Of a DNA stretch of 64,000 nucleotides, positions 1 to 64,000 are shown piece after piece. The stretch is from Archaeoglobus sp. GTDB lineage: Archaea; Halobacteriota; Archaeoglobi; Archaeoglobales; Archaeoglobaceae. The position numbers and the translations under genes are program-made. Each line of letters starts with the position of its first letter. Within the stretch, counting starts at the first letter, position 1. Location of the stretch: assembly GCF_017656475.1 (NCBI RefSeq), contig NZ_JACDNT010000005.1, positions 1 through 64,000 of the forward strand, given 5' to 3'. Below the pieces are notes generated by a model. It saw nothing but the letters and a program-made list of their open reading frames with translations, was not told where the DNA came from and ran no database searches.

Positions 1-41
1 TTATGCTGTACTACAACCGATTGAGGTGGTGTTTGTGTTAA

Positions 42-353
42 GTGGACAGGTCCCTTATTCCATCCGAAAAATACATTTTCTGGCATGAAGCATTCGAAAA
101 CACCCATGTGCTTGCGTGGAACCTCTCGGAGGTCGGAGAACTGCCCGGTTTTCCCTACTTTGCCAATGAAAACTTCGTTGTAACTGGAAAGGATGGCGTT
201 CTTCACTGCTACTCTCTGAAAGACCTGCACGAAGTATGGAATGTAGAGCGGAACGATATTGGGTATGTAAAGCTAAGCGACGATGGAAAAGTTCTGCTTG
301 TTTCTGGAGAGACGGGTGGCTTTTATCTTTATACAGCAGTAAATATTTTATAA
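42..353 (+). CDS. hypothetical protein, beta-propeller-like C-terminal fragment, possibly truncated
   Basis: 103 aa ORF with a repeat-like pattern (NFVVTGKDGVLHCYSLKDLHEVW; DDGKVLLVSGETGGFYLY); close to the window edge. Confidence 0.45.
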   Translation: MDRSLIPSEKYIFWHEAFENTHVLAWNLSEVGELPGFPYFANENFVVTGKDGVLHCYSLKDLHEVWNVERNDIGYVKLSDDGKVLLVSGETGGFYLYTAVNIL

Positions 354-781
354 AAATTTTTTATTAAGTTTAGTTTTTGAATTTTCTTTCTGACTGTTCA
401 TTGCTACCCATATTTTTGATATTTTTCTCCCCTCAGAGGCTTTGGGACAAAACTACTCCCTCCCCCCTTTGGCATCTCAAAATGTTTTGCATGACATTTT
501 AATTTCTATCGAACATTATAAAAATCTTACGCTGTGTTTTTGCTGATATAACTTTTCTTCATTCTATTTTACCCTGAATTATGGTACCAGACACATAGAT
601 GGAGAAATAAAGCCGGAGATTCGTTATTGTTTTAGAATTGTGCGCAAAACCTATATTCAGAGATAGACAAATTTTAACTATAACAGAGGCTGAATAAAAC
701 GCTTCAAAAAGGTATTGGTGAATTTTGTCCCAAAACCCCCCTCAGAACCAGAATTATTATAGTGCCTAAAATTTTTAACCT

Positions 782-1744
782 ATGCTGGTTAAGAGATTAA
801 CTATGCAGGAAGTCCTCGAAGCTGCAGAGAAGATCAAAAGCATGGAAGTGAGGGGGGCAGCGAGAATTGCCAAATTTGCCGCTGAAACGCTAATGAAGTT
901 TGCCGAAAGAGCTTCTGGCGAGAGGTTTGATGAGGAGATGAGATTGGCAGCTGACACACTTCTCAAAACACGCCCCACGGCCGTTAGCCTTTATAACGCC
1001 ATAAACTATGTCATGCGTTACAGCGGCGAAAGCGTTGATGAGAAGAGGCAGAGTGTTATAAGGAGGGCGAAGGAGTTCGTTAACTGGGTTGAGACCGCGC
1101 AGAGAAAAATCGGTGAGATTGGGGAGAAGAGGATAAAGGACGGTTACACTATAATGACTCACTGCAACTCCTCCGCTGCTTTGTCAGTGATAAAGAGAGC
1201 TCATGAGAATGGAAAGGACATTAGGGTCATAGCCACCGAGTCGAGGCCAAGGTGGCAGGGGCATATAACGGCTAGGCAGTTAAGGGAGGCAGGGATTGAC
1301 GTGACTTTAATCGTTGACTCTGCTGTAAGATATTTCATCGACGACGTGGACTGTGTTGTGGTTGGAGCTGACACGATAACTGCCAATGGAGCTTTGATAA
1401 ACAAAATCGGCACTTCACAAATTGCTCTTGCAGCAAAGGAGGCGAGAGTCCCGTTTATGGTCGCCGCTGAGACATACAAGTTTAGCCCAAAAACGCTCTT
1501 CGGAGAGCTTGTTGTTATCGAGGAGAGGGATGCAAGGGAAGTTGCTCCGGAAGAACTGCTGAAGCTTGGAGTGAAGGTGAGAAATCCGGCTTTCGATGTC
1601 ACTCCGAGGGACTACATTGACGTTATCATTACGGAAATCGGTGCAATCCCGCCTGAAATGGCCTACATAGTGATTACAGAAAGGTTGGGCTATGCCGGAA
1701 TAGAGGAGGAGGAAATAACGCTGAATTCAAGGCACTTCGATTAG
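782..1744 (+). CDS. eIF-2B alpha/beta/delta-family protein, probable ribose-1,5-bisphosphate isomerase
   Basis: 320 aa; motifs MEVRGAARIA, ILTHCNSSAA-like (IMTHCNSSAA), ESRPRWQG, VVVGADTITANGALINKIGT. Confidence 0.85.
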   Translation: MLVKRLTMQEVLEAAEKIKSMEVRGAARIAKFAAETLMKFAERASGERFDEEMRLAADTLLKTRPTAVSLYNAINYVMRYSGESVDEKRQSVIRRAKEFVNWVETAQRKIGEIGEKRIKDGYTIMTHCNSSAALSVIKRAHENGKDIRVIATESRPRWQGHITARQLREAGIDVTLIVDSAVRYFIDDVDCVVVGADTITANGALINKIGTSQIALAAKEARVPFMVAAETYKFSPKTLFGELVVIEERDAREVAPEELLKLGVKVRNPAFDVTPRDYIDVIITEIGAIPPEMAYIVITERLGYAGIEEEEITLNSRHFD

Positions 1745-1750
1745 CTATCT

Positions 1751-2647
1751 TTGATGCAAAAAATTGCGAAAACTTTTTTGACGCCACCACGAATTTTCAA
1801 TGTGAACAAAATCCGGGCATTAATTGAGGTGACCAAGCCGAAGCAGACTTTCCTTCTGATGATTACTTTCTTAGTCTCCTATATCGTCGCCCGCGGTGGG
1901 GCGGACTTCAATTTCCTCATTGCTACATTATCAATGTGGCTGGCCATTTCCGGAACAACTGCAATCAACATGTGGCTTGACAGGGATATTGATTCTATAA
2001 TGCCCCGAACGAGGCAAAGGCCTGTCCCGGCAGGAATTTTGAAACCTTCAGAGTGCGCTGCCTTCGGTGCAGGGATTTTTGCCATCGGTCAGACACTTGG
2101 ATTCCTGGTAAGCTTCGAGTTTGCTCTTGTAGTCTTCCTCGGCCTCTTCTTTGACATCGTCGTTTACACAATTCTTCTAAAGAGAAGGAGTCCCTACTCT
2201 ATCATCTTGGGTGGGTTTGCAGGTGCGATGCCAGCCTTGGCAGGATGGGTTGCGGTGCAGGGCTTCACCTTGCCCGGATTCATAATTGCAGCAATCGTTC
2301 TCCTCTGGATTCCCTCTCACATCTGGTACATTTCAATGCACTACGAGGAGGATTACAGGCTGGCCAACATTCCAATGTATCCTCTTGTGGTGGGGATGGA
2401 GAGAGCTTCGTGGATGATAGTCCTCGCCACCGCTGCGATGCTTGTCTTAGCTGCCAGCCTCTACATCCTACTACCGCTTGGGGTTTTCTATCTCGTTATA
2501 TCCACTTCTGCGGTGGCATTTTTCCTTTTAAAGGCGATAAAGTTTGCTCTCTCTCCTGACAGAGTTAAGGCAAGGAAAATGTACAAGCTTGCGAGCATAA
2601 CTCTCGGCCTGGTATACTTTTCACTTCTTCTGGGCGTATTTTTATAA
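1751..2647 (+). CDS. UbiA-family prenyltransferase, protoheme IX farnesyltransferase-like
   Basis: 298 aa, multiple TM segments; NMWLDRDIDSIMPRTRQRPVPAG motif. Confidence 0.88.
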   Translation: MMQKIAKTFLTPPRIFNVNKIRALIEVTKPKQTFLLMITFLVSYIVARGGADFNFLIATLSMWLAISGTTAINMWLDRDIDSIMPRTRQRPVPAGILKPSECAAFGAGIFAIGQTLGFLVSFEFALVVFLGLFFDIVVYTILLKRRSPYSIILGGFAGAMPALAGWVAVQGFTLPGFIIAAIVLLWIPSHIWYISMHYEEDYRLANIPMYPLVVGMERASWMIVLATAAMLVLAASLYILLPLGVFYLVISTSAVAFFLLKAIKFALSPDRVKARKMYKLASITLGLVYFSLLLGVFL

Positions 2648-2670
2648 ACAAGCCATTCTTACTTAAGCTG

Positions 2671-4032
2671 ATGTGGAGCATTCTTAAGGCGGTCCGTGAA
2701 AATCCGGAAATTCTTTACGAATCTCAAGGAAGAAGAGGTTTGAGTGTTGAAATTGTTGATAGGGCAGTAGAACTTGACAGGAAGTGGAGAGAGAAGCTTA
2801 AGGAAGTGAATCAGCTAAGAAAGCGGAGAAACGAGCTTGCACGCAAGGTGAAGGAGGCGAAGGGTGAGGAGAGGGCGAAAATTATAGAGGAGGCAAAGGC
2901 TATCTCAGAAGAGGTTAAAAGGGCGGAACAGGAGCTTAAGAAGCTTGAGGCTGAGCTTGAGGAAGTTCTGCTTTCCATTCCGAACATAATTCATGAGACC
3001 GTTCCAATTGGGAAGGATGATACAGAGAACGTGCCGATAAAGTACTGGGGGAAGGCGAAAGTCTACTTTGAAGATGTTGATTCTTTTGTCGAGATGACTG
3101 GTGGTATGGCGGAGTATGAGGTGACTGATGTAAAGCCCGTTGGCCACGCTGATGCTGTTGAAATTTTCGGCTGGGCTGACCTCGAAAGGGCGGCGAAGGT
3201 TGCGGGAGCGAGGTTTTACTACTTGCTGAACGACCTCGTCTGGCTTGATTTTGCTTTGATGATGTACGCTCTCGATTATCTCAAGAAGACGGGATTTACA
3301 GTCGTCAATCCACCTTATATGATGCGAAGAGAGGCCTACAGCGGAGTTACAGCCTTCAGCGACTTTGAAGAGGTGATATACAAGGTTGAGGATGATGACC
3401 TCTACCTCATAGCGACGAGCGAGCATCCTCTCGCTGCAATGCACATGAAGGAAGTTCTTGAGGAGCGAGAGTTACCTCTGCTCTATGCCGGAGTCTCCCC
3501 CTGCTTCAGAAAGGAGGCTGGAGCGCATGGAAAGGACACGAAGGGAATATTCAGAGTCCACCAGTTCAACAAGGTCGAGCAGTTCGTCTTCTGCTTGCCG
3601 GAACAAAGCTGGGACTGGCATGAGAAGCTTTTGGAAAATGTGGAGAAGCTGTGGCAGGGGTTAGGCATTCCGTATAGAATCGTGAACATCTGCACTGGAG
3701 ATCTGGGAATTGTTGCTGCCAAAAAGTACGACCTTGAGGCGTGGATGCCTGCTCAGGGCAAATACAGAGAGATGGTTTCCTGCAGCAACTGCACGGACTG
3801 GCAGAGCTACAGACTCAACATAAGGTTTGCAGAGGAGAGAGGTAAGCCGAGCAAGGGATTTGTCCACACTCTAAACTCTACGGCAATTGCAACTACAAGG
3901 GCAATCACAGCCATAATCGAGAACTTCCAGCAGGAAGATGGAAGGGTTGAGATTCCAAAAGTGCTGAGAAAATATCTCGAGCCCATTGAATCCGCACCCA
4001 AGGACTTCATCCTTCCCGCAAAAACTCAGTAG
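2671..4032 (+). CDS. serS: seryl-tRNA synthetase
   Basis: 453 aa; N-terminal coiled-coil arm; class II motifs (SPCFRKEAGAHGKDTKGIFRVHQFNKVEQF; NSTAIATTRAITAIIENFQ). Confidence 0.97.
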   Translation: MWSILKAVRENPEILYESQGRRGLSVEIVDRAVELDRKWREKLKEVNQLRKRRNELARKVKEAKGEERAKIIEEAKAISEEVKRAEQELKKLEAELEEVLLSIPNIIHETVPIGKDDTENVPIKYWGKAKVYFEDVDSFVEMTGGMAEYEVTDVKPVGHADAVEIFGWADLERAAKVAGARFYYLLNDLVWLDFALMMYALDYLKKTGFTVVNPPYMMRREAYSGVTAFSDFEEVIYKVEDDDLYLIATSEHPLAAMHMKEVLEERELPLLYAGVSPCFRKEAGAHGKDTKGIFRVHQFNKVEQFVFCLPEQSWDWHEKLLENVEKLWQGLGIPYRIVNICTGDLGIVAAKKYDLEAWMPAQGKYREMVSCSNCTDWQSYRLNIRFAEERGKPSKGFVHTLNSTAIATTRAITAIIENFQQEDGRVEIPKVLRKYLEPIESAPKDFILPAKTQ

Positions 4033-5117
4033 AGCCTTATAAACTTCTCGAAAGGTGTGAGGACTTCACAATCTTTTTCTCTCACAACAACAGTATCTTC
4101 AACTCTTACACCTCCAATTTTGGAGTAGTACAGCCCAGGCTCAACGGTAACCACCATCCCCTTCTTCAGCTCAACGCTAAGCTCACTAATCCTCGGCTCT
4201 TCGTGCACTTCAAGTCCTATTCCGTGCCCCGTGGAGTGTATGAACCCTTCTCCTTTCTCTGTCTTGAAACCGTAGTTGTTGAGCACGTCCTTCACCAGCT
4301 GGTGAACATCTCTCGCATCAACCCCGTTTTTTATCATCCCAATCGCCTTTTCCTGCGCATCAACCACAGCTTTGTACATCTCCTCAAGCTCGACATTTTT
4401 CCTCAAAAAAATCGTTCTCGTAAAGTCGGAGTAGTAAAGATGCTCAATGCTCTTCGGAAAGACATCGAGAACTACGTGATCCTTTATATCCCCCTTTCCA
4501 ATCTCGTGGGGGTCGGAGGAGGCTTTTCCCGATGATGCTATTGTATTCTCCGCCAAATACCCCTCAGAAAACAGCTTAACCTCAACCGCTCTCCTCAACT
4601 CCTCGCAGGTTTTAAAGTTGAAGTTCTCCACTGCCCATTTAACACATCTAAGGATTGCGTTGCTCGTGTCCCTTATTTTCTCAATTTCAGAAGAGCTTTT
4701 AATAACTCTCAGCTTTGTGAAAGGGTTCTTTACGACCTCAGCCTGGAAGTGCTTCATTAGCTCAAAGGAGATATAAGTTGGCAGCTCTTCCGGGAGAAGG
4801 AGCTTCCTGCATCTCCCTTCCTTCAAAACCGACACCAGAATGTCCAGATACGCCTTCTTTGCGTCTTTCGTCTCCTTCAGTTTATCCATGTATCCGAGGT
4901 CGTTGAGCGAAACAACTTCCTTAACTCTGCTCTCCCTCTCCGCCCTCCTCTTTTCCATTTCAGGGACAATAAGGATGTCAGAACCGTCAATACCTGCGAT
5001 ATACGTTAGGGGGTCGTATGTTTTGAATTTCGTCACGTAGTAGAAGTTCGCGTCGTTGCTTGAACCATGGAGAATTATGAAGTCAGCATCGTGCTCTCTG
5101 AGAAATTTGGCAATCAT
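4026..5117 (-). CDS. pepQ: Xaa-Pro dipeptidase / M24 aminopeptidase
   Basis: 363 aa; M24 motifs STGHGIGLEVHEEPRIS and VTVEPGLYY. Confidence 0.9.
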   Translation of the reverse strand: MIAKFLREHDADFIILHGSSNDANFYYVTKFKTYDPLTYIAGIDGSDILIVPEMEKRRAERESRVKEVVSLNDLGYMDKLKETKDAKKAYLDILVSVLKEGRCRKLLLPEELPTYISFELMKHFQAEVVKNPFTKLRVIKSSSEIEKIRDTSNAILRCVKWAVENFNFKTCEELRRAVEVKLFSEGYLAENTIASSGKASSDPHEIGKGDIKDHVVLDVFPKSIEHLYYSDFTRTIFLRKNVELEEMYKAVVDAQEKAIGMIKNGVDARDVHQLVKDVLNNYGFKTEKGEGFIHSTGHGIGLEVHEEPRISELSVELKKGMVVTVEPGLYYSKIGGVRVEDTVVVREKDCEVLTPFEKFIRLY

Positions 5118-5245
5118 GAAGAAAAGTACGAAGACCTGGTTAAAAGTTTTGGCCAGTTAAAATTTTGTAACGTAAATTTCAGAACATACCAAAATTTTCT
5201 TATACTCATGATTAGGTTGAGTATCAATGATATTAGAGAGGTGGT

Positions 5246-6862
5246 TTGATGAGTGAGGCGTATAACTACCAGCTTTTGCTGAAACACATTCTTGAGAGCG
5301 GTGTGACCTATGCACCGAAGCAGGAGATAGTTTACAGAGATTTGAGGAGGTTCACGTACAGGGACATCTATGAGAGAGTGCACAGGCTTGCAAGTGCGCT
5401 GGAGGAGCTTGGCGTGAAGAAGGGAACGAAAGTTGCGGTTCTTGACTGGGACAGCAACCGCTATCTCGAATGTTACTTTGCTATCCCGATGATGGGGGCT
5501 GTTCTGCATACGGTAAACGTAAGACTGAGCCCTGAGGATCTCCTCTACACAATGCAGCATGCAGAGGATGAGGTTGTTCTTGTTTACAAGGACTTTGTAC
5601 CGCTTGTTGAATCAATTTCAGACAAACTTGATACTGTGAAAAATTATGTCGTTATGACCGACGACACTATGCCTGAGACAAAGCTCACTGACATAGAGTA
5701 CGAGGAGATGCTGAAAAAGGCGAGTCCTAACTATGAATTCCCGGACTTCGACGAGAACACCATGGCAACCTTGAGCTACACTACAGGCACAACGGGGAGA
5801 CCCAAGGGTGTCTGGTTCACCCATAGAAAACTTGTCCTACATACTTTAGCGGGGAGTGTTGCACTTACTGGTATCCGTTCTCCTCTCCGCCTGACTGGAG
5901 ATAACGAGGTTTACATGCCCCTTACCCCAATGTTCCATGTCCATGCTTGGGGAGTACCGTATATGAGCTGGCTTCTTGGCCTCAAACATGTCTATCCTGG
6001 GAGATATGAACCTCAAATGATTGCAAAGCTTGTGCTGACTGAAAAGGTTACCTACAGCCACTGTGTCCCGACAATTCTGCAGATGATCGTTGATAACCTC
6101 CCCGAAGGTTTCAAGTTCCCAGGCTGGAAGGTTCTTATTGGCGGAGCGAAGCTCCCGAAAGGTCTTGCATTAAGAGCGAGAGAGAAGGGAATATACACAA
6201 TGGCTGCATACGGTATGTCGGAAACTTGCCCAGCTTTGACAGGAGGCTTTCTGAAGCCACACCTGCTTGATGTTGATGAGGAAACGAAGGTCGAACTTTC
6301 GATAAAGACTGGCATTCCATTCCCCTTGGTTTACGTTAGAGTCGTGCACGAAGACTTCACGGACGTCAAGCCTGACGAGCAGGACATGGGAGAGGTAGTT
6401 GTGAGGGCACCTTGGCTTACTGACAGCTACCTCAAGGATCCGGAAAAGACGAAGGAGCTCTGGGAGGGAGGCTGGCTGCACACCGGAGATATCGCCGTCA
6501 TGGACGAGGAAGGATATATAACAATCGTTGACAGGCTGAAGGATGTCGTCAAGAGCGGAGGAGAGTGGATTTCAACACTGACTCTCGAAAACCTTCTGAG
6601 CCTGCATCCCAAGGTTAGAGAGGTTGCAGTTATTGGTGTGCCGGACGAGAAGTGGGGAGAAAGACCGCTTGCAATAATCGTCCCAATGCCCGGAGAAAAG
6701 CCAACACAAGAAGAGTTGAGGGAGCACCTAATGAAGTTTGTTGAGGAGGGCAAGATAACGAAGTGGGCAGTTCCGGACAGATTTGAGATCGTCGATGAGA
6801 TCCCCAAGACGAGCGTCGGCAAGATAGACAAGAAAGTCCTGAGGCAGATGTACTCCAGCTAA
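5246..6862 (+). CDS. AMP-binding acyl-CoA synthetase (medium-chain fatty acid-CoA ligase-like)
   Basis: 538 aa; SYTTGTTGRPKGVWFTHR, AAYGMSETCP, GWLHTGDIAVMDEEGYITIVDRLKD. Confidence 0.94.
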   Translation: MMSEAYNYQLLLKHILESGVTYAPKQEIVYRDLRRFTYRDIYERVHRLASALEELGVKKGTKVAVLDWDSNRYLECYFAIPMMGAVLHTVNVRLSPEDLLYTMQHAEDEVVLVYKDFVPLVESISDKLDTVKNYVVMTDDTMPETKLTDIEYEEMLKKASPNYEFPDFDENTMATLSYTTGTTGRPKGVWFTHRKLVLHTLAGSVALTGIRSPLRLTGDNEVYMPLTPMFHVHAWGVPYMSWLLGLKHVYPGRYEPQMIAKLVLTEKVTYSHCVPTILQMIVDNLPEGFKFPGWKVLIGGAKLPKGLALRAREKGIYTMAAYGMSETCPALTGGFLKPHLLDVDEETKVELSIKTGIPFPLVYVRVVHEDFTDVKPDEQDMGEVVVRAPWLTDSYLKDPEKTKELWEGGWLHTGDIAVMDEEGYITIVDRLKDVVKSGGEWISTLTLENLLSLHPKVREVAVIGVPDEKWGERPLAIIVPMPGEKPTQEELREHLMKFVEEGKITKWAVPDRFEIVDEIPKTSVGKIDKKVLRQMYSS

Positions 6863-8880
6863 GCTTTTTCAAACTCCTTCTCTATTTTTGATACATCGTA
6901 AATTTCCTCTTTTATTTTGGCGATTCTTTCCGATTTTGCCCACGAAACGTCGAGATTTCTGACAATTTCCACGATTCTTTCAATCTGCCTGAATATCTTG
7001 TCCCTGACCTCTTCATCCTCAATGTAAATTTCAGTAAAAGCCCTGATGGCTGCGAGTGGATTCCTTATTCTGTCAACGAGGTAAGCTAGCATTTTTATGT
7101 TCTCAACAAGCTGTTTGAGTAGCTCTTCTCTTCTTTCCTCATCTTCCATAGATTTGAAGGCAAATGCGATGTCGTCAATCAGTGTTTTCAGCAAAGACCG
7201 CATTTCCTCATCCACTCTTTTCACACACAGAAAGCCGTACGTTTTTTCGCCGTAACTTATTTCAATACATTCTCCCCCAATAGGTTTCTCTACAATTTTT
7301 GCGGAATAATCTGACAATGTCTCCTCTATCTTCTTCACAAGTTCTCCGCGGTCGCGTATCCTGACTATTGCTTCGTTAACTTCCACCATTTCTCTCAACA
7401 GCTTGTTCAGCTTTCGAAGTTCAGTTATCTCCTGCGCGATCACCAGGCAGTGCTTTTCACCCTTAACTTCAATCGGCAGGTAGAAGTTGATGAAGTATCT
7501 TCCACTCCTCTCATCTTCAAACTCAACAAGCGAATCTTCCTCGAGAGCTTTCTTGAGGTACATGAGCCTTCTTTCTGCAACATCTGCTGGAAAAATTTCA
7601 GATAAAGTTCTGCCTATCGGATTTTCCCCAATGCTTTTCACCATCGCTGGATTTGCTTCGACAAACCTCCCTTCTTTATCCAGAATCGCAATAAGGACAG
7701 GAGAATGCGTAAAAACTGCCCTGTATCTTTCTTCACTCTCCTTTATCTCTCTTTCCATCTTTATTTTCTCGGTGACGTCTGAGGCAATGGAAATGCCGTA
7801 AATCCTTCCTTTAGCATCCCTATAAATCGTGTTGCGCCACTCACACGTGATGGTTCTACCGTCTTTCGTTAAATTCTCGTTTATCGAGTGCGTGTAAATC
7901 TCTCCTTTGAGGATTCTTTTCGCAATTTGCCGCATTTTGCCCTTCAGCGGCTCTGGAACGAGGAGTTCAATGATATCTTTTCCAAGAACCTCTTCTTTTT
8001 TCCATCCAAAAATCACCTCTGCTCTCCTGTTCCAGTCTACGATCCTTGACTTATCGTCAAAAACGATAATAGCTAAGGGTGAGTAGTTGAAAACAGATCG
8101 GTATTTTTCCTCGCTCTCTTTTAGCCTCTCCTCCAGCTTAACCCTTTCAGTCACATCCCTGAAGTTCCCAACGAACCCTGTAACTTTGTTTCCTTCCCAC
8201 AGCAGCCTGACGTTGCCTTCAATAAATATTTCCTGTGAATCCTTTCGCTTGACCTTGAATAATAGTCCGGAAAGATTTTTTCTCTCCCTGAAAGCTTTGT
8301 TGTAGGCCCTGAATATCTCATCTGCCACTTCTTTGCTGAGTTTCAGGACTTCTGCAAAGTTCCTGCCTCTCACTTCTTCCCTAGAATAGCCAAAAGTTTC
8401 CTCAAACGCCTTGTTCACTTCAATAAAATTCCCTTCCAAGTCGGTCACGGCAATTATGTCGAGAGAGTTGTCGAAGAAATCCCTGTACCTCTCTTCTGTT
8501 CTTCTCCTTGCCGTAACATCTCGCAGAATGAGTAAAACCGCTCGTTTACCCCTGAAGGTGATGGGAGTTGGGTTCGTTTCGAACCAAACCTCTCTCCCAT
8601 AGGGAAGAATGAAAAGTTCTTCATACGGCTCAACTTCTTCACCTCTCATCACCTTGGACATTCTCTCTACCGCGATTGCCCGGTAGTCTGGGTGAATGAA
8701 TTCGACAAGTTTCTTCTCCATAAGGTCTTCTACGGAGACGTACTCTAAAGCTTTGGGATTAGCGTAAAGAACTCTTTCACCATCGTGAATAATGACAGGA
8801 TCCGGACTGCGCTCGACTATTATCTTCAAAGTCTCGTCATCGGCCTCTGTAATGTTTTTGCGTTTCAGGTCATCCTTCAC
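6859..8880 (-). CDS. multi-PAS sensory protein with degenerate histidine-kinase dimerisation region and no ATPase domain
   Basis: 673 aa; at least four PAS/PAC-like repeats; C-terminus VDRIRNPLAAIRAF where an H-box would be expected. Confidence 0.85.
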   Translation of the reverse strand: MKDDLKRKNITEADDETLKIIVERSPDPVIIHDGERVLYANPKALEYVSVEDLMEKKLVEFIHPDYRAIAVERMSKVMRGEEVEPYEELFILPYGREVWFETNPTPITFRGKRAVLLILRDVTARRRTEERYRDFFDNSLDIIAVTDLEGNFIEVNKAFEETFGYSREEVRGRNFAEVLKLSKEVADEIFRAYNKAFRERKNLSGLLFKVKRKDSQEIFIEGNVRLLWEGNKVTGFVGNFRDVTERVKLEERLKESEEKYRSVFNYSPLAIIVFDDKSRIVDWNRRAEVIFGWKKEEVLGKDIIELLVPEPLKGKMRQIAKRILKGEIYTHSINENLTKDGRTITCEWRNTIYRDAKGRIYGISIASDVTEKIKMEREIKESEERYRAVFTHSPVLIAILDKEGRFVEANPAMVKSIGENPIGRTLSEIFPADVAERRLMYLKKALEEDSLVEFEDERSGRYFINFYLPIEVKGEKHCLVIAQEITELRKLNKLLREMVEVNEAIVRIRDRGELVKKIEETLSDYSAKIVEKPIGGECIEISYGEKTYGFLCVKRVDEEMRSLLKTLIDDIAFAFKSMEDEERREELLKQLVENIKMLAYLVDRIRNPLAAIRAFTEIYIEDEEVRDKIFRQIERIVEIVRNLDVSWAKSERIAKIKEEIYDVSKIEKEFEKA

Positions 8881-8961
8881 TAATTTATGATTGCTTTTCC
8901 AATAGATAAGCTTTCTCCATTATCACAATGAAAGTCATCATGAACTAAACGTTGGTTATTA

Positions 8962-9159
8962 TTACTCATCATCAAAAATGAATATATCCTCTATTTTAAC
9001 ATTAAAAACCTTGGCTATCCTGTAGGCGAGCTTTAGCGATGGGTTGTATTTCCCCTTTTCAAGAAACACTATCGTTTCTCTTCTAACCCCAACCTTTTTT
9101 GCAAGCTCTTCTTGGGTCATATTGTGTTTAGCTCTGTATTCCTTTATTCTCGTCTTCAT
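8962..9159 (-). CDS. small XRE-family HTH regulator
   Basis: 65 aa; [39 protein letters not shown]. Confidence 0.9.
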
Positions 9160-9203
9160 ACCACATCACTCTTAGTAGTTAAATTTGAAAGTTGAATACA
9201 CCT

Positions 9204-9565
9204 TTAAACAGCTCTCCTCGAATAGAAAGCGTAAAAGCCAATGTAAAGTATCAAGATGGTACAAACGGCAAATCCAAGAACGTAACCTGCATCATTTCCC
9301 ATGGCAATCAGCAATGCACTCAGCAGTGCGGCTGAGATGCTGAACAATTCGAGAGTTCTCCTTGATGCTCTCTCTGACACTCTTTCAATCCTTTCATCCT
9401 CCAGAACTCATCGACTCTTCCTCTTGCCGCTCTCAGCAATACAAGTGCTGCAATAACTGCGATTACTGCCAAATACGGTTGCTTGCTCTCCACAGCATAT
9501 CCCACAGTTCCGCCCAGCCCTACTGCCAATACAGTCCCAATTAACGCGAACTTCTTCCTGTCCAC
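9204..9565 (-). pseudogene. small DUF2178-like membrane protein gene with an apparent single-base frameshift
   Basis: N-terminal part is in ORF 9320..9565 (...RGRVDE); a second minus frame continues VLEDERIERVSERASRRTLELFSISAALLSALLIAMGNDAGYVLGFAVCTILILYIGFYAFYSRRAV*. Confidence 0.7.
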
Positions 9566-9758
9566 TCTCTCACCTCATTTGTTAGGTATTTCTAACATAA
9601 TGTTAGATGTTTTTAACATTTTCGCCTGCAACCCTTCCACACTCTGACAATCCCGTCCATAACTTGAACGGAGAAATAAGAGAAAAATTTAAATCCAGTC
9701 TAAGACATCCCAACTAAGTGACTTCAGAGTTTTCCAAAAAACGCGCTGTTGTGAGAGC

Positions 9759-10619
9759 ATGATGCTGGAAAAGTTGGAAGAAAGGAAAGAACAACTCGAA
9801 AAAGAGCTTCAGGATTTCATTAGGAGGAGAGATGAGCTGAATGCGGCTGCGAGGGAGTATGCGAACAAGAGAGACGAGCTAAACAAGAAAGTCAGAGAAA
9901 TGCTTGCAGCAACGAAGTCTGTGAAAGAAAAGAGAGACGAGCTGAATGCCAAGGTAAGGGAGATCAGGGCAAAGAGAAATGAGATTTTTAAGGAAGTGGA
10001 CGCGCTTTATAAAGAAGTCGACAAGCTGAGAAGGAGCATCGACAAGGGAGGTAGGCCGCTTGGAGAGATCGAGAAGGAGATAAGGAGGCTGGAGTTCAAG
10101 CAGCAGACTGCAGTTCTGACGATAGAAAAAGAGAGGGCTCTGGTAGAGAGAATCGCCAAGCTGAGGAAGGAGCTTGAGGAAAGGAAGGCTCAGCTTGAGA
10201 GGCACGAGGAGTTCAGGAGACTGATATCGAGAATAAGAGAGCTGAAGGATCAGGCAAGAGAATTGCTGAATGAGTTAAAAGCGTATGCCGAAGAGGCGGA
10301 CAAGTACCACGAGCAGCTAACCCAAATGTTCAGCGAGATCGACGAGACGAGGAAGCTGGCTGATGAAATGCATGAGAAGTTCATAGAAAGCAAGAAGGAA
10401 GCGGACAGATGTCACAACGAGGCGATAAAGAGGAGAAAGGATATCAAGGATCTTGAGAAGGTAATAAAGGCTTTGAAGTCGAAGCAGGTTAAGAGCAAGG
10501 AGCAGAGAGAGAAGGAAGAGCTGATAAGGAAAGCGAAGGAAATCTACGAGATGTTCAAGAGAGGAGAGAAAATTGAAACGGAGGATTTGCTCATACTGCA
10601 GAGGGCCGGGCTGATATAG
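9759..10619 (+). CDS. archaeal coiled-coil protein (COG1340-like)
   Basis: 286 aa, almost entirely charged heptad-like sequence. Confidence 0.8.
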   Translation: MMLEKLEERKEQLEKELQDFIRRRDELNAAAREYANKRDELNKKVREMLAATKSVKEKRDELNAKVREIRAKRNEIFKEVDALYKEVDKLRRSIDKGGRPLGEIEKEIRRLEFKQQTAVLTIEKERALVERIAKLRKELEERKAQLERHEEFRRLISRIRELKDQARELLNELKAYAEEADKYHEQLTQMFSEIDETRKLADEMHEKFIESKKEADRCHNEAIKRRKDIKDLEKVIKALKSKQVKSKEQREKEELIRKAKEIYEMFKRGEKIETEDLLILQRAGLI

Positions 10620-11196
10620 CCTGATTATAACCCATTTTTAATGCTTTCAAGTTTAGATCGACAATTTTGCTTTTCATCGTCTCTTTTATAGCCTCTTCAA
10701 CGTGCTCTATGCCGAATGGCATGCTGTAATACCCAAAAAGCATCCCAACGACGACGACATTCGTTGCCAGAACGTTGCCCGCTTTCTCCGCAATTTCAGA
10801 GGCGTTGACGGGTATAACTCTTGGAGTTATTTTTCTTAGCTCGCTGATGATATCGTCCAGATCAGGATAGGTTGCCGATCCCGCTGTGACAGAAGGAGGA
10901 ATTATCTTTCTCGTGTTAAGAATCACGAGGCTATTTCGGTTCAGGAACTTTACGTATCGCAGAGCTTCTGCAGGTTCAAGAGCGATCATAACATCAGCTC
11001 CACCCTCTGGAATGAGTGGCGCCTTAACATCACCGATTCTCACATGAACCTCAACGCTTCCTCCCCTCTGCGCCATTCCGTGAGTTTCAGCAGTAACCAC
11101 ATTCAGCCCTGCTTTCATTGCAGCCCTCGCTATTATTCCCGAAGTTGTTAAAGCACCCTGTCCGCCAACACCGACAACGACTATGTTCAGCCTCAT
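10591..11196 (-). CDS. iorB: indolepyruvate:ferredoxin oxidoreductase beta (gamma-domain) subunit
   Basis: 201 aa; VVVGVGGQGALTTSGIIARAA, AETHGMAQRGGSVEVHVRIG. Confidence 0.88.
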   Translation of the reverse strand: MRLNIVVVGVGGQGALTTSGIIARAAMKAGLNVVTAETHGMAQRGGSVEVHVRIGDVKAPLIPEGGADVMIALEPAEALRYVKFLNRNSLVILNTRKIIPPSVTAGSATYPDLDDIISELRKITPRVIPVNASEIAEKAGNVLATNVVVVGMLFGYYSMPFGIEHVEEAIKETMKSKIVDLNLKALKMGYNQAISARPSAV

Positions 11197-11226
11197 CTGC
11201 CATCCTTAGACTTTATGCATTTAAAC

Positions 11227-12648
11227 TTAGCTCTGTTCCATGCCCACTGCTGAAAGTAATCTCTTTGTAATTGCTTCCGTTATCAGCTTTGCAAGCAAAT
11301 CCTTTTCGTTGGTCTCTCCAAAGATTCCAAGAGGTATCTGTGCTCCTGCAGCATGCGCATGTCCACCAGCACTTCCAACATCACTGAAAGCCCTCCTGAG
11401 AACCTCACCCATGTGAATCCTCACGTCTTTGTTCCTTGCTGAGACGTAAACGGTGTCCTTTATCACACCAAAAACGACCACGGTGGAGATACCTTCAAGC
11501 TTCAGCAGGAAGTCTGCTGCCTGGGGTAACGCATCCCTGTCGTTGATGAATCCGGCAAAGCTTATGAGGAAGCTGGAATAAACCTGCCTGTTTTTGATTG
11601 CCGTGCCAAGAATATCAAGCGTTTCTGTAGAGATGGACGGACTCTCAATTTTCTCAATCAAATCCTGGTCAACAAACGGATAGAGAAATGCACATGCCAG
11701 AAAGTCTGCCGTCCTGGTGTTTCTTTTAAACTCGTCCGTTTCGCTCTTTATTCCGAAGAAAAGTGCAGTAGCGAGGATCTTGCTCGGAGTTATTTTCAGC
11801 TCCTTTATGTATTCCGTCAGAATCGTAGCAGTAGCTCCGACATCATCTCTGAGGTCGATGAAGTCTGCAACGACCTTTTCTGCAGGATGGTGGTCGATTA
11901 CGATGGAGATGTCTATTTCAGGCGGGATTGAGTTGTTAACTCCGGGCCCTGAAGAATCGACAATTGCAAAAGCGTCATAGTGGCTTAACTCAACCTCATC
12001 CGCCCGAATCATTGGTATTTCGAGCAGGTTGACCATAGCCCTGTTTTTCTGATGCAAGATTTCTCCGTAGTAAAGAATGTCCGCGATAACGTCAAATTGC
12101 TTTGCAATTTCCCTCAGGGCGTATGCTGACGACATTGAGTCCGGGTCGGGGTTATCGTGGGTAAAAATGCCGAGCCTCTTACCTCTCAGCGACTCCATTA
12201 TATTCTTGAGCTTTTCTATCTTTTTCAGCGTCTCCATCTTCTTTATTTTATCCATGAAAGCCTGTTTTACGGCGTCAGCCACAAGAACTACCAGATTTGC
12301 CCCTGCTTCCTCAAACTCCTCCTTTCTTTTGGGTGAAGAGACTCTCACAATTGTGTAAACGTCCGAAGCGCTTCGCAACGCTTTAACGGTTTCCAGATTC
12401 AGTTCATCATCAGAACTTGTAATTAGGACAGCAGAAACACCCTCAAGGTCAAGGTTTCTGTAGAAATTCTCATCGGTCGGATCCGCAATTAAAGCATCGA
12501 ATCCCTCATCTTCAAGCAGTTCAATCTTTTCCTTGGACTTGTCAACGGCAAGAACCTTTTTTCCCGCAGCAGTCAACTCTCTGACAAGTCCCACACCGGC
12601 AGCTTCACTGCCGATGACTATGTACTCGTACCTGCCGTTTTCAGTCAT
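11227..12648 (-). CDS. TrkA-N (RCK) domain fused to DHH/DHHA1 phosphoesterase
   Basis: 473 aa; N-terminal VIGSEAAGVGLVRELTAAGKKVLAVD; DHH motifs THDNPDPDSMSSA, VDSSGPG, VIDHHPAE; C-terminal GSAGGHAHAAGAQIP. Confidence 0.9.
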   Translation of the reverse strand: MTENGRYEYIVIGSEAAGVGLVRELTAAGKKVLAVDKSKEKIELLEDEGFDALIADPTDENFYRNLDLEGVSAVLITSSDDELNLETVKALRSASDVYTIVRVSSPKRKEEFEEAGANLVVLVADAVKQAFMDKIKKMETLKKIEKLKNIMESLRGKRLGIFTHDNPDPDSMSSAYALREIAKQFDVIADILYYGEILHQKNRAMVNLLEIPMIRADEVELSHYDAFAIVDSSGPGVNNSIPPEIDISIVIDHHPAEKVVADFIDLRDDVGATATILTEYIKELKITPSKILATALFFGIKSETDEFKRNTRTADFLACAFLYPFVDQDLIEKIESPSISTETLDILGTAIKNRQVYSSFLISFAGFINDRDALPQAADFLLKLEGISTVVVFGVIKDTVYVSARNKDVRIHMGEVLRRAFSDVGSAGGHAHAAGAQIPLGIFGETNEKDLLAKLITEAITKRLLSAVGMEQS

Positions 12649-12707
12649 TTCAGAATCAGAAAATCGAGGAAGTATTAAACGTTTCCGGTAGGGTTTATAT
12701 TCTTCAT

Positions 12708-14729
12708 TTGCGATGTATTCAAAAACTCGAAAATTTTTTATATATGCTTATTACCATCACAAGCATGGCAGTTGAGAGATTTCGGAAAATAGGGCTCGTA
12801 GGGATAATAATTACACTCATAATAATAACCATTAACACTTCAGCGGCAGCACCACTGCAGGTTAACATAGAGGAGAAGATAGGGAGCACTGTTACACCAG
12901 ATGGCATAGAGAACAACGGCAACGTTCAGTTCAGCTACCAGACAAACGTAACGGGGTTCGTTAACATAACGAACAACGATCCGGATGATTATCTGTACGA
13001 TGTGTGGGTTGCAGTAGACATTCCGAATCTGAAGGGAGAATGCTCTTATGAGGGTTCAAGGACGGATGTTTCTGCAGGTTCTTCGCTTGCAGTTCCTGAC
13101 AAAATAAACAAACAGGGAGTTTTCAATACGAGTGGAGCTAACTGCTTTATCCACATACCGGTTTTAGCGCCCGGTGAAACTGTGAGTGTTTTCTACGATG
13201 TTAATGACAGTGAAGCAGGTCTCGCTGATGGAGCACCGTTTGTTGTGGAGGAGAGGTACGATCCGTTCAAGATTCCTTCGAGAGGGGAATTCACGTGGAC
13301 TGTGTATCTTAATGTTTCACCCAATATCACTTGGTTAGGTAATACACAACTACCAAACACAGCAACAGCATCTATGAAAATTGTCAAATATTTAAGCAAT
13401 GACACAATGCACTTCGGAAGCCAAAACTGGAAGACGCTGAAAGTTGTAGGTACACCCACAACAAACAACGGAAATGTTAATACATATTCAGGAAACTACA
13501 CAGGAGCGGCTGATAGTACAATTGTCTTTTCAAGAATCAGCCTTAATCTCAATAATCCCTCTAATTCAGTTAACACATCGTTCCAGGTCGAAGGAAACTA
13601 CACGAGCAATGACGCCTTCACCACTCGGTTTGAGCCGTTTGGCTTTGCGGTTTTCGAGTTCAGTATAAGCAGTGGAAACGTCAGTGGAGCAAAAGTTGTG
13701 GATGTTTTTGCATTCGGAAATGCCAGTATCGCAGTAAACAAGAGCGGTCCGGATGCAAACAACAACTGGATGGGCAATGCCACCATAACCAACACTGCAA
13801 GTGGGCTTACGTATGTTGTTACGAATGTCACTCTTTGGGCAACTCAGCAGGGAGACTTCTCAAATTATGTGCAGAATAACAACTTTAACAATTTGAACTG
13901 CAGCGGAGGAACAGCTCTAGACTCACCAAATGTAATATGTGGTTACGAGCCAAACCAGCAGCTTACAGAATCCACATCTTACACCACTGGAAATATGGAA
14001 TTCACATACGACCAAGTTCCCATAATCTGGGCAAACGCCACCTTTAAGCTGATAGAGGATGATACAAATGGATGGGGAACAGCAAGCAACACGGCTAATG
14101 CTGCAAACATTACATACGGCAGCGACTTTATAGTGATTGAGAAGATATACGTCATCGGAACATACCTCGTTAAGGTTACAAAGTATGTTCAGGCAAATGC
14201 AAGTGCTGGAGACAATGTATTCGATGTCTGGCTGGTTGTGGAAAACCTTGGAGGCGAGAGATCTCCGTATGTTTACGTTTACGATTTGATTCCTGAAAGA
14301 TTTAGCGAGTATAACTGGAACGACAATTGGACAGATGTGAGGCAAGACGGCAACTGGGTTAATAATTCAAGCATGTTTTCGGGAATCGGGAATGTCAATA
14401 ATCCAATGGGCGGATATACTAAAGGATACTGGTGGAGACTATACCCGCTTGAAGGAGGAGCCAATGGAGACGGAGATTACATGGATTACGATGAAATCGA
14501 CGCCAACCAGTCAGTGGTTATCTTCTACCAGGTGCAAGGGTCTGGAGACTTCAAAGTCCTCGATGCGTTCCTGGTCGGTATTGACCCAATGCTCTCCATG
14601 AACGAGCAGACCTCACCGAAGATAACCCTTGTAAGCGGTGCGAAGGCAACGAGCTATGAATCGGTGATGGCCCTCGCAACGGCCTTTGCTGGACTGGTTG
14701 CTATCGTTAGTTACAGAAAAAGAAGTTAA
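12708..14729 (+). CDS. secreted/surface protein with signal peptide and C-terminal TM anchor
   Basis: 673 aa; N-terminal hydrophobic segment, many NxS/T sequons, C-terminal TM then RKRS; true start possibly ATG at about 12765 (MAVERFRKIG). Confidence 0.8.
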   Translation: MRCIQKLENFLYMLITITSMAVERFRKIGLVGIIITLIIITINTSAAAPLQVNIEEKIGSTVTPDGIENNGNVQFSYQTNVTGFVNITNNDPDDYLYDVWVAVDIPNLKGECSYEGSRTDVSAGSSLAVPDKINKQGVFNTSGANCFIHIPVLAPGETVSVFYDVNDSEAGLADGAPFVVEERYDPFKIPSRGEFTWTVYLNVSPNITWLGNTQLPNTATASMKIVKYLSNDTMHFGSQNWKTLKVVGTPTTNNGNVNTYSGNYTGAADSTIVFSRISLNLNNPSNSVNTSFQVEGNYTSNDAFTTRFEPFGFAVFEFSISSGNVSGAKVVDVFAFGNASIAVNKSGPDANNNWMGNATITNTASGLTYVVTNVTLWATQQGDFSNYVQNNNFNNLNCSGGTALDSPNVICGYEPNQQLTESTSYTTGNMEFTYDQVPIIWANATFKLIEDDTNGWGTASNTANAANITYGSDFIVIEKIYVIGTYLVKVTKYVQANASAGDNVFDVWLVVENLGGERSPYVYVYDLIPERFSEYNWNDNWTDVRQDGNWVNNSSMFSGIGNVNNPMGGYTKGYWWRLYPLEGGANGDGDYMDYDEIDANQSVVIFYQVQGSGDFKVLDAFLVGIDPMLSMNEQTSPKITLVSGAKATSYESVMALATAFAGLVAIVSYRKRS

Positions 14730-14758
14730 TTTTTTAAATTTCACCTACTTTTTTTAAA

Positions 14759-15463
14759 ATGATGGTCAGGAAGTTATTGCTGATTGCATTGCTCCTAATT
14801 TTGCCTGTAACCGCTCAGGCTCAGAAAGTTGAGGAAATATCCGACTTCAAAATTACTGTGGATGTTAACTCCCTTGCACATGTTCGTTATGACATCACTC
14901 TGAAAAATCTAATCGACAAACCTGTTGTGCCGGGTATAGGTGAGATAAGGCTCCAGAAGGTTGAACCGCTAAAGGTTGCTTTCATCTCAGTTCCTTTTAC
15001 AGAGCAGAGGAAAGCTGTGAAAGTTTCAGACGTTAAGGCTTATTCTGACGGCAAAACCTTTAAAGTTAGTGTGGAGGAGAAGGAGGACTACACTGTAATT
15101 GTTTACGAAATCTGGTATCCGATAGAACCTGGAAAAACTCTGAGCTTTACTGTTGAGTACAACGCAGACATAGTTGACAGCGGATTGCTTTTCAAGTCTG
15201 TTACCATTCCTATTGGCACGGACACGGACATAAGGAACCTCGAAATCAATGTCAACTCGAACTGGAAGCTCACGTTTGCTGAACCACCAGCTGGAAACTC
15301 TCCGATGTGGAGGGGAAGTCTTCCAGCAGGAAGCATAGCATTCTACACGGCAGAATTCTCGATGTTACCGCTTCCAACCATGCCTGTCAGAGGGTACGTG
15401 GTAATATGGGGGGCATTGCTGGGCCTCTTTTTGATTTTGCTGGTTATAGGGTTAAGGAGATGA
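14759..15463 (+). CDS. secreted protein with C-terminal TM
   Basis: 234 aa; signal peptide (LLLIALLLILPVTAQAQ), extracellular beta-rich domain, C-terminal GALLGLFLILLVIGLRR. Confidence 0.75.
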   Translation: MMVRKLLLIALLLILPVTAQAQKVEEISDFKITVDVNSLAHVRYDITLKNLIDKPVVPGIGEIRLQKVEPLKVAFISVPFTEQRKAVKVSDVKAYSDGKTFKVSVEEKEDYTVIVYEIWYPIEPGKTLSFTVEYNADIVDSGLLFKSVTIPIGTDTDIRNLEINVNSNWKLTFAEPPAGNSPMWRGSLPAGSIAFYTAEFSMLPLPTMPVRGYVVIWGALLGLFLILLVIGLRR

Positions 15464-16935
15464 AGCCCTTACAATTTCTTCTTATCCTGGCCATCCTTAT
15501 TACTCCCACAACGGCTTGCATTTACGAAATAAGAGAGGTTGTATTCTACCCCAACGCCACCCAGCAGGTTGGAAGGGACTGGATTGTGGTCAACTTCACG
15601 AACCCTTACACCTTCGACCTTTACGATGTCAACCTCTCCTACAGGGGGGAATACGTTTATATCCCGCTTATTTCTGCAAACTCAAACCTAAAGATAGACC
15701 CCTACAAGACTCTCACTCCAGAAAATTTCCCCCTTGAAGTCGTTAGCACCGCAAAAAGGGAGGGTGGTGGTGTTAACGTTACTTTCACCATGAGGAATAA
15801 TTACGCTGAGAGTGTTGAAGTAAACCTCACAATACCCAAACCAGCCAATTTTCTGAAATGTGTTGGCTGTGAAGTTGGAGAGGCTCTAGAATTCCGCTCT
15901 GAGGTCCCTGCCTATGGCGAAAGGTCGTTTTCAATCCTGGTTTCAGGAAATTCAGTTCAAATACCCGATTCAGACATGTCCTTTGAGCTTAAGAGTTCAG
16001 TACCTGTTGATTACGGAGTGGATTTGCTTATATCAATCGAAAAGGAGCAAATTGGAGATAACTGGTCTGCAAAATTCAAAATAAAGAACCCACTCGATCA
16101 GGATGTCAATGTGAGCTTCGATGCCTGGTACGTTCTGAAAATTGACGATTACACTTTTACCGAGAGAGAACCCCTTTTTAACGAAACTTTCCATCTTCCA
16201 CCGGGGGGAAACAGAACGTTTCAGAGCTCTTTGACCAGCGATAAGGTTCCGGTTTTTTACGCAAAGGCTAGGGCCAGACTTTCCGATAAATGTGAGGTTT
16301 ACGTTTTGCCTGCCACCTTTGTGGAGGGCAACTACATAGTTGGCTGGGCAACTCTGAAAGGCTTCTCCCAAACACTTCCAAGTCCAGGTGGAGGAGGAGG
16401 CGGAGCGGGGGGTGGTGCTGGAGGTGCTGGTGGTGGTAGACCATCATCTGGTGGCCAGGTTCCACCTGCCCAACCTGCGCAGCCAGCACAGCCACAGCCT
16501 GTCTCACTGCCAATATCTGTTTCTCTTCCCTCTTTAACTGTCCCGGAAATTCCTGTTGAGGTTTTGGAAAGCTACGTTGCAATGATGCTTCCTGCAACTT
16601 ACGTACTTTTCATGGCTGTTGTTTTCGTTCCCCTGATGACCAGAAGGGGTGTTGTTGTTACATCTGAGGCCGTCACACCTCAAAACTATGCACTTCTGAG
16701 AGCTTACGGCAGGAGGATATACTCCACACCATCCAATGCTCTGCCCGGAAGCATTATTATATCTCCCGATGAAGAACTTGTGGAGAGGTTCATAGATATG
16801 GGATTGGAGAGAAAGTATGCGGAATCAATCGCCGCTGCAATCATGATAAAGAGACCGCTGGTAACGACGAGAAGAGATGTGGCCGAAATAGCTGTGAGAA
16901 ACGGCTGCATACCAATGCTTTTGAGAGGTGGTTGA
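15460..16935 (+). CDS. surface protein with Gly/Pro-rich linker, TM and a small cytoplasmic PIN-like domain
   Basis: Start chosen at MKPLQFLLILAILITPTTA overlapping the previous stop; GGGGGGAGGGAGGAGGG...PAQPAQPAQPQP linker; TM; C-terminal AESIAAAIMIKRPLVTTRRDVAEIAVRNG. Confidence 0.75.
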   Translation: MKPLQFLLILAILITPTTACIYEIREVVFYPNATQQVGRDWIVVNFTNPYTFDLYDVNLSYRGEYVYIPLISANSNLKIDPYKTLTPENFPLEVVSTAKREGGGVNVTFTMRNNYAESVEVNLTIPKPANFLKCVGCEVGEALEFRSEVPAYGERSFSILVSGNSVQIPDSDMSFELKSSVPVDYGVDLLISIEKEQIGDNWSAKFKIKNPLDQDVNVSFDAWYVLKIDDYTFTEREPLFNETFHLPPGGNRTFQSSLTSDKVPVFYAKARARLSDKCEVYVLPATFVEGNYIVGWATLKGFSQTLPSPGGGGGGAGGGAGGAGGGRPSSGGQVPPAQPAQPAQPQPVSLPISVSLPSLTVPEIPVEVLESYVAMMLPATYVLFMAVVFVPLMTRRGVVVTSEAVTPQNYALLRAYGRRIYSTPSNALPGSIIISPDEELVERFIDMGLERKYAESIAAAIMIKRPLVTTRRDVAEIAVRNGCIPMLLRGG

Positions 16936-17473
16936 TTTGGACGAGTTCGAGGTTGTGCTTGAAGAGCTGATCAAAGAGGTAAGGAGAAGAGACACCGTAG
17001 CAGCTTTACTCATCTCAACGTCTTTCGTACTCTTTGGCTTCCTTGCCCTCGTTCTTCTCAACGTTATCAGACTTGAGGAATTCGTGAGAGGAATTTTTGC
17101 CATAGTCTCTCTAGTTGTAATCTGGATTTTGATGACTGCTGGAGTGTACATATTGCTCTCAATGCCACTTCCCGAACTTCCACTGAGAATTGTGGCTGAC
17201 TCAAAGGGTGTTTTGGAACTAAATAAGAGGAATTACGGTGGAAAAGTCTATGTTACAAGAGAGAGCTACAGAAAACTTCCGCCAAAGGTTGGTTTAAAAA
17301 TGAACCTCGAAGTTATTGAGGTTCCGGAAGAGGACATTGCAAAGTACCTCGACTATGGCGTTGAGCTTGCAGAATGCATAACTGCTGCCAAAAAACTGAA
17401 AGCCAAGGTTGTGAGCGACAGGAAAATGAAGGTTGACGGTGTTGAGGTACTTACATCTGACGACCTCTTTTAA
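16928..17473 (+). CDS. membrane protein with two TM segments and a PIN-like cytoplasmic domain
   Basis: 181 aa; two hydrophobic helices; C-terminal RIVADSKGVLEL...[36 protein letters not shown]. Confidence 0.65.
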   Translation: MVDLDEFEVVLEELIKEVRRRDTVAALLISTSFVLFGFLALVLLNVIRLEEFVRGIFAIVSLVVIWILMTAGVYILLSMPLPELPLRIVADSKGVLELNKRNYGGKVYVTRESYRKLPPKVGLKMNLEVIEVPEEDIAKYLDYGVELAECITAAKKLKAKVVSDRKMKVDGVEVLTSDDLF

Positions 17474-18498
17474 ATTTCTTTAAAAGCCTCAATTAGCCTG
17501 TCGTTCTCCTCAGGTTTCCCAACTGTAATCCTGATGTGCAGCCCTTCCAGCCCCATAACACTCGCATCTCTGACAAGGATGCCTTTCTCAGCCAGCTTCT
17601 CCACTACGCCCTCTTTATTCGCCTTTACAAGCACAAAATTGGCATCGGATGAATAAACTTCGAGCCAGTCAATTCTCCTAAGCCCCGCAATCAACCTCTC
17701 TCTCTCAGCGACTATTTCTTTCTTGACGTTCTCGTAGTAGTCCAGTGACTTTAATGCAGCAATTGCCGTCTCTACTGCCGGATGACTGATGCTGAAGGGA
17801 AGTCTGACCTTCTCAATTGCCTCTGCAATCTCTGCACTGCAAACAGCATACCCAACCCTCATTCCAGCCAAGGCGAAGAACTTGGAGAAGCTCCTGAGCA
17901 CAATGAGGTTTTCAAACTCCTCAACCATATCTATCTTGGAATCGTCGCTGAACTCGACGTACGCTTCATCAAGCACAACATAATCCGCACTTTCAGCAAC
18001 TCTTTCGACAATTTTCCTGCTTAAACTGTTACCTGTGGGGTTATTGGGAGAACACAAAAACACGAGCTTCGGCTTCTCCTTTGCGATGGCTTCCGCATCA
18101 ACATTGTACTTCTCAAAAACGGGAAAGCTGATGGATGCGTTGCGGAGCATGGCATAGATGGAGTAGAGCGTGTAGGAAGGCATCGGAATCACGACTCTGT
18201 CAAGCTCCTCAACTATAACGTTGCAGATGCACGAGATTATCTCAGAAGCCCCACAACCTACTGCTATATTCTTCACCTCAAAGCCCGTATATTCTGCAAT
18301 CGCCTCTTTCAGCCGGAAGTAATCTGCTTTTGGATATCTCGAAATCTTGTTTACGGCTCTCAAATACGCCTCTTTAACCTCCTCACTCGGTTCATACGGA
18401 TTCTCATTCGAGGCGAGGTTTACAACCTCTTTGTCAGGAAAGTCTTCGGGAAAAAGGCCGGCATCATATGGGTTTATTAATCTGATAACGTTCCTCAT
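17470..18498 (-). CDS. hisC: histidinol-phosphate aminotransferase (paralog 1)
   Basis: 342 aa; [45 protein letters not shown]. Confidence 0.9.
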
Positions 18499-19391
18499 AC
18501 AACCACTTCTTTTAGCTTTTTGACGGATTCAATATCGCGGAAAAAGGGGTCTGCGAGCACGACATGGTCGCAGAGTTGAAGCAAGGACTTTATTCTTGCT
18601 TTCACATCTTCAGCACTCCCGCTTATGGTGAAGTTATCGAGCAGGAAGTCTCTATACTTGAAAAGAGCCTCGGCCCCCTCACAGTCCGCAATACTTCCTC
18701 CTTCCCATCTTGTTCTAACGAGGGACATGATGTCCACTTTCAGCAGCTCATTAGCAATTCTCTCAAACTGGAACTCCTCTATGAGCCTCCTGCTACCTGT
18801 GAAGACTATTGCTGCTGCTAATAACAGGTCTTCTTCATTGTTGCTCGGTAAAATCAAAGCAGGACCGTAGGCTGCCTTGAATGGTGTGTCAGCATAGCGG
18901 AGAAGCCACGATATGAACTCCTCTTTCACCGAATTAAACAGAACGCCATCCGTCCCTTTAGAGAGAGCGGTGGTCATTGGGGATCCTGCACCGACAACAA
19001 CAGGAACGTCAAGATCTTTCAAAAAATCTAAACATTTTTTGAGCCTCCCATATCCTTCCTTTGGGTCTGCGTAGCTTCCCGCTCCTACCCCGACAATGAA
19101 TCTGTCACCGTATCTTTCTCTCAGCCTTTCAACGCCCGAAACTATTCTTTCACAACCTTTCTGTGCTGAAAGAACCCCGAATCCGACTTTCAGATTACTG
19201 CATGAGCTAACAACATCAGCCACCTTGAATGGGTCTTCAAATCCCTCAAATTCCCCAATCCATATTACTCTGACTCCGGCCTTTTCGGCAATTTTGACTC
19301 TTTCCTCTATCTCCTTTTCGCTCAAATCGCCGTTTATGTTCAGACCAACCTTACCAATCGAGAAGTTTTTTGACCTTGGGTAGTTTCTCAT
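18495..19391 (-). CDS. luciferase-like (F420-dependent mer-type) oxidoreductase family protein
   Basis: ORF 18495..19472, start moved to [55 protein letters not shown]. Confidence 0.65.
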
Positions 19392-19881
19392 CCTTTTTCT
19401 CTTCCTTGGACTCGACGATGCTTTCAGACTTCGTTTTCGGTCTGTATCCGAGCCTGTCCCCGTAGAGTTCAACTACGAACTTCGCTGCGATCTTTGCTAG
19501 GTCGTACATCTTCGCCTCCGTGAGCTCCCTGAACTCAGTTCTGCGTTTATCTTTTCTCTTGTCAACGTAGTATAAGCAGAAAAGACACCTGTAGGGAGAT
19601 ATGGGTGTGGGCTCCTTGTCAGAAAACACGTCTTCGAAAGTCTCAACAGCGCAGTAAGCTCCATCGCTGAACTTGCAGAACCTCACCCTCTCATCTGCAA
19701 CCTCCTTAGCCACCCTCATAAATTCGTTCAACTCGCCTGTAACCTCTGCCTTCTTTCCCCTTTTGAAAAAGTACCACTCAAGAAGAAGGTAGACGAACTC
19801 GGATGGAGTGACGCCAGACTCCTCGCACTTTTTCATCAACAGTCTTTCCATATCTGGCGGAATTTCCACTGTTATCTTCAT
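19351..19881 (-). CDS. ribbon-helix-helix-like N-terminus protein with Cys-containing domain
   Basis: 176 aa; [37 protein letters not shown]; Cys residues in CKFSDGAYC and CLFCLYY. Confidence 0.6.
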
Positions 19882-20879
19882 TTCTTGCTCTTCCTCCCTT
19901 TCTTGGTCTCTTCAGCGTCGAGAATTTCGGCTTCAGCCTCCACCTTTCCTCCTTTCTCCTCCTCAACAAGTGACTTAGCGAGGATGTAGTATCCGATGGA
20001 GTTAGCCTTTATCGGCTCATCAGGTCTTTTGACGTCCCCAATATCGCTGAAGCTCTCCTTGAACATCTCGTAAACTCCGGGCAGCATGCTTCCTCCACCT
20101 GTAATTGCGAAGTTCTCCACCAGCGTCGTCGATAATCCCTCAAGAACGAGCTTAACCCTGCTCGCTATCCTTTCCACCCACGTTTTTACGTAGCCTTCAT
20201 ACTCCGGCATTATTTCGTCCCTGCTGACGCTTACCTTCTTTCCTCCCCTTATCCTTCCAATTTCGTATCCCTCTGTAGTAAGGAGCTTGGTCATCTCTTC
20301 AGGAGTTATGCTGATACCAATCCTGTTTCTGACAGCGACTTCAAGGTTCTCGTAAAGCTTGTCAACACCCATCAGCATCGTATCTCCTTTGAGGTACTCC
20401 ATGTCTGCAATTACGAGCACATCAGTCGTTCCAAAGCCTATATCGACACACACTCCGGTTTCCATCCCCATGTAAGCCATAGTTCCAACAGGCTCAGGAA
20501 ATATCAGAACCTTCGAATTTAAAGCGGATTCAAGCTCTTTTTTCAGCTCTTCTCTCTCCTTTCGAGACGATTTAACGGGAAGCCCTGTTGCTATAATCCC
20601 GTTCTTCACCTTGAGTTTGCTTAGACCGTATTTTGCAAGTTCGAGGTAAGAAGTGTGCAGCACCCTACCCTCATGAAGGGGTCTGAGAACTTCAACGTTT
20701 TCCATCGACTGGACTATGGAAAGAGCCTCGTCGCCAATATAAACGCTCTTAGTCTCCCCCTTCAGACTCCAGTCCTTCTCTTCACCATAAGCCACAATGG
20801 AAGGATAAAGCAGAACATTTTTACCATCCGCAGTTATCTTGGTGTAATTCGTGCCAATGTCAAGACCAACCGGTTGCAT
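19878..20879 (-). CDS. actin/ParM-like ATPase
   Basis: ORF 19878..20954 with start moved to MQPVGLDIGTNYTKITADGKN; PHOSPHATE-1 GLDIGTNYTK, PHOSPHATE-2 VCVDIGFGTTDVLVI, ADENOSINE ITGGGSMLPG. Confidence 0.85.
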   Translation of the reverse strand: MQPVGLDIGTNYTKITADGKNVLLYPSIVAYGEEKDWSLKGETKSVYIGDEALSIVQSMENVEVLRPLHEGRVLHTSYLELAKYGLSKLKVKNGIIATGLPVKSSRKEREELKKELESALNSKVLIFPEPVGTMAYMGMETGVCVDIGFGTTDVLVIADMEYLKGDTMLMGVDKLYENLEVAVRNRIGISITPEEMTKLLTTEGYEIGRIRGGKKVSVSRDEIMPEYEGYVKTWVERIASRVKLVLEGLSTTLVENFAITGGGSMLPGVYEMFKESFSDIGDVKRPDEPIKANSIGYYILAKSLVEEEKGGKVEAEAEILDAEETKKGRKSKK

Positions 20880-20952
20880 GTTTTCAGTAGATTTACCAAT
20901 ATAAAAAATTTCTTCGGGATAGGTTTTTAAAGGTGTGGAACGATAAAAAACC

Positions 20953-21528
20953 ATGGTAAAAATCAGGCTTCACACGACAGTGTCATCTGATACAGTGAGG
21001 AAAATCGAGGATTTGAAGAAAAAATACAGGACAACAAGCAGCGTAGTTGAAAAGGCAGTTGATTTGCTTTATGCTTCTGACAACCTTAGCAGTTTAAGAG
21101 AAGATGACATACTAATCCTCGCATTTGTCAAAGAGCTGAACTTCATGCTGTGTGCGAAGGACCACTACACCGCCCTCGCTGAGTGTGATGCTGAGAGGGC
21201 TGTGAAAGAAAGTATGATTGAGATGGCCGTCAAGTACCTCTCGAAGAAGCCGATAAGCGACCTCGATTTTGAAGATTTGCTTAAAACTGTTGGAAAGCTC
21301 TGGAACCTGTTGAACAGGGCTGAGCATGCTGAGGTGCAGAGGGACGGGGAGAAGATAAACTTCGTCTTCTATCACGACATGAGAAGCGAAGCCGTCTCGA
21401 AACTCCACCTTAACCTGTTAAGGTATCTCTACGAAAAGTACTACAGCAAAAAGTATGAAATGAAGGTCGATACCATAACCGTAAACGGCTTCTCAGTACT
21501 CTTCCTCCCAAAGAAGTCCGTTAATTGA
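20953..21528 (+). CDS. hypothetical protein with RHH-like N-terminus
   Basis: 191 aa; VKIRLHTTVSSDTVRKIEDLKKKYRTTSSVVEKAVDLLY; divergent from the actin-like gene. Confidence 0.55.
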   Translation: MVKIRLHTTVSSDTVRKIEDLKKKYRTTSSVVEKAVDLLYASDNLSSLREDDILILAFVKELNFMLCAKDHYTALAECDAERAVKESMIEMAVKYLSKKPISDLDFEDLLKTVGKLWNLLNRAEHAEVQRDGEKINFVFYHDMRSEAVSKLHLNLLRYLYEKYYSKKYEMKVDTITVNGFSVLFLPKKSVN

Positions 21529-22635
21529 CTTTCTCACGACCTCCCTAACATCCTCTTTTCTCACGATTCTGGGATTTCTCTGAACGTGCTTTTCGCTAAG
21601 GAAAATTCTTTCGGTAATCTCCTCAACGTCATCCTCACTCGTTCCAACGTCACTCAGCCTGTAGGGAATTCCAACATCCTTTAATAGCTTGGCAAAACCG
21701 ATTCCTGCTTTAAGGGCTGTTTCTCTCAAAGATTTGCCCTCCTCACCGAGGGCTCTCGCAATCCTCGCATGCTTCTCAAGGTTCGCGATGGCGTTGTACT
21801 GCAGAACGTAAGGCATCGTCATCCCTACACTCCTGCCGTGGGGGCTGTTGTGGATGTGGTTGTGCGCATAGCCGAGCGCATGCCCCAATGAAGTCCCGGC
21901 GGAGTTGAAGGCAATTCCTGCGAGAAGAGAAGCAAATGCCATTTGAATTTTGGCTTTAACATTCCCACCATTCGCATAAGCTTCCCTCAAAGCGTTCGGT
22001 ATAATTCTGAAAGCCCTCTCAGCAAACATGTCCGAGACTGGATTTGAGTATAGAGACGTGTACGCCTCGATGGCGTGGCAGAGTGCATCTATACCAGAGC
22101 TTGCTGTCACGTGCTGAGGTGCGGAAATCGTAAGCTTTGGATCAACTAAAGCTGTATCGGCATAGAGAGATTCGTCGTCGAAGACATACTTAACCTCTCT
22201 TCCCGGAATTTTGAAGACTGCGAGTTTTGTGACTTCAGAACCTGTGCCTGCCGTTGTTGGACAGAGTATCAGCTTGCATTTTCTCTCAGGCAGCTTTTTT
22301 TCCATCAAATCCAGCGCTTTAACTTTTTCTCCTCCGGCAACAGCTGTAAGCTTTGCAACATCAAGAGTGCTCCCTCCTCCAACACCCACCACTGTGTCGA
22401 AGGTGAATTGGTCAACGATTTCATCAACAACGCTTATTTCTGGCTCTGGCTCTACATCCGAAAAAACCTCGTAGTCGAAGCTGAAGTCCTGCTCTTCAAC
22501 AAACTTTTTGACAGCCCTGTCAACGATGAAGATTACTTTTCTACCCTTAAGCCTCTCAACTTCCTCCTCAAGGCTGCACAGCCTCCCCCATCCGAAAACG
22601 ATTCTCACACAGAAAAATTCAAAGCTTTCATCCAA
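21493..22635 (-). CDS. iron-containing alcohol dehydrogenase
   Basis: 380 aa; VVGVGGGSTLDVAK, TTAGTGSEVTK, GIDALCHAIEAYTS, HGRSVGMTMPYVL. Confidence 0.92.
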   Translation of the reverse strand: MDESFEFFCVRIVFGWGRLCSLEEEVERLKGRKVIFIVDRAVKKFVEEQDFSFDYEVFSDVEPEPEISVVDEIVDQFTFDTVVGVGGGSTLDVAKLTAVAGGEKVKALDLMEKKLPERKCKLILCPTTAGTGSEVTKLAVFKIPGREVKYVFDDESLYADTALVDPKLTISAPQHVTASSGIDALCHAIEAYTSLYSNPVSDMFAERAFRIIPNALREAYANGGNVKAKIQMAFASLLAGIAFNSAGTSLGHALGYAHNHIHNSPHGRSVGMTMPYVLQYNAIANLEKHARIARALGEEGKSLRETALKAGIGFAKLLKDVGIPYRLSDVGTSEDDVEEITERIFLSEKHVQRNPRIVRKEDVREVVRKSINGLLWEEEY

Positions 22636-23362
22636 TCAAACCACCTCCATATCTCAGACTCACCACCAAAGAGAGTAAAACGACAACTCCAAGAATTATC
22701 CTCTTCAACCTCTCCCCATCCGTCCTCAAAAGTATTCTGCTCCCCACTAAGTATGCGATGAGGATGGAGGGAGCGAGAGTGAAAAAATCGGCCAGAATTT
22801 CGGAGTTAACATGGCCAAAGGCGAAAAACGCTGAGAGCGTGACGGTATCTATGACCACTAAATACGTAATCATAAAGCTCCTGATGTAGCTTGCCGCATA
22901 GCCCTGATTTGCAAGTGCGATTACGATTTGAGGGCCGTTGACGCCAGTTATAACCCCCATTGCTCCGCTGAGAAAACCCATGCTGAGGAAAAGTGGTTTG
23001 GTTCTTTTTACCTTTAAGTCCACACCAAAAAGCATGACGGCAGCCATAATTCCCATCCCAATTCCTATCGCAAGTCCAATGATTTCCTGAGGTAAGAAGC
23101 CGAAGAAAAGAATTCCCACGGCTATCCCGGAGAAGGCTCCCAGATAGATTTCCTTCAGACTGAAGTTCATCCTCTCCTTGAAAAGAAAAATCAGGTTAAC
23201 AAATGATTCAAGGAGGATTATGAGAACCACGGCCTCTTTGGGGGGCATCAAATTGGAGAAGATTGGAGAGAGCAGAATGGCGCTGCCAAAGCCTGTCACA
23301 ACTCTGACTGTAAAAGCGGTTAAGGTGAGAAGGAACATTGCAGCAATTGTTGGCTCATTCAT
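22628..23362 (-). CDS. TauE/SafE-family anion (sulfite) exporter
   Basis: 244 aa, about eight TM segments; GAMGVITGVNGPQIVIAL. Confidence 0.8.
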   Translation of the reverse strand: MNEPTIAAMFLLTLTAFTVRVVTGFGSAILLSPIFSNLMPPKEAVVLIILLESFVNLIFLFKERMNFSLKEIYLGAFSGIAVGILFFGFLPQEIIGLAIGIGMGIMAAVMLFGVDLKVKRTKPLFLSMGFLSGAMGVITGVNGPQIVIALANQGYAASYIRSFMITYLVVIDTVTLSAFFAFGHVNSEILADFFTLAPSILIAYLVGSRILLRTDGERLKRIILGVVVLLSLVVSLRYGGGLIG

Positions 23363-24204
23363 TGCAGTCCCAGAAACTCCAGCAGTCTTCTTAGCTTCTC
23401 AACCCTCTCCTCATAGGCCTTAGGTCCGTATTCGTATATTCCCTTTCCTGCCTTCACTCCTACCTCTCCCCTCTCTATCTTCTCCTGCAGCCACTGAGGT
23501 GGCTTGAATTTCTCATCGCCAAACCTGTTGTAGAGGTAGAGGGAGGCGTAGTAGGCAACGTCAAGGCCGATGTAGTCGAGATTGCCAAGAGGGCCAAAGA
23601 GAGTGTAGAGAAGTCCAAGATGGTGCTTCCAAACTCTGTCAATCTCCTCACCTCCTACACCTTCTTCAATCATTTTCGAGGCTTCGCTGAGAACGGCTGC
23701 GTTAAACCTGTTTACGAGGGACTGACTTCTGCAAACAACGACCTCCTTTCCAAGCCCTTTCAAAAAACTCTCCACAAAGGAGATTTCCTCGCTGTCCGTG
23801 TATTTCGAAATAACGATTTCGACGAGGGGCATCACGTGTGGCGGGTTCATCCAGTGAACTCCCATAAACCTCGACGGATTCTCAAGTTTCTCCGCTATAT
23901 CATCAACGCTTATAACAGACGTGTTGGAGCAGAGAGTAGCTTTGGTGAGCTTTTCAATCTCTCTTAGAACTTCAACTTTGGTGTTAAGGTCTTCAAAAAC
24001 AGCTTCCATCACAATGTCACAGTCTCTGGCCTTTTCAAGGGAGGTCGTAAACTCCACTCTTCTCAAAAGCTCGTCTGGAATCTGCTCTCTTGCAGCCTCC
24101 AATGCCTTTTCGCTGACATCCTGCAGAATAACTTCATGCTTCTCTGCAATGGCCATAGCAATCCCTCTTCCCATTAGCCCCGCTCCAACCACCATAACCT
24201 TCAT
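23359..24204 (-). CDS. 3-hydroxyacyl-CoA dehydrogenase
   Basis: 281 aa; VVGAGLMGRGIAMAIA, SNTSVISVDDIA, FMGVHWMNPPHVMPLVEI. Confidence 0.9.
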   Translation of the reverse strand: MKVMVVGAGLMGRGIAMAIAEKHEVILQDVSEKALEAAREQIPDELLRRVEFTTSLEKARDCDIVMEAVFEDLNTKVEVLREIEKLTKATLCSNTSVISVDDIAEKLENPSRFMGVHWMNPPHVMPLVEIVISKYTDSEEISFVESFLKGLGKEVVVCRSQSLVNRFNAAVLSEASKMIEEGVGGEEIDRVWKHHLGLLYTLFGPLGNLDYIGLDVAYYASLYLYNRFGDEKFKPPQWLQEKIERGEVGVKAGKGIYEYGPKAYEERVEKLRRLLEFLGLQ

Positions 24205-25127
24205 TCTTTCACCTCTGCAAGCGTTCTAAGGTGGTCTTCAACAATTTCCTCTGGATTTTTCCACCTTATCTCCCAGTCAAGCTCTTCAATTCTGCTGTAT
24301 TTGTCAATAACTCCTGTTTTCTCCACCATTTCGGTCATGAGCGTCCATTGCTGAGCTATTTTTTTGCTTTCATCATCAATCCTGAATTTTGGTTTGAATT
24401 CAGGTATGAATTTCTTCACCGCTTTCATGATCTCCTTTATTGAGAGGACAACACCACCAGCGTTGAATATAGGTTGTGAAACGCAATCTTTACTGTAAAG
24501 CTTGAAAACAAGCTCTGCAGCATCCTTCACGTAGAGAACCGGGAGCTTGGCTTCCTGGGGCAAAGATATAACGGACGAACCTTTGAAGAAGGCATCATCG
24601 ATTAGGGATGAGAAAACAACACTTGCCCCCAAACCTTTCCTCAGGGGACCTATGAGGATTGGCAATCTCACAGCTCTGAAGTCTATCCCGTAGTTGTATC
24701 TGTAGTAAGTTCCGAGAATTTCGGAGCACGCCTTGGTTGCTCCATAAAAGGTTGTTGGGTCTCTGTAGGAGAATTCGGTAAAGGGATAGCTTTTCGGGCC
24801 GTAAACGGAATGGCTGCTGGTGAAAACGACTTTTTTCACGTCAAAAATCCTGCACGCTTCGAGTACGTTTAGTGTTCCTTCAGCATTTGCTCTAAACGCA
24901 TCCATGTGACTTTTTTCAGCCTTTATAGAAAGCTCTGCTGCGGTATGGATAATGCCATCAATATCGTGCTTCCTGAAAACCTCAGCAATATCTGACCATG
25001 CTGTAATACTACCAAACTCGAAAACACCTTCCTTACTCTCCTTTAAATCGAGAATTACCGGAGATTCGAAGTGTCGAGCTACAACCCTTCCCAGAAATCC
25101 TGCTCCTCCTGTGATCAGTACCGCCAT
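24201..25127 (-). CDS. NAD-dependent epimerase/dehydratase
   Basis: 308 aa; VLITGGAGFLGRVVARHF, FTSSHSVYGP, FYGATKACSE (YxxxK). Confidence 0.9.
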   Translation of the reverse strand: MAVLITGGAGFLGRVVARHFESPVILDLKESKEGVFEFGSITAWSDIAEVFRKHDIDGIIHTAAELSIKAEKSHMDAFRANAEGTLNVLEACRIFDVKKVVFTSSHSVYGPKSYPFTEFSYRDPTTFYGATKACSEILGTYYRYNYGIDFRAVRLPILIGPLRKGLGASVVFSSLIDDAFFKGSSVISLPQEAKLPVLYVKDAAELVFKLYSKDCVSQPIFNAGGVVLSIKEIMKAVKKFIPEFKPKFRIDDESKKIAQQWTLMTEMVEKTGVIDKYSRIEELDWEIRWKNPEEIVEDHLRTLAEVKE

Positions 25128-25128
25128 C

Positions 25129-26760
25129 CTACCCCTCCGAACCGGTAAGAAGGTAGGCGAGGGGCGATATTTCTTCGAGCTTTACCCTCACGTCCAGAAC
25201 CGCAGGCAATCCAGAGTCAAAAGCCCTGTTCACAGCACTCTTCACATCCTCTGCTTCCTCCACAATCTCCCCATACCCACCAAGGCTTTCGGCAAACTTG
25301 TCGTACCTGGCGTTCGGGTTGAGCATAACCCCATACATTGCCCTTTCCGGTGATTTGGTCGAAAGAAGCCTCGTGTGATTAACAAGTCCCCATGCTGAAT
25401 CATTTACCACGATAACAACGATCTGCAAGCCGTGCCTGACTGCCGTGTCTATCTCAGCGCCATTGAAGAGGAAGCTCCCGTCTCCCGTGACAACAAAAAC
25501 TCTTTTTTCAGGTTCAGCCGCCTTTGCAGCTATTCCCATCGGAATGCCAGCCCCAAGATGACCGAATGGCCCCTGGGAGCTTATAATCTTGCCTTTTTTG
25601 AGGTAAAGTAAACCCCATGCCGTAGTCTCCCCTCCGTCGAGAATGACAATGTCATCCCTTCTTAAGACTTCATTCAGTTCCTTCATGAGCCTCTGGGGCT
25701 TCATGGGCTTCTCTTCTCCCTTTGCTGCTTCATCAAACATCCTGTCCACTCCCTCCATTATAGGTCTGGTCCAGTTCTCGAATCTCTTCTCACCCTTAAG
25801 CATTTCCAGAGCCTTGGAGAAGAAGAATCCTGCATCACAGTTTATTGCAACATCAACATACCTGTTTTTGGCGAGCTCGTAAGCATCTACATCAACATGC
25901 ACGGCTTTGCCTCTGAACTTCTGTCCAAAGCCTAAGAACTCGTCAAACCTCGTCCCAACGACAATAACCAAATCGCTTTGCATCACCGCAGGAGACGCTG
26001 AGGCTTGACCAGCAAACAGGGGGTGGTCTGGAGAGATACAGCAACTTCCCAGCCCGCTCACGCAGACCGGAATTGAAAGCCTTTCAGCAAACGCTCGCAT
26101 CAGATTTTCTGCTCTGCTCCAGTAAACTCCAGCCCCAACCACTAAGAGGGGCTTTTCTGCGTTCTGCAGCATTCCAAGAACTCTGTGGATGTATTCATCC
26201 TCACATCCCACCCTGCCGGTGTATCTGTAGTTACTCGGCTCTGCAAACTCAACCTCGCCCTCAAAGTCCGCATTCAAGACGTCCTTCGGGATTTCGAGAA
26301 GTGCAGGTCCGCACCTCCCGGACAGCGCTCTCCTGAAAGCCTCTTGGATGTATTCGTGTAGTCTGTGAGTGAAGGGTACGAGCCTTGACCACTTTGTATA
26401 CTCTCTCACCCAGAGGTAGCCGTCAATCTCCTCGAAAGCCTCTCTATCGAGATTCTCGTACTTGCTGTGCCCTGCGATAGCTATTACAGGACTTGAGGCG
26501 TAATACGCCTGAGCTAAGGCGGGCATCAGATTTGCCAGTCCGGGACCGGTGGGGACAATGCAGAAACCCGGCCTTCTTGTAACTCTAGCGTAGCCGTCAG
26601 CGGCATTGCCTGCAGCCTGCTCGTGCCTTGTAAATACTACTTTCACACCTTCGGCCTCCAAATACTCACAGACTGGCAGAATTTCCCCGCTTGGCAAAGT
26701 AAAGGCACAGTCTATTCTCTCTTTCAACAAAGCTTTTGCAACAGCTTCAGCACCGTTCAT
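25129..26760 (-). CDS. thiamine-diphosphate-dependent enzyme, acetolactate synthase/benzoylformate decarboxylase-like
   Basis: 543 aa; TRHEQAAGNAADGYARVTRRPG, ThDP motif VTGDGSFLFNGAEIDTAVRHGLQIVVIVVNDSAWG. Confidence 0.9.
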   Translation of the reverse strand: MNGAEAVAKALLKERIDCAFTLPSGEILPVCEYLEAEGVKVVFTRHEQAAGNAADGYARVTRRPGFCIVPTGPGLANLMPALAQAYYASSPVIAIAGHSKYENLDREAFEEIDGYLWVREYTKWSRLVPFTHRLHEYIQEAFRRALSGRCGPALLEIPKDVLNADFEGEVEFAEPSNYRYTGRVGCEDEYIHRVLGMLQNAEKPLLVVGAGVYWSRAENLMRAFAERLSIPVCVSGLGSCCISPDHPLFAGQASASPAVMQSDLVIVVGTRFDEFLGFGQKFRGKAVHVDVDAYELAKNRYVDVAINCDAGFFFSKALEMLKGEKRFENWTRPIMEGVDRMFDEAAKGEEKPMKPQRLMKELNEVLRRDDIVILDGGETTAWGLLYLKKGKIISSQGPFGHLGAGIPMGIAAKAAEPEKRVFVVTGDGSFLFNGAEIDTAVRHGLQIVVIVVNDSAWGLVNHTRLLSTKSPERAMYGVMLNPNARYDKFAESLGGYGEIVEEAEDVKSAVNRAFDSGLPAVLDVRVKLEEISPLAYLLTGSEG

Positions 26761-26771
26761 AACACCACCTG

Positions 26772-27974
26772 TTAGAATTCCTCCAGCTCTCTCCCTTTCG
26801 TTTCAGGAAGAAGCCACGGGAATATGCACATGAGAAGGAACGCGATACCCCCAAGCAACATTCCGTAAAGCAGGCTTGAGAAAGTCGCAACGTAGCCGAC
26901 AATTAGCCCGCCCACAGACAGACCTCTTGCAACGCTGAAGATTACGGATGTAGCTGTCGCCCTGACTTTTGTGGGGAACATCTCGCTGCTCCATACTCCA
27001 AAAAGGGCGTGTGAGCCAAAACCAACAGGTATGATGAAAAGGGAAAGTAAGGCAAGACTGGGGTTGTAGTTTATCAGCGTGAAGTAGGCGAGCATGAGAC
27101 ATCCGATAAGCCCAATTGAGGCAGAGAAGGCAAAGCTCGACCTTCTGCCGATGTAATCGCTGATGAGACCGAAAAATGGCAGAACAACCATGGCGACAAG
27201 GGAAATCTGCAGAACAATCAAGCTTGCCTCTTCTGGGCGGTAGTCGAACTGCCTTATGATAAACGTTGGAGACCAGTCAACTATTGCGTGATAGGCAAAT
27301 TCCGCAAGCCAGAACAGGAAGGTTGCAAGAGCGAGCATTTTTAAAAGATTCCTGTCTTTGGCTATCTCTTTAAGGCTAAGCGCTCTCTCTTCTTCAACAT
27401 GCTTTTCCCATATTCTCGACTCCGGCAGGTATTTGGCGAAGAGTATCAGGAATGGGATGGGGTAGAGTGTAACGAAAAAGCATGCCCTCCAGCCGTAAAT
27501 CGGGTATATCAGGGAAACTGAAAGTGCAGAAAGGATGAAGCCGAAAACGAAGGTTGCGTGAATCAGCCCTCCGAACAACCCCCTTCTTTTCGGGGAGTAG
27601 AACTCGCTCATGTAGGTGAATGCAAGCCCCCAGGTCACCCCCATTCCCGAAATGAGCCTCAAGATTGCAAGAGTCCAGAAATTAGGGGCAAAAGCTGACA
27701 GTACGCTGAAAACCGCAACCCAGAGTATCGAAAGAATCAGAGCGTTTTTCCTTCCGAACCTGTCCCCCATCTCTCCGAAAAGCATCGCTCCAAATATGCA
27801 GAAGATGTACTGGGCGGAGAATATGAACCCAACTTCGAGCGTTCCAACGTTGAAGTCATTCATTATAGGCTCAGCAAGGAAGTTTAGCAATGTAAGCCCC
27901 ACAGCGTCATGAGACCAGCCAATAGCAGCTGCAAGAAGGACAATCAGTTTCTCGAACTTGGAGAATGTATCCAT
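26772..27974 (-). CDS. MFS transporter
   Basis: 400 aa, 12 TM pattern; GEMGDRFGRKNAL, PESRIWEKHVEE. Confidence 0.9.
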   Translation of the reverse strand: MDTFSKFEKLIVLLAAAIGWSHDAVGLTLLNFLAEPIMNDFNVGTLEVGFIFSAQYIFCIFGAMLFGEMGDRFGRKNALILSILWVAVFSVLSAFAPNFWTLAILRLISGMGVTWGLAFTYMSEFYSPKRRGLFGGLIHATFVFGFILSALSVSLIYPIYGWRACFFVTLYPIPFLILFAKYLPESRIWEKHVEEERALSLKEIAKDRNLLKMLALATFLFWLAEFAYHAIVDWSPTFIIRQFDYRPEEASLIVLQISLVAMVVLPFFGLISDYIGRRSSFAFSASIGLIGCLMLAYFTLINYNPSLALLSLFIIPVGFGSHALFGVWSSEMFPTKVRATATSVIFSVARGLSVGGLIVGYVATFSSLLYGMLLGGIAFLLMCIFPWLLPETKGRELEEF

Positions 27975-28038
27975 GAAAAACTTAATGAATTAAAAAGCTA
28001 AAAATTTTATGCGAATAAATATGCACAGAATGCACATT

Positions 28039-29361
28039 TCAGAGCTCTTTTCTGAGATCGAGAACTCTCTTGGCTTTCCCCTTTGACCTCTCAATCGTCC
28101 CCTTCTCAACCAGTTCCACATTTGTCCTCAGCCCAAGCTCCTTCTGAAGCTCCCTCTGGACTTTTTGCTGTAGCCTCTGCAAGTCGAAAAGCTCACCTGT
28201 GAAAAGCTCGTCCCTGACCTCAACTCTGACGGTGATTTCATCAAGACTGCCGTTTCTGGTAATCACAACCTGGAAGTGGTCTCCAACCTCAGGAATCTGC
28301 ATCAGCACATGCTCTATCTGGCTCGGAAAGACGTTTATTCCCCTTACGATTATCATGTCGTCGCTTCTGCCCAATATGCGGTGTATTTTAGGATGCGTTC
28401 TCCCGCAGGAGCAATCTTCATCCATTATGAAGGTTATATCGCCTGTTCTGTATCTCAGCACTGGCAAAGCCTCTTTTGTCAGAGATGTGAGGACAAGCTC
28501 GCCTTTCTCTCCATCAGAAACAGGTTCTCCCGTCTTTGGGTCGATGATTTCAACGAGGTAGTGGTCTGCCCAGATGTGCAGCCCGTTCTGCTCCTCACAC
28601 TCGAACGCCACTCCCGGGCCATTCATCTCACTCAAGCCATAGCTGTCGTAGGCTTTTATGTTGAAAGCATCTTCAAGCCTTTTTCTCGTGTTCTCACTCC
28701 ATGGCTCTGCACCGAAACATCCAATCCTCAGGCTCAGCTTATCATCTAGGCCGAGTTCTTCAGCAACCTCCTTGACGTGGAGCGCATAGCTAGGAGTGGA
28801 GTGTATTGCTGTTGTCCCAAAATCGGCCATGCATCTAACCTGCCTTTGTGTGTTTCCCACACCTGCGGGGATGACCATCGCTCCTATCCTTTCCGCTCCA
28901 TCATGAATTCCTAAGCCACCTGTGAAAAAGGCGTAGTTTGCCATGTTCTGGAAAACATCCTTTTTTCTCACTCCGACCATGTAGAGGCATCTCGCGACAA
29001 GGTTGATCCAGTTTTCAAGGTCGTTGGCTGTGTATCCTACAACTTTCGGCTTTCCAGTTGTCCCGCTTGAGGTGTGAAGCCTGACGATTTCCTCCTTTGG
29101 CACTGCAAACAGCCCGAAGGGGTAATTTTCGGCAAAGTCTTTTTTCGTGGTGAATGGCAGCTTTGCGACGTCTTCAAGTCTTTTTATATCGTCAGGATGA
29201 ACTCCCGCAGCCTTGAGCTTTTGCCTGTAATGAGCTACATTCTCGTACGCGTGCCTCACTACCCACCTCAACCTCTTAAGCTGAAGCTCTCTCAGCTCTT
29301 TCTTTGGCATTACTTCCTCCTTCTGCCAGTAAAGCTCGCTGTAGGCCATTCTTATCACCAT
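28039..29361 (-). CDS. paaK: phenylacetate-CoA ligase-like AMP-binding enzyme
   Basis: 440 aa; HTSSGTTGKPKVVGYT, DSYGLSEMNGPG, YRTGDITFIMDEDCSCGRTHPKIHRILGRSDDMIIVRGINVFPSQIE. Confidence 0.9.
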   Translation of the reverse strand: MVIRMAYSELYWQKEEVMPKKELRELQLKRLRWVVRHAYENVAHYRQKLKAAGVHPDDIKRLEDVAKLPFTTKKDFAENYPFGLFAVPKEEIVRLHTSSGTTGKPKVVGYTANDLENWINLVARCLYMVGVRKKDVFQNMANYAFFTGGLGIHDGAERIGAMVIPAGVGNTQRQVRCMADFGTTAIHSTPSYALHVKEVAEELGLDDKLSLRIGCFGAEPWSENTRKRLEDAFNIKAYDSYGLSEMNGPGVAFECEEQNGLHIWADHYLVEIIDPKTGEPVSDGEKGELVLTSLTKEALPVLRYRTGDITFIMDEDCSCGRTHPKIHRILGRSDDMIIVRGINVFPSQIEHVLMQIPEVGDHFQVVITRNGSLDEITVRVEVRDELFTGELFDLQRLQQKVQRELQKELGLRTNVELVEKGTIERSKGKAKRVLDLRKEL

Positions 29362-29446
29362 GATAAAGTGTATCTTTCTGTCATGAAGGAGGCAGGATTT
29401 AAATACTTCACCATACTGTTTAATTCAATAAGATTGAAGAGCAAAA

Positions 29447-29457
29447 GGCTTTAAAAG
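29447..29457 (+). promoter_or_regulatory. putative BRE/TATA element of the tRNA-Pro gene
   Basis: GAGCAAAAGGCTTTAAAAGCC about 25-35 nt upstream of the tRNA 5' end. Confidence 0.55.
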
Positions 29458-29480
29458 CCACGGCCTTTATTTATCCCTGA

Positions 29481-29554
29481 GGGGCCGTAGGGTAGCCTGG
29501 TGATCCTCTCGGCTTTGGGAGCCGGTGACCCGAGTTCAAATCTCGGCGGCCCCA
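29481..29554 (+). tRNA. tRNA-Pro (anticodon TGG)
   Basis: Acceptor GGGGCCG/CGGCCCC plus A; anticodon arm TCGGC-TTTGGGA-GCCGG; T arm CGAGTTCAAATCTCG. Confidence 0.93.
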
Positions 29555-29652
29555 TTTTAAAATCGGTCGATAACGTGGTTTACAATTCCTCGATTTTGGA
29601 TTCGTCAACAAATCTAAGTTAAAGTTAAATAATAGCATGTTTTGCTATTATT

Positions 29653-30369
29653 ATGCGTATAAGGGTTGATCTGACACCCCCTGAGGGTGTGGCCAAGATT
29701 GACCTGAACTACTCTTATTATCTCGCATCCCTCATATATCGGGCGATAAGCTCTGTAGACAAGACCCTTTCTCTCGAACTCCACAGTCCTTACGGCCCCA
29801 AGCTTTTCACCTTCAGCAAGCTCTTTGCTGAAAACTACAAAATTGACGGAGAGTGGATGGTGATAAAGGGATCAGCCCACTTCTTCTTCTCCTCACCAAA
29901 GAACGAGATGTGCGAGAAGTTCGTCGAGGGGGTTCTGGCTAATCCAGAGGTGAGTGTTGGAGATGCGCAGTTTCTCGTCACGGGTGTTGAGGTTTTGAGA
30001 GAGAAGAAGATAGGAGAGAAAGAGAAGTTCGTCACCCTTAGCCCGATAACCGTCACAACAGTTGAACATCAGGGTTACTCCAGAAGGAGCGTCGACCTCT
30101 ACCCGTCAGATGCGAGATTCTATGAGATTCTGAGGAGAAATCTCGTGAAGAAGTACGTCGCCCTCCACGGTAGAGAGCCGGAAGATGCTGAGTTGAGGAT
30201 AAAGCCGATTTCTGTGAAGCCGAAGAGGCTGAGGATAAAGAACACGTTTCACCGCTGCTCCGAGATGGTTTTCGTAGCAGAGGGGAGCAAGGAGCTTCTT
30301 GATGTAGGATACAAGGCGGGGTTCGGGAGCAAGAACTCAATGGGCTTTGGGATGGTGAAGGTGGTATGA
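29653..30369 (+). CDS. cas6: CRISPR endoribonuclease Cas6
   Basis: 238 aa; two RAMP-like halves; C-terminal Gly-rich loop GYKAGFGSKNSMGFGMVKV; first gene of the cas operon. Confidence 0.9.
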   Translation: MRIRVDLTPPEGVAKIDLNYSYYLASLIYRAISSVDKTLSLELHSPYGPKLFTFSKLFAENYKIDGEWMVIKGSAHFFFSSPKNEMCEKFVEGVLANPEVSVGDAQFLVTGVEVLREKKIGEKEKFVTLSPITVTTVEHQGYSRRSVDLYPSDARFYEILRRNLVKKYVALHGREPEDAELRIKPISVKPKRLRIKNTFHRCSEMVFVAEGSKELLDVGYKAGFGSKNSMGFGMVKVV

Positions 30370-30914
30370 TGTGGGGTATGACACGAGATATTAGAATAAC
30401 CGAAAAGATCAAAACTATTAGATTTTTCTCACAATCTCACAAAGAATATGTAGCAAAAGTGCTGGAAAGGATTGTAGAGTTCTATGGCGACCAGCTTGTA
30501 TCTCTCGCTGTTTTTGGCTCCTATGCGAGAGCGGAAAATAGATTAAACTCAGATCTTGATATCTTGTTGATCTTAAAAACTAATAAACCAAGACACGAAA
30601 GGATTAGAGAATTTGTAGAGAACATTGAAATGCCATTGGAGTTTCTGGCCCATAGACTTATTGACGAGGGCATATTTATGGAGTTATCACCCATCATTTT
30701 GTCTGAAGAGGAGGCCAAATACTTCAATCCTGTTTATCTGGATATGGTTGAGCATTCAATTATCATTGTTGACAGAGGTGATTTCATTAGAAACATTTTG
30801 GAGAGAGTTCGCGAGCAAATGGGCAAGTGGGGGAGCTACAAGGAATTCGTAGGGGGCAGGTGGATGTGGGTTATAAAAAAGGGCGAGTTTGTGGGAGGTG
30901 AAAAGCTTGGATAG
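30366..30914 (+). CDS. MNT-type nucleotidyltransferase (antitoxin-like)
   Basis: 182 aa; SLAVFGSYARAENRLNSDLDILLIL (GSxxR...SDxD). Confidence 0.85.
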   Translation: MMWGMTRDIRITEKIKTIRFFSQSHKEYVAKVLERIVEFYGDQLVSLAVFGSYARAENRLNSDLDILLILKTNKPRHERIREFVENIEMPLEFLAHRLIDEGIFMELSPIILSEEEAKYFNPVYLDMVEHSIIIVDRGDFIRNILERVREQMGKWGSYKEFVGGRWMWVIKKGEFVGGEKLG

Positions 30915-31309
30915 GCTCTCTCAGGATTATTTAAAGAGGGCAAATATAAGACTGGAAGTTTTAGAGGTATTTTACAGCAAAGGTGATTATGCAGATGTGG
31001 TTAGAGAAGCCCAAGAAGTTGTAGAGCTAGTGCTGAAAGCCGTTTTGAGAAATGCTGGAATAGACGTCCCAAAAATACACGATGTGAGCAGGATTTTAGA
31101 GAAATATAAAGACCTGCTGCCAGAAGAGATAAGGAAAAATTTAAAGAGGATCGCTCAGATATCAAAAAGACTTAGGAAAGAGAGGGAGTTGAGCTTTTAC
31201 GGCGCTGAAGATTTCATACCGCTTGATGACTGCTGAAGAGGCTTTGCAGGCTATAGAAGATGCCAAATTTGTTGTTGATGTTGTGAGGAGGGCGTATGGT
31301 GGGTTGTAG
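30889..31309 (+). pseudogene. HEPN-domain protein (toxin partner of MNT) with C-terminal frameshift
   Basis: ORF 30889..31236 ends ...AEDFIPLDDC*; another frame continues TAEEALQAIEDAKFVVDVVRRAYGGL* to 31309. Confidence 0.7.
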
Positions 31310-31322
31310 AGGGGAAACCTGT

Positions 31323-32852
31323 ATGAACATTGAAATCAACGTATTTAACGACCCATGGATGGATAGCGGAGTTGAGAATTTTTACAGAATTCTTAGTGAA
31401 TTGGAATCATGCGAAGTAGAATTAACAAAAAACTCGATGGTACTCAGGATAAAAGATATACAGGAGTTCGTTAAAGAGCTGACAAGCATTGTGATTCACA
31501 AAAGGCAGAATTTAATCGTTATTGAAGAGGATAAAAAAACAAGGATTAAAAAAGAGGTTAAGAAAGATCATGTAATCATTCAGGAAGAGAAAAAGGTCGG
31601 CGGCAAGGTTGCTTTAAAAGAAGAAATTTATAAGCCTGAAAAAACAGCCGAGATTATTTCTAGTGTTTTTGATTTAAAGGAAGGAAAGAACACGTGCATT
31701 CTGTGCGGGAGGAAATACAATAAAAGTATTAAAAAACTCCAGCAGGCGAACTATCCATTTGTTACAAAGATAGCCAGTTTAAGTGGAGTAAGAAGTTATA
31801 AAGGAGATGGAGTTTTATCGCTTAAGGAATATTACGACAATCTATGTCCTCTCTGCTACTTTATAGGCATCCTTGAATGGACGGATGAGGCGCTGATTTA
31901 CAGAACGTTCCCAGGAGAGAAGTCATATCTATTTATGCCCTATTTCGACAATCTCAAAGACCTTCACGAGTTCAAAAAGCTTTGTATAAATGCAGGAATA
32001 TTGAATAATGCTGAAAGGTACTCCAATATTAAGGTAAATCCCAAAGCCCAAGATGTTGAAAACACTCCTGGAGAGTATTCGACGCTACTGTGTTTTTACG
32101 AAAAGTTTGTTGAGAACGCAACAGATGAAATAATTGCCAGTAACTGGGCTGTGTTGCACATACCATTTGGAGCGGTTAAGAACGTGAAAATAGATTTCCT
32201 GAACATCGATGAAGGCATTCTCGGAGTGATAAAAGAGCTAAAAGAGAGTGGAGAGTTGGAGAGAATTTATTCGGACCTTATGAGAAAGATGTATTTCTTC
32301 TCCCAAAACAAGAACACTACAGACTGGGATACTACGAGAGAGATTCAGGAAAATTTATCAAAATACTTTTTACTGGACGATTTTAGGAAGTTTACAAACA
32401 GTCTACTTCCAAGGAAAGGAGGTTATGTTTTCTTTTCTTCTGAGGTTAGACAAAATTTGGAGGAGTTAATTTTTGAATGGAGGTGGAAGAAAATGAGTGT
32501 TGAGAAGGATAAGCTTGATGCTGTTAGAAATGTAGGGAGAATCGTAGCAAAAATTTCAGAAAACAATGCATCACCTATATACAAACTGGACAAGGTAAGA
32601 ACTATTAATGAGTTCTGGAGCGTGCTCCGAGAGATCTCAAGGAAACTACCGAGTTTGAATGAAGAGAAACTTAAAAAGATAAAGCCAACGGCGCTGGATG
32701 AGGTAATTCAGCTCACTAAGGAAATCGTTGAGAGAAACAAAGATGGATGGAGAGAGGTAAGGGATTTAATCGTCGTTTACGCTTCAATGTACTACTCTCT
32801 GGACAAATTGGGGAAGAGATCAGAAGGAGGTGAAGGAGATGAGGGGTATTGA
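31323..32852 (+). CDS. cas8: Cas8-type large subunit (Cst1/Cas8b-like, CXXC...CXXC)
   Basis: Start at [27 protein letters not shown]...[19 protein letters not shown]; followed by cas7 and cas5. Confidence 0.8.
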
Positions 32853-33786
32853 GGTGGTCTGGTTGTCTCAAACAGACCTAACGAATCTAAACGCTGGGGA
32901 GGGAGAGGCAAACTTCATTGACATCAAGAAATACAAGAAAAATGGTGTAGAATATCCGTACGTTTCTGGACAGGCAATGAGATACTACTTCAAAGAAGCA
33001 ATCAGAAGAAATCTTGATGGAGAATATATGTGCGTTCCAAACGATAAAGGGGAGACTTGCGGAAACATCAAAGACTGTATCGGATGTGACCTCTTTGGCT
33101 TTATGACGACCATCAAAAAAGGAACCGTCATTCCGGGTTATCCACAAGGACATCCAGGCGGTGCAATGACAAGAGTGTCTCCGGTAAAGGTTTCTCCGGC
33201 TATGGGATTGTTGCCCTTCGAAGAAAACGCTGTGGTGGATTTCCTGACAAGAAGGCACAGGATGGAAAAAGGAGAGATGAGGGGGGATATCGTTAACGTG
33301 GAGATCGGAGTTAATTTGTACAAATGCGGCATCGCGATAGATGTTGCAAGGGTTGGAGGGGAAGAAAAAGTCAATGAGAAAACAAGAAGCGTAGAAATAG
33401 AATACTATGCAGATACAGACACAAGGAAAAAGAGAGTATCCAAGGTCATTGAGGTGCTTCGATATCTTTCAGACTATTCAAAGCAGGCAAGATTGCTTAC
33501 GGATTTCACACCAGACGTAATTCTAATAGCTTTCCAAGATGTATATTCGCACAGACTTCAGAAGGCGCTCGCTCTAAACAATGGTGGGCTTGATTTAGAG
33601 AGGCTCGAAGCAGTTATCAACGATGTTAAGGAATATAGCCCGAAAATTATCGCTGGAATTTTGCCTGGTGTTGTTGAGAACGAGAATAAAGTAAGAAATA
33701 AGCTTGAAGAGCTTGGTGTCAAAGTGAAGAGTACCAACGAGGCGATAAAAGAAGCTCTGAATTACCTTAACAAGCAAGAGCTGTGA
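32830..33786 (+). CDS. cas7: Cas7 (DevR/Cst2 family)
   Basis: 318 aa; [58 protein letters not shown]. Confidence 0.9.
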
Positions 33787-34448
33787 TTACTATGCCACTG
33801 CTCGGGTTGAAGTTCAGAATCGACTGCCCGTATTTTGCCACATTTAGAGAACCGACATCAACATCCCTTATTTTAACTTATGTTATCCCACCTTACACAA
33901 CAATTAGAGGTGTGATCTCGAACGCTCTTGGATTGTCTAGGGATGATTTGAGGGTTCAGAACTGGTTTAAGATCGGGATAAAATCGCTGAGATTTGAGAA
34001 GAGCAGGGAGATGGCAAAGATTCTGAAGCTGAAGGGGACCGGCAGGAAATACGAAAGAACTTTTCCGTCATCACCGATGTTCAGAGAGTTTCTGGTTGAG
34101 CCCAGTTACGAGGTGTATCTGGTCGGAGATGAAGATAAAATCAGGAAAACGTATTTAGCTCTTTTAAATCCGGCAAGACCCCTCTATCTTGGAGGTTCGG
34201 ATGATCTCGTAGATTTAGATGTTTTTGAGCCAGTAGAAGTGGAGGAGACAGAAACAAAGGAACTATGGAGCGTTGTTGGTGGTGTCCATGAGGGTTGCGT
34301 GGTGGAAAAAGTTCCGTATAAATTCGTGAAAGTCGGGAGAAGGTTTGATGTGGTGTATAAGACGGTGTCGATTCCCGTACAAAGCCCCGTTAGAGGAATC
34401 TTCAAAACTATGAGTTTTGGAGAAGGAGAAAGCGTATGGATGACTTGA
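33783..34448 (+). CDS. cas5: Cas5
   Basis: 221 aa; [45 protein letters not shown]. Confidence 0.9.
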
Positions 34449-35181
34449 TTCCCACTAGTATAGATGATTTTGTTGAGGATTTCTTGAAAAATGCTCTTGA
34501 AGTAGATGTTTTGGACTATCAAAAAGTAGAATCAGGCGGAGAAGGATATACAGTCATTTATGTCTGTAATTTGAATTTTGATCAAATTGAAGTTTTACAA
34601 AGCGTAGGATTTGAACAGATTAAAGATGATTTGTGGATTTTTAATGGTTTTGAAATAGAAATCGACAAATTAAAAGATACACCTGTCATAAAATATTTTG
34701 AAAACTTACAAAGAGAAGAATGGACTAAGTTGATAAACTTAAGGTGCGAAGTTGATCATAATTTTTATGGAAAGATCAAAAAACTATATTTCGAAGTACA
34801 CATAACACTCCAAAAATCGCCTTAAAATGGTATGGTAAGTTAGCATTAGACGAATCAACGTTTAATGATTTTATCGTTGATCTGAATAAACTACTAGTAG
34901 AGTCTGTACCTAGAAAGATTGGAGAAATTTGTGGTTCCGACTTTTTAAGGGGTGTGAGATATGTTAGAAATACAAGAATTGCTCACGACTCGAGCGAAAT
35001 CAAACAATTAAGAGCCGCGGAAGAATATCTTAACAATTTAGTTGGTGCCAGCTATCTTAGATATTGGTACCATTACGTAAAAGCTCAAATTTGCATTATC
35101 CAAGACGGAATAGATTTTTTAAATGAGATCAAATCTAAGGAAGGTGAGATCGTTGAAATTCTTACCAATAGCCAAACTTGA
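34436..35181 (+). pseudogene. unknown cas-operon protein, predicted HEPN-like C-terminal domain, interrupted by one frameshift
   Basis: ORF 34436..34825 and ORF 34954..35181 join through a frame reading ...HITLQKIALKWYGKLALDESTFNDFIVDLNKLLVESVPRKIGEICGSDFLRGVRYVRNTRIAHDSSEIKQLRAAEEYLNNLV... if one A is added to the A5 run at 34812..34816. Confidence 0.65.
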
Positions 35182-37528
35182 AATCAACAAAAACGGAGAA
35201 AAATACTTTCAGACACTGGAAGGTCATACGGTAGACGCACTCAAAATACTGAAGATATACATTAAAAGAAATCGTGAAATAGTAGATCAGTTCTGTGAAA
35301 GATGGAAACTAAATAAAGAAAAATTTCTAAGAAATCTTTTTCTGACTGTTTATCTGCACGACATCGGCAAATTAACCAAGGAGTTCCAGCAAAACATAAG
35401 GCAGAACAGAAGATCGCAAAGGTATCCTCACGCATACTATGGATTCTTTCTGCTCCACGATTCCTTTACCGACACGATTATTGATGTCCCTATAGAACTT
35501 GCCCCTATTTTAGGGCATCATACGCAGCTTTACGACAATCTTTACTCAGATTATAACCAATTCGAAAAACCAACTTTTCTGGAAGAGGAGATCAGAAAGT
35601 TTGTATCAGATGCAGCAAGAATATACAAAGAACTGGGTTTTGATGAATTTTTCAAATTCGACGGCTTCACTCTTAATGACATCCCGAAATTTAGCTGGAA
35701 TGGTATCGAGAAAGCTCGGAAGAGGTTTGTCAGGAAAATAAATATGTACGTGAAGGAAAATAAAGATTGGGAGCGAGTGAAGTCAGTGTTCTCATACATC
35801 TTTGCAATACTCCAGACATGCGATGATTACGCAAGTGTTGGCTTCAGAAAATTCGTTGAGAATGGCAAGGAAAAGGGAGGCGTTTTTGGCGCGGTTCTTA
35901 AAGACGAGGATGCAGGTGAATATGTTCCTGTACTGCAAATAGATGACCCTGTAAAAGCGGTTCTTGGAGACAGAGAGCCCTATGAATTCCAGAAAAAGGT
36001 AATGAGCTCGGGAAAGTTCGTAACTTTATTTGCACCGTGCGGGAGAGGTAAAACCGAAGCGGCACTTCTATGGGCTCTCAATATTCTCAAGAAGCATAAA
36101 AGAAACAAGATTATCTTTGCGATGCCAACTCAAACTACAAGCAATGCAATGTATGATCGTTTTATTCACGATTTCAAATTTGGAAAAGAAAATGTTGGAC
36201 TTTATCATGGAAGAAGTTTTATTAAACTAAGAGATGAGCTTAAAAAGGAAAAAGAAGAAGAATTTGATGAGGAAAAAGATGCGGAAGAGCTCAGAAGCGA
36301 GACTTTTAAGGGGAATATTTTCTTCAAGCCAGTAACCATCACAACTGTAGACCATCTGATTTACTCATTCGTTAAGGGCTTCAGCCAAGCAGATTTTGCT
36401 TTTGGCAACTTACAAAACGCAGTTATCATTTTTGATGAAGTACACTACTACGAAAAGTACACTCTGGAGCACTTACTCGCTCTCTTCAAACTCCTGAGAA
36501 AAATGGACATTCCACACTTGGTAATGTCGGGAACACTTCCAGAATTTATGCTCAAAAAACTTCATGATTATGAACATGTAGTCGACTGGGAAGGATTGAA
36601 ATTCCAGCCGTTTAAAATTGAACTGGATGGAGAGACAATATTTGATAGTGAGGTATTGGAAGAAATTGCAGAAAATTATCGAAAAGGGTTAACGCAATTT
36701 GTGATTCTGAATACTGTAGAGCGGGCTAAGGATCTCTACAAGAAATTAAAGGAGAAGCTAAAGGAGTCCTTTAACCAGCCGAATATTATGCTTTATCACT
36801 CTCAGTTTACGTATGATGACAGAATAAAAAAGGAGAACGAGATTTATCAAAGAATTAAGCAAAAACCTTTCGTTCTTGTTGCTACGCAAGTTATAGAAAT
36901 CTCACTTGACATTTCATGCGATGTTATGCATTCAGAGCTTGCTCCACCCGACGCTCTTGGCCAAAGGGCAGGAAGACTCAACAGAAAGGGAAAATTCTGG
37001 AAGAATGAAGTGGAACACAAACTGAAAATTTACATACCAGAAAATCACCTACCATACGATGAAAAATTAATCAACAAATCTAGAGAGATTATTGTGAATT
37101 ACCAGAAGCCAGTGAGTTATAAAGAAATAAAAGAGCTGTGTGACCTTGCTTATGCAGAATATGAGCTCGGAAAAAGCGACCTCCTTATATTTTTCAAAAA
37201 ATGCGCTGTGTTCGGTGAGCACTGGAGAAAGGTTGCAACTGAAAGCGAAGAAGGATTGAGATTTAAAGTTAGAGAAGAGAATGTTCAGTATGTAGACGTT
37301 ATTCCGGAATGTATTTTTGAAGAGAGTAGAGATAATGCCTTGAGAGTTCAAAATACGGCTAAAATACCACTTTACTATTTACTAGAGGATTTAAACTCTG
37401 GTGGTGGAGCCTTCTATCTCTATGAGACGCCGGAAAGGAAAAGAGCGTTCTGGATTTGCAGATACCCGTACAGCTATGAAATAGGGTTTGATTATGGTGT
37501 AAAAACTGATAATCTGAATATACTTTGA
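35144..37528 (+). CDS. cas3: Cas3 HD nuclease-helicase
   Basis: HD motifs LEGHTVDA, YLHDIGKL, HAYYGF, LGHHTQLYD; Walker A FAPCGRGKTEAALL; DEVH box IIFDEVHYYE; start chosen at GTG following GGTGA. Confidence 0.93.
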   Translation: MRSLKFLPIAKLEINKNGEKYFQTLEGHTVDALKILKIYIKRNREIVDQFCERWKLNKEKFLRNLFLTVYLHDIGKLTKEFQQNIRQNRRSQRYPHAYYGFFLLHDSFTDTIIDVPIELAPILGHHTQLYDNLYSDYNQFEKPTFLEEEIRKFVSDAARIYKELGFDEFFKFDGFTLNDIPKFSWNGIEKARKRFVRKINMYVKENKDWERVKSVFSYIFAILQTCDDYASVGFRKFVENGKEKGGVFGAVLKDEDAGEYVPVLQIDDPVKAVLGDREPYEFQKKVMSSGKFVTLFAPCGRGKTEAALLWALNILKKHKRNKIIFAMPTQTTSNAMYDRFIHDFKFGKENVGLYHGRSFIKLRDELKKEKEEEFDEEKDAEELRSETFKGNIFFKPVTITTVDHLIYSFVKGFSQADFAFGNLQNAVIIFDEVHYYEKYTLEHLLALFKLLRKMDIPHLVMSGTLPEFMLKKLHDYEHVVDWEGLKFQPFKIELDGETIFDSEVLEEIAENYRKGLTQFVILNTVERAKDLYKKLKEKLKESFNQPNIMLYHSQFTYDDRIKKENEIYQRIKQKPFVLVATQVIEISLDISCDVMHSELAPPDALGQRAGRLNRKGKFWKNEVEHKLKIYIPENHLPYDEKLINKSREIIVNYQKPVSYKEIKELCDLAYAEYELGKSDLLIFFKKCAVFGEHWRKVATESEEGLRFKVREENVQYVDVIPECIFEESRDNALRVQNTAKIPLYYLLEDLNSGGGAFYLYETPERKRAFWICRYPYSYEIGFDYGVKTDNLNIL

Positions 37529-37530
37529 CG

Positions 37531-37554
37531 GGCATCAACCACGATCTTTTCCAT
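37531..37554 (-). pseudogene. 5' remnant of a vapC-like PIN toxin gene (MEKIVVDA), truncated
   Basis: ATG overlapping the end of the vapB-like ORF encodes MEKIVVDA and then loses PIN-like sequence at the cas3 3' end. Confidence 0.6.
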
Positions 37555-37687
37555 ATCTACCCTCTCTAAACTCTCTTACTATCTCCTCAGCTTTAACCTC
37601 ACCTCTACTCTTCTTTCTCACTATCTCTCTTTTATGAGTGTCGCTTTCGCTCTTAAAGCTTGAAATCTCATCGCTCTCGGACATCAT
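37535..37687 (-). CDS. VapB-like antitoxin
   Basis: Short ORF MMSESDEISSFKSESDTHKREIVRKKSRGEVKAEEIVREFREGRYGKDRG*, overlapping a PIN-gene start. Confidence 0.55.
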   Translation of the reverse strand: MMSESDEISSFKSESDTHKREIVRKKSRGEVKAEEIVREFREGRYGKDRG

Positions 37688-37695
37688 TTGCCCCC

Positions 37696-38117
37696 TCACC
37701 TCTTTGGCCTCATTATCTTCTCCAGCTTTTTACACCTCTCAATCGCTCTAATCTTTTCTTCAAGGGTTTCGTGATAGCTGATCCTGTGTTTCACGTTATC
37801 CCAAATCTTTCTCCAGTAGTAGAAGTATTCGGAAATCTCAAGCTCATCTCCAAACAGAACAATATAGTCATCCATAACCGAGGCCTTTACCTTGATGGGC
37901 AGCAGCTCAAATACTCTCAGATCATATGGGGTCTGGTAAGAACGAACAGTTTCTTCTGAATTTCCACATTTTTCTTCCTATCTCTGATCCTCGTAATCAC
38001 TGCAACATCAATATCTGATCCCTCTCTGAACTCTCCGGTAACGTACGAGCCGAAAATAACAGCTTCAAAATCTGAAATTGCTCTGAGATCCTCTCTTACC
38101 TTCTCAAGGCAGGACAT
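37696..38117 (-). pseudogene. MNT nucleotidyltransferase antitoxin with frameshift
   Basis: ORF 37917..38117 (AVIFGSYVTGEFREGSDIDVAVITR...LTRPHMI*); alternate frame continues PYDLRVFELLPIKVKASVMDDYIVLFGDELEISEYFYYWRKIWDNVKHRISYHETLEEKIRAIERCKKLEKIMRPKR*. Confidence 0.8.
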
Positions 38118-38490
38118 TCTCCACCCTCTTTACGAATTCTACCAGAATTTCTTTCACCTCTTCTACTGAACTTAGAACGAGCTGTTTGTCCACTTTGTTG
38201 TATCTGTGAACCAGCCAGTTTCTCAGCCCGTTGCACATTTTGAGCTTCTCGGTCAGTCTCTTATCAATCACTCCAATCTCGTGCAGTATCTCTATATTTT
38301 GTGTAGTCATCCTCAACCCCTTTTTCCAAGATCTTTAACAAGCATTGCGGAAATATCCATGGCTGATTCTATTGCCGTTAGGAGGTTGTAGAAGGTTCCG
38401 CTGATCTCTATTGGTTTTTCAGGGTTTTGTGGAATCTCATTCAAAGCTTCGATGATGTACCCGATTTTTTCTTGTACTGTTCTTTGTTTT
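38104..38490 (-). pseudogene. HepT-like (DUF86) HEPN toxin with two frameshifts
   Basis: Three frames concatenate: ...EKIGYIIEALNEIPQNPEKPIEISGTFYNLLTAIESAMDISAMLVKDLGKR / VEDDYT / NIEILHEIGVIDKRLTEKLKMCNGLRNWLVHRYNKVDKQLVLSSVEEVKEILVEFVKRVENVLP; RNxxVH motif. Confidence 0.8.
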
Positions 38491-38531
38491 GTTTGTTTTA
38501 TATTTTACTGTATTTGAAGTTTGGGCATTGC

Positions 38532-38795
38532 TCAGATTATTTCATCCATGCTGCTCTTCTCCATCCCCAAAACTTCTCTCTTCATCGCGTCAGCACTCCT
38601 AAGCCTGTAAATAACAACCATGTCCTCCTCCTCGTTTATAATCTCCCTCAGCCCCATCTTGACTTCCTCAAGGTCGGCCTGCGTGAGCTCGCCCTCAAAC
38701 AACGAATTCTGAATCCAGTTCAGGTGCTTCCTGAGAAACTTCTTTACCTTATTCACTCTATCAACATTGACATCGTAGGCGATTATCACATACAT
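38532..38795 (-). CDS. cas2: CRISPR-associated Cas2
   Basis: 87 aa; MYVIIAYDVNVDRVNKVKKFLRKHLNWIQNSLFEGELT. Confidence 0.95.
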   Translation of the reverse strand: MYVIIAYDVNVDRVNKVKKFLRKHLNWIQNSLFEGELTQADLEEVKMGLREIINEEEDMVVIYRLRSADAMKREVLGMEKSSMDEII

Positions 38796-38796
38796 A

Positions 38797-39765
38797 CTAC
38801 CACCACATCACGAAAGGTTTGTATTTCTCGGCATTCAAGATGTGCTTAACGAGCTTGTAGCACTCCAGCCTTATCAACCGCTGATAGGAGACTTTTCTGC
38901 CAAGCGTTCTGTGCTTTATGGTCCTCTCAAGCCTATCGTTGAAAGCCTTTAGAAATTTCTTTTTTCCGCTCTCACTCAGAAGAACGCCCCTGAACTCTTC
39001 ATCAAAATCCCCTTCACCGACCATTTTCTTGTTGACGAGAGAGATGACAAGTCTGTCCACGAGTAGAGGCTTAAAAATCTCCGCAATGTCAAGCGAGAGG
39101 CTGAACCTCCTCTCAGAAGGTTCGTGAAGATAGCTAATTGCCGGATGGAGCTGGGTGTGGTAGATTTCTGTCAGGACTGCAGAGTACAGAAGAGAATTTC
39201 CGAAGCTGATCATGGCGTTAACCTCGTTCTCCGGCGGCTGCCTGCTCCTCCTCTCGAACTTCATTCCGGTCAGAATGTTATCGAACTTTGAGTAGTATTC
39301 CGTCCTTGCTGCAGCCTCAATTCCCATCACCTCCTCTACGCTCTCTGCCTCTCCAAGTCCTTGAAGAGCTGAAATCACTCCTGCATCATCCTCCCCACTC
39401 CTCCTCAGCACACGTGCCATGTTCATTATACTGCCCTCAACGAACGCCTTTGCCAAATATAGCCTCTTCTCCCTGTCAAGGTAGTGCTCCGCCTGCCTCA
39501 CCACCACTTCACCCGAAATTAGACTCTCTCTGGGGTAAAACGAGCCGGTATAGTAGCCGTGTCTGTTGAAGAAGTGCACGCATACACCCTCCTTAGCCAG
39601 ATAGTTTAAAGCTTGAGAGGTTACGGTAAGCGAGCCGAGAGCGTATATGGCGTATATTGAGCTTATCGGAATCGGTCTCCTCTCTTCAGTACTCTCAAAG
39701 TATATCGTGTTCTCCTTTCTTCTTAGTTTTCCGTCAGAAACTATATAGAAGTTCTTCTTCCTCAT
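38797..39765 (-). CDS. cas1: CRISPR-associated Cas1
   Basis: 322 aa; [89 protein letters not shown]. Confidence 0.97.
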
Positions 39766-39769
39766 TCTA

Positions 39770-40276
39770 TCACCCTACAAAGCAGAATTCAAAATAGGCG
39801 CACTTCCTGCAGTGCTTTTTCCTTACAGGCTTAGGCATCTCCTTGTTTTTCTTCAACTCATCGATTTCTTCCAGAATTTTCTCCAAATCTCTTAGCTTCT
39901 CCTCGTCCAGCTCGACGTTCAAGACTTCCTTACTCTTTGGATACGTAATTCTCCCCTTAGCAGATATCCCGAGATTTGAAAGGTAAAAGAGGTAGTAGAG
40001 CATCTGAAAAACATCTGCCTTCTCCATTGATTTTGCCTTCTTCACTTCCTGAATCTCAAGCTCATTTCCCTTCCTAACAACATCTATTGCTATTGGCCCA
40101 ATCCGGACATCCTTTCTGTCCCTCTGGTAAAATTCCTTATGGACGAGCTTTCCAAGCTTTACTAGATCGCTTTCCCTCTCCAAATTCACGTTGTGGCTGA
40201 AAAGCCACAGTTTGGTTTTGCACACGAAATAGTAGTTAACCTCCACTCCTCTGATATACATTTCATCAATCATCAC
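39770..40276 (-). CDS. cas4: CRISPR-associated Cas4 (RecB-like)
   Basis: 168 aa; CxxC cluster [13 protein letters not shown] and adjacency to cas1. Confidence 0.92.
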
Positions 40277-40664
40277 AAAATTAATCTGTGCTGTACAATA
40301 AATAGCTTACCACTAATACTTTTGGCTGTTAAAGGGTGCTTAGAAAAGGTTTAATTCTAGAAAACAAGTGTCTGAGCCGGTCGCAAAATGATTTATTTCT
40401 GAATTTTATTGTATACATTTTTAGTTTTTATTTCCTTTGCTTTGAAAATGAGGTGGTCTGAGTTTTATTGTTATGCTTACCCATGCTGATTTAACTCTAA
40501 TTTCGCTAAAGAGTGGTTTGGTCATCCCAAATTGAAATAGGTCTTCAGAATAAAAATCGCACATCATTATAAACAACCTGCAACTTTAAAGATACGCGAT
40601 TGTATATAAACTAAAGGAGGAACAAGAAACCTTTAAATTAGAAATGGAGAAAATATTACTGATT
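40277..40664 (+). promoter_or_regulatory. putative CRISPR leader
   Basis: AT-rich non-coding segment between the cas4 start and the first repeat; the opposite array end carries a truncated repeat. Confidence 0.75.
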
Positions 40665-43600
40665 GTTGAAATCAGACCAAGATGGGATTGAAAGCGGTTG
40701 ATACAGCATACTCGGCGGATGATAGAGCACCAGTTGAAATCAGACCAAGATGGGATTGAAAGCTTTATAACGAAGAAAATACAACAGAAGCACAAGCTTG
40801 TTGAAATCAGACCAAGATGGGATTGAAAGTCATCTCTCCTAAGGAAATCAAGTCTTATCTCAATGACGTTGAAATCAGACCAAGATGGGATTGAAAGTTG
40901 ATCAGGTCTGTCGTCGAAGGCACTGACACTACAGTGTTGAAATCAGACCAAGATGGGATTGAAAGTTGACAAAAGAGCAAAAGATGGTGGCAAAGGCTAT
41001 AGTTGAAATCAGACCAAGATGGGATTGAAAGTTCTTTGCATCACTATGAATCCCTAAATACGAAGCTACTATATGTTGAAATCAGACCAAGATGGGATTG
41101 AAAGTTTATCCACGTAGCACTGTTTATTGTCCCGTTGTTCCCGTATCCAGTTGAAATCAGACCAAGATGGGATTGAAAGTAGGTCTTATAGCCCTCACCC
41201 TCCAAAGCCCGGTATGATTTCCGCTACACTACGTTGAAATCAGACCAAGATGGGATTGAAAGTTCCAAGCACCATTCGATGCAAACGTGTCTCCGACGGT
41301 TGAAATCAGACCAAGATGGGATTGAAAGATTAACGGTCTAAAAGTATCTAACAAACTACGCAATACGTTGAAATCAGACCAAGATGGGATTGAAAGGAGT
41401 CTAATTCTATTTTTTAGAGGTGTGAGGGATGGGTTGAAATCAGACCAAGATGGGATTGAAAGTTGCGGGGCTGATTGTGCCACTCTCACCTTCAAGGTTG
41501 AGTTGAAATCAGACCAAGATGGGATTGAAAGTAATTCAAAGTCATCTGTCATTTAAGCCCCTCCTTTGTTGAAATCAGACCAAGATGGGATTGAAAGGAC
41601 GACGTTTACGGACATGGCACAGAGTGCACGTCAGTTGAAATCAGACCAAGATGGGATTGAAAGGAGCGTCAGATTGGCATCATCGGCTAAAGGTGGAGTG
41701 TTGAAATCAGACCAAGATGGGATTGAAAGTCGCCTGAATCTCCTCAAGAGTTACGTACATTTCCAAGTTGAAATCAGACCAAGATGGGATTGAAAGTACC
41801 CTCTCGCTGATCTGTTCGGACTCGAGCTCGGGTTGAAATCAGACCAAGATGGGATTGAAAGGATACTCGCAAAAATCGCATTCCTCTGAGCCGCAGGTTG
41901 AAATCAGACCAAGATGGGATTGAAAGGACAATCAGGCTATCTCATGGGGAGACCCACTTTGGTTGAAATCAGACCAAGATGGGATTGAAAGGTCTAAAGT
42001 TAGAGTTATTTCTCTATCATCACTCAAAACAGTTGAAATCAGACCAAGATGGGATTGAAAGAAGCTCCTCCCGTATCGGTAAGGAGCAGGGCAACGTGTT
42101 GAAATCAGACCAAGATGGGATTGAAAGAGTGCCTGCAAAGCTACAAGTAGTGGTGCAATAAAGTTGAAATCAGACCAAGATGGGATTGAAAGAGCTTTTG
42201 AAGAGGTCGTAAATCTCACCCATAGAGCGTTGAAATCAGACCAAGATGGGATTGAAAGCAGAAACTGGTTCTAGCTCAGGTGCAAGAGGTGAACATGTTG
42301 AAATCAGACCAAGATGGGATTGAAAGGAGTTTTAAGCCACTCGTTTAAGCTCATTACGGTGTTGCATGTTGAAATCAGACCAAGATGGGATTGAAAGAGT
42401 TTACGGCATGATGGACATTGTATACCCGTTAATTGTTGAAATCAGACCAAGATGGGATTGAAAGAGAAGATAGTGTACGTGGTGTATGGGTCGAAAAACG
42501 GTTGAAATCAGACCAAGATGGGATTGAAAGAAAGAAACTTCTCGACCATTAGTGTTTTCCTAACTTCGTTGAAATCAGACCAAGATGGGATTGAAAGCAA
42601 GGATGAACGCAATTTCATGCTCGGCAGGCCAAGCGGTTGAAATCAGACCAAGATGGGATTGAAAGCCTTGATCAAGTGGATGAAGTCTTTGGGTTGATCA
42701 TAGGTTGAAATCAGACCAAGATGGGATTGAAAGGTGATTCTGATACTCATCGTTGTAGGGTTCGTCACGGGACTCTTTGGTTGAAATCAGACCAAGATGG
42801 GATTGAAAGGTTGTAGAGAAGTATAACATCCAAGAGCCGATCTTTGCAACCAAGTTGAAATCAGACCAAGATGGGATTGAAAGCCAAATACAAGAAAATC
42901 GCTCTTGCCGCCCTTCTCATCGTTGAAATCAGACCAAGATGGGATTGAAAGGTTGTAGAGAAGTATAACATCCAAGAGCCGATCTTTGCAACCAAGTTGA
43001 AATCAGACCAAGATGGGATTGAAAGCCAAATACAAGAAAATCGCTCTTGCCGCCCTTCTCATCGTTGAAATCAGACCAAGATGGGATTGAAAGAGTTAAC
43101 TTTATCTGGCTTCATATCTCCGCTTATTTGCGTTGAAATCAGACCAAGATGGGATTGAAAGACAAACTTGATTCCATATTTTTGCGCATAGTATTCACGT
43201 CTATGTTGAAATCAGACCAAGATGGGATTGAAAGGCTCTTCTCTGTTCACATCTGGTTGCGGAGCTAACCGTTGAAATCAGACCAAGATGGGATTGAAAG
43301 GACGTGCTTGTTGAACCAGTCGTATTCAGAGGCTCCGAGTTGAAATCAGACCAAGATGGGATTGAAAGCGAGCCGAGGCTCCAGAACTCCTCGCTGATAT
43401 CTTCGTTGAAATCAGACCAAGATGGGATTGAAAGTCCGTCCGCGTCGACTTCATCCTCTTCGGCTTCCTGCTGTTGAAATCAGACCAAGATGGGATTGAA
43501 AGTTTTTATCAACTAGAGCTAATATCCTTACTTACAGCTATAGCTAGTTGAAATCAGACCAAGATGGGATTGAAAGACTTCAAGGAGCTTCAACTGGATG

Positions 43601-46211
43601 TTGTCCCATATCTCGTCAAGGGTTGAAATCAGACCAAGATGGGATTGAAAGGCCGTCTCGCCGATTTTATTGCTTTGTATTTCTTTCCGTTGAAATCAGA
43701 CCAAGATGGGATTGAAAGGATTAGAGACATTGACAAGGGAGAGGGGCTTTACGCAGTTGAAATCAGACCAAGATGGGATTGAAAGAGGTTATCAAGGTGC
43801 TTCTCAATGCGTGGAGCTTTAGTTGAAATCAGACCAAGATGGGATTGAAAGGGAGAAAATGGCCACTACCGTTACTCCAAACATTGCAAGCGTTGAAATC
43901 AGACCAAGATGGGATTGAAAGCGAGTTGAGGGGGACGTACTTCCTCTTCACCCTGTGTTGAAATCAGACCAAGATGGGATTGAAAGTCAGCACCTCGAGG
44001 CGGAGCTCTTCGACCTTGCTGGCGTTGAAATCAGACCAAGATGGGATTGAAAGGGAGGTATCCGGAAATAAAGGAGAGCCCAGTAGTGAGGGTTGAAATC
44101 AGACCAAGATGGGATTGAAAGTGGATTCAATCGGCGATAAAGAGGCCAGGAAGAGTCCGGTTGAAATCAGACCAAGATGGGATTGAAAGCGCTCGTTGCA
44201 CCGTATATTTGCCCGTCGTTGCCGTGTTGAAATCAGACCAAGATGGGATTGAAAGGAGGTTGTAGAGAAAATGATGGCTGAGGATCTTGAAAGTTGAAAT
44301 CAGACCAAGATGGGATTGAAAGAAAGTAATCCACAGTCATCTGTGCTATTGTGTCCGAGTTGAAATCAGACCAAGATGGGATTGAAAGAGGGTAAATCCC
44401 TCCCACCGGTCGTTAAGGTGCTTGAGAGTTGAAATCAGACCAAGATGGGATTGAAAGCTCATCAAGTTCTCTCGGTTCAATTGAATAGATCTTTGTTGAA
44501 ATCAGACCAAGATGGGATTGAAAGGCATGCATATCCTGTATCTGCATGCGATAGCTGCGTGGTTGAAATCAGACCAAGATGGGATTGAAAGGAGTATTCC
44601 TGACAGGCACTTTTCTGCTTCTGGCGATTGTTGAAATCAGACCAAGATGGGATTGAAAGGTTGAGATCAAAGCCTGTCAGGAGTGGCACAGGAATGGGTT
44701 GAAATCAGACCAAGATGGGATTGAAAGGTGCAAGTCCGGCGGGGAGCAAAAGCGAAAGTTAGGAGTTGAAATCAGACCAAGATGGGATTGAAAGTACCGA
44801 TACGGGAGGAGCTTCGGAAATCAAAAACTGTTGAAATCAGACCAAGATGGGATTGAAAGGAGAGTACGAAAAAGTAAGCAGGGAGTACAAAGTAAAAGTT
44901 GAAATCAGACCAAGATGGGATTGAAAGGAAGAGCTCCTTTCCATTTTCGAGGAGGAGTGAGAGGGTTGAAATCAGACCAAGATGGGATTGAAAGATGTCT
45001 GTGTTTCTCTACATACTTGTCCGCTACAACGTTGAAATCAGACCAAGATGGGATTGAAAGCTCGACGCTGCCTCGCAACCTGTCAATTTCTGCCGTTATC
45101 TTGTTGAAATCAGACCAAGATGGGATTGAAAGATGCTTCACGTTCTTCAGTATCGTCTTCCTAAGGATCACCGTTGAAATCAGACCAAGATGGGATTGAA
45201 AGGGGTCAGCATACTTCATACTCTGGATCAACACCGGTTGAAATCAGACCAAGATGGGATTGAAAGCAACTTCTTTGCGGTCCTCCTCGTCCAAAACATA
45301 AGAGTTGAAATCAGACCAAGATGGGATTGAAAGACAACCCCTCCACCAACACCCAAGGAATTGTTGCAGGGTTTGTTGAAATCAGACCAAGATGGGATTG
45401 AAAGAGTAGTGTTTGGAGCAAAGTAAAAGGATACTTCTTCTACCTTGACAGTTGAAATCAGACCAAGATGGGATTGAAAGAAAGAATGTGTGGTCAGCCC
45501 GTAAGGGCTGATGCTGTGTGTTGAAATCAGACCAAGATGGGATTGAAAGGAAAGAACTCGACAGAGCAATAGTCCGCCTCAAGCAGGTTGAAATCAGACC
45601 AAGATGGGATTGAAAGGTTTGTTCATTATCTCGTAAAATCTATCATAAGACATGTTGAAATCAGACCAAGATGGGATTGAAAGATTTTATTAAGTATGCC
45701 CTCCCAGAGCTGCCCATCAAGTTGAAATCAGACCAAGATGGGATTGAAAGCCGGCTTACCGTCAATGTGCCCGTCAACGAGCCCGTTACGTTGAAATCAG
45801 ACCAAGATGGGATTGAAAGTCAAATCTCCAAACTGGCTTATGAAGTCAACCGGGCTGTTGAAATCAGACCAAGATGGGATTGAAAGAAATAACGCACTAT
45901 CCTTAATTTTCCGATCCCCTCTGCAGTTGAAATCAGACCAAGATGGGATTGAAAGCGAGGTAGGCGCAGCGCTGGCAGTTTTGCGGGTCTCTAGTTGAAA
46001 TCAGACCAAGATGGGATTGAAAGGGAATACAGCTATCTATGCAGTTATTGGCTCATGATAGTTGAAATCAGACCAAGATGGGATTGAAAGGACCTCTCTT
46101 ATAATCCCAATCTTGTGCCATTCGAGATCGTTGAAATCAGACCAAGATGGGATTGAAAGATTGTCTTTTTGTGTCGTCTGAAGAAATATTTGTTTTTGTT
46201 GAAATCAGACC
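40665..46211 (+). CRISPR. CRISPR array; repeat GTTGAAATCAGACCAAGATGGGATTGAAAG (30 nt); about 81 full repeats by hand count plus a truncated terminal repeat
   Basis: Regular 30-nt repeats from 40665..40694 to 46130..46159; spacers mostly 34-46 nt, one of 53 nt; truncated repeat GTTGAAATCAGACC at 46198..46211. Confidence 0.99.
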
Positions 46212-46265
46212 TCTGGCACAAAGAAGTTTACACTTATAACCAGAAATTAACACTACCCAATCTCA

Positions 46266-46919
46266 TCAGAACCTAACCGTTACAGCAAACCCCTCCCCTA
46301 CTCTTTCAATCTTCTCAATCCTGCACCTTCTAATGAAGGAGTTGCCATCGCAGATTGTCGGAGAATTTTTACCTCCGATGAATAAGGGACCATAATATAT
46401 TCTCATCTTATCAACGAGGTCTTCTGAGATAAGAGAGGAGATGAGTGTTCCTCCTCCCTCAACCATCAGCCTTCTGACACCCTTTTCGTAAAGGTGATCG
46501 AGCAGGGCGGAGAGGTCTACTCTATCCTCTCCGAAGACAACAACTTCTGCAAGCTTCTGAACATCCTTTATCCTATCTTCTGGAGCAAGTTTGGAAACTG
46601 CAATCAGAGTTCTCGCCTCATCGTTCAGAATTCTGGAGTTGAGCGGCACTCTGCACCTGCTGTCCACAACAACCCTCAGCGGGTTTGGCTCTCTACCTTC
46701 CTTAACCCTCTTTTCCCTCAGTATCGCACTCTTCACCGTAAGTCTCGGGTCGTCAGCAATAACCGTGCCTATCCCGACCATAATGGCATCACTCTCGGCT
46801 CTTAACCTGTCCACGACTTCTAAGTCTTCCTCACACGAGATCTTCAGCTGCCTCCTGTTCTCATCACTTATTTTGCCGTCAAGGCTGGCTGCAACGTTCA
46901 CAAAAACATGAGGCCGCAT
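46266..46919 (-). CDS. 2,5-diamino-6-(ribosylamino)pyrimidinone 5'-phosphate reductase (RibD C-terminal family)
   Basis: 217 aa; MRPHVFVNVAASLDGKIS, AIMVGIGTVIADDPRLTVK, RRLMVEGGGTLISSLI. Confidence 0.9.
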   Translation of the reverse strand: MRPHVFVNVAASLDGKISDENRRQLKISCEEDLEVVDRLRAESDAIMVGIGTVIADDPRLTVKSAILREKRVKEGREPNPLRVVVDSRCRVPLNSRILNDEARTLIAVSKLAPEDRIKDVQKLAEVVVFGEDRVDLSALLDHLYEKGVRRLMVEGGGTLISSLISEDLVDKMRIYYGPLFIGGKNSPTICDGNSFIRRCRIEKIERVGEGFAVTVRF

Positions 46920-46920
46920 T

Positions 46921-47811
46921 TTATCCCTTGAAATAAGGCTCTCTTTTTCTTACAGTCTCTATTATCGCCTTTTTCAACTCTTCTCCGTGCTTTCCGTCGA
47001 TCGTTACTGCGTAATCCCTCAGGAGACAGGGCTTGAGCTTACCGTCAGAAGTGACCCTCATTCTGTTGCAGTGCATGCAGAAGGCTGTGTTGTCCATGGG
47101 CTTCACAAACTCAATAACACCTTTGGGGGTGAAGTACTGAATTCTGCGGTGCATCGCCCTGATTCTCCTTTGTGTGGAGATTTTTGCATACTCCTCTTCA
47201 ATTGCCGAAATGTCAAAGAAGTACTTCTCGAATCCGGGAAAGGGGACGAGTTCAATTACCTGAAGGATTGCCCTTATGTGGTTGTCATTAAAGGAATTCG
47301 TGAAGCTAAGAAGCTCTTCCACCTCGTTCTCATTAACTCCCTTCATAACGAGCATGTTCACTTTTACCGGAGTTAGCCCAACCTCACACGATTTCTCGAT
47401 TCCTCTTATTACCTTCTCCACATCCCCAACCTTCGTTATCCACCTGTACTTCTCCGCGTTGAGTGTGTCAAGGCTGACGTTTACCCTGCTAAGCCCACAC
47501 TCCTTCAGCTCATCCGCATACTTTTCGAGGAGAATTCCGTTGGTTGTCATGGAAATTTCCTCGAAGTCGGGAAGATTCTGGATTATGTCAAGAATGTCCT
47601 TTCTAAGCAGTGGCTCTCCACCTGTAATCTTGAGCTTTCTCACTCCAAGCTCGCGGAATGCTCTGGCAATCTCAATTATCCTGTCCGCACTGATTTCCTC
47701 CCCGGGATTTTTTTCCCCCTCTTTATGACAGTAGAAACACTGGAGGTTGCATCTGTTCGTTACAGCAATCCTAAGGTTCGTTACAACTCTCCCGTACTCA
47801 TCTTTGAGCAT
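46921..47811 (-). CDS. moaA: GTP 3',8-cyclase MoaA
   Basis: 296 aa; radical SAM TNRCNLQCFYCHKEG, KITGGEPLLRKD, C-terminal CMHCNRMRVTSDGKLKPCLL. Confidence 0.96.
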   Translation of the reverse strand: MLKDEYGRVVTNLRIAVTNRCNLQCFYCHKEGEKNPGEEISADRIIEIARAFRELGVRKLKITGGEPLLRKDILDIIQNLPDFEEISMTTNGILLEKYADELKECGLSRVNVSLDTLNAEKYRWITKVGDVEKVIRGIEKSCEVGLTPVKVNMLVMKGVNENEVEELLSFTNSFNDNHIRAILQVIELVPFPGFEKYFFDISAIEEEYAKISTQRRIRAMHRRIQYFTPKGVIEFVKPMDNTAFCMHCNRMRVTSDGKLKPCLLRDYAVTIDGKHGEELKKAIIETVRKREPYFKG

Positions 47812-48383
47812 AGCTCCTCAGCCCTCTTTAAATCCTCAGGAGTGTTAATGTTGAAAAATGAAATCAGTTCCTTATCAAACTTTCTCAGGTTTTCCACCGG
47901 ATAATAAACGACGTTCAACCTCTCTAATGGAATGAGTATTTTCTTATCTCCTCTAAGAATTGCCTTCTCAACCTCATCAACGGCTCTTTCCGAGTAATAG
48001 GCGAGTAGGGGTTCCGGATATTCGTGCTTTGGGAGGAGAGCATCACAGCCTAGCCTTTTGCCTTCATTGTAGAGATGCTCAACAACCGCGGGTTTGACGA
48101 AAGGCATGTCTATTGCGGTGACAACGCAGCTTCCTAAGTGTTTTAGGGCAGCATGAATTCCGGCAATTGAGCCAACGTTTTTATAGATATCCCATATAAA
48201 CTCCGCATCGTACCTTGAGGAGAGCTTTTTTGCCTGCTTCTCATCTCGGCAAACGAACACGGTTTGATAGGGTGAATACTTTTCCAGAGCCCACTCAATG
48301 AGCTTCTTACTGCACAGCGTGATTTCAGTCTTTTCCTTGCCTATTCTCCTTCCCACTCCTCCAACGAGAACCGCAACCTTCAC
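47781..48383 (-). CDS. mobA: molybdenum cofactor guanylyltransferase
   Basis: 200 aa; VLVGGVGRRIGKEK, TAIDMPFVKP. Confidence 0.88.
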   Translation of the reverse strand: MKVAVLVGGVGRRIGKEKTEITLCSKKLIEWALEKYSPYQTVFVCRDEKQAKKLSSRYDAEFIWDIYKNVGSIAGIHAALKHLGSCVVTAIDMPFVKPAVVEHLYNEGKRLGCDALLPKHEYPEPLLAYYSERAVDEVEKAILRGDKKILIPLERLNVVYYPVENLRKFDKELISFFNINTPEDLKRAEELCSKMSTGEL

Positions 48384-48430
48384 CGAGCTTACATTAGTTA
48401 GGTATTTATTACACTTTTCCGAGGTTTGGC

Positions 48431-49534
48431 ATGGACGTCATCGATGAGCTGAGGACTTACAGGGAAAAGGACATTCCCTACTCAAGAGTTCTTAGCTCCA
48501 TGTGCACTATACCTCATCCAGTTGCGGTTGAGGCTCACAGGATGTTCATAGAAACCAATCTCGGAGATCCGGGTATTTTCAGGGGGACAGTTGAGCTTGA
48601 GGCCAAGCTGATGAAGCTGATTGGCGAAATCCTCCACTGCAAAACTCCTGCAGGTTACATCTGCTCTGGAGGGACGGAGGCGAACATTCAGGGGATAAGG
48701 GCTGCAAGGAACGTTCAAAGAAAGGATAACCCCAACATAGTAATTCCAAAGACCGCACACTTCTCGTTTGAGAAAATCGGAGACATTCTGAGGGTAGAAA
48801 TCAGGAGAGCAGGAGTTGATGAGGAGTACAAGGTTGACGTCGGGCAGGTTGAGGACTTGATGGATGAAAACACGGTTGCAATTGTTGGTATAGCGGGAAC
48901 AACCGAGCTTGGGCAGATCGACCCCATAGTGGAGCTCTCAAAGCTTGCGGAGGAGAGGCAGGTGGAGCTTCATGTTGATGCGGCCTTCGGAGGGCTTGTA
49001 ATACCGTTCATGGATGATCCATATCCGTTCGATTTCCAGAATAAGGGCGTATCGTCCGTAACAATCGACCCGCACAAGATGGGGATGGCGACAATTCCTG
49101 CTGGAGGGATTATTTTCAAAGATGAGAGCTACTTGAGGGCCTTGGAAGTTGAAACTCCCTATCTGACTTCAAAAACTCAGTGCACACTAACCGGCACGAG
49201 GCCTGGCACGGGAGTTGCTTCAGCTTATGCGGTTCTCAAATCCCTCGGCTTTGATGGGATGAGGGAGGTTGTTAAAACATGTCTGAAGAACACGCGCATC
49301 CTCGTCGAAGAGATGAGGGCTCTGGGCTTTGAGCCTGTGATTGAACCTGTGATGAATGTTGTGTCATTCAGAACGGATGAAGCGGAGAGATTTAAGGAGG
49401 AGCTTTACAGGATGAACTGGGTCATCTCAACCATAAGAGAGCCCAAAGCAATCAGGTTCGTTGTTATGCCCCATGTCACGGAAGAGGTTATTAAGAACTT
49501 TATAAGCGATTTAAGGAGAGTTTTAAGGAGGTGA
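48431..49534 (+). CDS. mfnA: L-tyrosine/L-aspartate decarboxylase
   Basis: 367 aa; PLP decarboxylase SGGTEANIQGIRAARN, HVDAAFGGLVIPF, TIDPHKMGMATIPAGGI. Confidence 0.93.
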   Translation: MDVIDELRTYREKDIPYSRVLSSMCTIPHPVAVEAHRMFIETNLGDPGIFRGTVELEAKLMKLIGEILHCKTPAGYICSGGTEANIQGIRAARNVQRKDNPNIVIPKTAHFSFEKIGDILRVEIRRAGVDEEYKVDVGQVEDLMDENTVAIVGIAGTTELGQIDPIVELSKLAEERQVELHVDAAFGGLVIPFMDDPYPFDFQNKGVSSVTIDPHKMGMATIPAGGIIFKDESYLRALEVETPYLTSKTQCTLTGTRPGTGVASAYAVLKSLGFDGMREVVKTCLKNTRILVEEMRALGFEPVIEPVMNVVSFRTDEAERFKEELYRMNWVISTIREPKAIRFVVMPHVTEEVIKNFISDLRRVLRR

Positions 49535-49538
49535 TACG

Positions 49539-49688
49539 ATGGAGGTAAGGCTTGTTGTCGATGGGGAAGACATTGAAATGAACGAATTCGTGACCAAGGT
49601 TTTCGGCAGAGTTATCGAGGCTTTGGTTTCAACGCTGAAGGGTGTTGACGAGGACTGGGATATAGTTCAGATTGAGGTTGTGCGGTGA
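49539..49688 (+). CDS. small conserved-looking protein (49 aa)
   Basis: ATG after GGAGGTG; MEVRLVVDGEDIEMNEFVTKVFGRVIEALVSTLKGVDEDWDIVQIEVVR*; overlaps the next gene by 4 nt. Confidence 0.7.
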   Translation: MEVRLVVDGEDIEMNEFVTKVFGRVIEALVSTLKGVDEDWDIVQIEVVR

Positions 49689-50737
49689 GAGGGTTGCTGA
49701 GGAAGTGTGTTGAGCTTTCCAAATACATCCCCGGCAAGAGCATTGAGGAGGTTAAGAGGAAATACGGGCTTGAAAAAGTCGTAAAGCTCGCCTCAAACGA
49801 GAATCCCTACGGCCCAAGTCCGAAAGCAATTGAGGCTTTCAGGAGCTATTCTGATCTGCACATCTATCCAAATCCCGATTACGGAGAGTTAAGAGAGAAG
49901 ATTTCTGAATACACCGGATGGGATGTGGAAAGAATAGTGATTGGCGCAGGTATTGATGGGATTCTCGAAACACTCTTCAAAATTCTCATTGACGAGGGTG
50001 ATGAGGTTGTAATTCCGATTCCGAGCTTCCCCTATTACCACATACTCACCAAGCTAAGCTGTGGAAAGGAAGTTATTGTCAGGAGAGGGAAGAACTACCA
50101 GATCGACGAGTCGATTTTCGATGTCATAAATAATAAAACAAAACTCATACTCATCTGTAATCCGAACAACCCTACGGGAAATGCCGAGAAAGCTGAGATT
50201 ATAGAAGAAATCGTGCAGTTAACTGATGCAATCGTTTTTATTGATGAAGCCTACGTGGAGTTCTCCGACTTCTCAATTGACGTAGATGCAGAAAATGTTG
50301 TTATTGCCAGAACGTTCTCCAAAGCTTTCGGACTGGCGAACCTTCGAATAGGGTATGCTCTTCTGCCTGAATGGCTTGTTAGTCCATTTAAGGCTGCTAT
50401 GACTCCCTTCCCCCTCTCCACTCCTGCCGCAAGGGCGGCAGAAGCAGCCATTGACGATATTGAGTGGATGCGAAAGTGCGTGGAGAAGATTAAGGCGGAG
50501 AGGGAGAGGCTGTACAGAGAGCTGAAGAAGTGCGTTGAAGTTACCCCTTCTCAGGCGAATTTCCTCTTTTTCGAAAGTCCTGTTAAGAACTTTGCTGAGG
50601 AGCTTCTGAAGAGGGGAGTGATAGTGAGAGATTGCAGTAATTTTGCTGGCTGCAAAAACCACATCCGCGTTACCGTTGGAAAGCCTGATGAGAACGACAT
50701 GTTCCTACAGGCGTTGAAAGAGGTGCTTGAATGCTGA
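49685..50737 (+). CDS. hisC: histidinol-phosphate aminotransferase (paralog 2)
   Basis: 350 aa; [45 protein letters not shown]. Confidence 0.92.
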   Translation: MRGLLRKCVELSKYIPGKSIEEVKRKYGLEKVVKLASNENPYGPSPKAIEAFRSYSDLHIYPNPDYGELREKISEYTGWDVERIVIGAGIDGILETLFKILIDEGDEVVIPIPSFPYYHILTKLSCGKEVIVRRGKNYQIDESIFDVINNKTKLILICNPNNPTGNAEKAEIIEEIVQLTDAIVFIDEAYVEFSDFSIDVDAENVVIARTFSKAFGLANLRIGYALLPEWLVSPFKAAMTPFPLSTPAARAAEAAIDDIEWMRKCVEKIKAERERLYRELKKCVEVTPSQANFLFFESPVKNFAEELLKRGVIVRDCSNFAGCKNHIRVTVGKPDENDMFLQALKEVLEC

Positions 50738-51267
50738 TTGCTTTAACCGGCACACCCGGAACGGGAAAGAGCAGTGTTGCAGAGCTGTTAAGGAGGAGAG
50801 GGTATGGAGTTGCGAGCGTTGTTGAGCTGGCAAAAAAGTACGACTGCGTAGTTGATGAAGTGGAAGGGGAGCTTGTTATAGATGTTGAGAAGCTTGCCGC
50901 CAAGATGGATTTTGATGGGGTTGTTGAAGGACACCTCTCCCACCTTTTAAAGCCGGATTTGGCAATCGTTCTGAGATGTAATCCCGCTGTGCTGAAGGAA
51001 AGGTTGAGTGAAAGAAAATGGAGTGAGGAGAAGCTAATGGAGAATGTTGAGGCGGAGTTGCTTGATGCAATCCTCGTAGAGGCACTTGAACATGCTGGAG
51101 AGGTTTACGAGATAGACACGACTGAAATGAGCGTTGATGAAGTTGCGGATGCTGTTGATAGCATCATAAGGGGAGATGAGGAGGTAAGGAAAAGGTATAA
51201 GCCCGGAAGGATAGACTGGCTCTCCGAGCTTGAAGACAGGCTGGATGAGTTCGTGAGGAAGGTGTGA
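50731..51267 (+). CDS. adenylate kinase AK6/Fap7-like
   Basis: 178 aa; ALTGTPGTGKSSVAELLRRRGY, FDGVVEGHLSHLLKPD. Confidence 0.88.
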   Translation: MLIALTGTPGTGKSSVAELLRRRGYGVASVVELAKKYDCVVDEVEGELVIDVEKLAAKMDFDGVVEGHLSHLLKPDLAIVLRCNPAVLKERLSERKWSEEKLMENVEAELLDAILVEALEHAGEVYEIDTTEMSVDEVADAVDSIIRGDEEVRKRYKPGRIDWLSELEDRLDEFVRKV

Positions 51268-51270
51268 GAA

Positions 51271-52488
51271 ATGGAGGGATTCAGGAAGATAGAGTGGGCA
51301 GAGCGCTACATGAAGGTTCTGGGAAAAATCAGAGACCAGTTCAGGAAGGAGAGACCGTTAGAAGGTTTTAAGGTGGGAATGGCTCTGCATGTGGAGGCAA
51401 AGACTGCTGTTCTGGTTAAAACCCTTGTCGATGCAGGAGCGGAGGTTGCGATTACAGGCTGCAATCCGATGAGCACTCAGGATGACGTGGCCGATGCTCT
51501 GAGAGAAATCGGGATTGCATGCTTTGCAAAGAGGGGAATGGATGTTGACGAATATTACGAAGCATTGAGAAACGTGATAAGGATAAGGCCAGACATCGTA
51601 ATTGACGACGGTGCTGACCTCATCTTTCTCCTGCATGGAGAGATGGAGAGCTACGCTGAGAACGTGAAAGGAGCGAGTGAAGAAACAACGACGGGAGTGA
51701 TAAGGCTCAGGGCTATGGAGAGGGAGGGGGTGCTGAAGTTCCCCGTTATAGCTGTTAACGACGCCTACACGAAGTACCTGTTTGACAACCGCTACGGTAC
51801 GGGTCAGTCTGCAATTGATGGAGTAATCAGGGCCACAAATCTGCTGATGGCAGGCAAGACTGTGGTTGTTGCAGGCTACGGATGGTGTGGCAGAGGAGTA
51901 GCAATGAGGGCAAGAGGAATGGGAGCAAATGTCGTTGTTACTGAGGTTGACGAGATCAGGGCGCTGGAAGCAGTGATGGATGGATTCAGAGTTATGAAAA
52001 TGGAGGAAGCGGCGAAGATTGGAGACATCTTCATCACGGCTACCGGCAACAGGGACATTATCAGGGAGGAGCACATAAGAAGGATGAAGGATGGAGCGAT
52101 ACTCGCCAACGCAGGACACTTTAATGTGGAGATTGATATTCCGGCACTTGAAAGAATGGCAAAGGCGAAGAGGGAGGCGAGGAAGTACGTTACCGAGTAC
52201 GATTTGGGAGAGAAGAGGGTTTATTTGCTTGCAGAGGGGAGGCTGGTAAACCTTGTTGCTGCCGATGGTCATCCTGTCGAAGTTATGGACATGAGTTTCG
52301 CCAATCAGGCGCTTGCTGCCAAGTACATCGCTGAAAACTGGGAAAAGCTGGAAAGAAGGGTTTACAGACTGCCTGAAGAGCTCGACAGGATGGTTGCGAG
52401 AATGAAGCTCGAATCGATGGGAGTGGAGATTGACGAATTGACTGAGGAACAAATCAGGTATTTGAGTGACTGGAGGTGCGGAACTTGA
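51271..52488 (+). CDS. ahcY: adenosylhomocysteinase
   Basis: 405 aa; [54 protein letters not shown]. Confidence 0.97.
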
Positions 52489-52892
52489 TCTGGACTTACC
52501 GGGCCCTGAACAACCCCGCAGCAAGGAGAAAATGGTTAATCTTTGTTTTGCTAATAATTGCTGCAGGATTTGGCTTCACAGCCTACAAAATAGCTACTGG
52601 GGCAGAACTTGGGAAATCGCTTATAGTTGCAGCATTTTTCGCATTTTTCGTCTCTCTCTATGCCATCATAACCCTTGGAAAGCCGAGGCATTACTACATC
52701 GAGGGAGATTACGTTTACTACAAACCCTTCAAGACCAACCTGAAAAAGATCAAGGGATTTGAAGTGGATGAAGAGAAAAAAGTCATAAGGCTGAAGGGAG
52801 CGGGGATTTTTTCCGTCAGAACCCTCTACTTTGACAATCATGACGACTTGAGGCAGGCTGTCAGAAGGCTGGAAAGAATAGTGGAAAAGTAA
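52476..52892 (+). CDS. small membrane protein, PH-like domain
   Basis: 138 aa; two TM segments followed by [39 protein letters not shown]. Confidence 0.7.
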
Positions 52893-52922
52893 CTGTTTTA
52901 TTTAGAAGGTTTAGGTTAAACT

Positions 52923-53987
52923 ATGGTTTCTCTCACCGCTTGCATGCAGTGTGCAGTGTGCAGCTCATCCTGCAGCATGCGATACACCATGAACGTCAGA
53001 AAGCTCATAGCGCGCTATATTTCCAAGGGAGAGTTCTGGAGCGAGGAGCTCTGGAACTGCACCACCTGCCACGTTTGTCAGGATAGATGTCCGAGGGGAA
53101 TACCTATCACAGATTTGATTGTTGAGGCGAGGAGCAGGGTTATAGAGACAGGCAGAGTTCCGGGAGATGTGAGGGAGATGCTTGAGAGCATTCAGAAGTT
53201 CGCCAACCCCTTTGGAGTGGGGAAGGCAAAGAAGAGAGAGTGGCATCAGGGCAAGTTCAGGTTTGCCGATGAAGGAGAGTTCGACTATCTCTTCTTTGCA
53301 GGCTGCGGGGTTGTTGATGAAAGGATTGCGGAGGTTGCGAGGAAAGCTGGAGAACTGCTGGAGGCTGCTGGGGTAAACTTCGCCATTCTGAGGGAGGAGG
53401 GCTGCTGCGGTAACGATGTCAAGGCTGTCGGAGAGGAGGGACTTTTTGAACTGCTTAAGGAGGAAAACCAGGCTGTTTTTGAGGAGTATGGTGTGAAGAA
53501 AGTCATTGTAATCTCTCCGCATTGCTACAACACCTTCAAAAACGATTACGGGCTTGAGGTCTATCACATTTCCGAAGTTCTGCTTAAGGCGATTCAGGAT
53601 GCGAGTTTGAGGTTCAGGAAGGTAATCGAGGCGAGAGTCGCTTTTCACGACTCGTGCTATCTGGGAAGGTACAACGGGCTGTATGATGAACCAAGAGAGG
53701 CTCTTAAAGCAATTCCCGGTGTTGAGCTTGTCGAGATGCTGAGAAATCGTGAGAACTCCCTTTGCTGCGGAGCTGGAGGAGGCAACATTGTTAGAGACGT
53801 GGAGTTCAGACCTTCCCTCAAGAGGGTAGATGAGGTGGGCATAGTGGCTGCCGACGTTCTCGCAGTAGCTTGCCCATTCTGCCTGATGATGCTTGAGGAT
53901 GCCGCAAAAGTCAGAAAAGCTGATGTGAAGGTCGTTGATATTGTAGAGCTGCTTTACGAATCAGTTTTTGGTGTTGAGGAGGAATAA
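52923..53987 (+). CDS. HdrD-like iron-sulfur protein (4Fe-4S plus CCG domains)
   Basis: 354 aa; CMQCAVCSSSC, CTTCHVCQDRCPRG, CCGxx motifs EEGCCGNDVKA and SLCCGAGGGN. Confidence 0.9.
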   Translation: MVSLTACMQCAVCSSSCSMRYTMNVRKLIARYISKGEFWSEELWNCTTCHVCQDRCPRGIPITDLIVEARSRVIETGRVPGDVREMLESIQKFANPFGVGKAKKREWHQGKFRFADEGEFDYLFFAGCGVVDERIAEVARKAGELLEAAGVNFAILREEGCCGNDVKAVGEEGLFELLKEENQAVFEEYGVKKVIVISPHCYNTFKNDYGLEVYHISEVLLKAIQDASLRFRKVIEARVAFHDSCYLGRYNGLYDEPREALKAIPGVELVEMLRNRENSLCCGAGGGNIVRDVEFRPSLKRVDEVGIVAADVLAVACPFCLMMLEDAAKVRKADVKVVDIVELLYESVFGVEEE

Positions 53988-54004
53988 AGGTTAAAAGAGG
54001 GGGC

Positions 54005-54772
54005 TTAAGCCTCCTCCTTTGATTCTTCTTTCTCTTCACTCCTGGATCCCTCTTTTTCCTCACTTGCTTCTTTCTCTGTCTCCTTGAGTTCCTCTCCGAG
54101 CTTTAGCAGTTCCTGCTCTCTCTCAAATCTTTCAACGATTTCGATTTCCTTAACGTCCGTTGCCTCAAATATTTCCTTCACGGCTCTGTATCTGCCGATG
54201 AGAAAGAGCTGGTTCAGGTAAACGTCACTTGAGACCTCAACAATGGCCTTCTCGCCCTCAATCTTGACATCCTTGACGTCGATGCCTGTATGGATGACGA
54301 AGAGGGCTTTGATTTTATCCTCCGGCTTTTCAAGCTTTTCCTTGATTTCGTACTCGAATACGATTTTCTTGCCTGCAAGGGGGTGGTTGAAGTCAACTAT
54401 TACCCTCCTTCCCACTATTCTTTCAACCGTTCCAATTCTGTCTCCGATTCTAACCCTCTGCCCAATCTCTGGCCTCTCCTTGAACCTGTTTATGCTGAAG
54501 GTGTCTTTTAGCTCTGGGTTGTACTCACCGAACGCCTTTTCCGGAGGGATTTCAACTGTCCCTTTGTACCCCACTTCCTTGCCCTTGATGTCCTCCTCAA
54601 GTCCCGGCAGGATATGTCCTTTCCCTATCACAGCGTAGATGTCTCCGTATCTGGCGTTCTCGTTGTATATCCCATGCTCTTTTGCCACCTCTTCGTCTGT
54701 AGTATCGACAATCGTCCCGTCTTCAAGCTTCGCGGTATAGCTGAGCCTGATGAAGTCACCATCCGATATCAT
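54005..54772 (-). CDS. FKBP-type peptidyl-prolyl isomerase (SlyD-like)
   Basis: Start at MISDGDFIRLSYTAKLEDGTIVDTT; VIGKGHILPGLEEDIKG, IPPEKAFGEYNPEL. Confidence 0.93.
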   Translation of the reverse strand: MISDGDFIRLSYTAKLEDGTIVDTTDEEVAKEHGIYNENARYGDIYAVIGKGHILPGLEEDIKGKEVGYKGTVEIPPEKAFGEYNPELKDTFSINRFKERPEIGQRVRIGDRIGTVERIVGRRVIVDFNHPLAGKKIVFEYEIKEKLEKPEDKIKALFVIHTGIDVKDVKIEGEKAIVEVSSDVYLNQLFLIGRYRAVKEIFEATDVKEIEIVERFEREQELLKLGEELKETEKEASEEKEGSRSEEKEESKEEA

Positions 54773-54819
54773 TAACACCACCTTTTTAAGCCCCAAGGGG
54801 CGGGTATAAAAAGATTGAG

Positions 54820-55365
54820 ATGGAGGTTGAGGCAAAGTTCCCATACGTCGAAGGTGTGGAGGAGAAAGTCAGAGAAATAGCAGAACTAATCATAGAAAAA
54901 CACGAGCATGACGTTTACTTCGCTCATCCATGCAGGGATTTTGCCCAGACCGATGAAGCAATCAGGATAAGGAGAGATGTTGAGGGGATAACCCTAACCT
55001 ACAAAGGTCCCAAAGTTGATGCAGAAACCAAAAGCAGGGAGGAAATTAAGCTCAAAGTGAAAGATTTTGAATCAGCGAGAAGGATTCTTGAGAGGCTCGG
55101 ATTCAAACCTGTTGCCGAGGTTAAGAAGTTCAGGAAAATCTATGGTTTTGGAGATGCCATAATCTGCGTTGATGAGGTGGAGGACTTAGGAAAGTTTGTT
55201 GAAATTGAGATTGAGGCCGAGAATTTGGGGGTGAAGGAGAAAGTTTTTCATATTGCTGAGCAGCTCGGCTACTCAAGGGAGGACAGTATCAGAGAGTCGT
55301 ATCTTGAGCTCATCTTACAGAAAAAATCACGAAAAGATTCATCTAAAAATGGCCAAAAGTCTTAA
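54820..55365 (+). CDS. CYTH-domain protein (class IV adenylate cyclase CyaB-like)
   Basis: 181 aa; MEVEAKFPYVE (ExEaK), DEAIRIRRDVEGITLTYKGPK, FVEIEIEAE. Confidence 0.9.
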   Translation: MEVEAKFPYVEGVEEKVREIAELIIEKHEHDVYFAHPCRDFAQTDEAIRIRRDVEGITLTYKGPKVDAETKSREEIKLKVKDFESARRILERLGFKPVAEVKKFRKIYGFGDAIICVDEVEDLGKFVEIEIEAENLGVKEKVFHIAEQLGYSREDSIRESYLELILQKKSRKDSSKNGQKS

Positions 55366-55431
55366 ATATCGATTGATGCGGGAGCTATTTACATCACACA
55401 GGTTGGTTAAAGGTGAAGGCTTGAGCAAAAG

Positions 55432-55440
55432 CCTTATAAA
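55432..55440 (+). promoter_or_regulatory. putative TATA box of the rRNA operon
   Basis: GAGCAAAAGCCTTATAAACC about 200 nt upstream of 16S, ahead of the processing leader. Confidence 0.6.
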
Positions 55441-55584
55441 CCTAAAAACCAAATAAGATGTTGCCAAGAGCGAAAAACCGTGGGTCCGGCAAGTGCCCCG
55501 AAAGGGCGTAAGCCCGTGATGAGGGGAAGCCTTCCTACCCACGGTATATTGTGGGAGGACCGCAGGTGAAATGCGGTCTGATGT

Positions 55585-55618
55585 GGGCTTGCCAGCAGAG
55601 TAAACCGGCAGGCGAGGG
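55585..55618 (+). other. 16S processing-stem 5' strand (bulge-helix-bulge-like), pairs with 57152..57185
   Basis: GGGCTTGCCAGCA-gagtaaa-CCGGCAGGCGA vs downstream TCGCCTGCCGG-gctcata-TGCTGGCAAGCCC. Confidence 0.85.
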
Positions 55619-55645
55619 ATGTATTCACCGCTTTAGCCCCCGCCA

Positions 55646-57136
<1,491 letters not shown>

Positions 57137-57187
57137 AAAGGTGCATTCCAGCCTTCGCCTGCCGGGCTCATATGCTGGCAAGCCCAT

Positions 57188-57259
57188 GGGCTCGTAGCTC
57201 AGCGGGAGAGCGCCGCCTTCGCGAGGCGGAGGCCGCGGGTTCAAATCCCGCCGAGTCCA
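57188..57259 (+). tRNA. tRNA-Ala (anticodon read as CGC) in the 16S-23S spacer
   Basis: Acceptor GGGCTCG/CGAGTCC plus A; anticodon arm CCGCC-TTCGCGA-GGCGG; T arm CGGGTTCAAATCCCG. Confidence 0.93.
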
Positions 57260-57323
57260 TTATTGCGTGCACCCGGCGATGAAAGTCGTCGGGGAAGGGT
57301 TGATGGGCAAACTTGCCCAGGTG

Positions 57324-57368
57324 AAGCCGTGCAGAGGTTCGTCCCCAAATGCAATCTGGGACCGGCTC
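57324..57368 (+). other. 23S processing-stem 5' strand, pairs with 60305..60349
   Basis: AAGCCGTGCAGAGGTTCGTCCCCAAATGCAATCTGGGACCGGCTC largely complementary to GAGCCGGTCTCAGGCATAGATTGGGGATGAGCCTTTGCATGGCTT. Confidence 0.8.
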
Positions 57369-60304
<2,936 letters not shown>

Positions 60305-60446
60305 GAGCCGGTCTCAGGCATAGATTGGGGATGAGCCTTTGCATGGCTTTGTCAACTACTTTTTAGTATTGCTTTTGCAACTCTATTGTAAACTCTGAGA
60401 CTCTAATAATAGAAAATTTTTTAAACAACAAAACTTTTTCAGTGCT

Positions 60447-61097
60447 ATGGTAAGTTTCGTACATGTTATTTCAGTTGAATCAAACACTGGTGAAATTGTT
60501 GACAGTGTGAAAATGAGCGGGCATCCAATTCATAAAGCATACCTAATATTTGACAAGGATGAGGCAAAGAAATACGTTGATGAAGTGAAAAATACACTGA
60601 GTTCTCTGGTTGAAGTAGAGACTCTTGAGCTGAAGAGCGATGGCGTATATGATGCTGTCGTAAATATACTCAAAACTGTAAGAAAGGAAGTTGATGCAGG
60701 AAATACTGTGCTTTTCAACATAACGGATTCGAGCAAACTTACCTGTCTCGCCTGTTTTATTTCGGCCCAGATTTCTGAAGGCAGGATATACACCAAGAAA
60801 GGTGATTCTGTCGTCGAAATACCAACCCCACCCATAAAGAAGGTCAATGAGGACAAGCTCGAAATTTTGAGAGCCCTTGAGAGAGAAGGAGGTAGTGTTG
60901 ATTCCATAAACAAGCTCATTGAGCTTGTGGAAGGAAAACTTGAGGAGCAAAAGAAGTACATGGCCCAGAGGGCAAGAATGAGCTACCACCTCAACGGCCT
61001 TGAAGAAGACGGGCTTGTTGTTACCGAAAGAAAGGGAAAGAATTTGAGCATTTATCTGACCGAACTTGGAAAGGCATTTGTAGCAATGTTCGGATGA
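60447..61097 (+). CDS. CARF-like plus winged-HTH regulator (DUF6293/HFX_2341-like)
   Basis: 216 aa; N-terminal Rossmann-like half with VLFNITDSSKLTCLACFISAQ; C-terminal wHTH RARMSYHLNGLEEDGLVVTERKGKNLSIYLTELGKAFV. Confidence 0.7.
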   Translation: MVSFVHVISVESNTGEIVDSVKMSGHPIHKAYLIFDKDEAKKYVDEVKNTLSSLVEVETLELKSDGVYDAVVNILKTVRKEVDAGNTVLFNITDSSKLTCLACFISAQISEGRIYTKKGDSVVEIPTPPIKKVNEDKLEILRALEREGGSVDSINKLIELVEGKLEEQKKYMAQRARMSYHLNGLEEDGLVVTERKGKNLSIYLTELGKAFVAMFG

Positions 61098-61103
61098 TAA
61101 AGC

Positions 61104-61715
61104 ATGCTATCCGTTCTGATAGTTGCCGAGGATAGCGAGTGGCATCGCTACAAGGAGCTTGAGGAATGTCTGATAAATGATTACCACGTAGATTATACGG
61201 GGCAGATTTCAACAGATATAGCAGAGTTGAGCAAAATAGAATTCACCTACGAAATTATCTTTTTCCTCAAACCACTGGAGTTCTCTGAAGTACCTGCAAT
61301 TTCCAGGCTTGCAAAAAGCAAAATTCTGGTTTTCCATGTAACAAACAACTACGCTCCCATTCGCCTTTCAGAAGACCTTCTGGCAGTCGCAGATTTTCTT
61401 GAACTCAACGCCTCGGCAATGAGGGGGAGGCTGGAGTACTTCAGGGGCGTTGACGTGATAAAGCTCCTTAACCCTCACCACATGGAGGTGGATGAGGAGT
61501 GTGAGGCAATCCTCAACGGAAACAGAAACACCAAGGTTCTGCTTGGAGATATAACCTTCAGGACTGGCAAAAACGTAATTTTCGGAGTTAGAAAGGACAA
61601 CATGGCCTTCTTTTCGGCAGATATATTCTCCAACGACGCTATGAGTGAAAGCGACAACTGCAGATTTATAAAAAATTTGTTAAAGGAGCTTGTAGGGAAA
61701 GCTGAGGTTTATTAG
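61104..61715 (+). CDS. hypothetical protein, glutamine-amidotransferase-like beta/alpha fold possible
   Basis: 203 aa; [27 protein letters not shown]; tightly follows the CARF-HTH gene. Confidence 0.5.
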
Positions 61716-62710
61716 TCCTTCTTGAGCCAGGGCATCATTGCCCTCAGCTCTTTTCCAACCTTTTCTATCGGATGCTCTCTCTCCATCTGCAGCAGTTTGT
61801 TGTAGACAGGCCTTCCGGCCACGTTTTCGAGAATCCACTCTCTCGCAAACTCTCCCGTCTGAATTTCTTTCAGAATTCTTCTCATCTCCTCTCTTGTCTG
61901 CTCGGTGAAGATTCTCTTTCCTCTTGTCATTCCTCCGTACTTCGCGGTCTCGCTCACGGCACTCCACATGTTGTAGATTCCACCCTCGTAGATCAGGTCA
62001 ACTATGAGCTTCAGCTCGTGAAGAACTTCAAAGTAGGCTATTTCTGGCTGGTAGCCCGCCTCAACCAAGGTTTCAAAGGACATCTTTATCATCTCTGCCA
62101 CTCCACCGCAGAGGTCAACCTGCTCTCCAAAGAGGTCTGTCTCGGTCTCCTCCTTGAAGGTGGTCTCAATCACTCCTGCCCTTGTTGCTCCGATTCCTTT
62201 AGCATATGCAAGAGCGACTTCGAGGGCCTTGCCAGTATAGTTCTGTTCCACCGCAACCAATGATGGCACGCCCTTACCCTCCAAATACATCCTTCTCACA
62301 AGCGGTCCAGGACCCTTTGGTGCCACCATTGCCACATCAACATATTCTGGCGGGACTATCTGGTTGTAGTGGATGTTGAAGCCGTGGGCAAACATCAGCA
62401 TTGCTCCTTCCTTCAGCTTGTCCTGAATATGTTCTCTGTACACTGCAGGTTGAACCATGTCCGGAATAAGCATTGCAATAACATCAGCACCATCTGCAGC
62501 CTCACTCAGCTTTTTAACAATCATGCCGTCTTTCTCGGCCTTTTCCCAGGTTGCCTTGTCCCACTCAGGGAGCCCGACGACCACATTAACGCCTGAATCC
62601 TTCAGGTTCAGGGCGTGTGCGTGTCCCTGGCTTCCGTAGCCGATTATGCAAACCGTTTTGCCTTCAAGGTACTTCAAATCCGCATCCACATCACGATAAA
62701 TTTTTGCCAT
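61712..62710 (-). CDS. ilvC: ketol-acid reductoisomerase
   Basis: 332 aa; [51 protein letters not shown]. Confidence 0.98.
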
Positions 62711-62764
62711 GCTTTGCGTTGCATCATCCGTTAAATATAAATTGCGAGTGCAAACCTGTTCGTT

Positions 62765-63169
62765 GTGCGAACGAAGTTCGATGTTAAAACAGAGGCTATA
62801 TTCAGAGCTGTTTACAGCGCTCTCGAAAGAGGTATGGCTGTCATAGGCCCGACTCAGGTTGCTGAAGAACTGGGTATTTCGAAATCCACAGCTTATAAAA
62901 TGCTGAATGAGTTGTCTGAAGCTGGTTATGGTGTTTACGTTCCGAAAAAAGGACTACTTATTAACGAAAAAGGCGAGATGAAAGCCAAAGAAGCTATAAG
63001 AATGCACAGGCTCATAGAATGTCTGCTTGCAGAACTTGGTGTTGAGGATTTTTGCAGAGAAGCTGAGAAGATAGGTATGGTTGCAGGTAGCAGCTTTGTC
63101 GAAGCTCTCGAAGCGAGATATGGGGACAGGAAGGTCTGCCCATGTGGAAAGAAAATCCCGGAGGTGTAA
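62765..63169 (+). CDS. HTH transcriptional regulator (probable metal-responsive)
   Basis: 134 aa; [38 protein letters not shown]-terminal CPCGKKIPE; directly upstream of a metal-binding SBP gene. Confidence 0.75.
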
Positions 63170-63171
63170 GG

Positions 63172-64000
63172 GTGAGAATTGCACTGCTTGCTGCACTCAC
63201 GCTTCTTCTCGTCAGCACGGCTGAAGCGTCAACAATAGTCGTCACTGTGGCAGATTTCAGGCCAATAGTCGAAGCAGTTGCAGGCGAGGAGTTTGAAGTT
63301 TACAGCCTGCTCCCTCCAGGCTCCGATCCTCATGCATTCAGCCTTACTGTGGAAGATATTGAGAGGTTGAAAAGTGCTGAACTAATCGTTCTTGCAAATT
63401 CAGAACTGCTCGATTTTGAAAAAAAGATTGCCAGCGAGTTTTCGAACACTCTTGACTTTGAGGATTACAATGCAAAACTTTGCGACTTTCCCGGATTCGA
63501 GAAAAACCCGCACGGTTACTGGATGCTACCTGAGAACGTAATTGGGATAGCAAATGCAGTTAAAAACAGGCTTTCAGAGATGTATCCTGCGAAAGAAGAG
63601 CAGTTTGAAGAGAACTACGAAGCATTTGTTGAAAGAGTTGAGGAAGCTGAAAAAGAAGCTAAAAAGATTGCAGAGGGAGAAGCAGGAAAGAAGTACGTTG
63701 CCATGGTTCCGGGAGTCTGCTACATAGCCAAGACTTATGACTTGAGCGTCGCGGCAGTTCTTATCTCAGAAGGTGCAGGAGCTGCGAGTGCAAAGGAGCT
63801 GACAGAGATAAAAGAGAAGCTCAATAAAGGAGAATACAGAGGAATAATCGTTCCAGAGTTTATGAAAGGTGGAAAAGGAGAAGAACTGGCAGAGGAGCTG
63901 GTTAAAGGCACCAATGCCAGAATAGCGTGGGTGAAGTTCTCGTCTGGAGATATTGCCTACGACACCATGCTGATTTCTAACGCTGCAAGAATCGCTTACG
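63172..64000 (+). CDS. metal (Zn/Mn) ABC transporter substrate-binding protein, partial at window end
   Basis: VRIALLAALTLLLVSTAEASTIVVTVADFRPIVEAVAG...LLPPGSDPHAFSLTVEDIERLKSAELIVLANSELLDFEKK; open at window end. Confidence 0.9.
   Translation, partial: MRIALLAALTLLLVSTAEASTIVVTVADFRPIVEAVAGEEFEVYSLLPPGSDPHAFSLTVEDIERLKSAELIVLANSELLDFEKKIASEFSNTLDFEDYNAKLCDFPGFEKNPHGYWMLPENVIGIANAVKNRLSEMYPAKEEQFEENYEAFVERVEEAEKEAKKIAEGEAGKKYVAMVPGVCYIAKTYDLSVAAVLISEGAGAASAKELTEIKEKLNKGEYRGIIVPEFMKGGKGEELAEELVKGTNARIAWVKFSSGDIAYDTMLISNAARIAY

Follow-up and report, generated by a model that had tools for sequence, protein, structure and literature searches.

In type III and type VI systems, it is well established that CRISPR immunity is coupled to dormancy driven by RNases; for type I, the case for such coupling consists mostly of hypotheses, with the CreTA RNA toxins in addition. 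There, a testable protein example would come from a HEPN protein fixed in the cas5–cas3 junction.

CRISPR-linked HEPN proteins have been reported as CARF-HEPN families, and a suicidal RNase role has been proposed for Csm6/Csx1 (PMC3710099, PMC12669027). A motif of the RNxxIAH type is the catalytic motif of the HEPN superfamily, and bacterial AbiU2 is listed together with Sel1-repeat genes and R-M operons (PMC3710099). Toxins near cas genes have also been described in general terms (PMC3506569, PMC3936711). In the open-access literature, we came across no account that places a HEPN gene at the cas5–cas3 junction of a type I-B operon.

A type I-B locus with a gene between cas5 and cas3

The window, by which is meant the whole 64,000-nt stretch analysed, belongs to an Archaeoglobaceae genome bin (MAG), and carries archaeal rRNAs at 55646–60306 and a complete type I-B CRISPR locus at 29653–46159, comprising cas8b, cas7, cas5, cas3, cas1b, cas4, cas6 and an array. 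On the + strand, cas6 is followed by an MNT-HEPN pair, cas8b, cas7, cas5, a gene here named X, and cas3; after cas3, a HepT-MntA-like pair, cas2, cas1 and cas4 lie on the opposite strand.

The intact cas6 (29653–30369), assigned by profile match and comparison with relatives, is followed by the intact nucleotidyltransferase gene MNT1 (30366–30914), which was assigned by profile match and has an ortholog in locus L036. The adjoining HEPN1 (PF05168; 30889–31297) has its C-terminal tail in another frame, the ORF ending at 31236. Next come cas8b (PADLOC PDLC01594; 31296–32852), cas7 (Cst2/DevR; 32830–33786) and type I-B cas5 (33783–34448), all intact, then X (34436–35181) and an intact cas3 (35153–37528), whose start is placed by homology at TTG 35153, rather than ATG 35123. 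X therefore overlaps cas5 by 13 nt and cas3 by 29 nt, and overlaps of the same lengths recur in the related genomes G244 and G127. Early termination of X in the window leaves ~300 nt before cas3 untranslated, which might lower Cas3 synthesis.

On the − strand, the MntA-like antitoxin partner (37708–38117) and the HepT-like HEPN gene (PF01934; 38110–38471) are both frame-disrupted, and are followed by intact copies of cas2 (38532–38795; assigned by comparison with relatives), type I-B cas1 (38797–39765) and cas4 (39770–40276). The array (40665–46159, + strand) contains 81 near-perfect repeats of GTTGAAATCAGACCAAGATGGGATTGAAAG; within it, an exact 142-bp tandem duplication of two repeat-spacer units at 42780–43063 leaves 78 of the 80 spacers unique.

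One gene, its frame break and its relatives

In the window, X is read as two ORFs in different frames, 34436–34825 (129 aa) and 34954–35181, the second frame being open from 34762. When the read-through protein was searched against 394 genomes of the phylum, uninterrupted homologs were found in G244 (249 aa, 68% identity), G313 (240 aa) and G127 (235 aa), each a single ORF filling the same slot between cas5 and cas3. This bears out the earlier note, which had joined the two ORFs into one gene between cas5 and cas3 split by a one-base (net) frameshift, and had named intact homologs in related genomes as a check. It had also placed the break at the A5 run at 34812–34816; the run is real, but homology sets the switch ~30 bases upstream, in an A-rich stretch at 34774–34783 (+ strand). 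Residues 1–116 of the G244 protein map to 34436–34783 in one frame and residues 115–249 to 34774–35178 in the other, DNA alignment agrees with a switch inside 34774–34783, and the second frame already encodes FRSTHNTPK (FRTTHNTPK in the homologs) upstream of the A5 run.

Compared with G244, the part of X 3' of the break has a dN of 0.14 and a dS of 1.87 (dN/dS ~0.075), indicating purifying selection, and the part upstream of it a dN/dS of ~0.21. As both halves are still conserved, the frameshift is either recent or an error/artefact. Of the two alternatives offered for the gene, frame-regulated or recently silenced, the second is the better one; the first is not supported, relatives having a single open frame.

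All six copies of X that were found, including that of the window, sit between cas5 and cas3. The G092 copy is shortened by an in-frame 63-nt deletion, and the G288 copy is broken by a TAG stop and a frame change, the latter at a T run. Only 4 of 55 Archaeoglobaceae genomes carry X, and its nearest named relative is that of Archaeoglobaceae archaeon AUK153. Among eight loci of the cas8b clade with a readable cas5–cas3 junction, X is intact in three, damaged in three, reduced to a 5' remnant in one and absent from one. The remnant, MGRLSTAQFDEFIENFLK in G229, begins inside the end of cas5, with the cas genes intact; at the G137 cas5–cas3 junction, no X was found. X is thus missing from some loci of the clade and damaged in others, as expected of the auxiliary, non-core component that it had been taken for. 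A separate candidate identity, a Cas11-type small subunit, was rejected, as cas8b is still full-length in loci that lack X.

These searches covered one archaeal phylum together with viral, phage and plasmid sets, and the resulting alignment is shallow. A scan of genome contigs with short exact peptide patterns of X recovered the G244 contig only, and no relative was detected in viral contigs, in phage and plasmid records, or in searches of PHROGs, NCBIfam and PDB sequences.

Two of the related loci show changes of their own among the cas genes. At 4658–4694 of L012 (G313), the reading frame of cas7 changes where the sequence is rich in purines; X is intact in that genome. At 13785–14248 of L015 (G288), the start of cas4 runs straight into the final third of cas1, the two apparently joined by a deletion; adaptation has probably been lost in G288, and the interference genes remain.

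A HEPN-like C-terminal domain

The C-terminal domain of X (34783–35178) is encoded in the second frame, with its first helix encoded upstream of the break, and contains the motif RNTRIAHDSS (R-x5-H) at 34963–34992, identified by comparison of the X copies (both + strand). RNxxIAHDSS is invariant in five copies (the window, G244, G313, G127 and G092), and its R179 and H185 give the Rx4-6H arrangement of HEPN sites. G288 has RHGYSHD in its place, with the arrangement retained as RHGYSH. The R and H rank among the best-conserved residues of X.

Profile searches point in the same direction at lower strength. The full-length G127 protein matches Pfam HEPN_AbiU2 with E=4.8e-5, and its C-terminal domain with E=1.6e-5, the latter scoring 24.9 bits where the cut-off is 26.8; X thus does not reach the gathering threshold of HEPN_AbiU2 (PF18734). 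Such matches are restricted to the G127 and G092 copies, the aligned region includes the motif, and G127 X is the top match of the profile over the 394 genomes. AlphaFold2 predicts an all-helical C-terminal domain, in which a helix ends at the motif, and an alpha-beta N-terminal domain of about 80 residues (34436–34675, + strand) arranged helix-strand-strand-helix-strand-strand, in part with low confidence; the models have pLDDT values of 73 and 58 from a shallow alignment, the C-domain-only model being the worse. Searched with both of these low- to medium-confidence models, Foldseek gave no match in the PDB, HEPN structures included, and a profile-profile comparison of X with the MNT-partner (PF05168-type) HEPN family gave no match. 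The N-terminal domain has no family match in Pfam, NCBIfam or PHROGs. The proposed HEPN identity is in part supported: the invariant motif, the sub-cut-off profile matches and the predicted helices favour it, and no match at the level of fold does. Taken together, we regard it as likely that the C-terminal domain is HEPN.

Weak PADLOC matches to different parts of X, PDC-M33C (0.0027, C-terminal half of the window copy) and PDC-M41A (8e-5, middle of the G244 copy), lead to uncharacterised candidates and were set aside. Distant proteins of 520–545 aa in G245 and G220 (L044 248–1810, L045 104–1741) share FxxxxNTxxxxLK...DFIxDLHxL with X, and have their own RNHYSH motif and a weak HEPN_Apea match; an hhalign probability of 54% is suggestive of a distantly X-like C-terminal domain in these proteins.

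Frame damage, the possible role of X and known systems

Each gene of the window's locus was compared with its relatives for a match in a single frame or in two. Each of cas6, cas8, cas7, cas5, cas3, cas2, cas1 and cas4 is contained in one frame, whereas HEPN1, X, HepT and MntA each require two, MNT1 being intact. Frame disruption therefore affects 4 of 5 HEPN/MNT toxin-antitoxin-type genes and none of the 8 cas genes (Fisher p=0.007, a small count made post hoc); the earlier note was silent on the three further broken genes near X. Relatives are also damaged, in HEPN1 of G244 and HepT of G127, and G288 retains both its HepT-MntA and its MNT-HEPN pair. In G087, an MNT-HEPN pair with an intact HEPN frame (L036 6730–8017) stands beside a cas8 fragment only, and has outlived the Cas genes there.

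We consider it about an even chance that X is an accessory HEPN-type RNase, a toxin-like effector, of the type I-B operon in Archaeoglobaceae and related archaea, costly and repeatedly inactivated. Its helical C-terminal domain would cut RNA as a dimer through the Rx4-6H site, and the ~80-residue N-terminal alpha/beta domain would hold the RNase in check or sense a signal. With translation tightly coupled to that of cas5 and cas3, X may serve as a dormancy or suicide back-up once Cascade-Cas3 immunity is engaged or fails. Its cost would lead to repeated inactivation across lineages, and in this genome a recent frameshift would have broken X, with HEPN1, HepT and MntA broken too and the Cas machinery left intact. 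Against a toxin-like RNase stand the HEPN_AbiU2 score, below the curated cut-off and confined to two genomes, the Foldseek result and the negative profile comparison with PF05168-type HEPN proteins. Against a costly toxin stands the breakage of the antitoxin gene MntA, a pattern for which general decay of accessory genes would also account.

Such decay, in which X and the toxin-antitoxin genes are weakly selected in some lineages and acquire lesions without toxicity or cost, is possible though on the unlikely side. It is favoured by the breakage of MntA alongside HepT, by the rarity of X in the family and by the damage to HEPN1 and HepT in relatives; however, three lineages keep X intact, and its remaining frames are strongly conserved, so that selection on X was active until recently. 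A little less likely is a HEPN-fold protein that is non-catalytic or regulatory, acting as an RNA-binding subunit of a Cascade variant or as a regulator of Cas3 through translational coupling, rather than as a toxin. The recurring overlaps with cas5 and cas3, the confinement of X to one cas8b clade and the intact cas genes of G229, which has lost X, are consistent with this, but the strong conservation of the HEPN-site R and H favours catalysis, and one would not expect a structural subunit to be absent (G229, G137) or broken (G000, G092, G288).

Two further explanations concern the frameshift itself. That a stretch rich in homopolymers was misread in sequencing or assembly, the strain's own X being intact, is improbable. 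In favour of such an error, the bin consists of 92 contigs, the break sits where A is frequent, some of the HepT breaks also lie at A runs, and dN/dS downstream of the break in X is low. Against it, the lesions of X differ in other genomes, and of 81 genes of this genome compared with G117, just 1 has a frame change. Given this background and the bias within the locus, sequencing error is unlikely to explain all four breaks. A programmed or phase-variable frameshift at the A run, toggling X on and off, could likewise draw on the position of the break and on the T run in G288, but is very improbable, since in G244, G313 and G127 a single frame stays open throughout X, and the G288 site lies elsewhere in X, with no conserved slippery site.

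The presence in one locus of intact cas genes and frame-broken HEPN genes suggests that a suicide arm can be shed while immunity is kept, which bears on the hypothesis that immunity and suicide are coupled (PMC3506569).

Returning to X as an accessory RNase, a broader proposal, more tentative and rather less likely than its opposite, is that it defines an as yet undescribed family of HEPN RNase effectors that lack CARF and form part of the type I-B operon. Such a family would have a new N-terminal sensor/inhibitor domain, equip a DNA-targeting CRISPR system with a dormancy arm that cuts RNA and needs no signalling by cyclic nucleotides, and be disarmed in some lineages by frameshift, along with the remaining HEPN toxins of the locus, the CRISPR system being kept. 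Several known systems come close. Of the abortive-infection HEPN_AbiU2 (PF18734), X matches 64 of 193 profile positions, including RNxxIAH, at a score below gathering; X differs in having its own N-terminal alpha/beta domain and in sitting in a CRISPR operon. With Csm6/Csx1, the type III CARF-HEPN ancillary RNases, it shares a HEPN-like C-terminal domain and the company of cas genes, but PADLOC and the other families gave no CARF or Csm6/Csx1 match, the N-terminal domain is only ~80 aa, and the X operon, being type I-B without Cas10, has no source of cyclic oligoadenylate. HepT-MntA and MNT-HEPN pairs would resemble X as HEPN toxins, and the window has two such pairs beside the very cas genes that accompany X; no MNT nucleotidyltransferase adjoins X, however, its neighbours being cas5 and cas3 in all copies. 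CreTA likewise ties a toxin to a type I CRISPR operon (PMC8501985, PMC10097628), but in that system the toxin, CreT, is a small RNA that Cascade represses together with CreA, whereas X is a protein gene that would be co-translated with cas5 and cas3.
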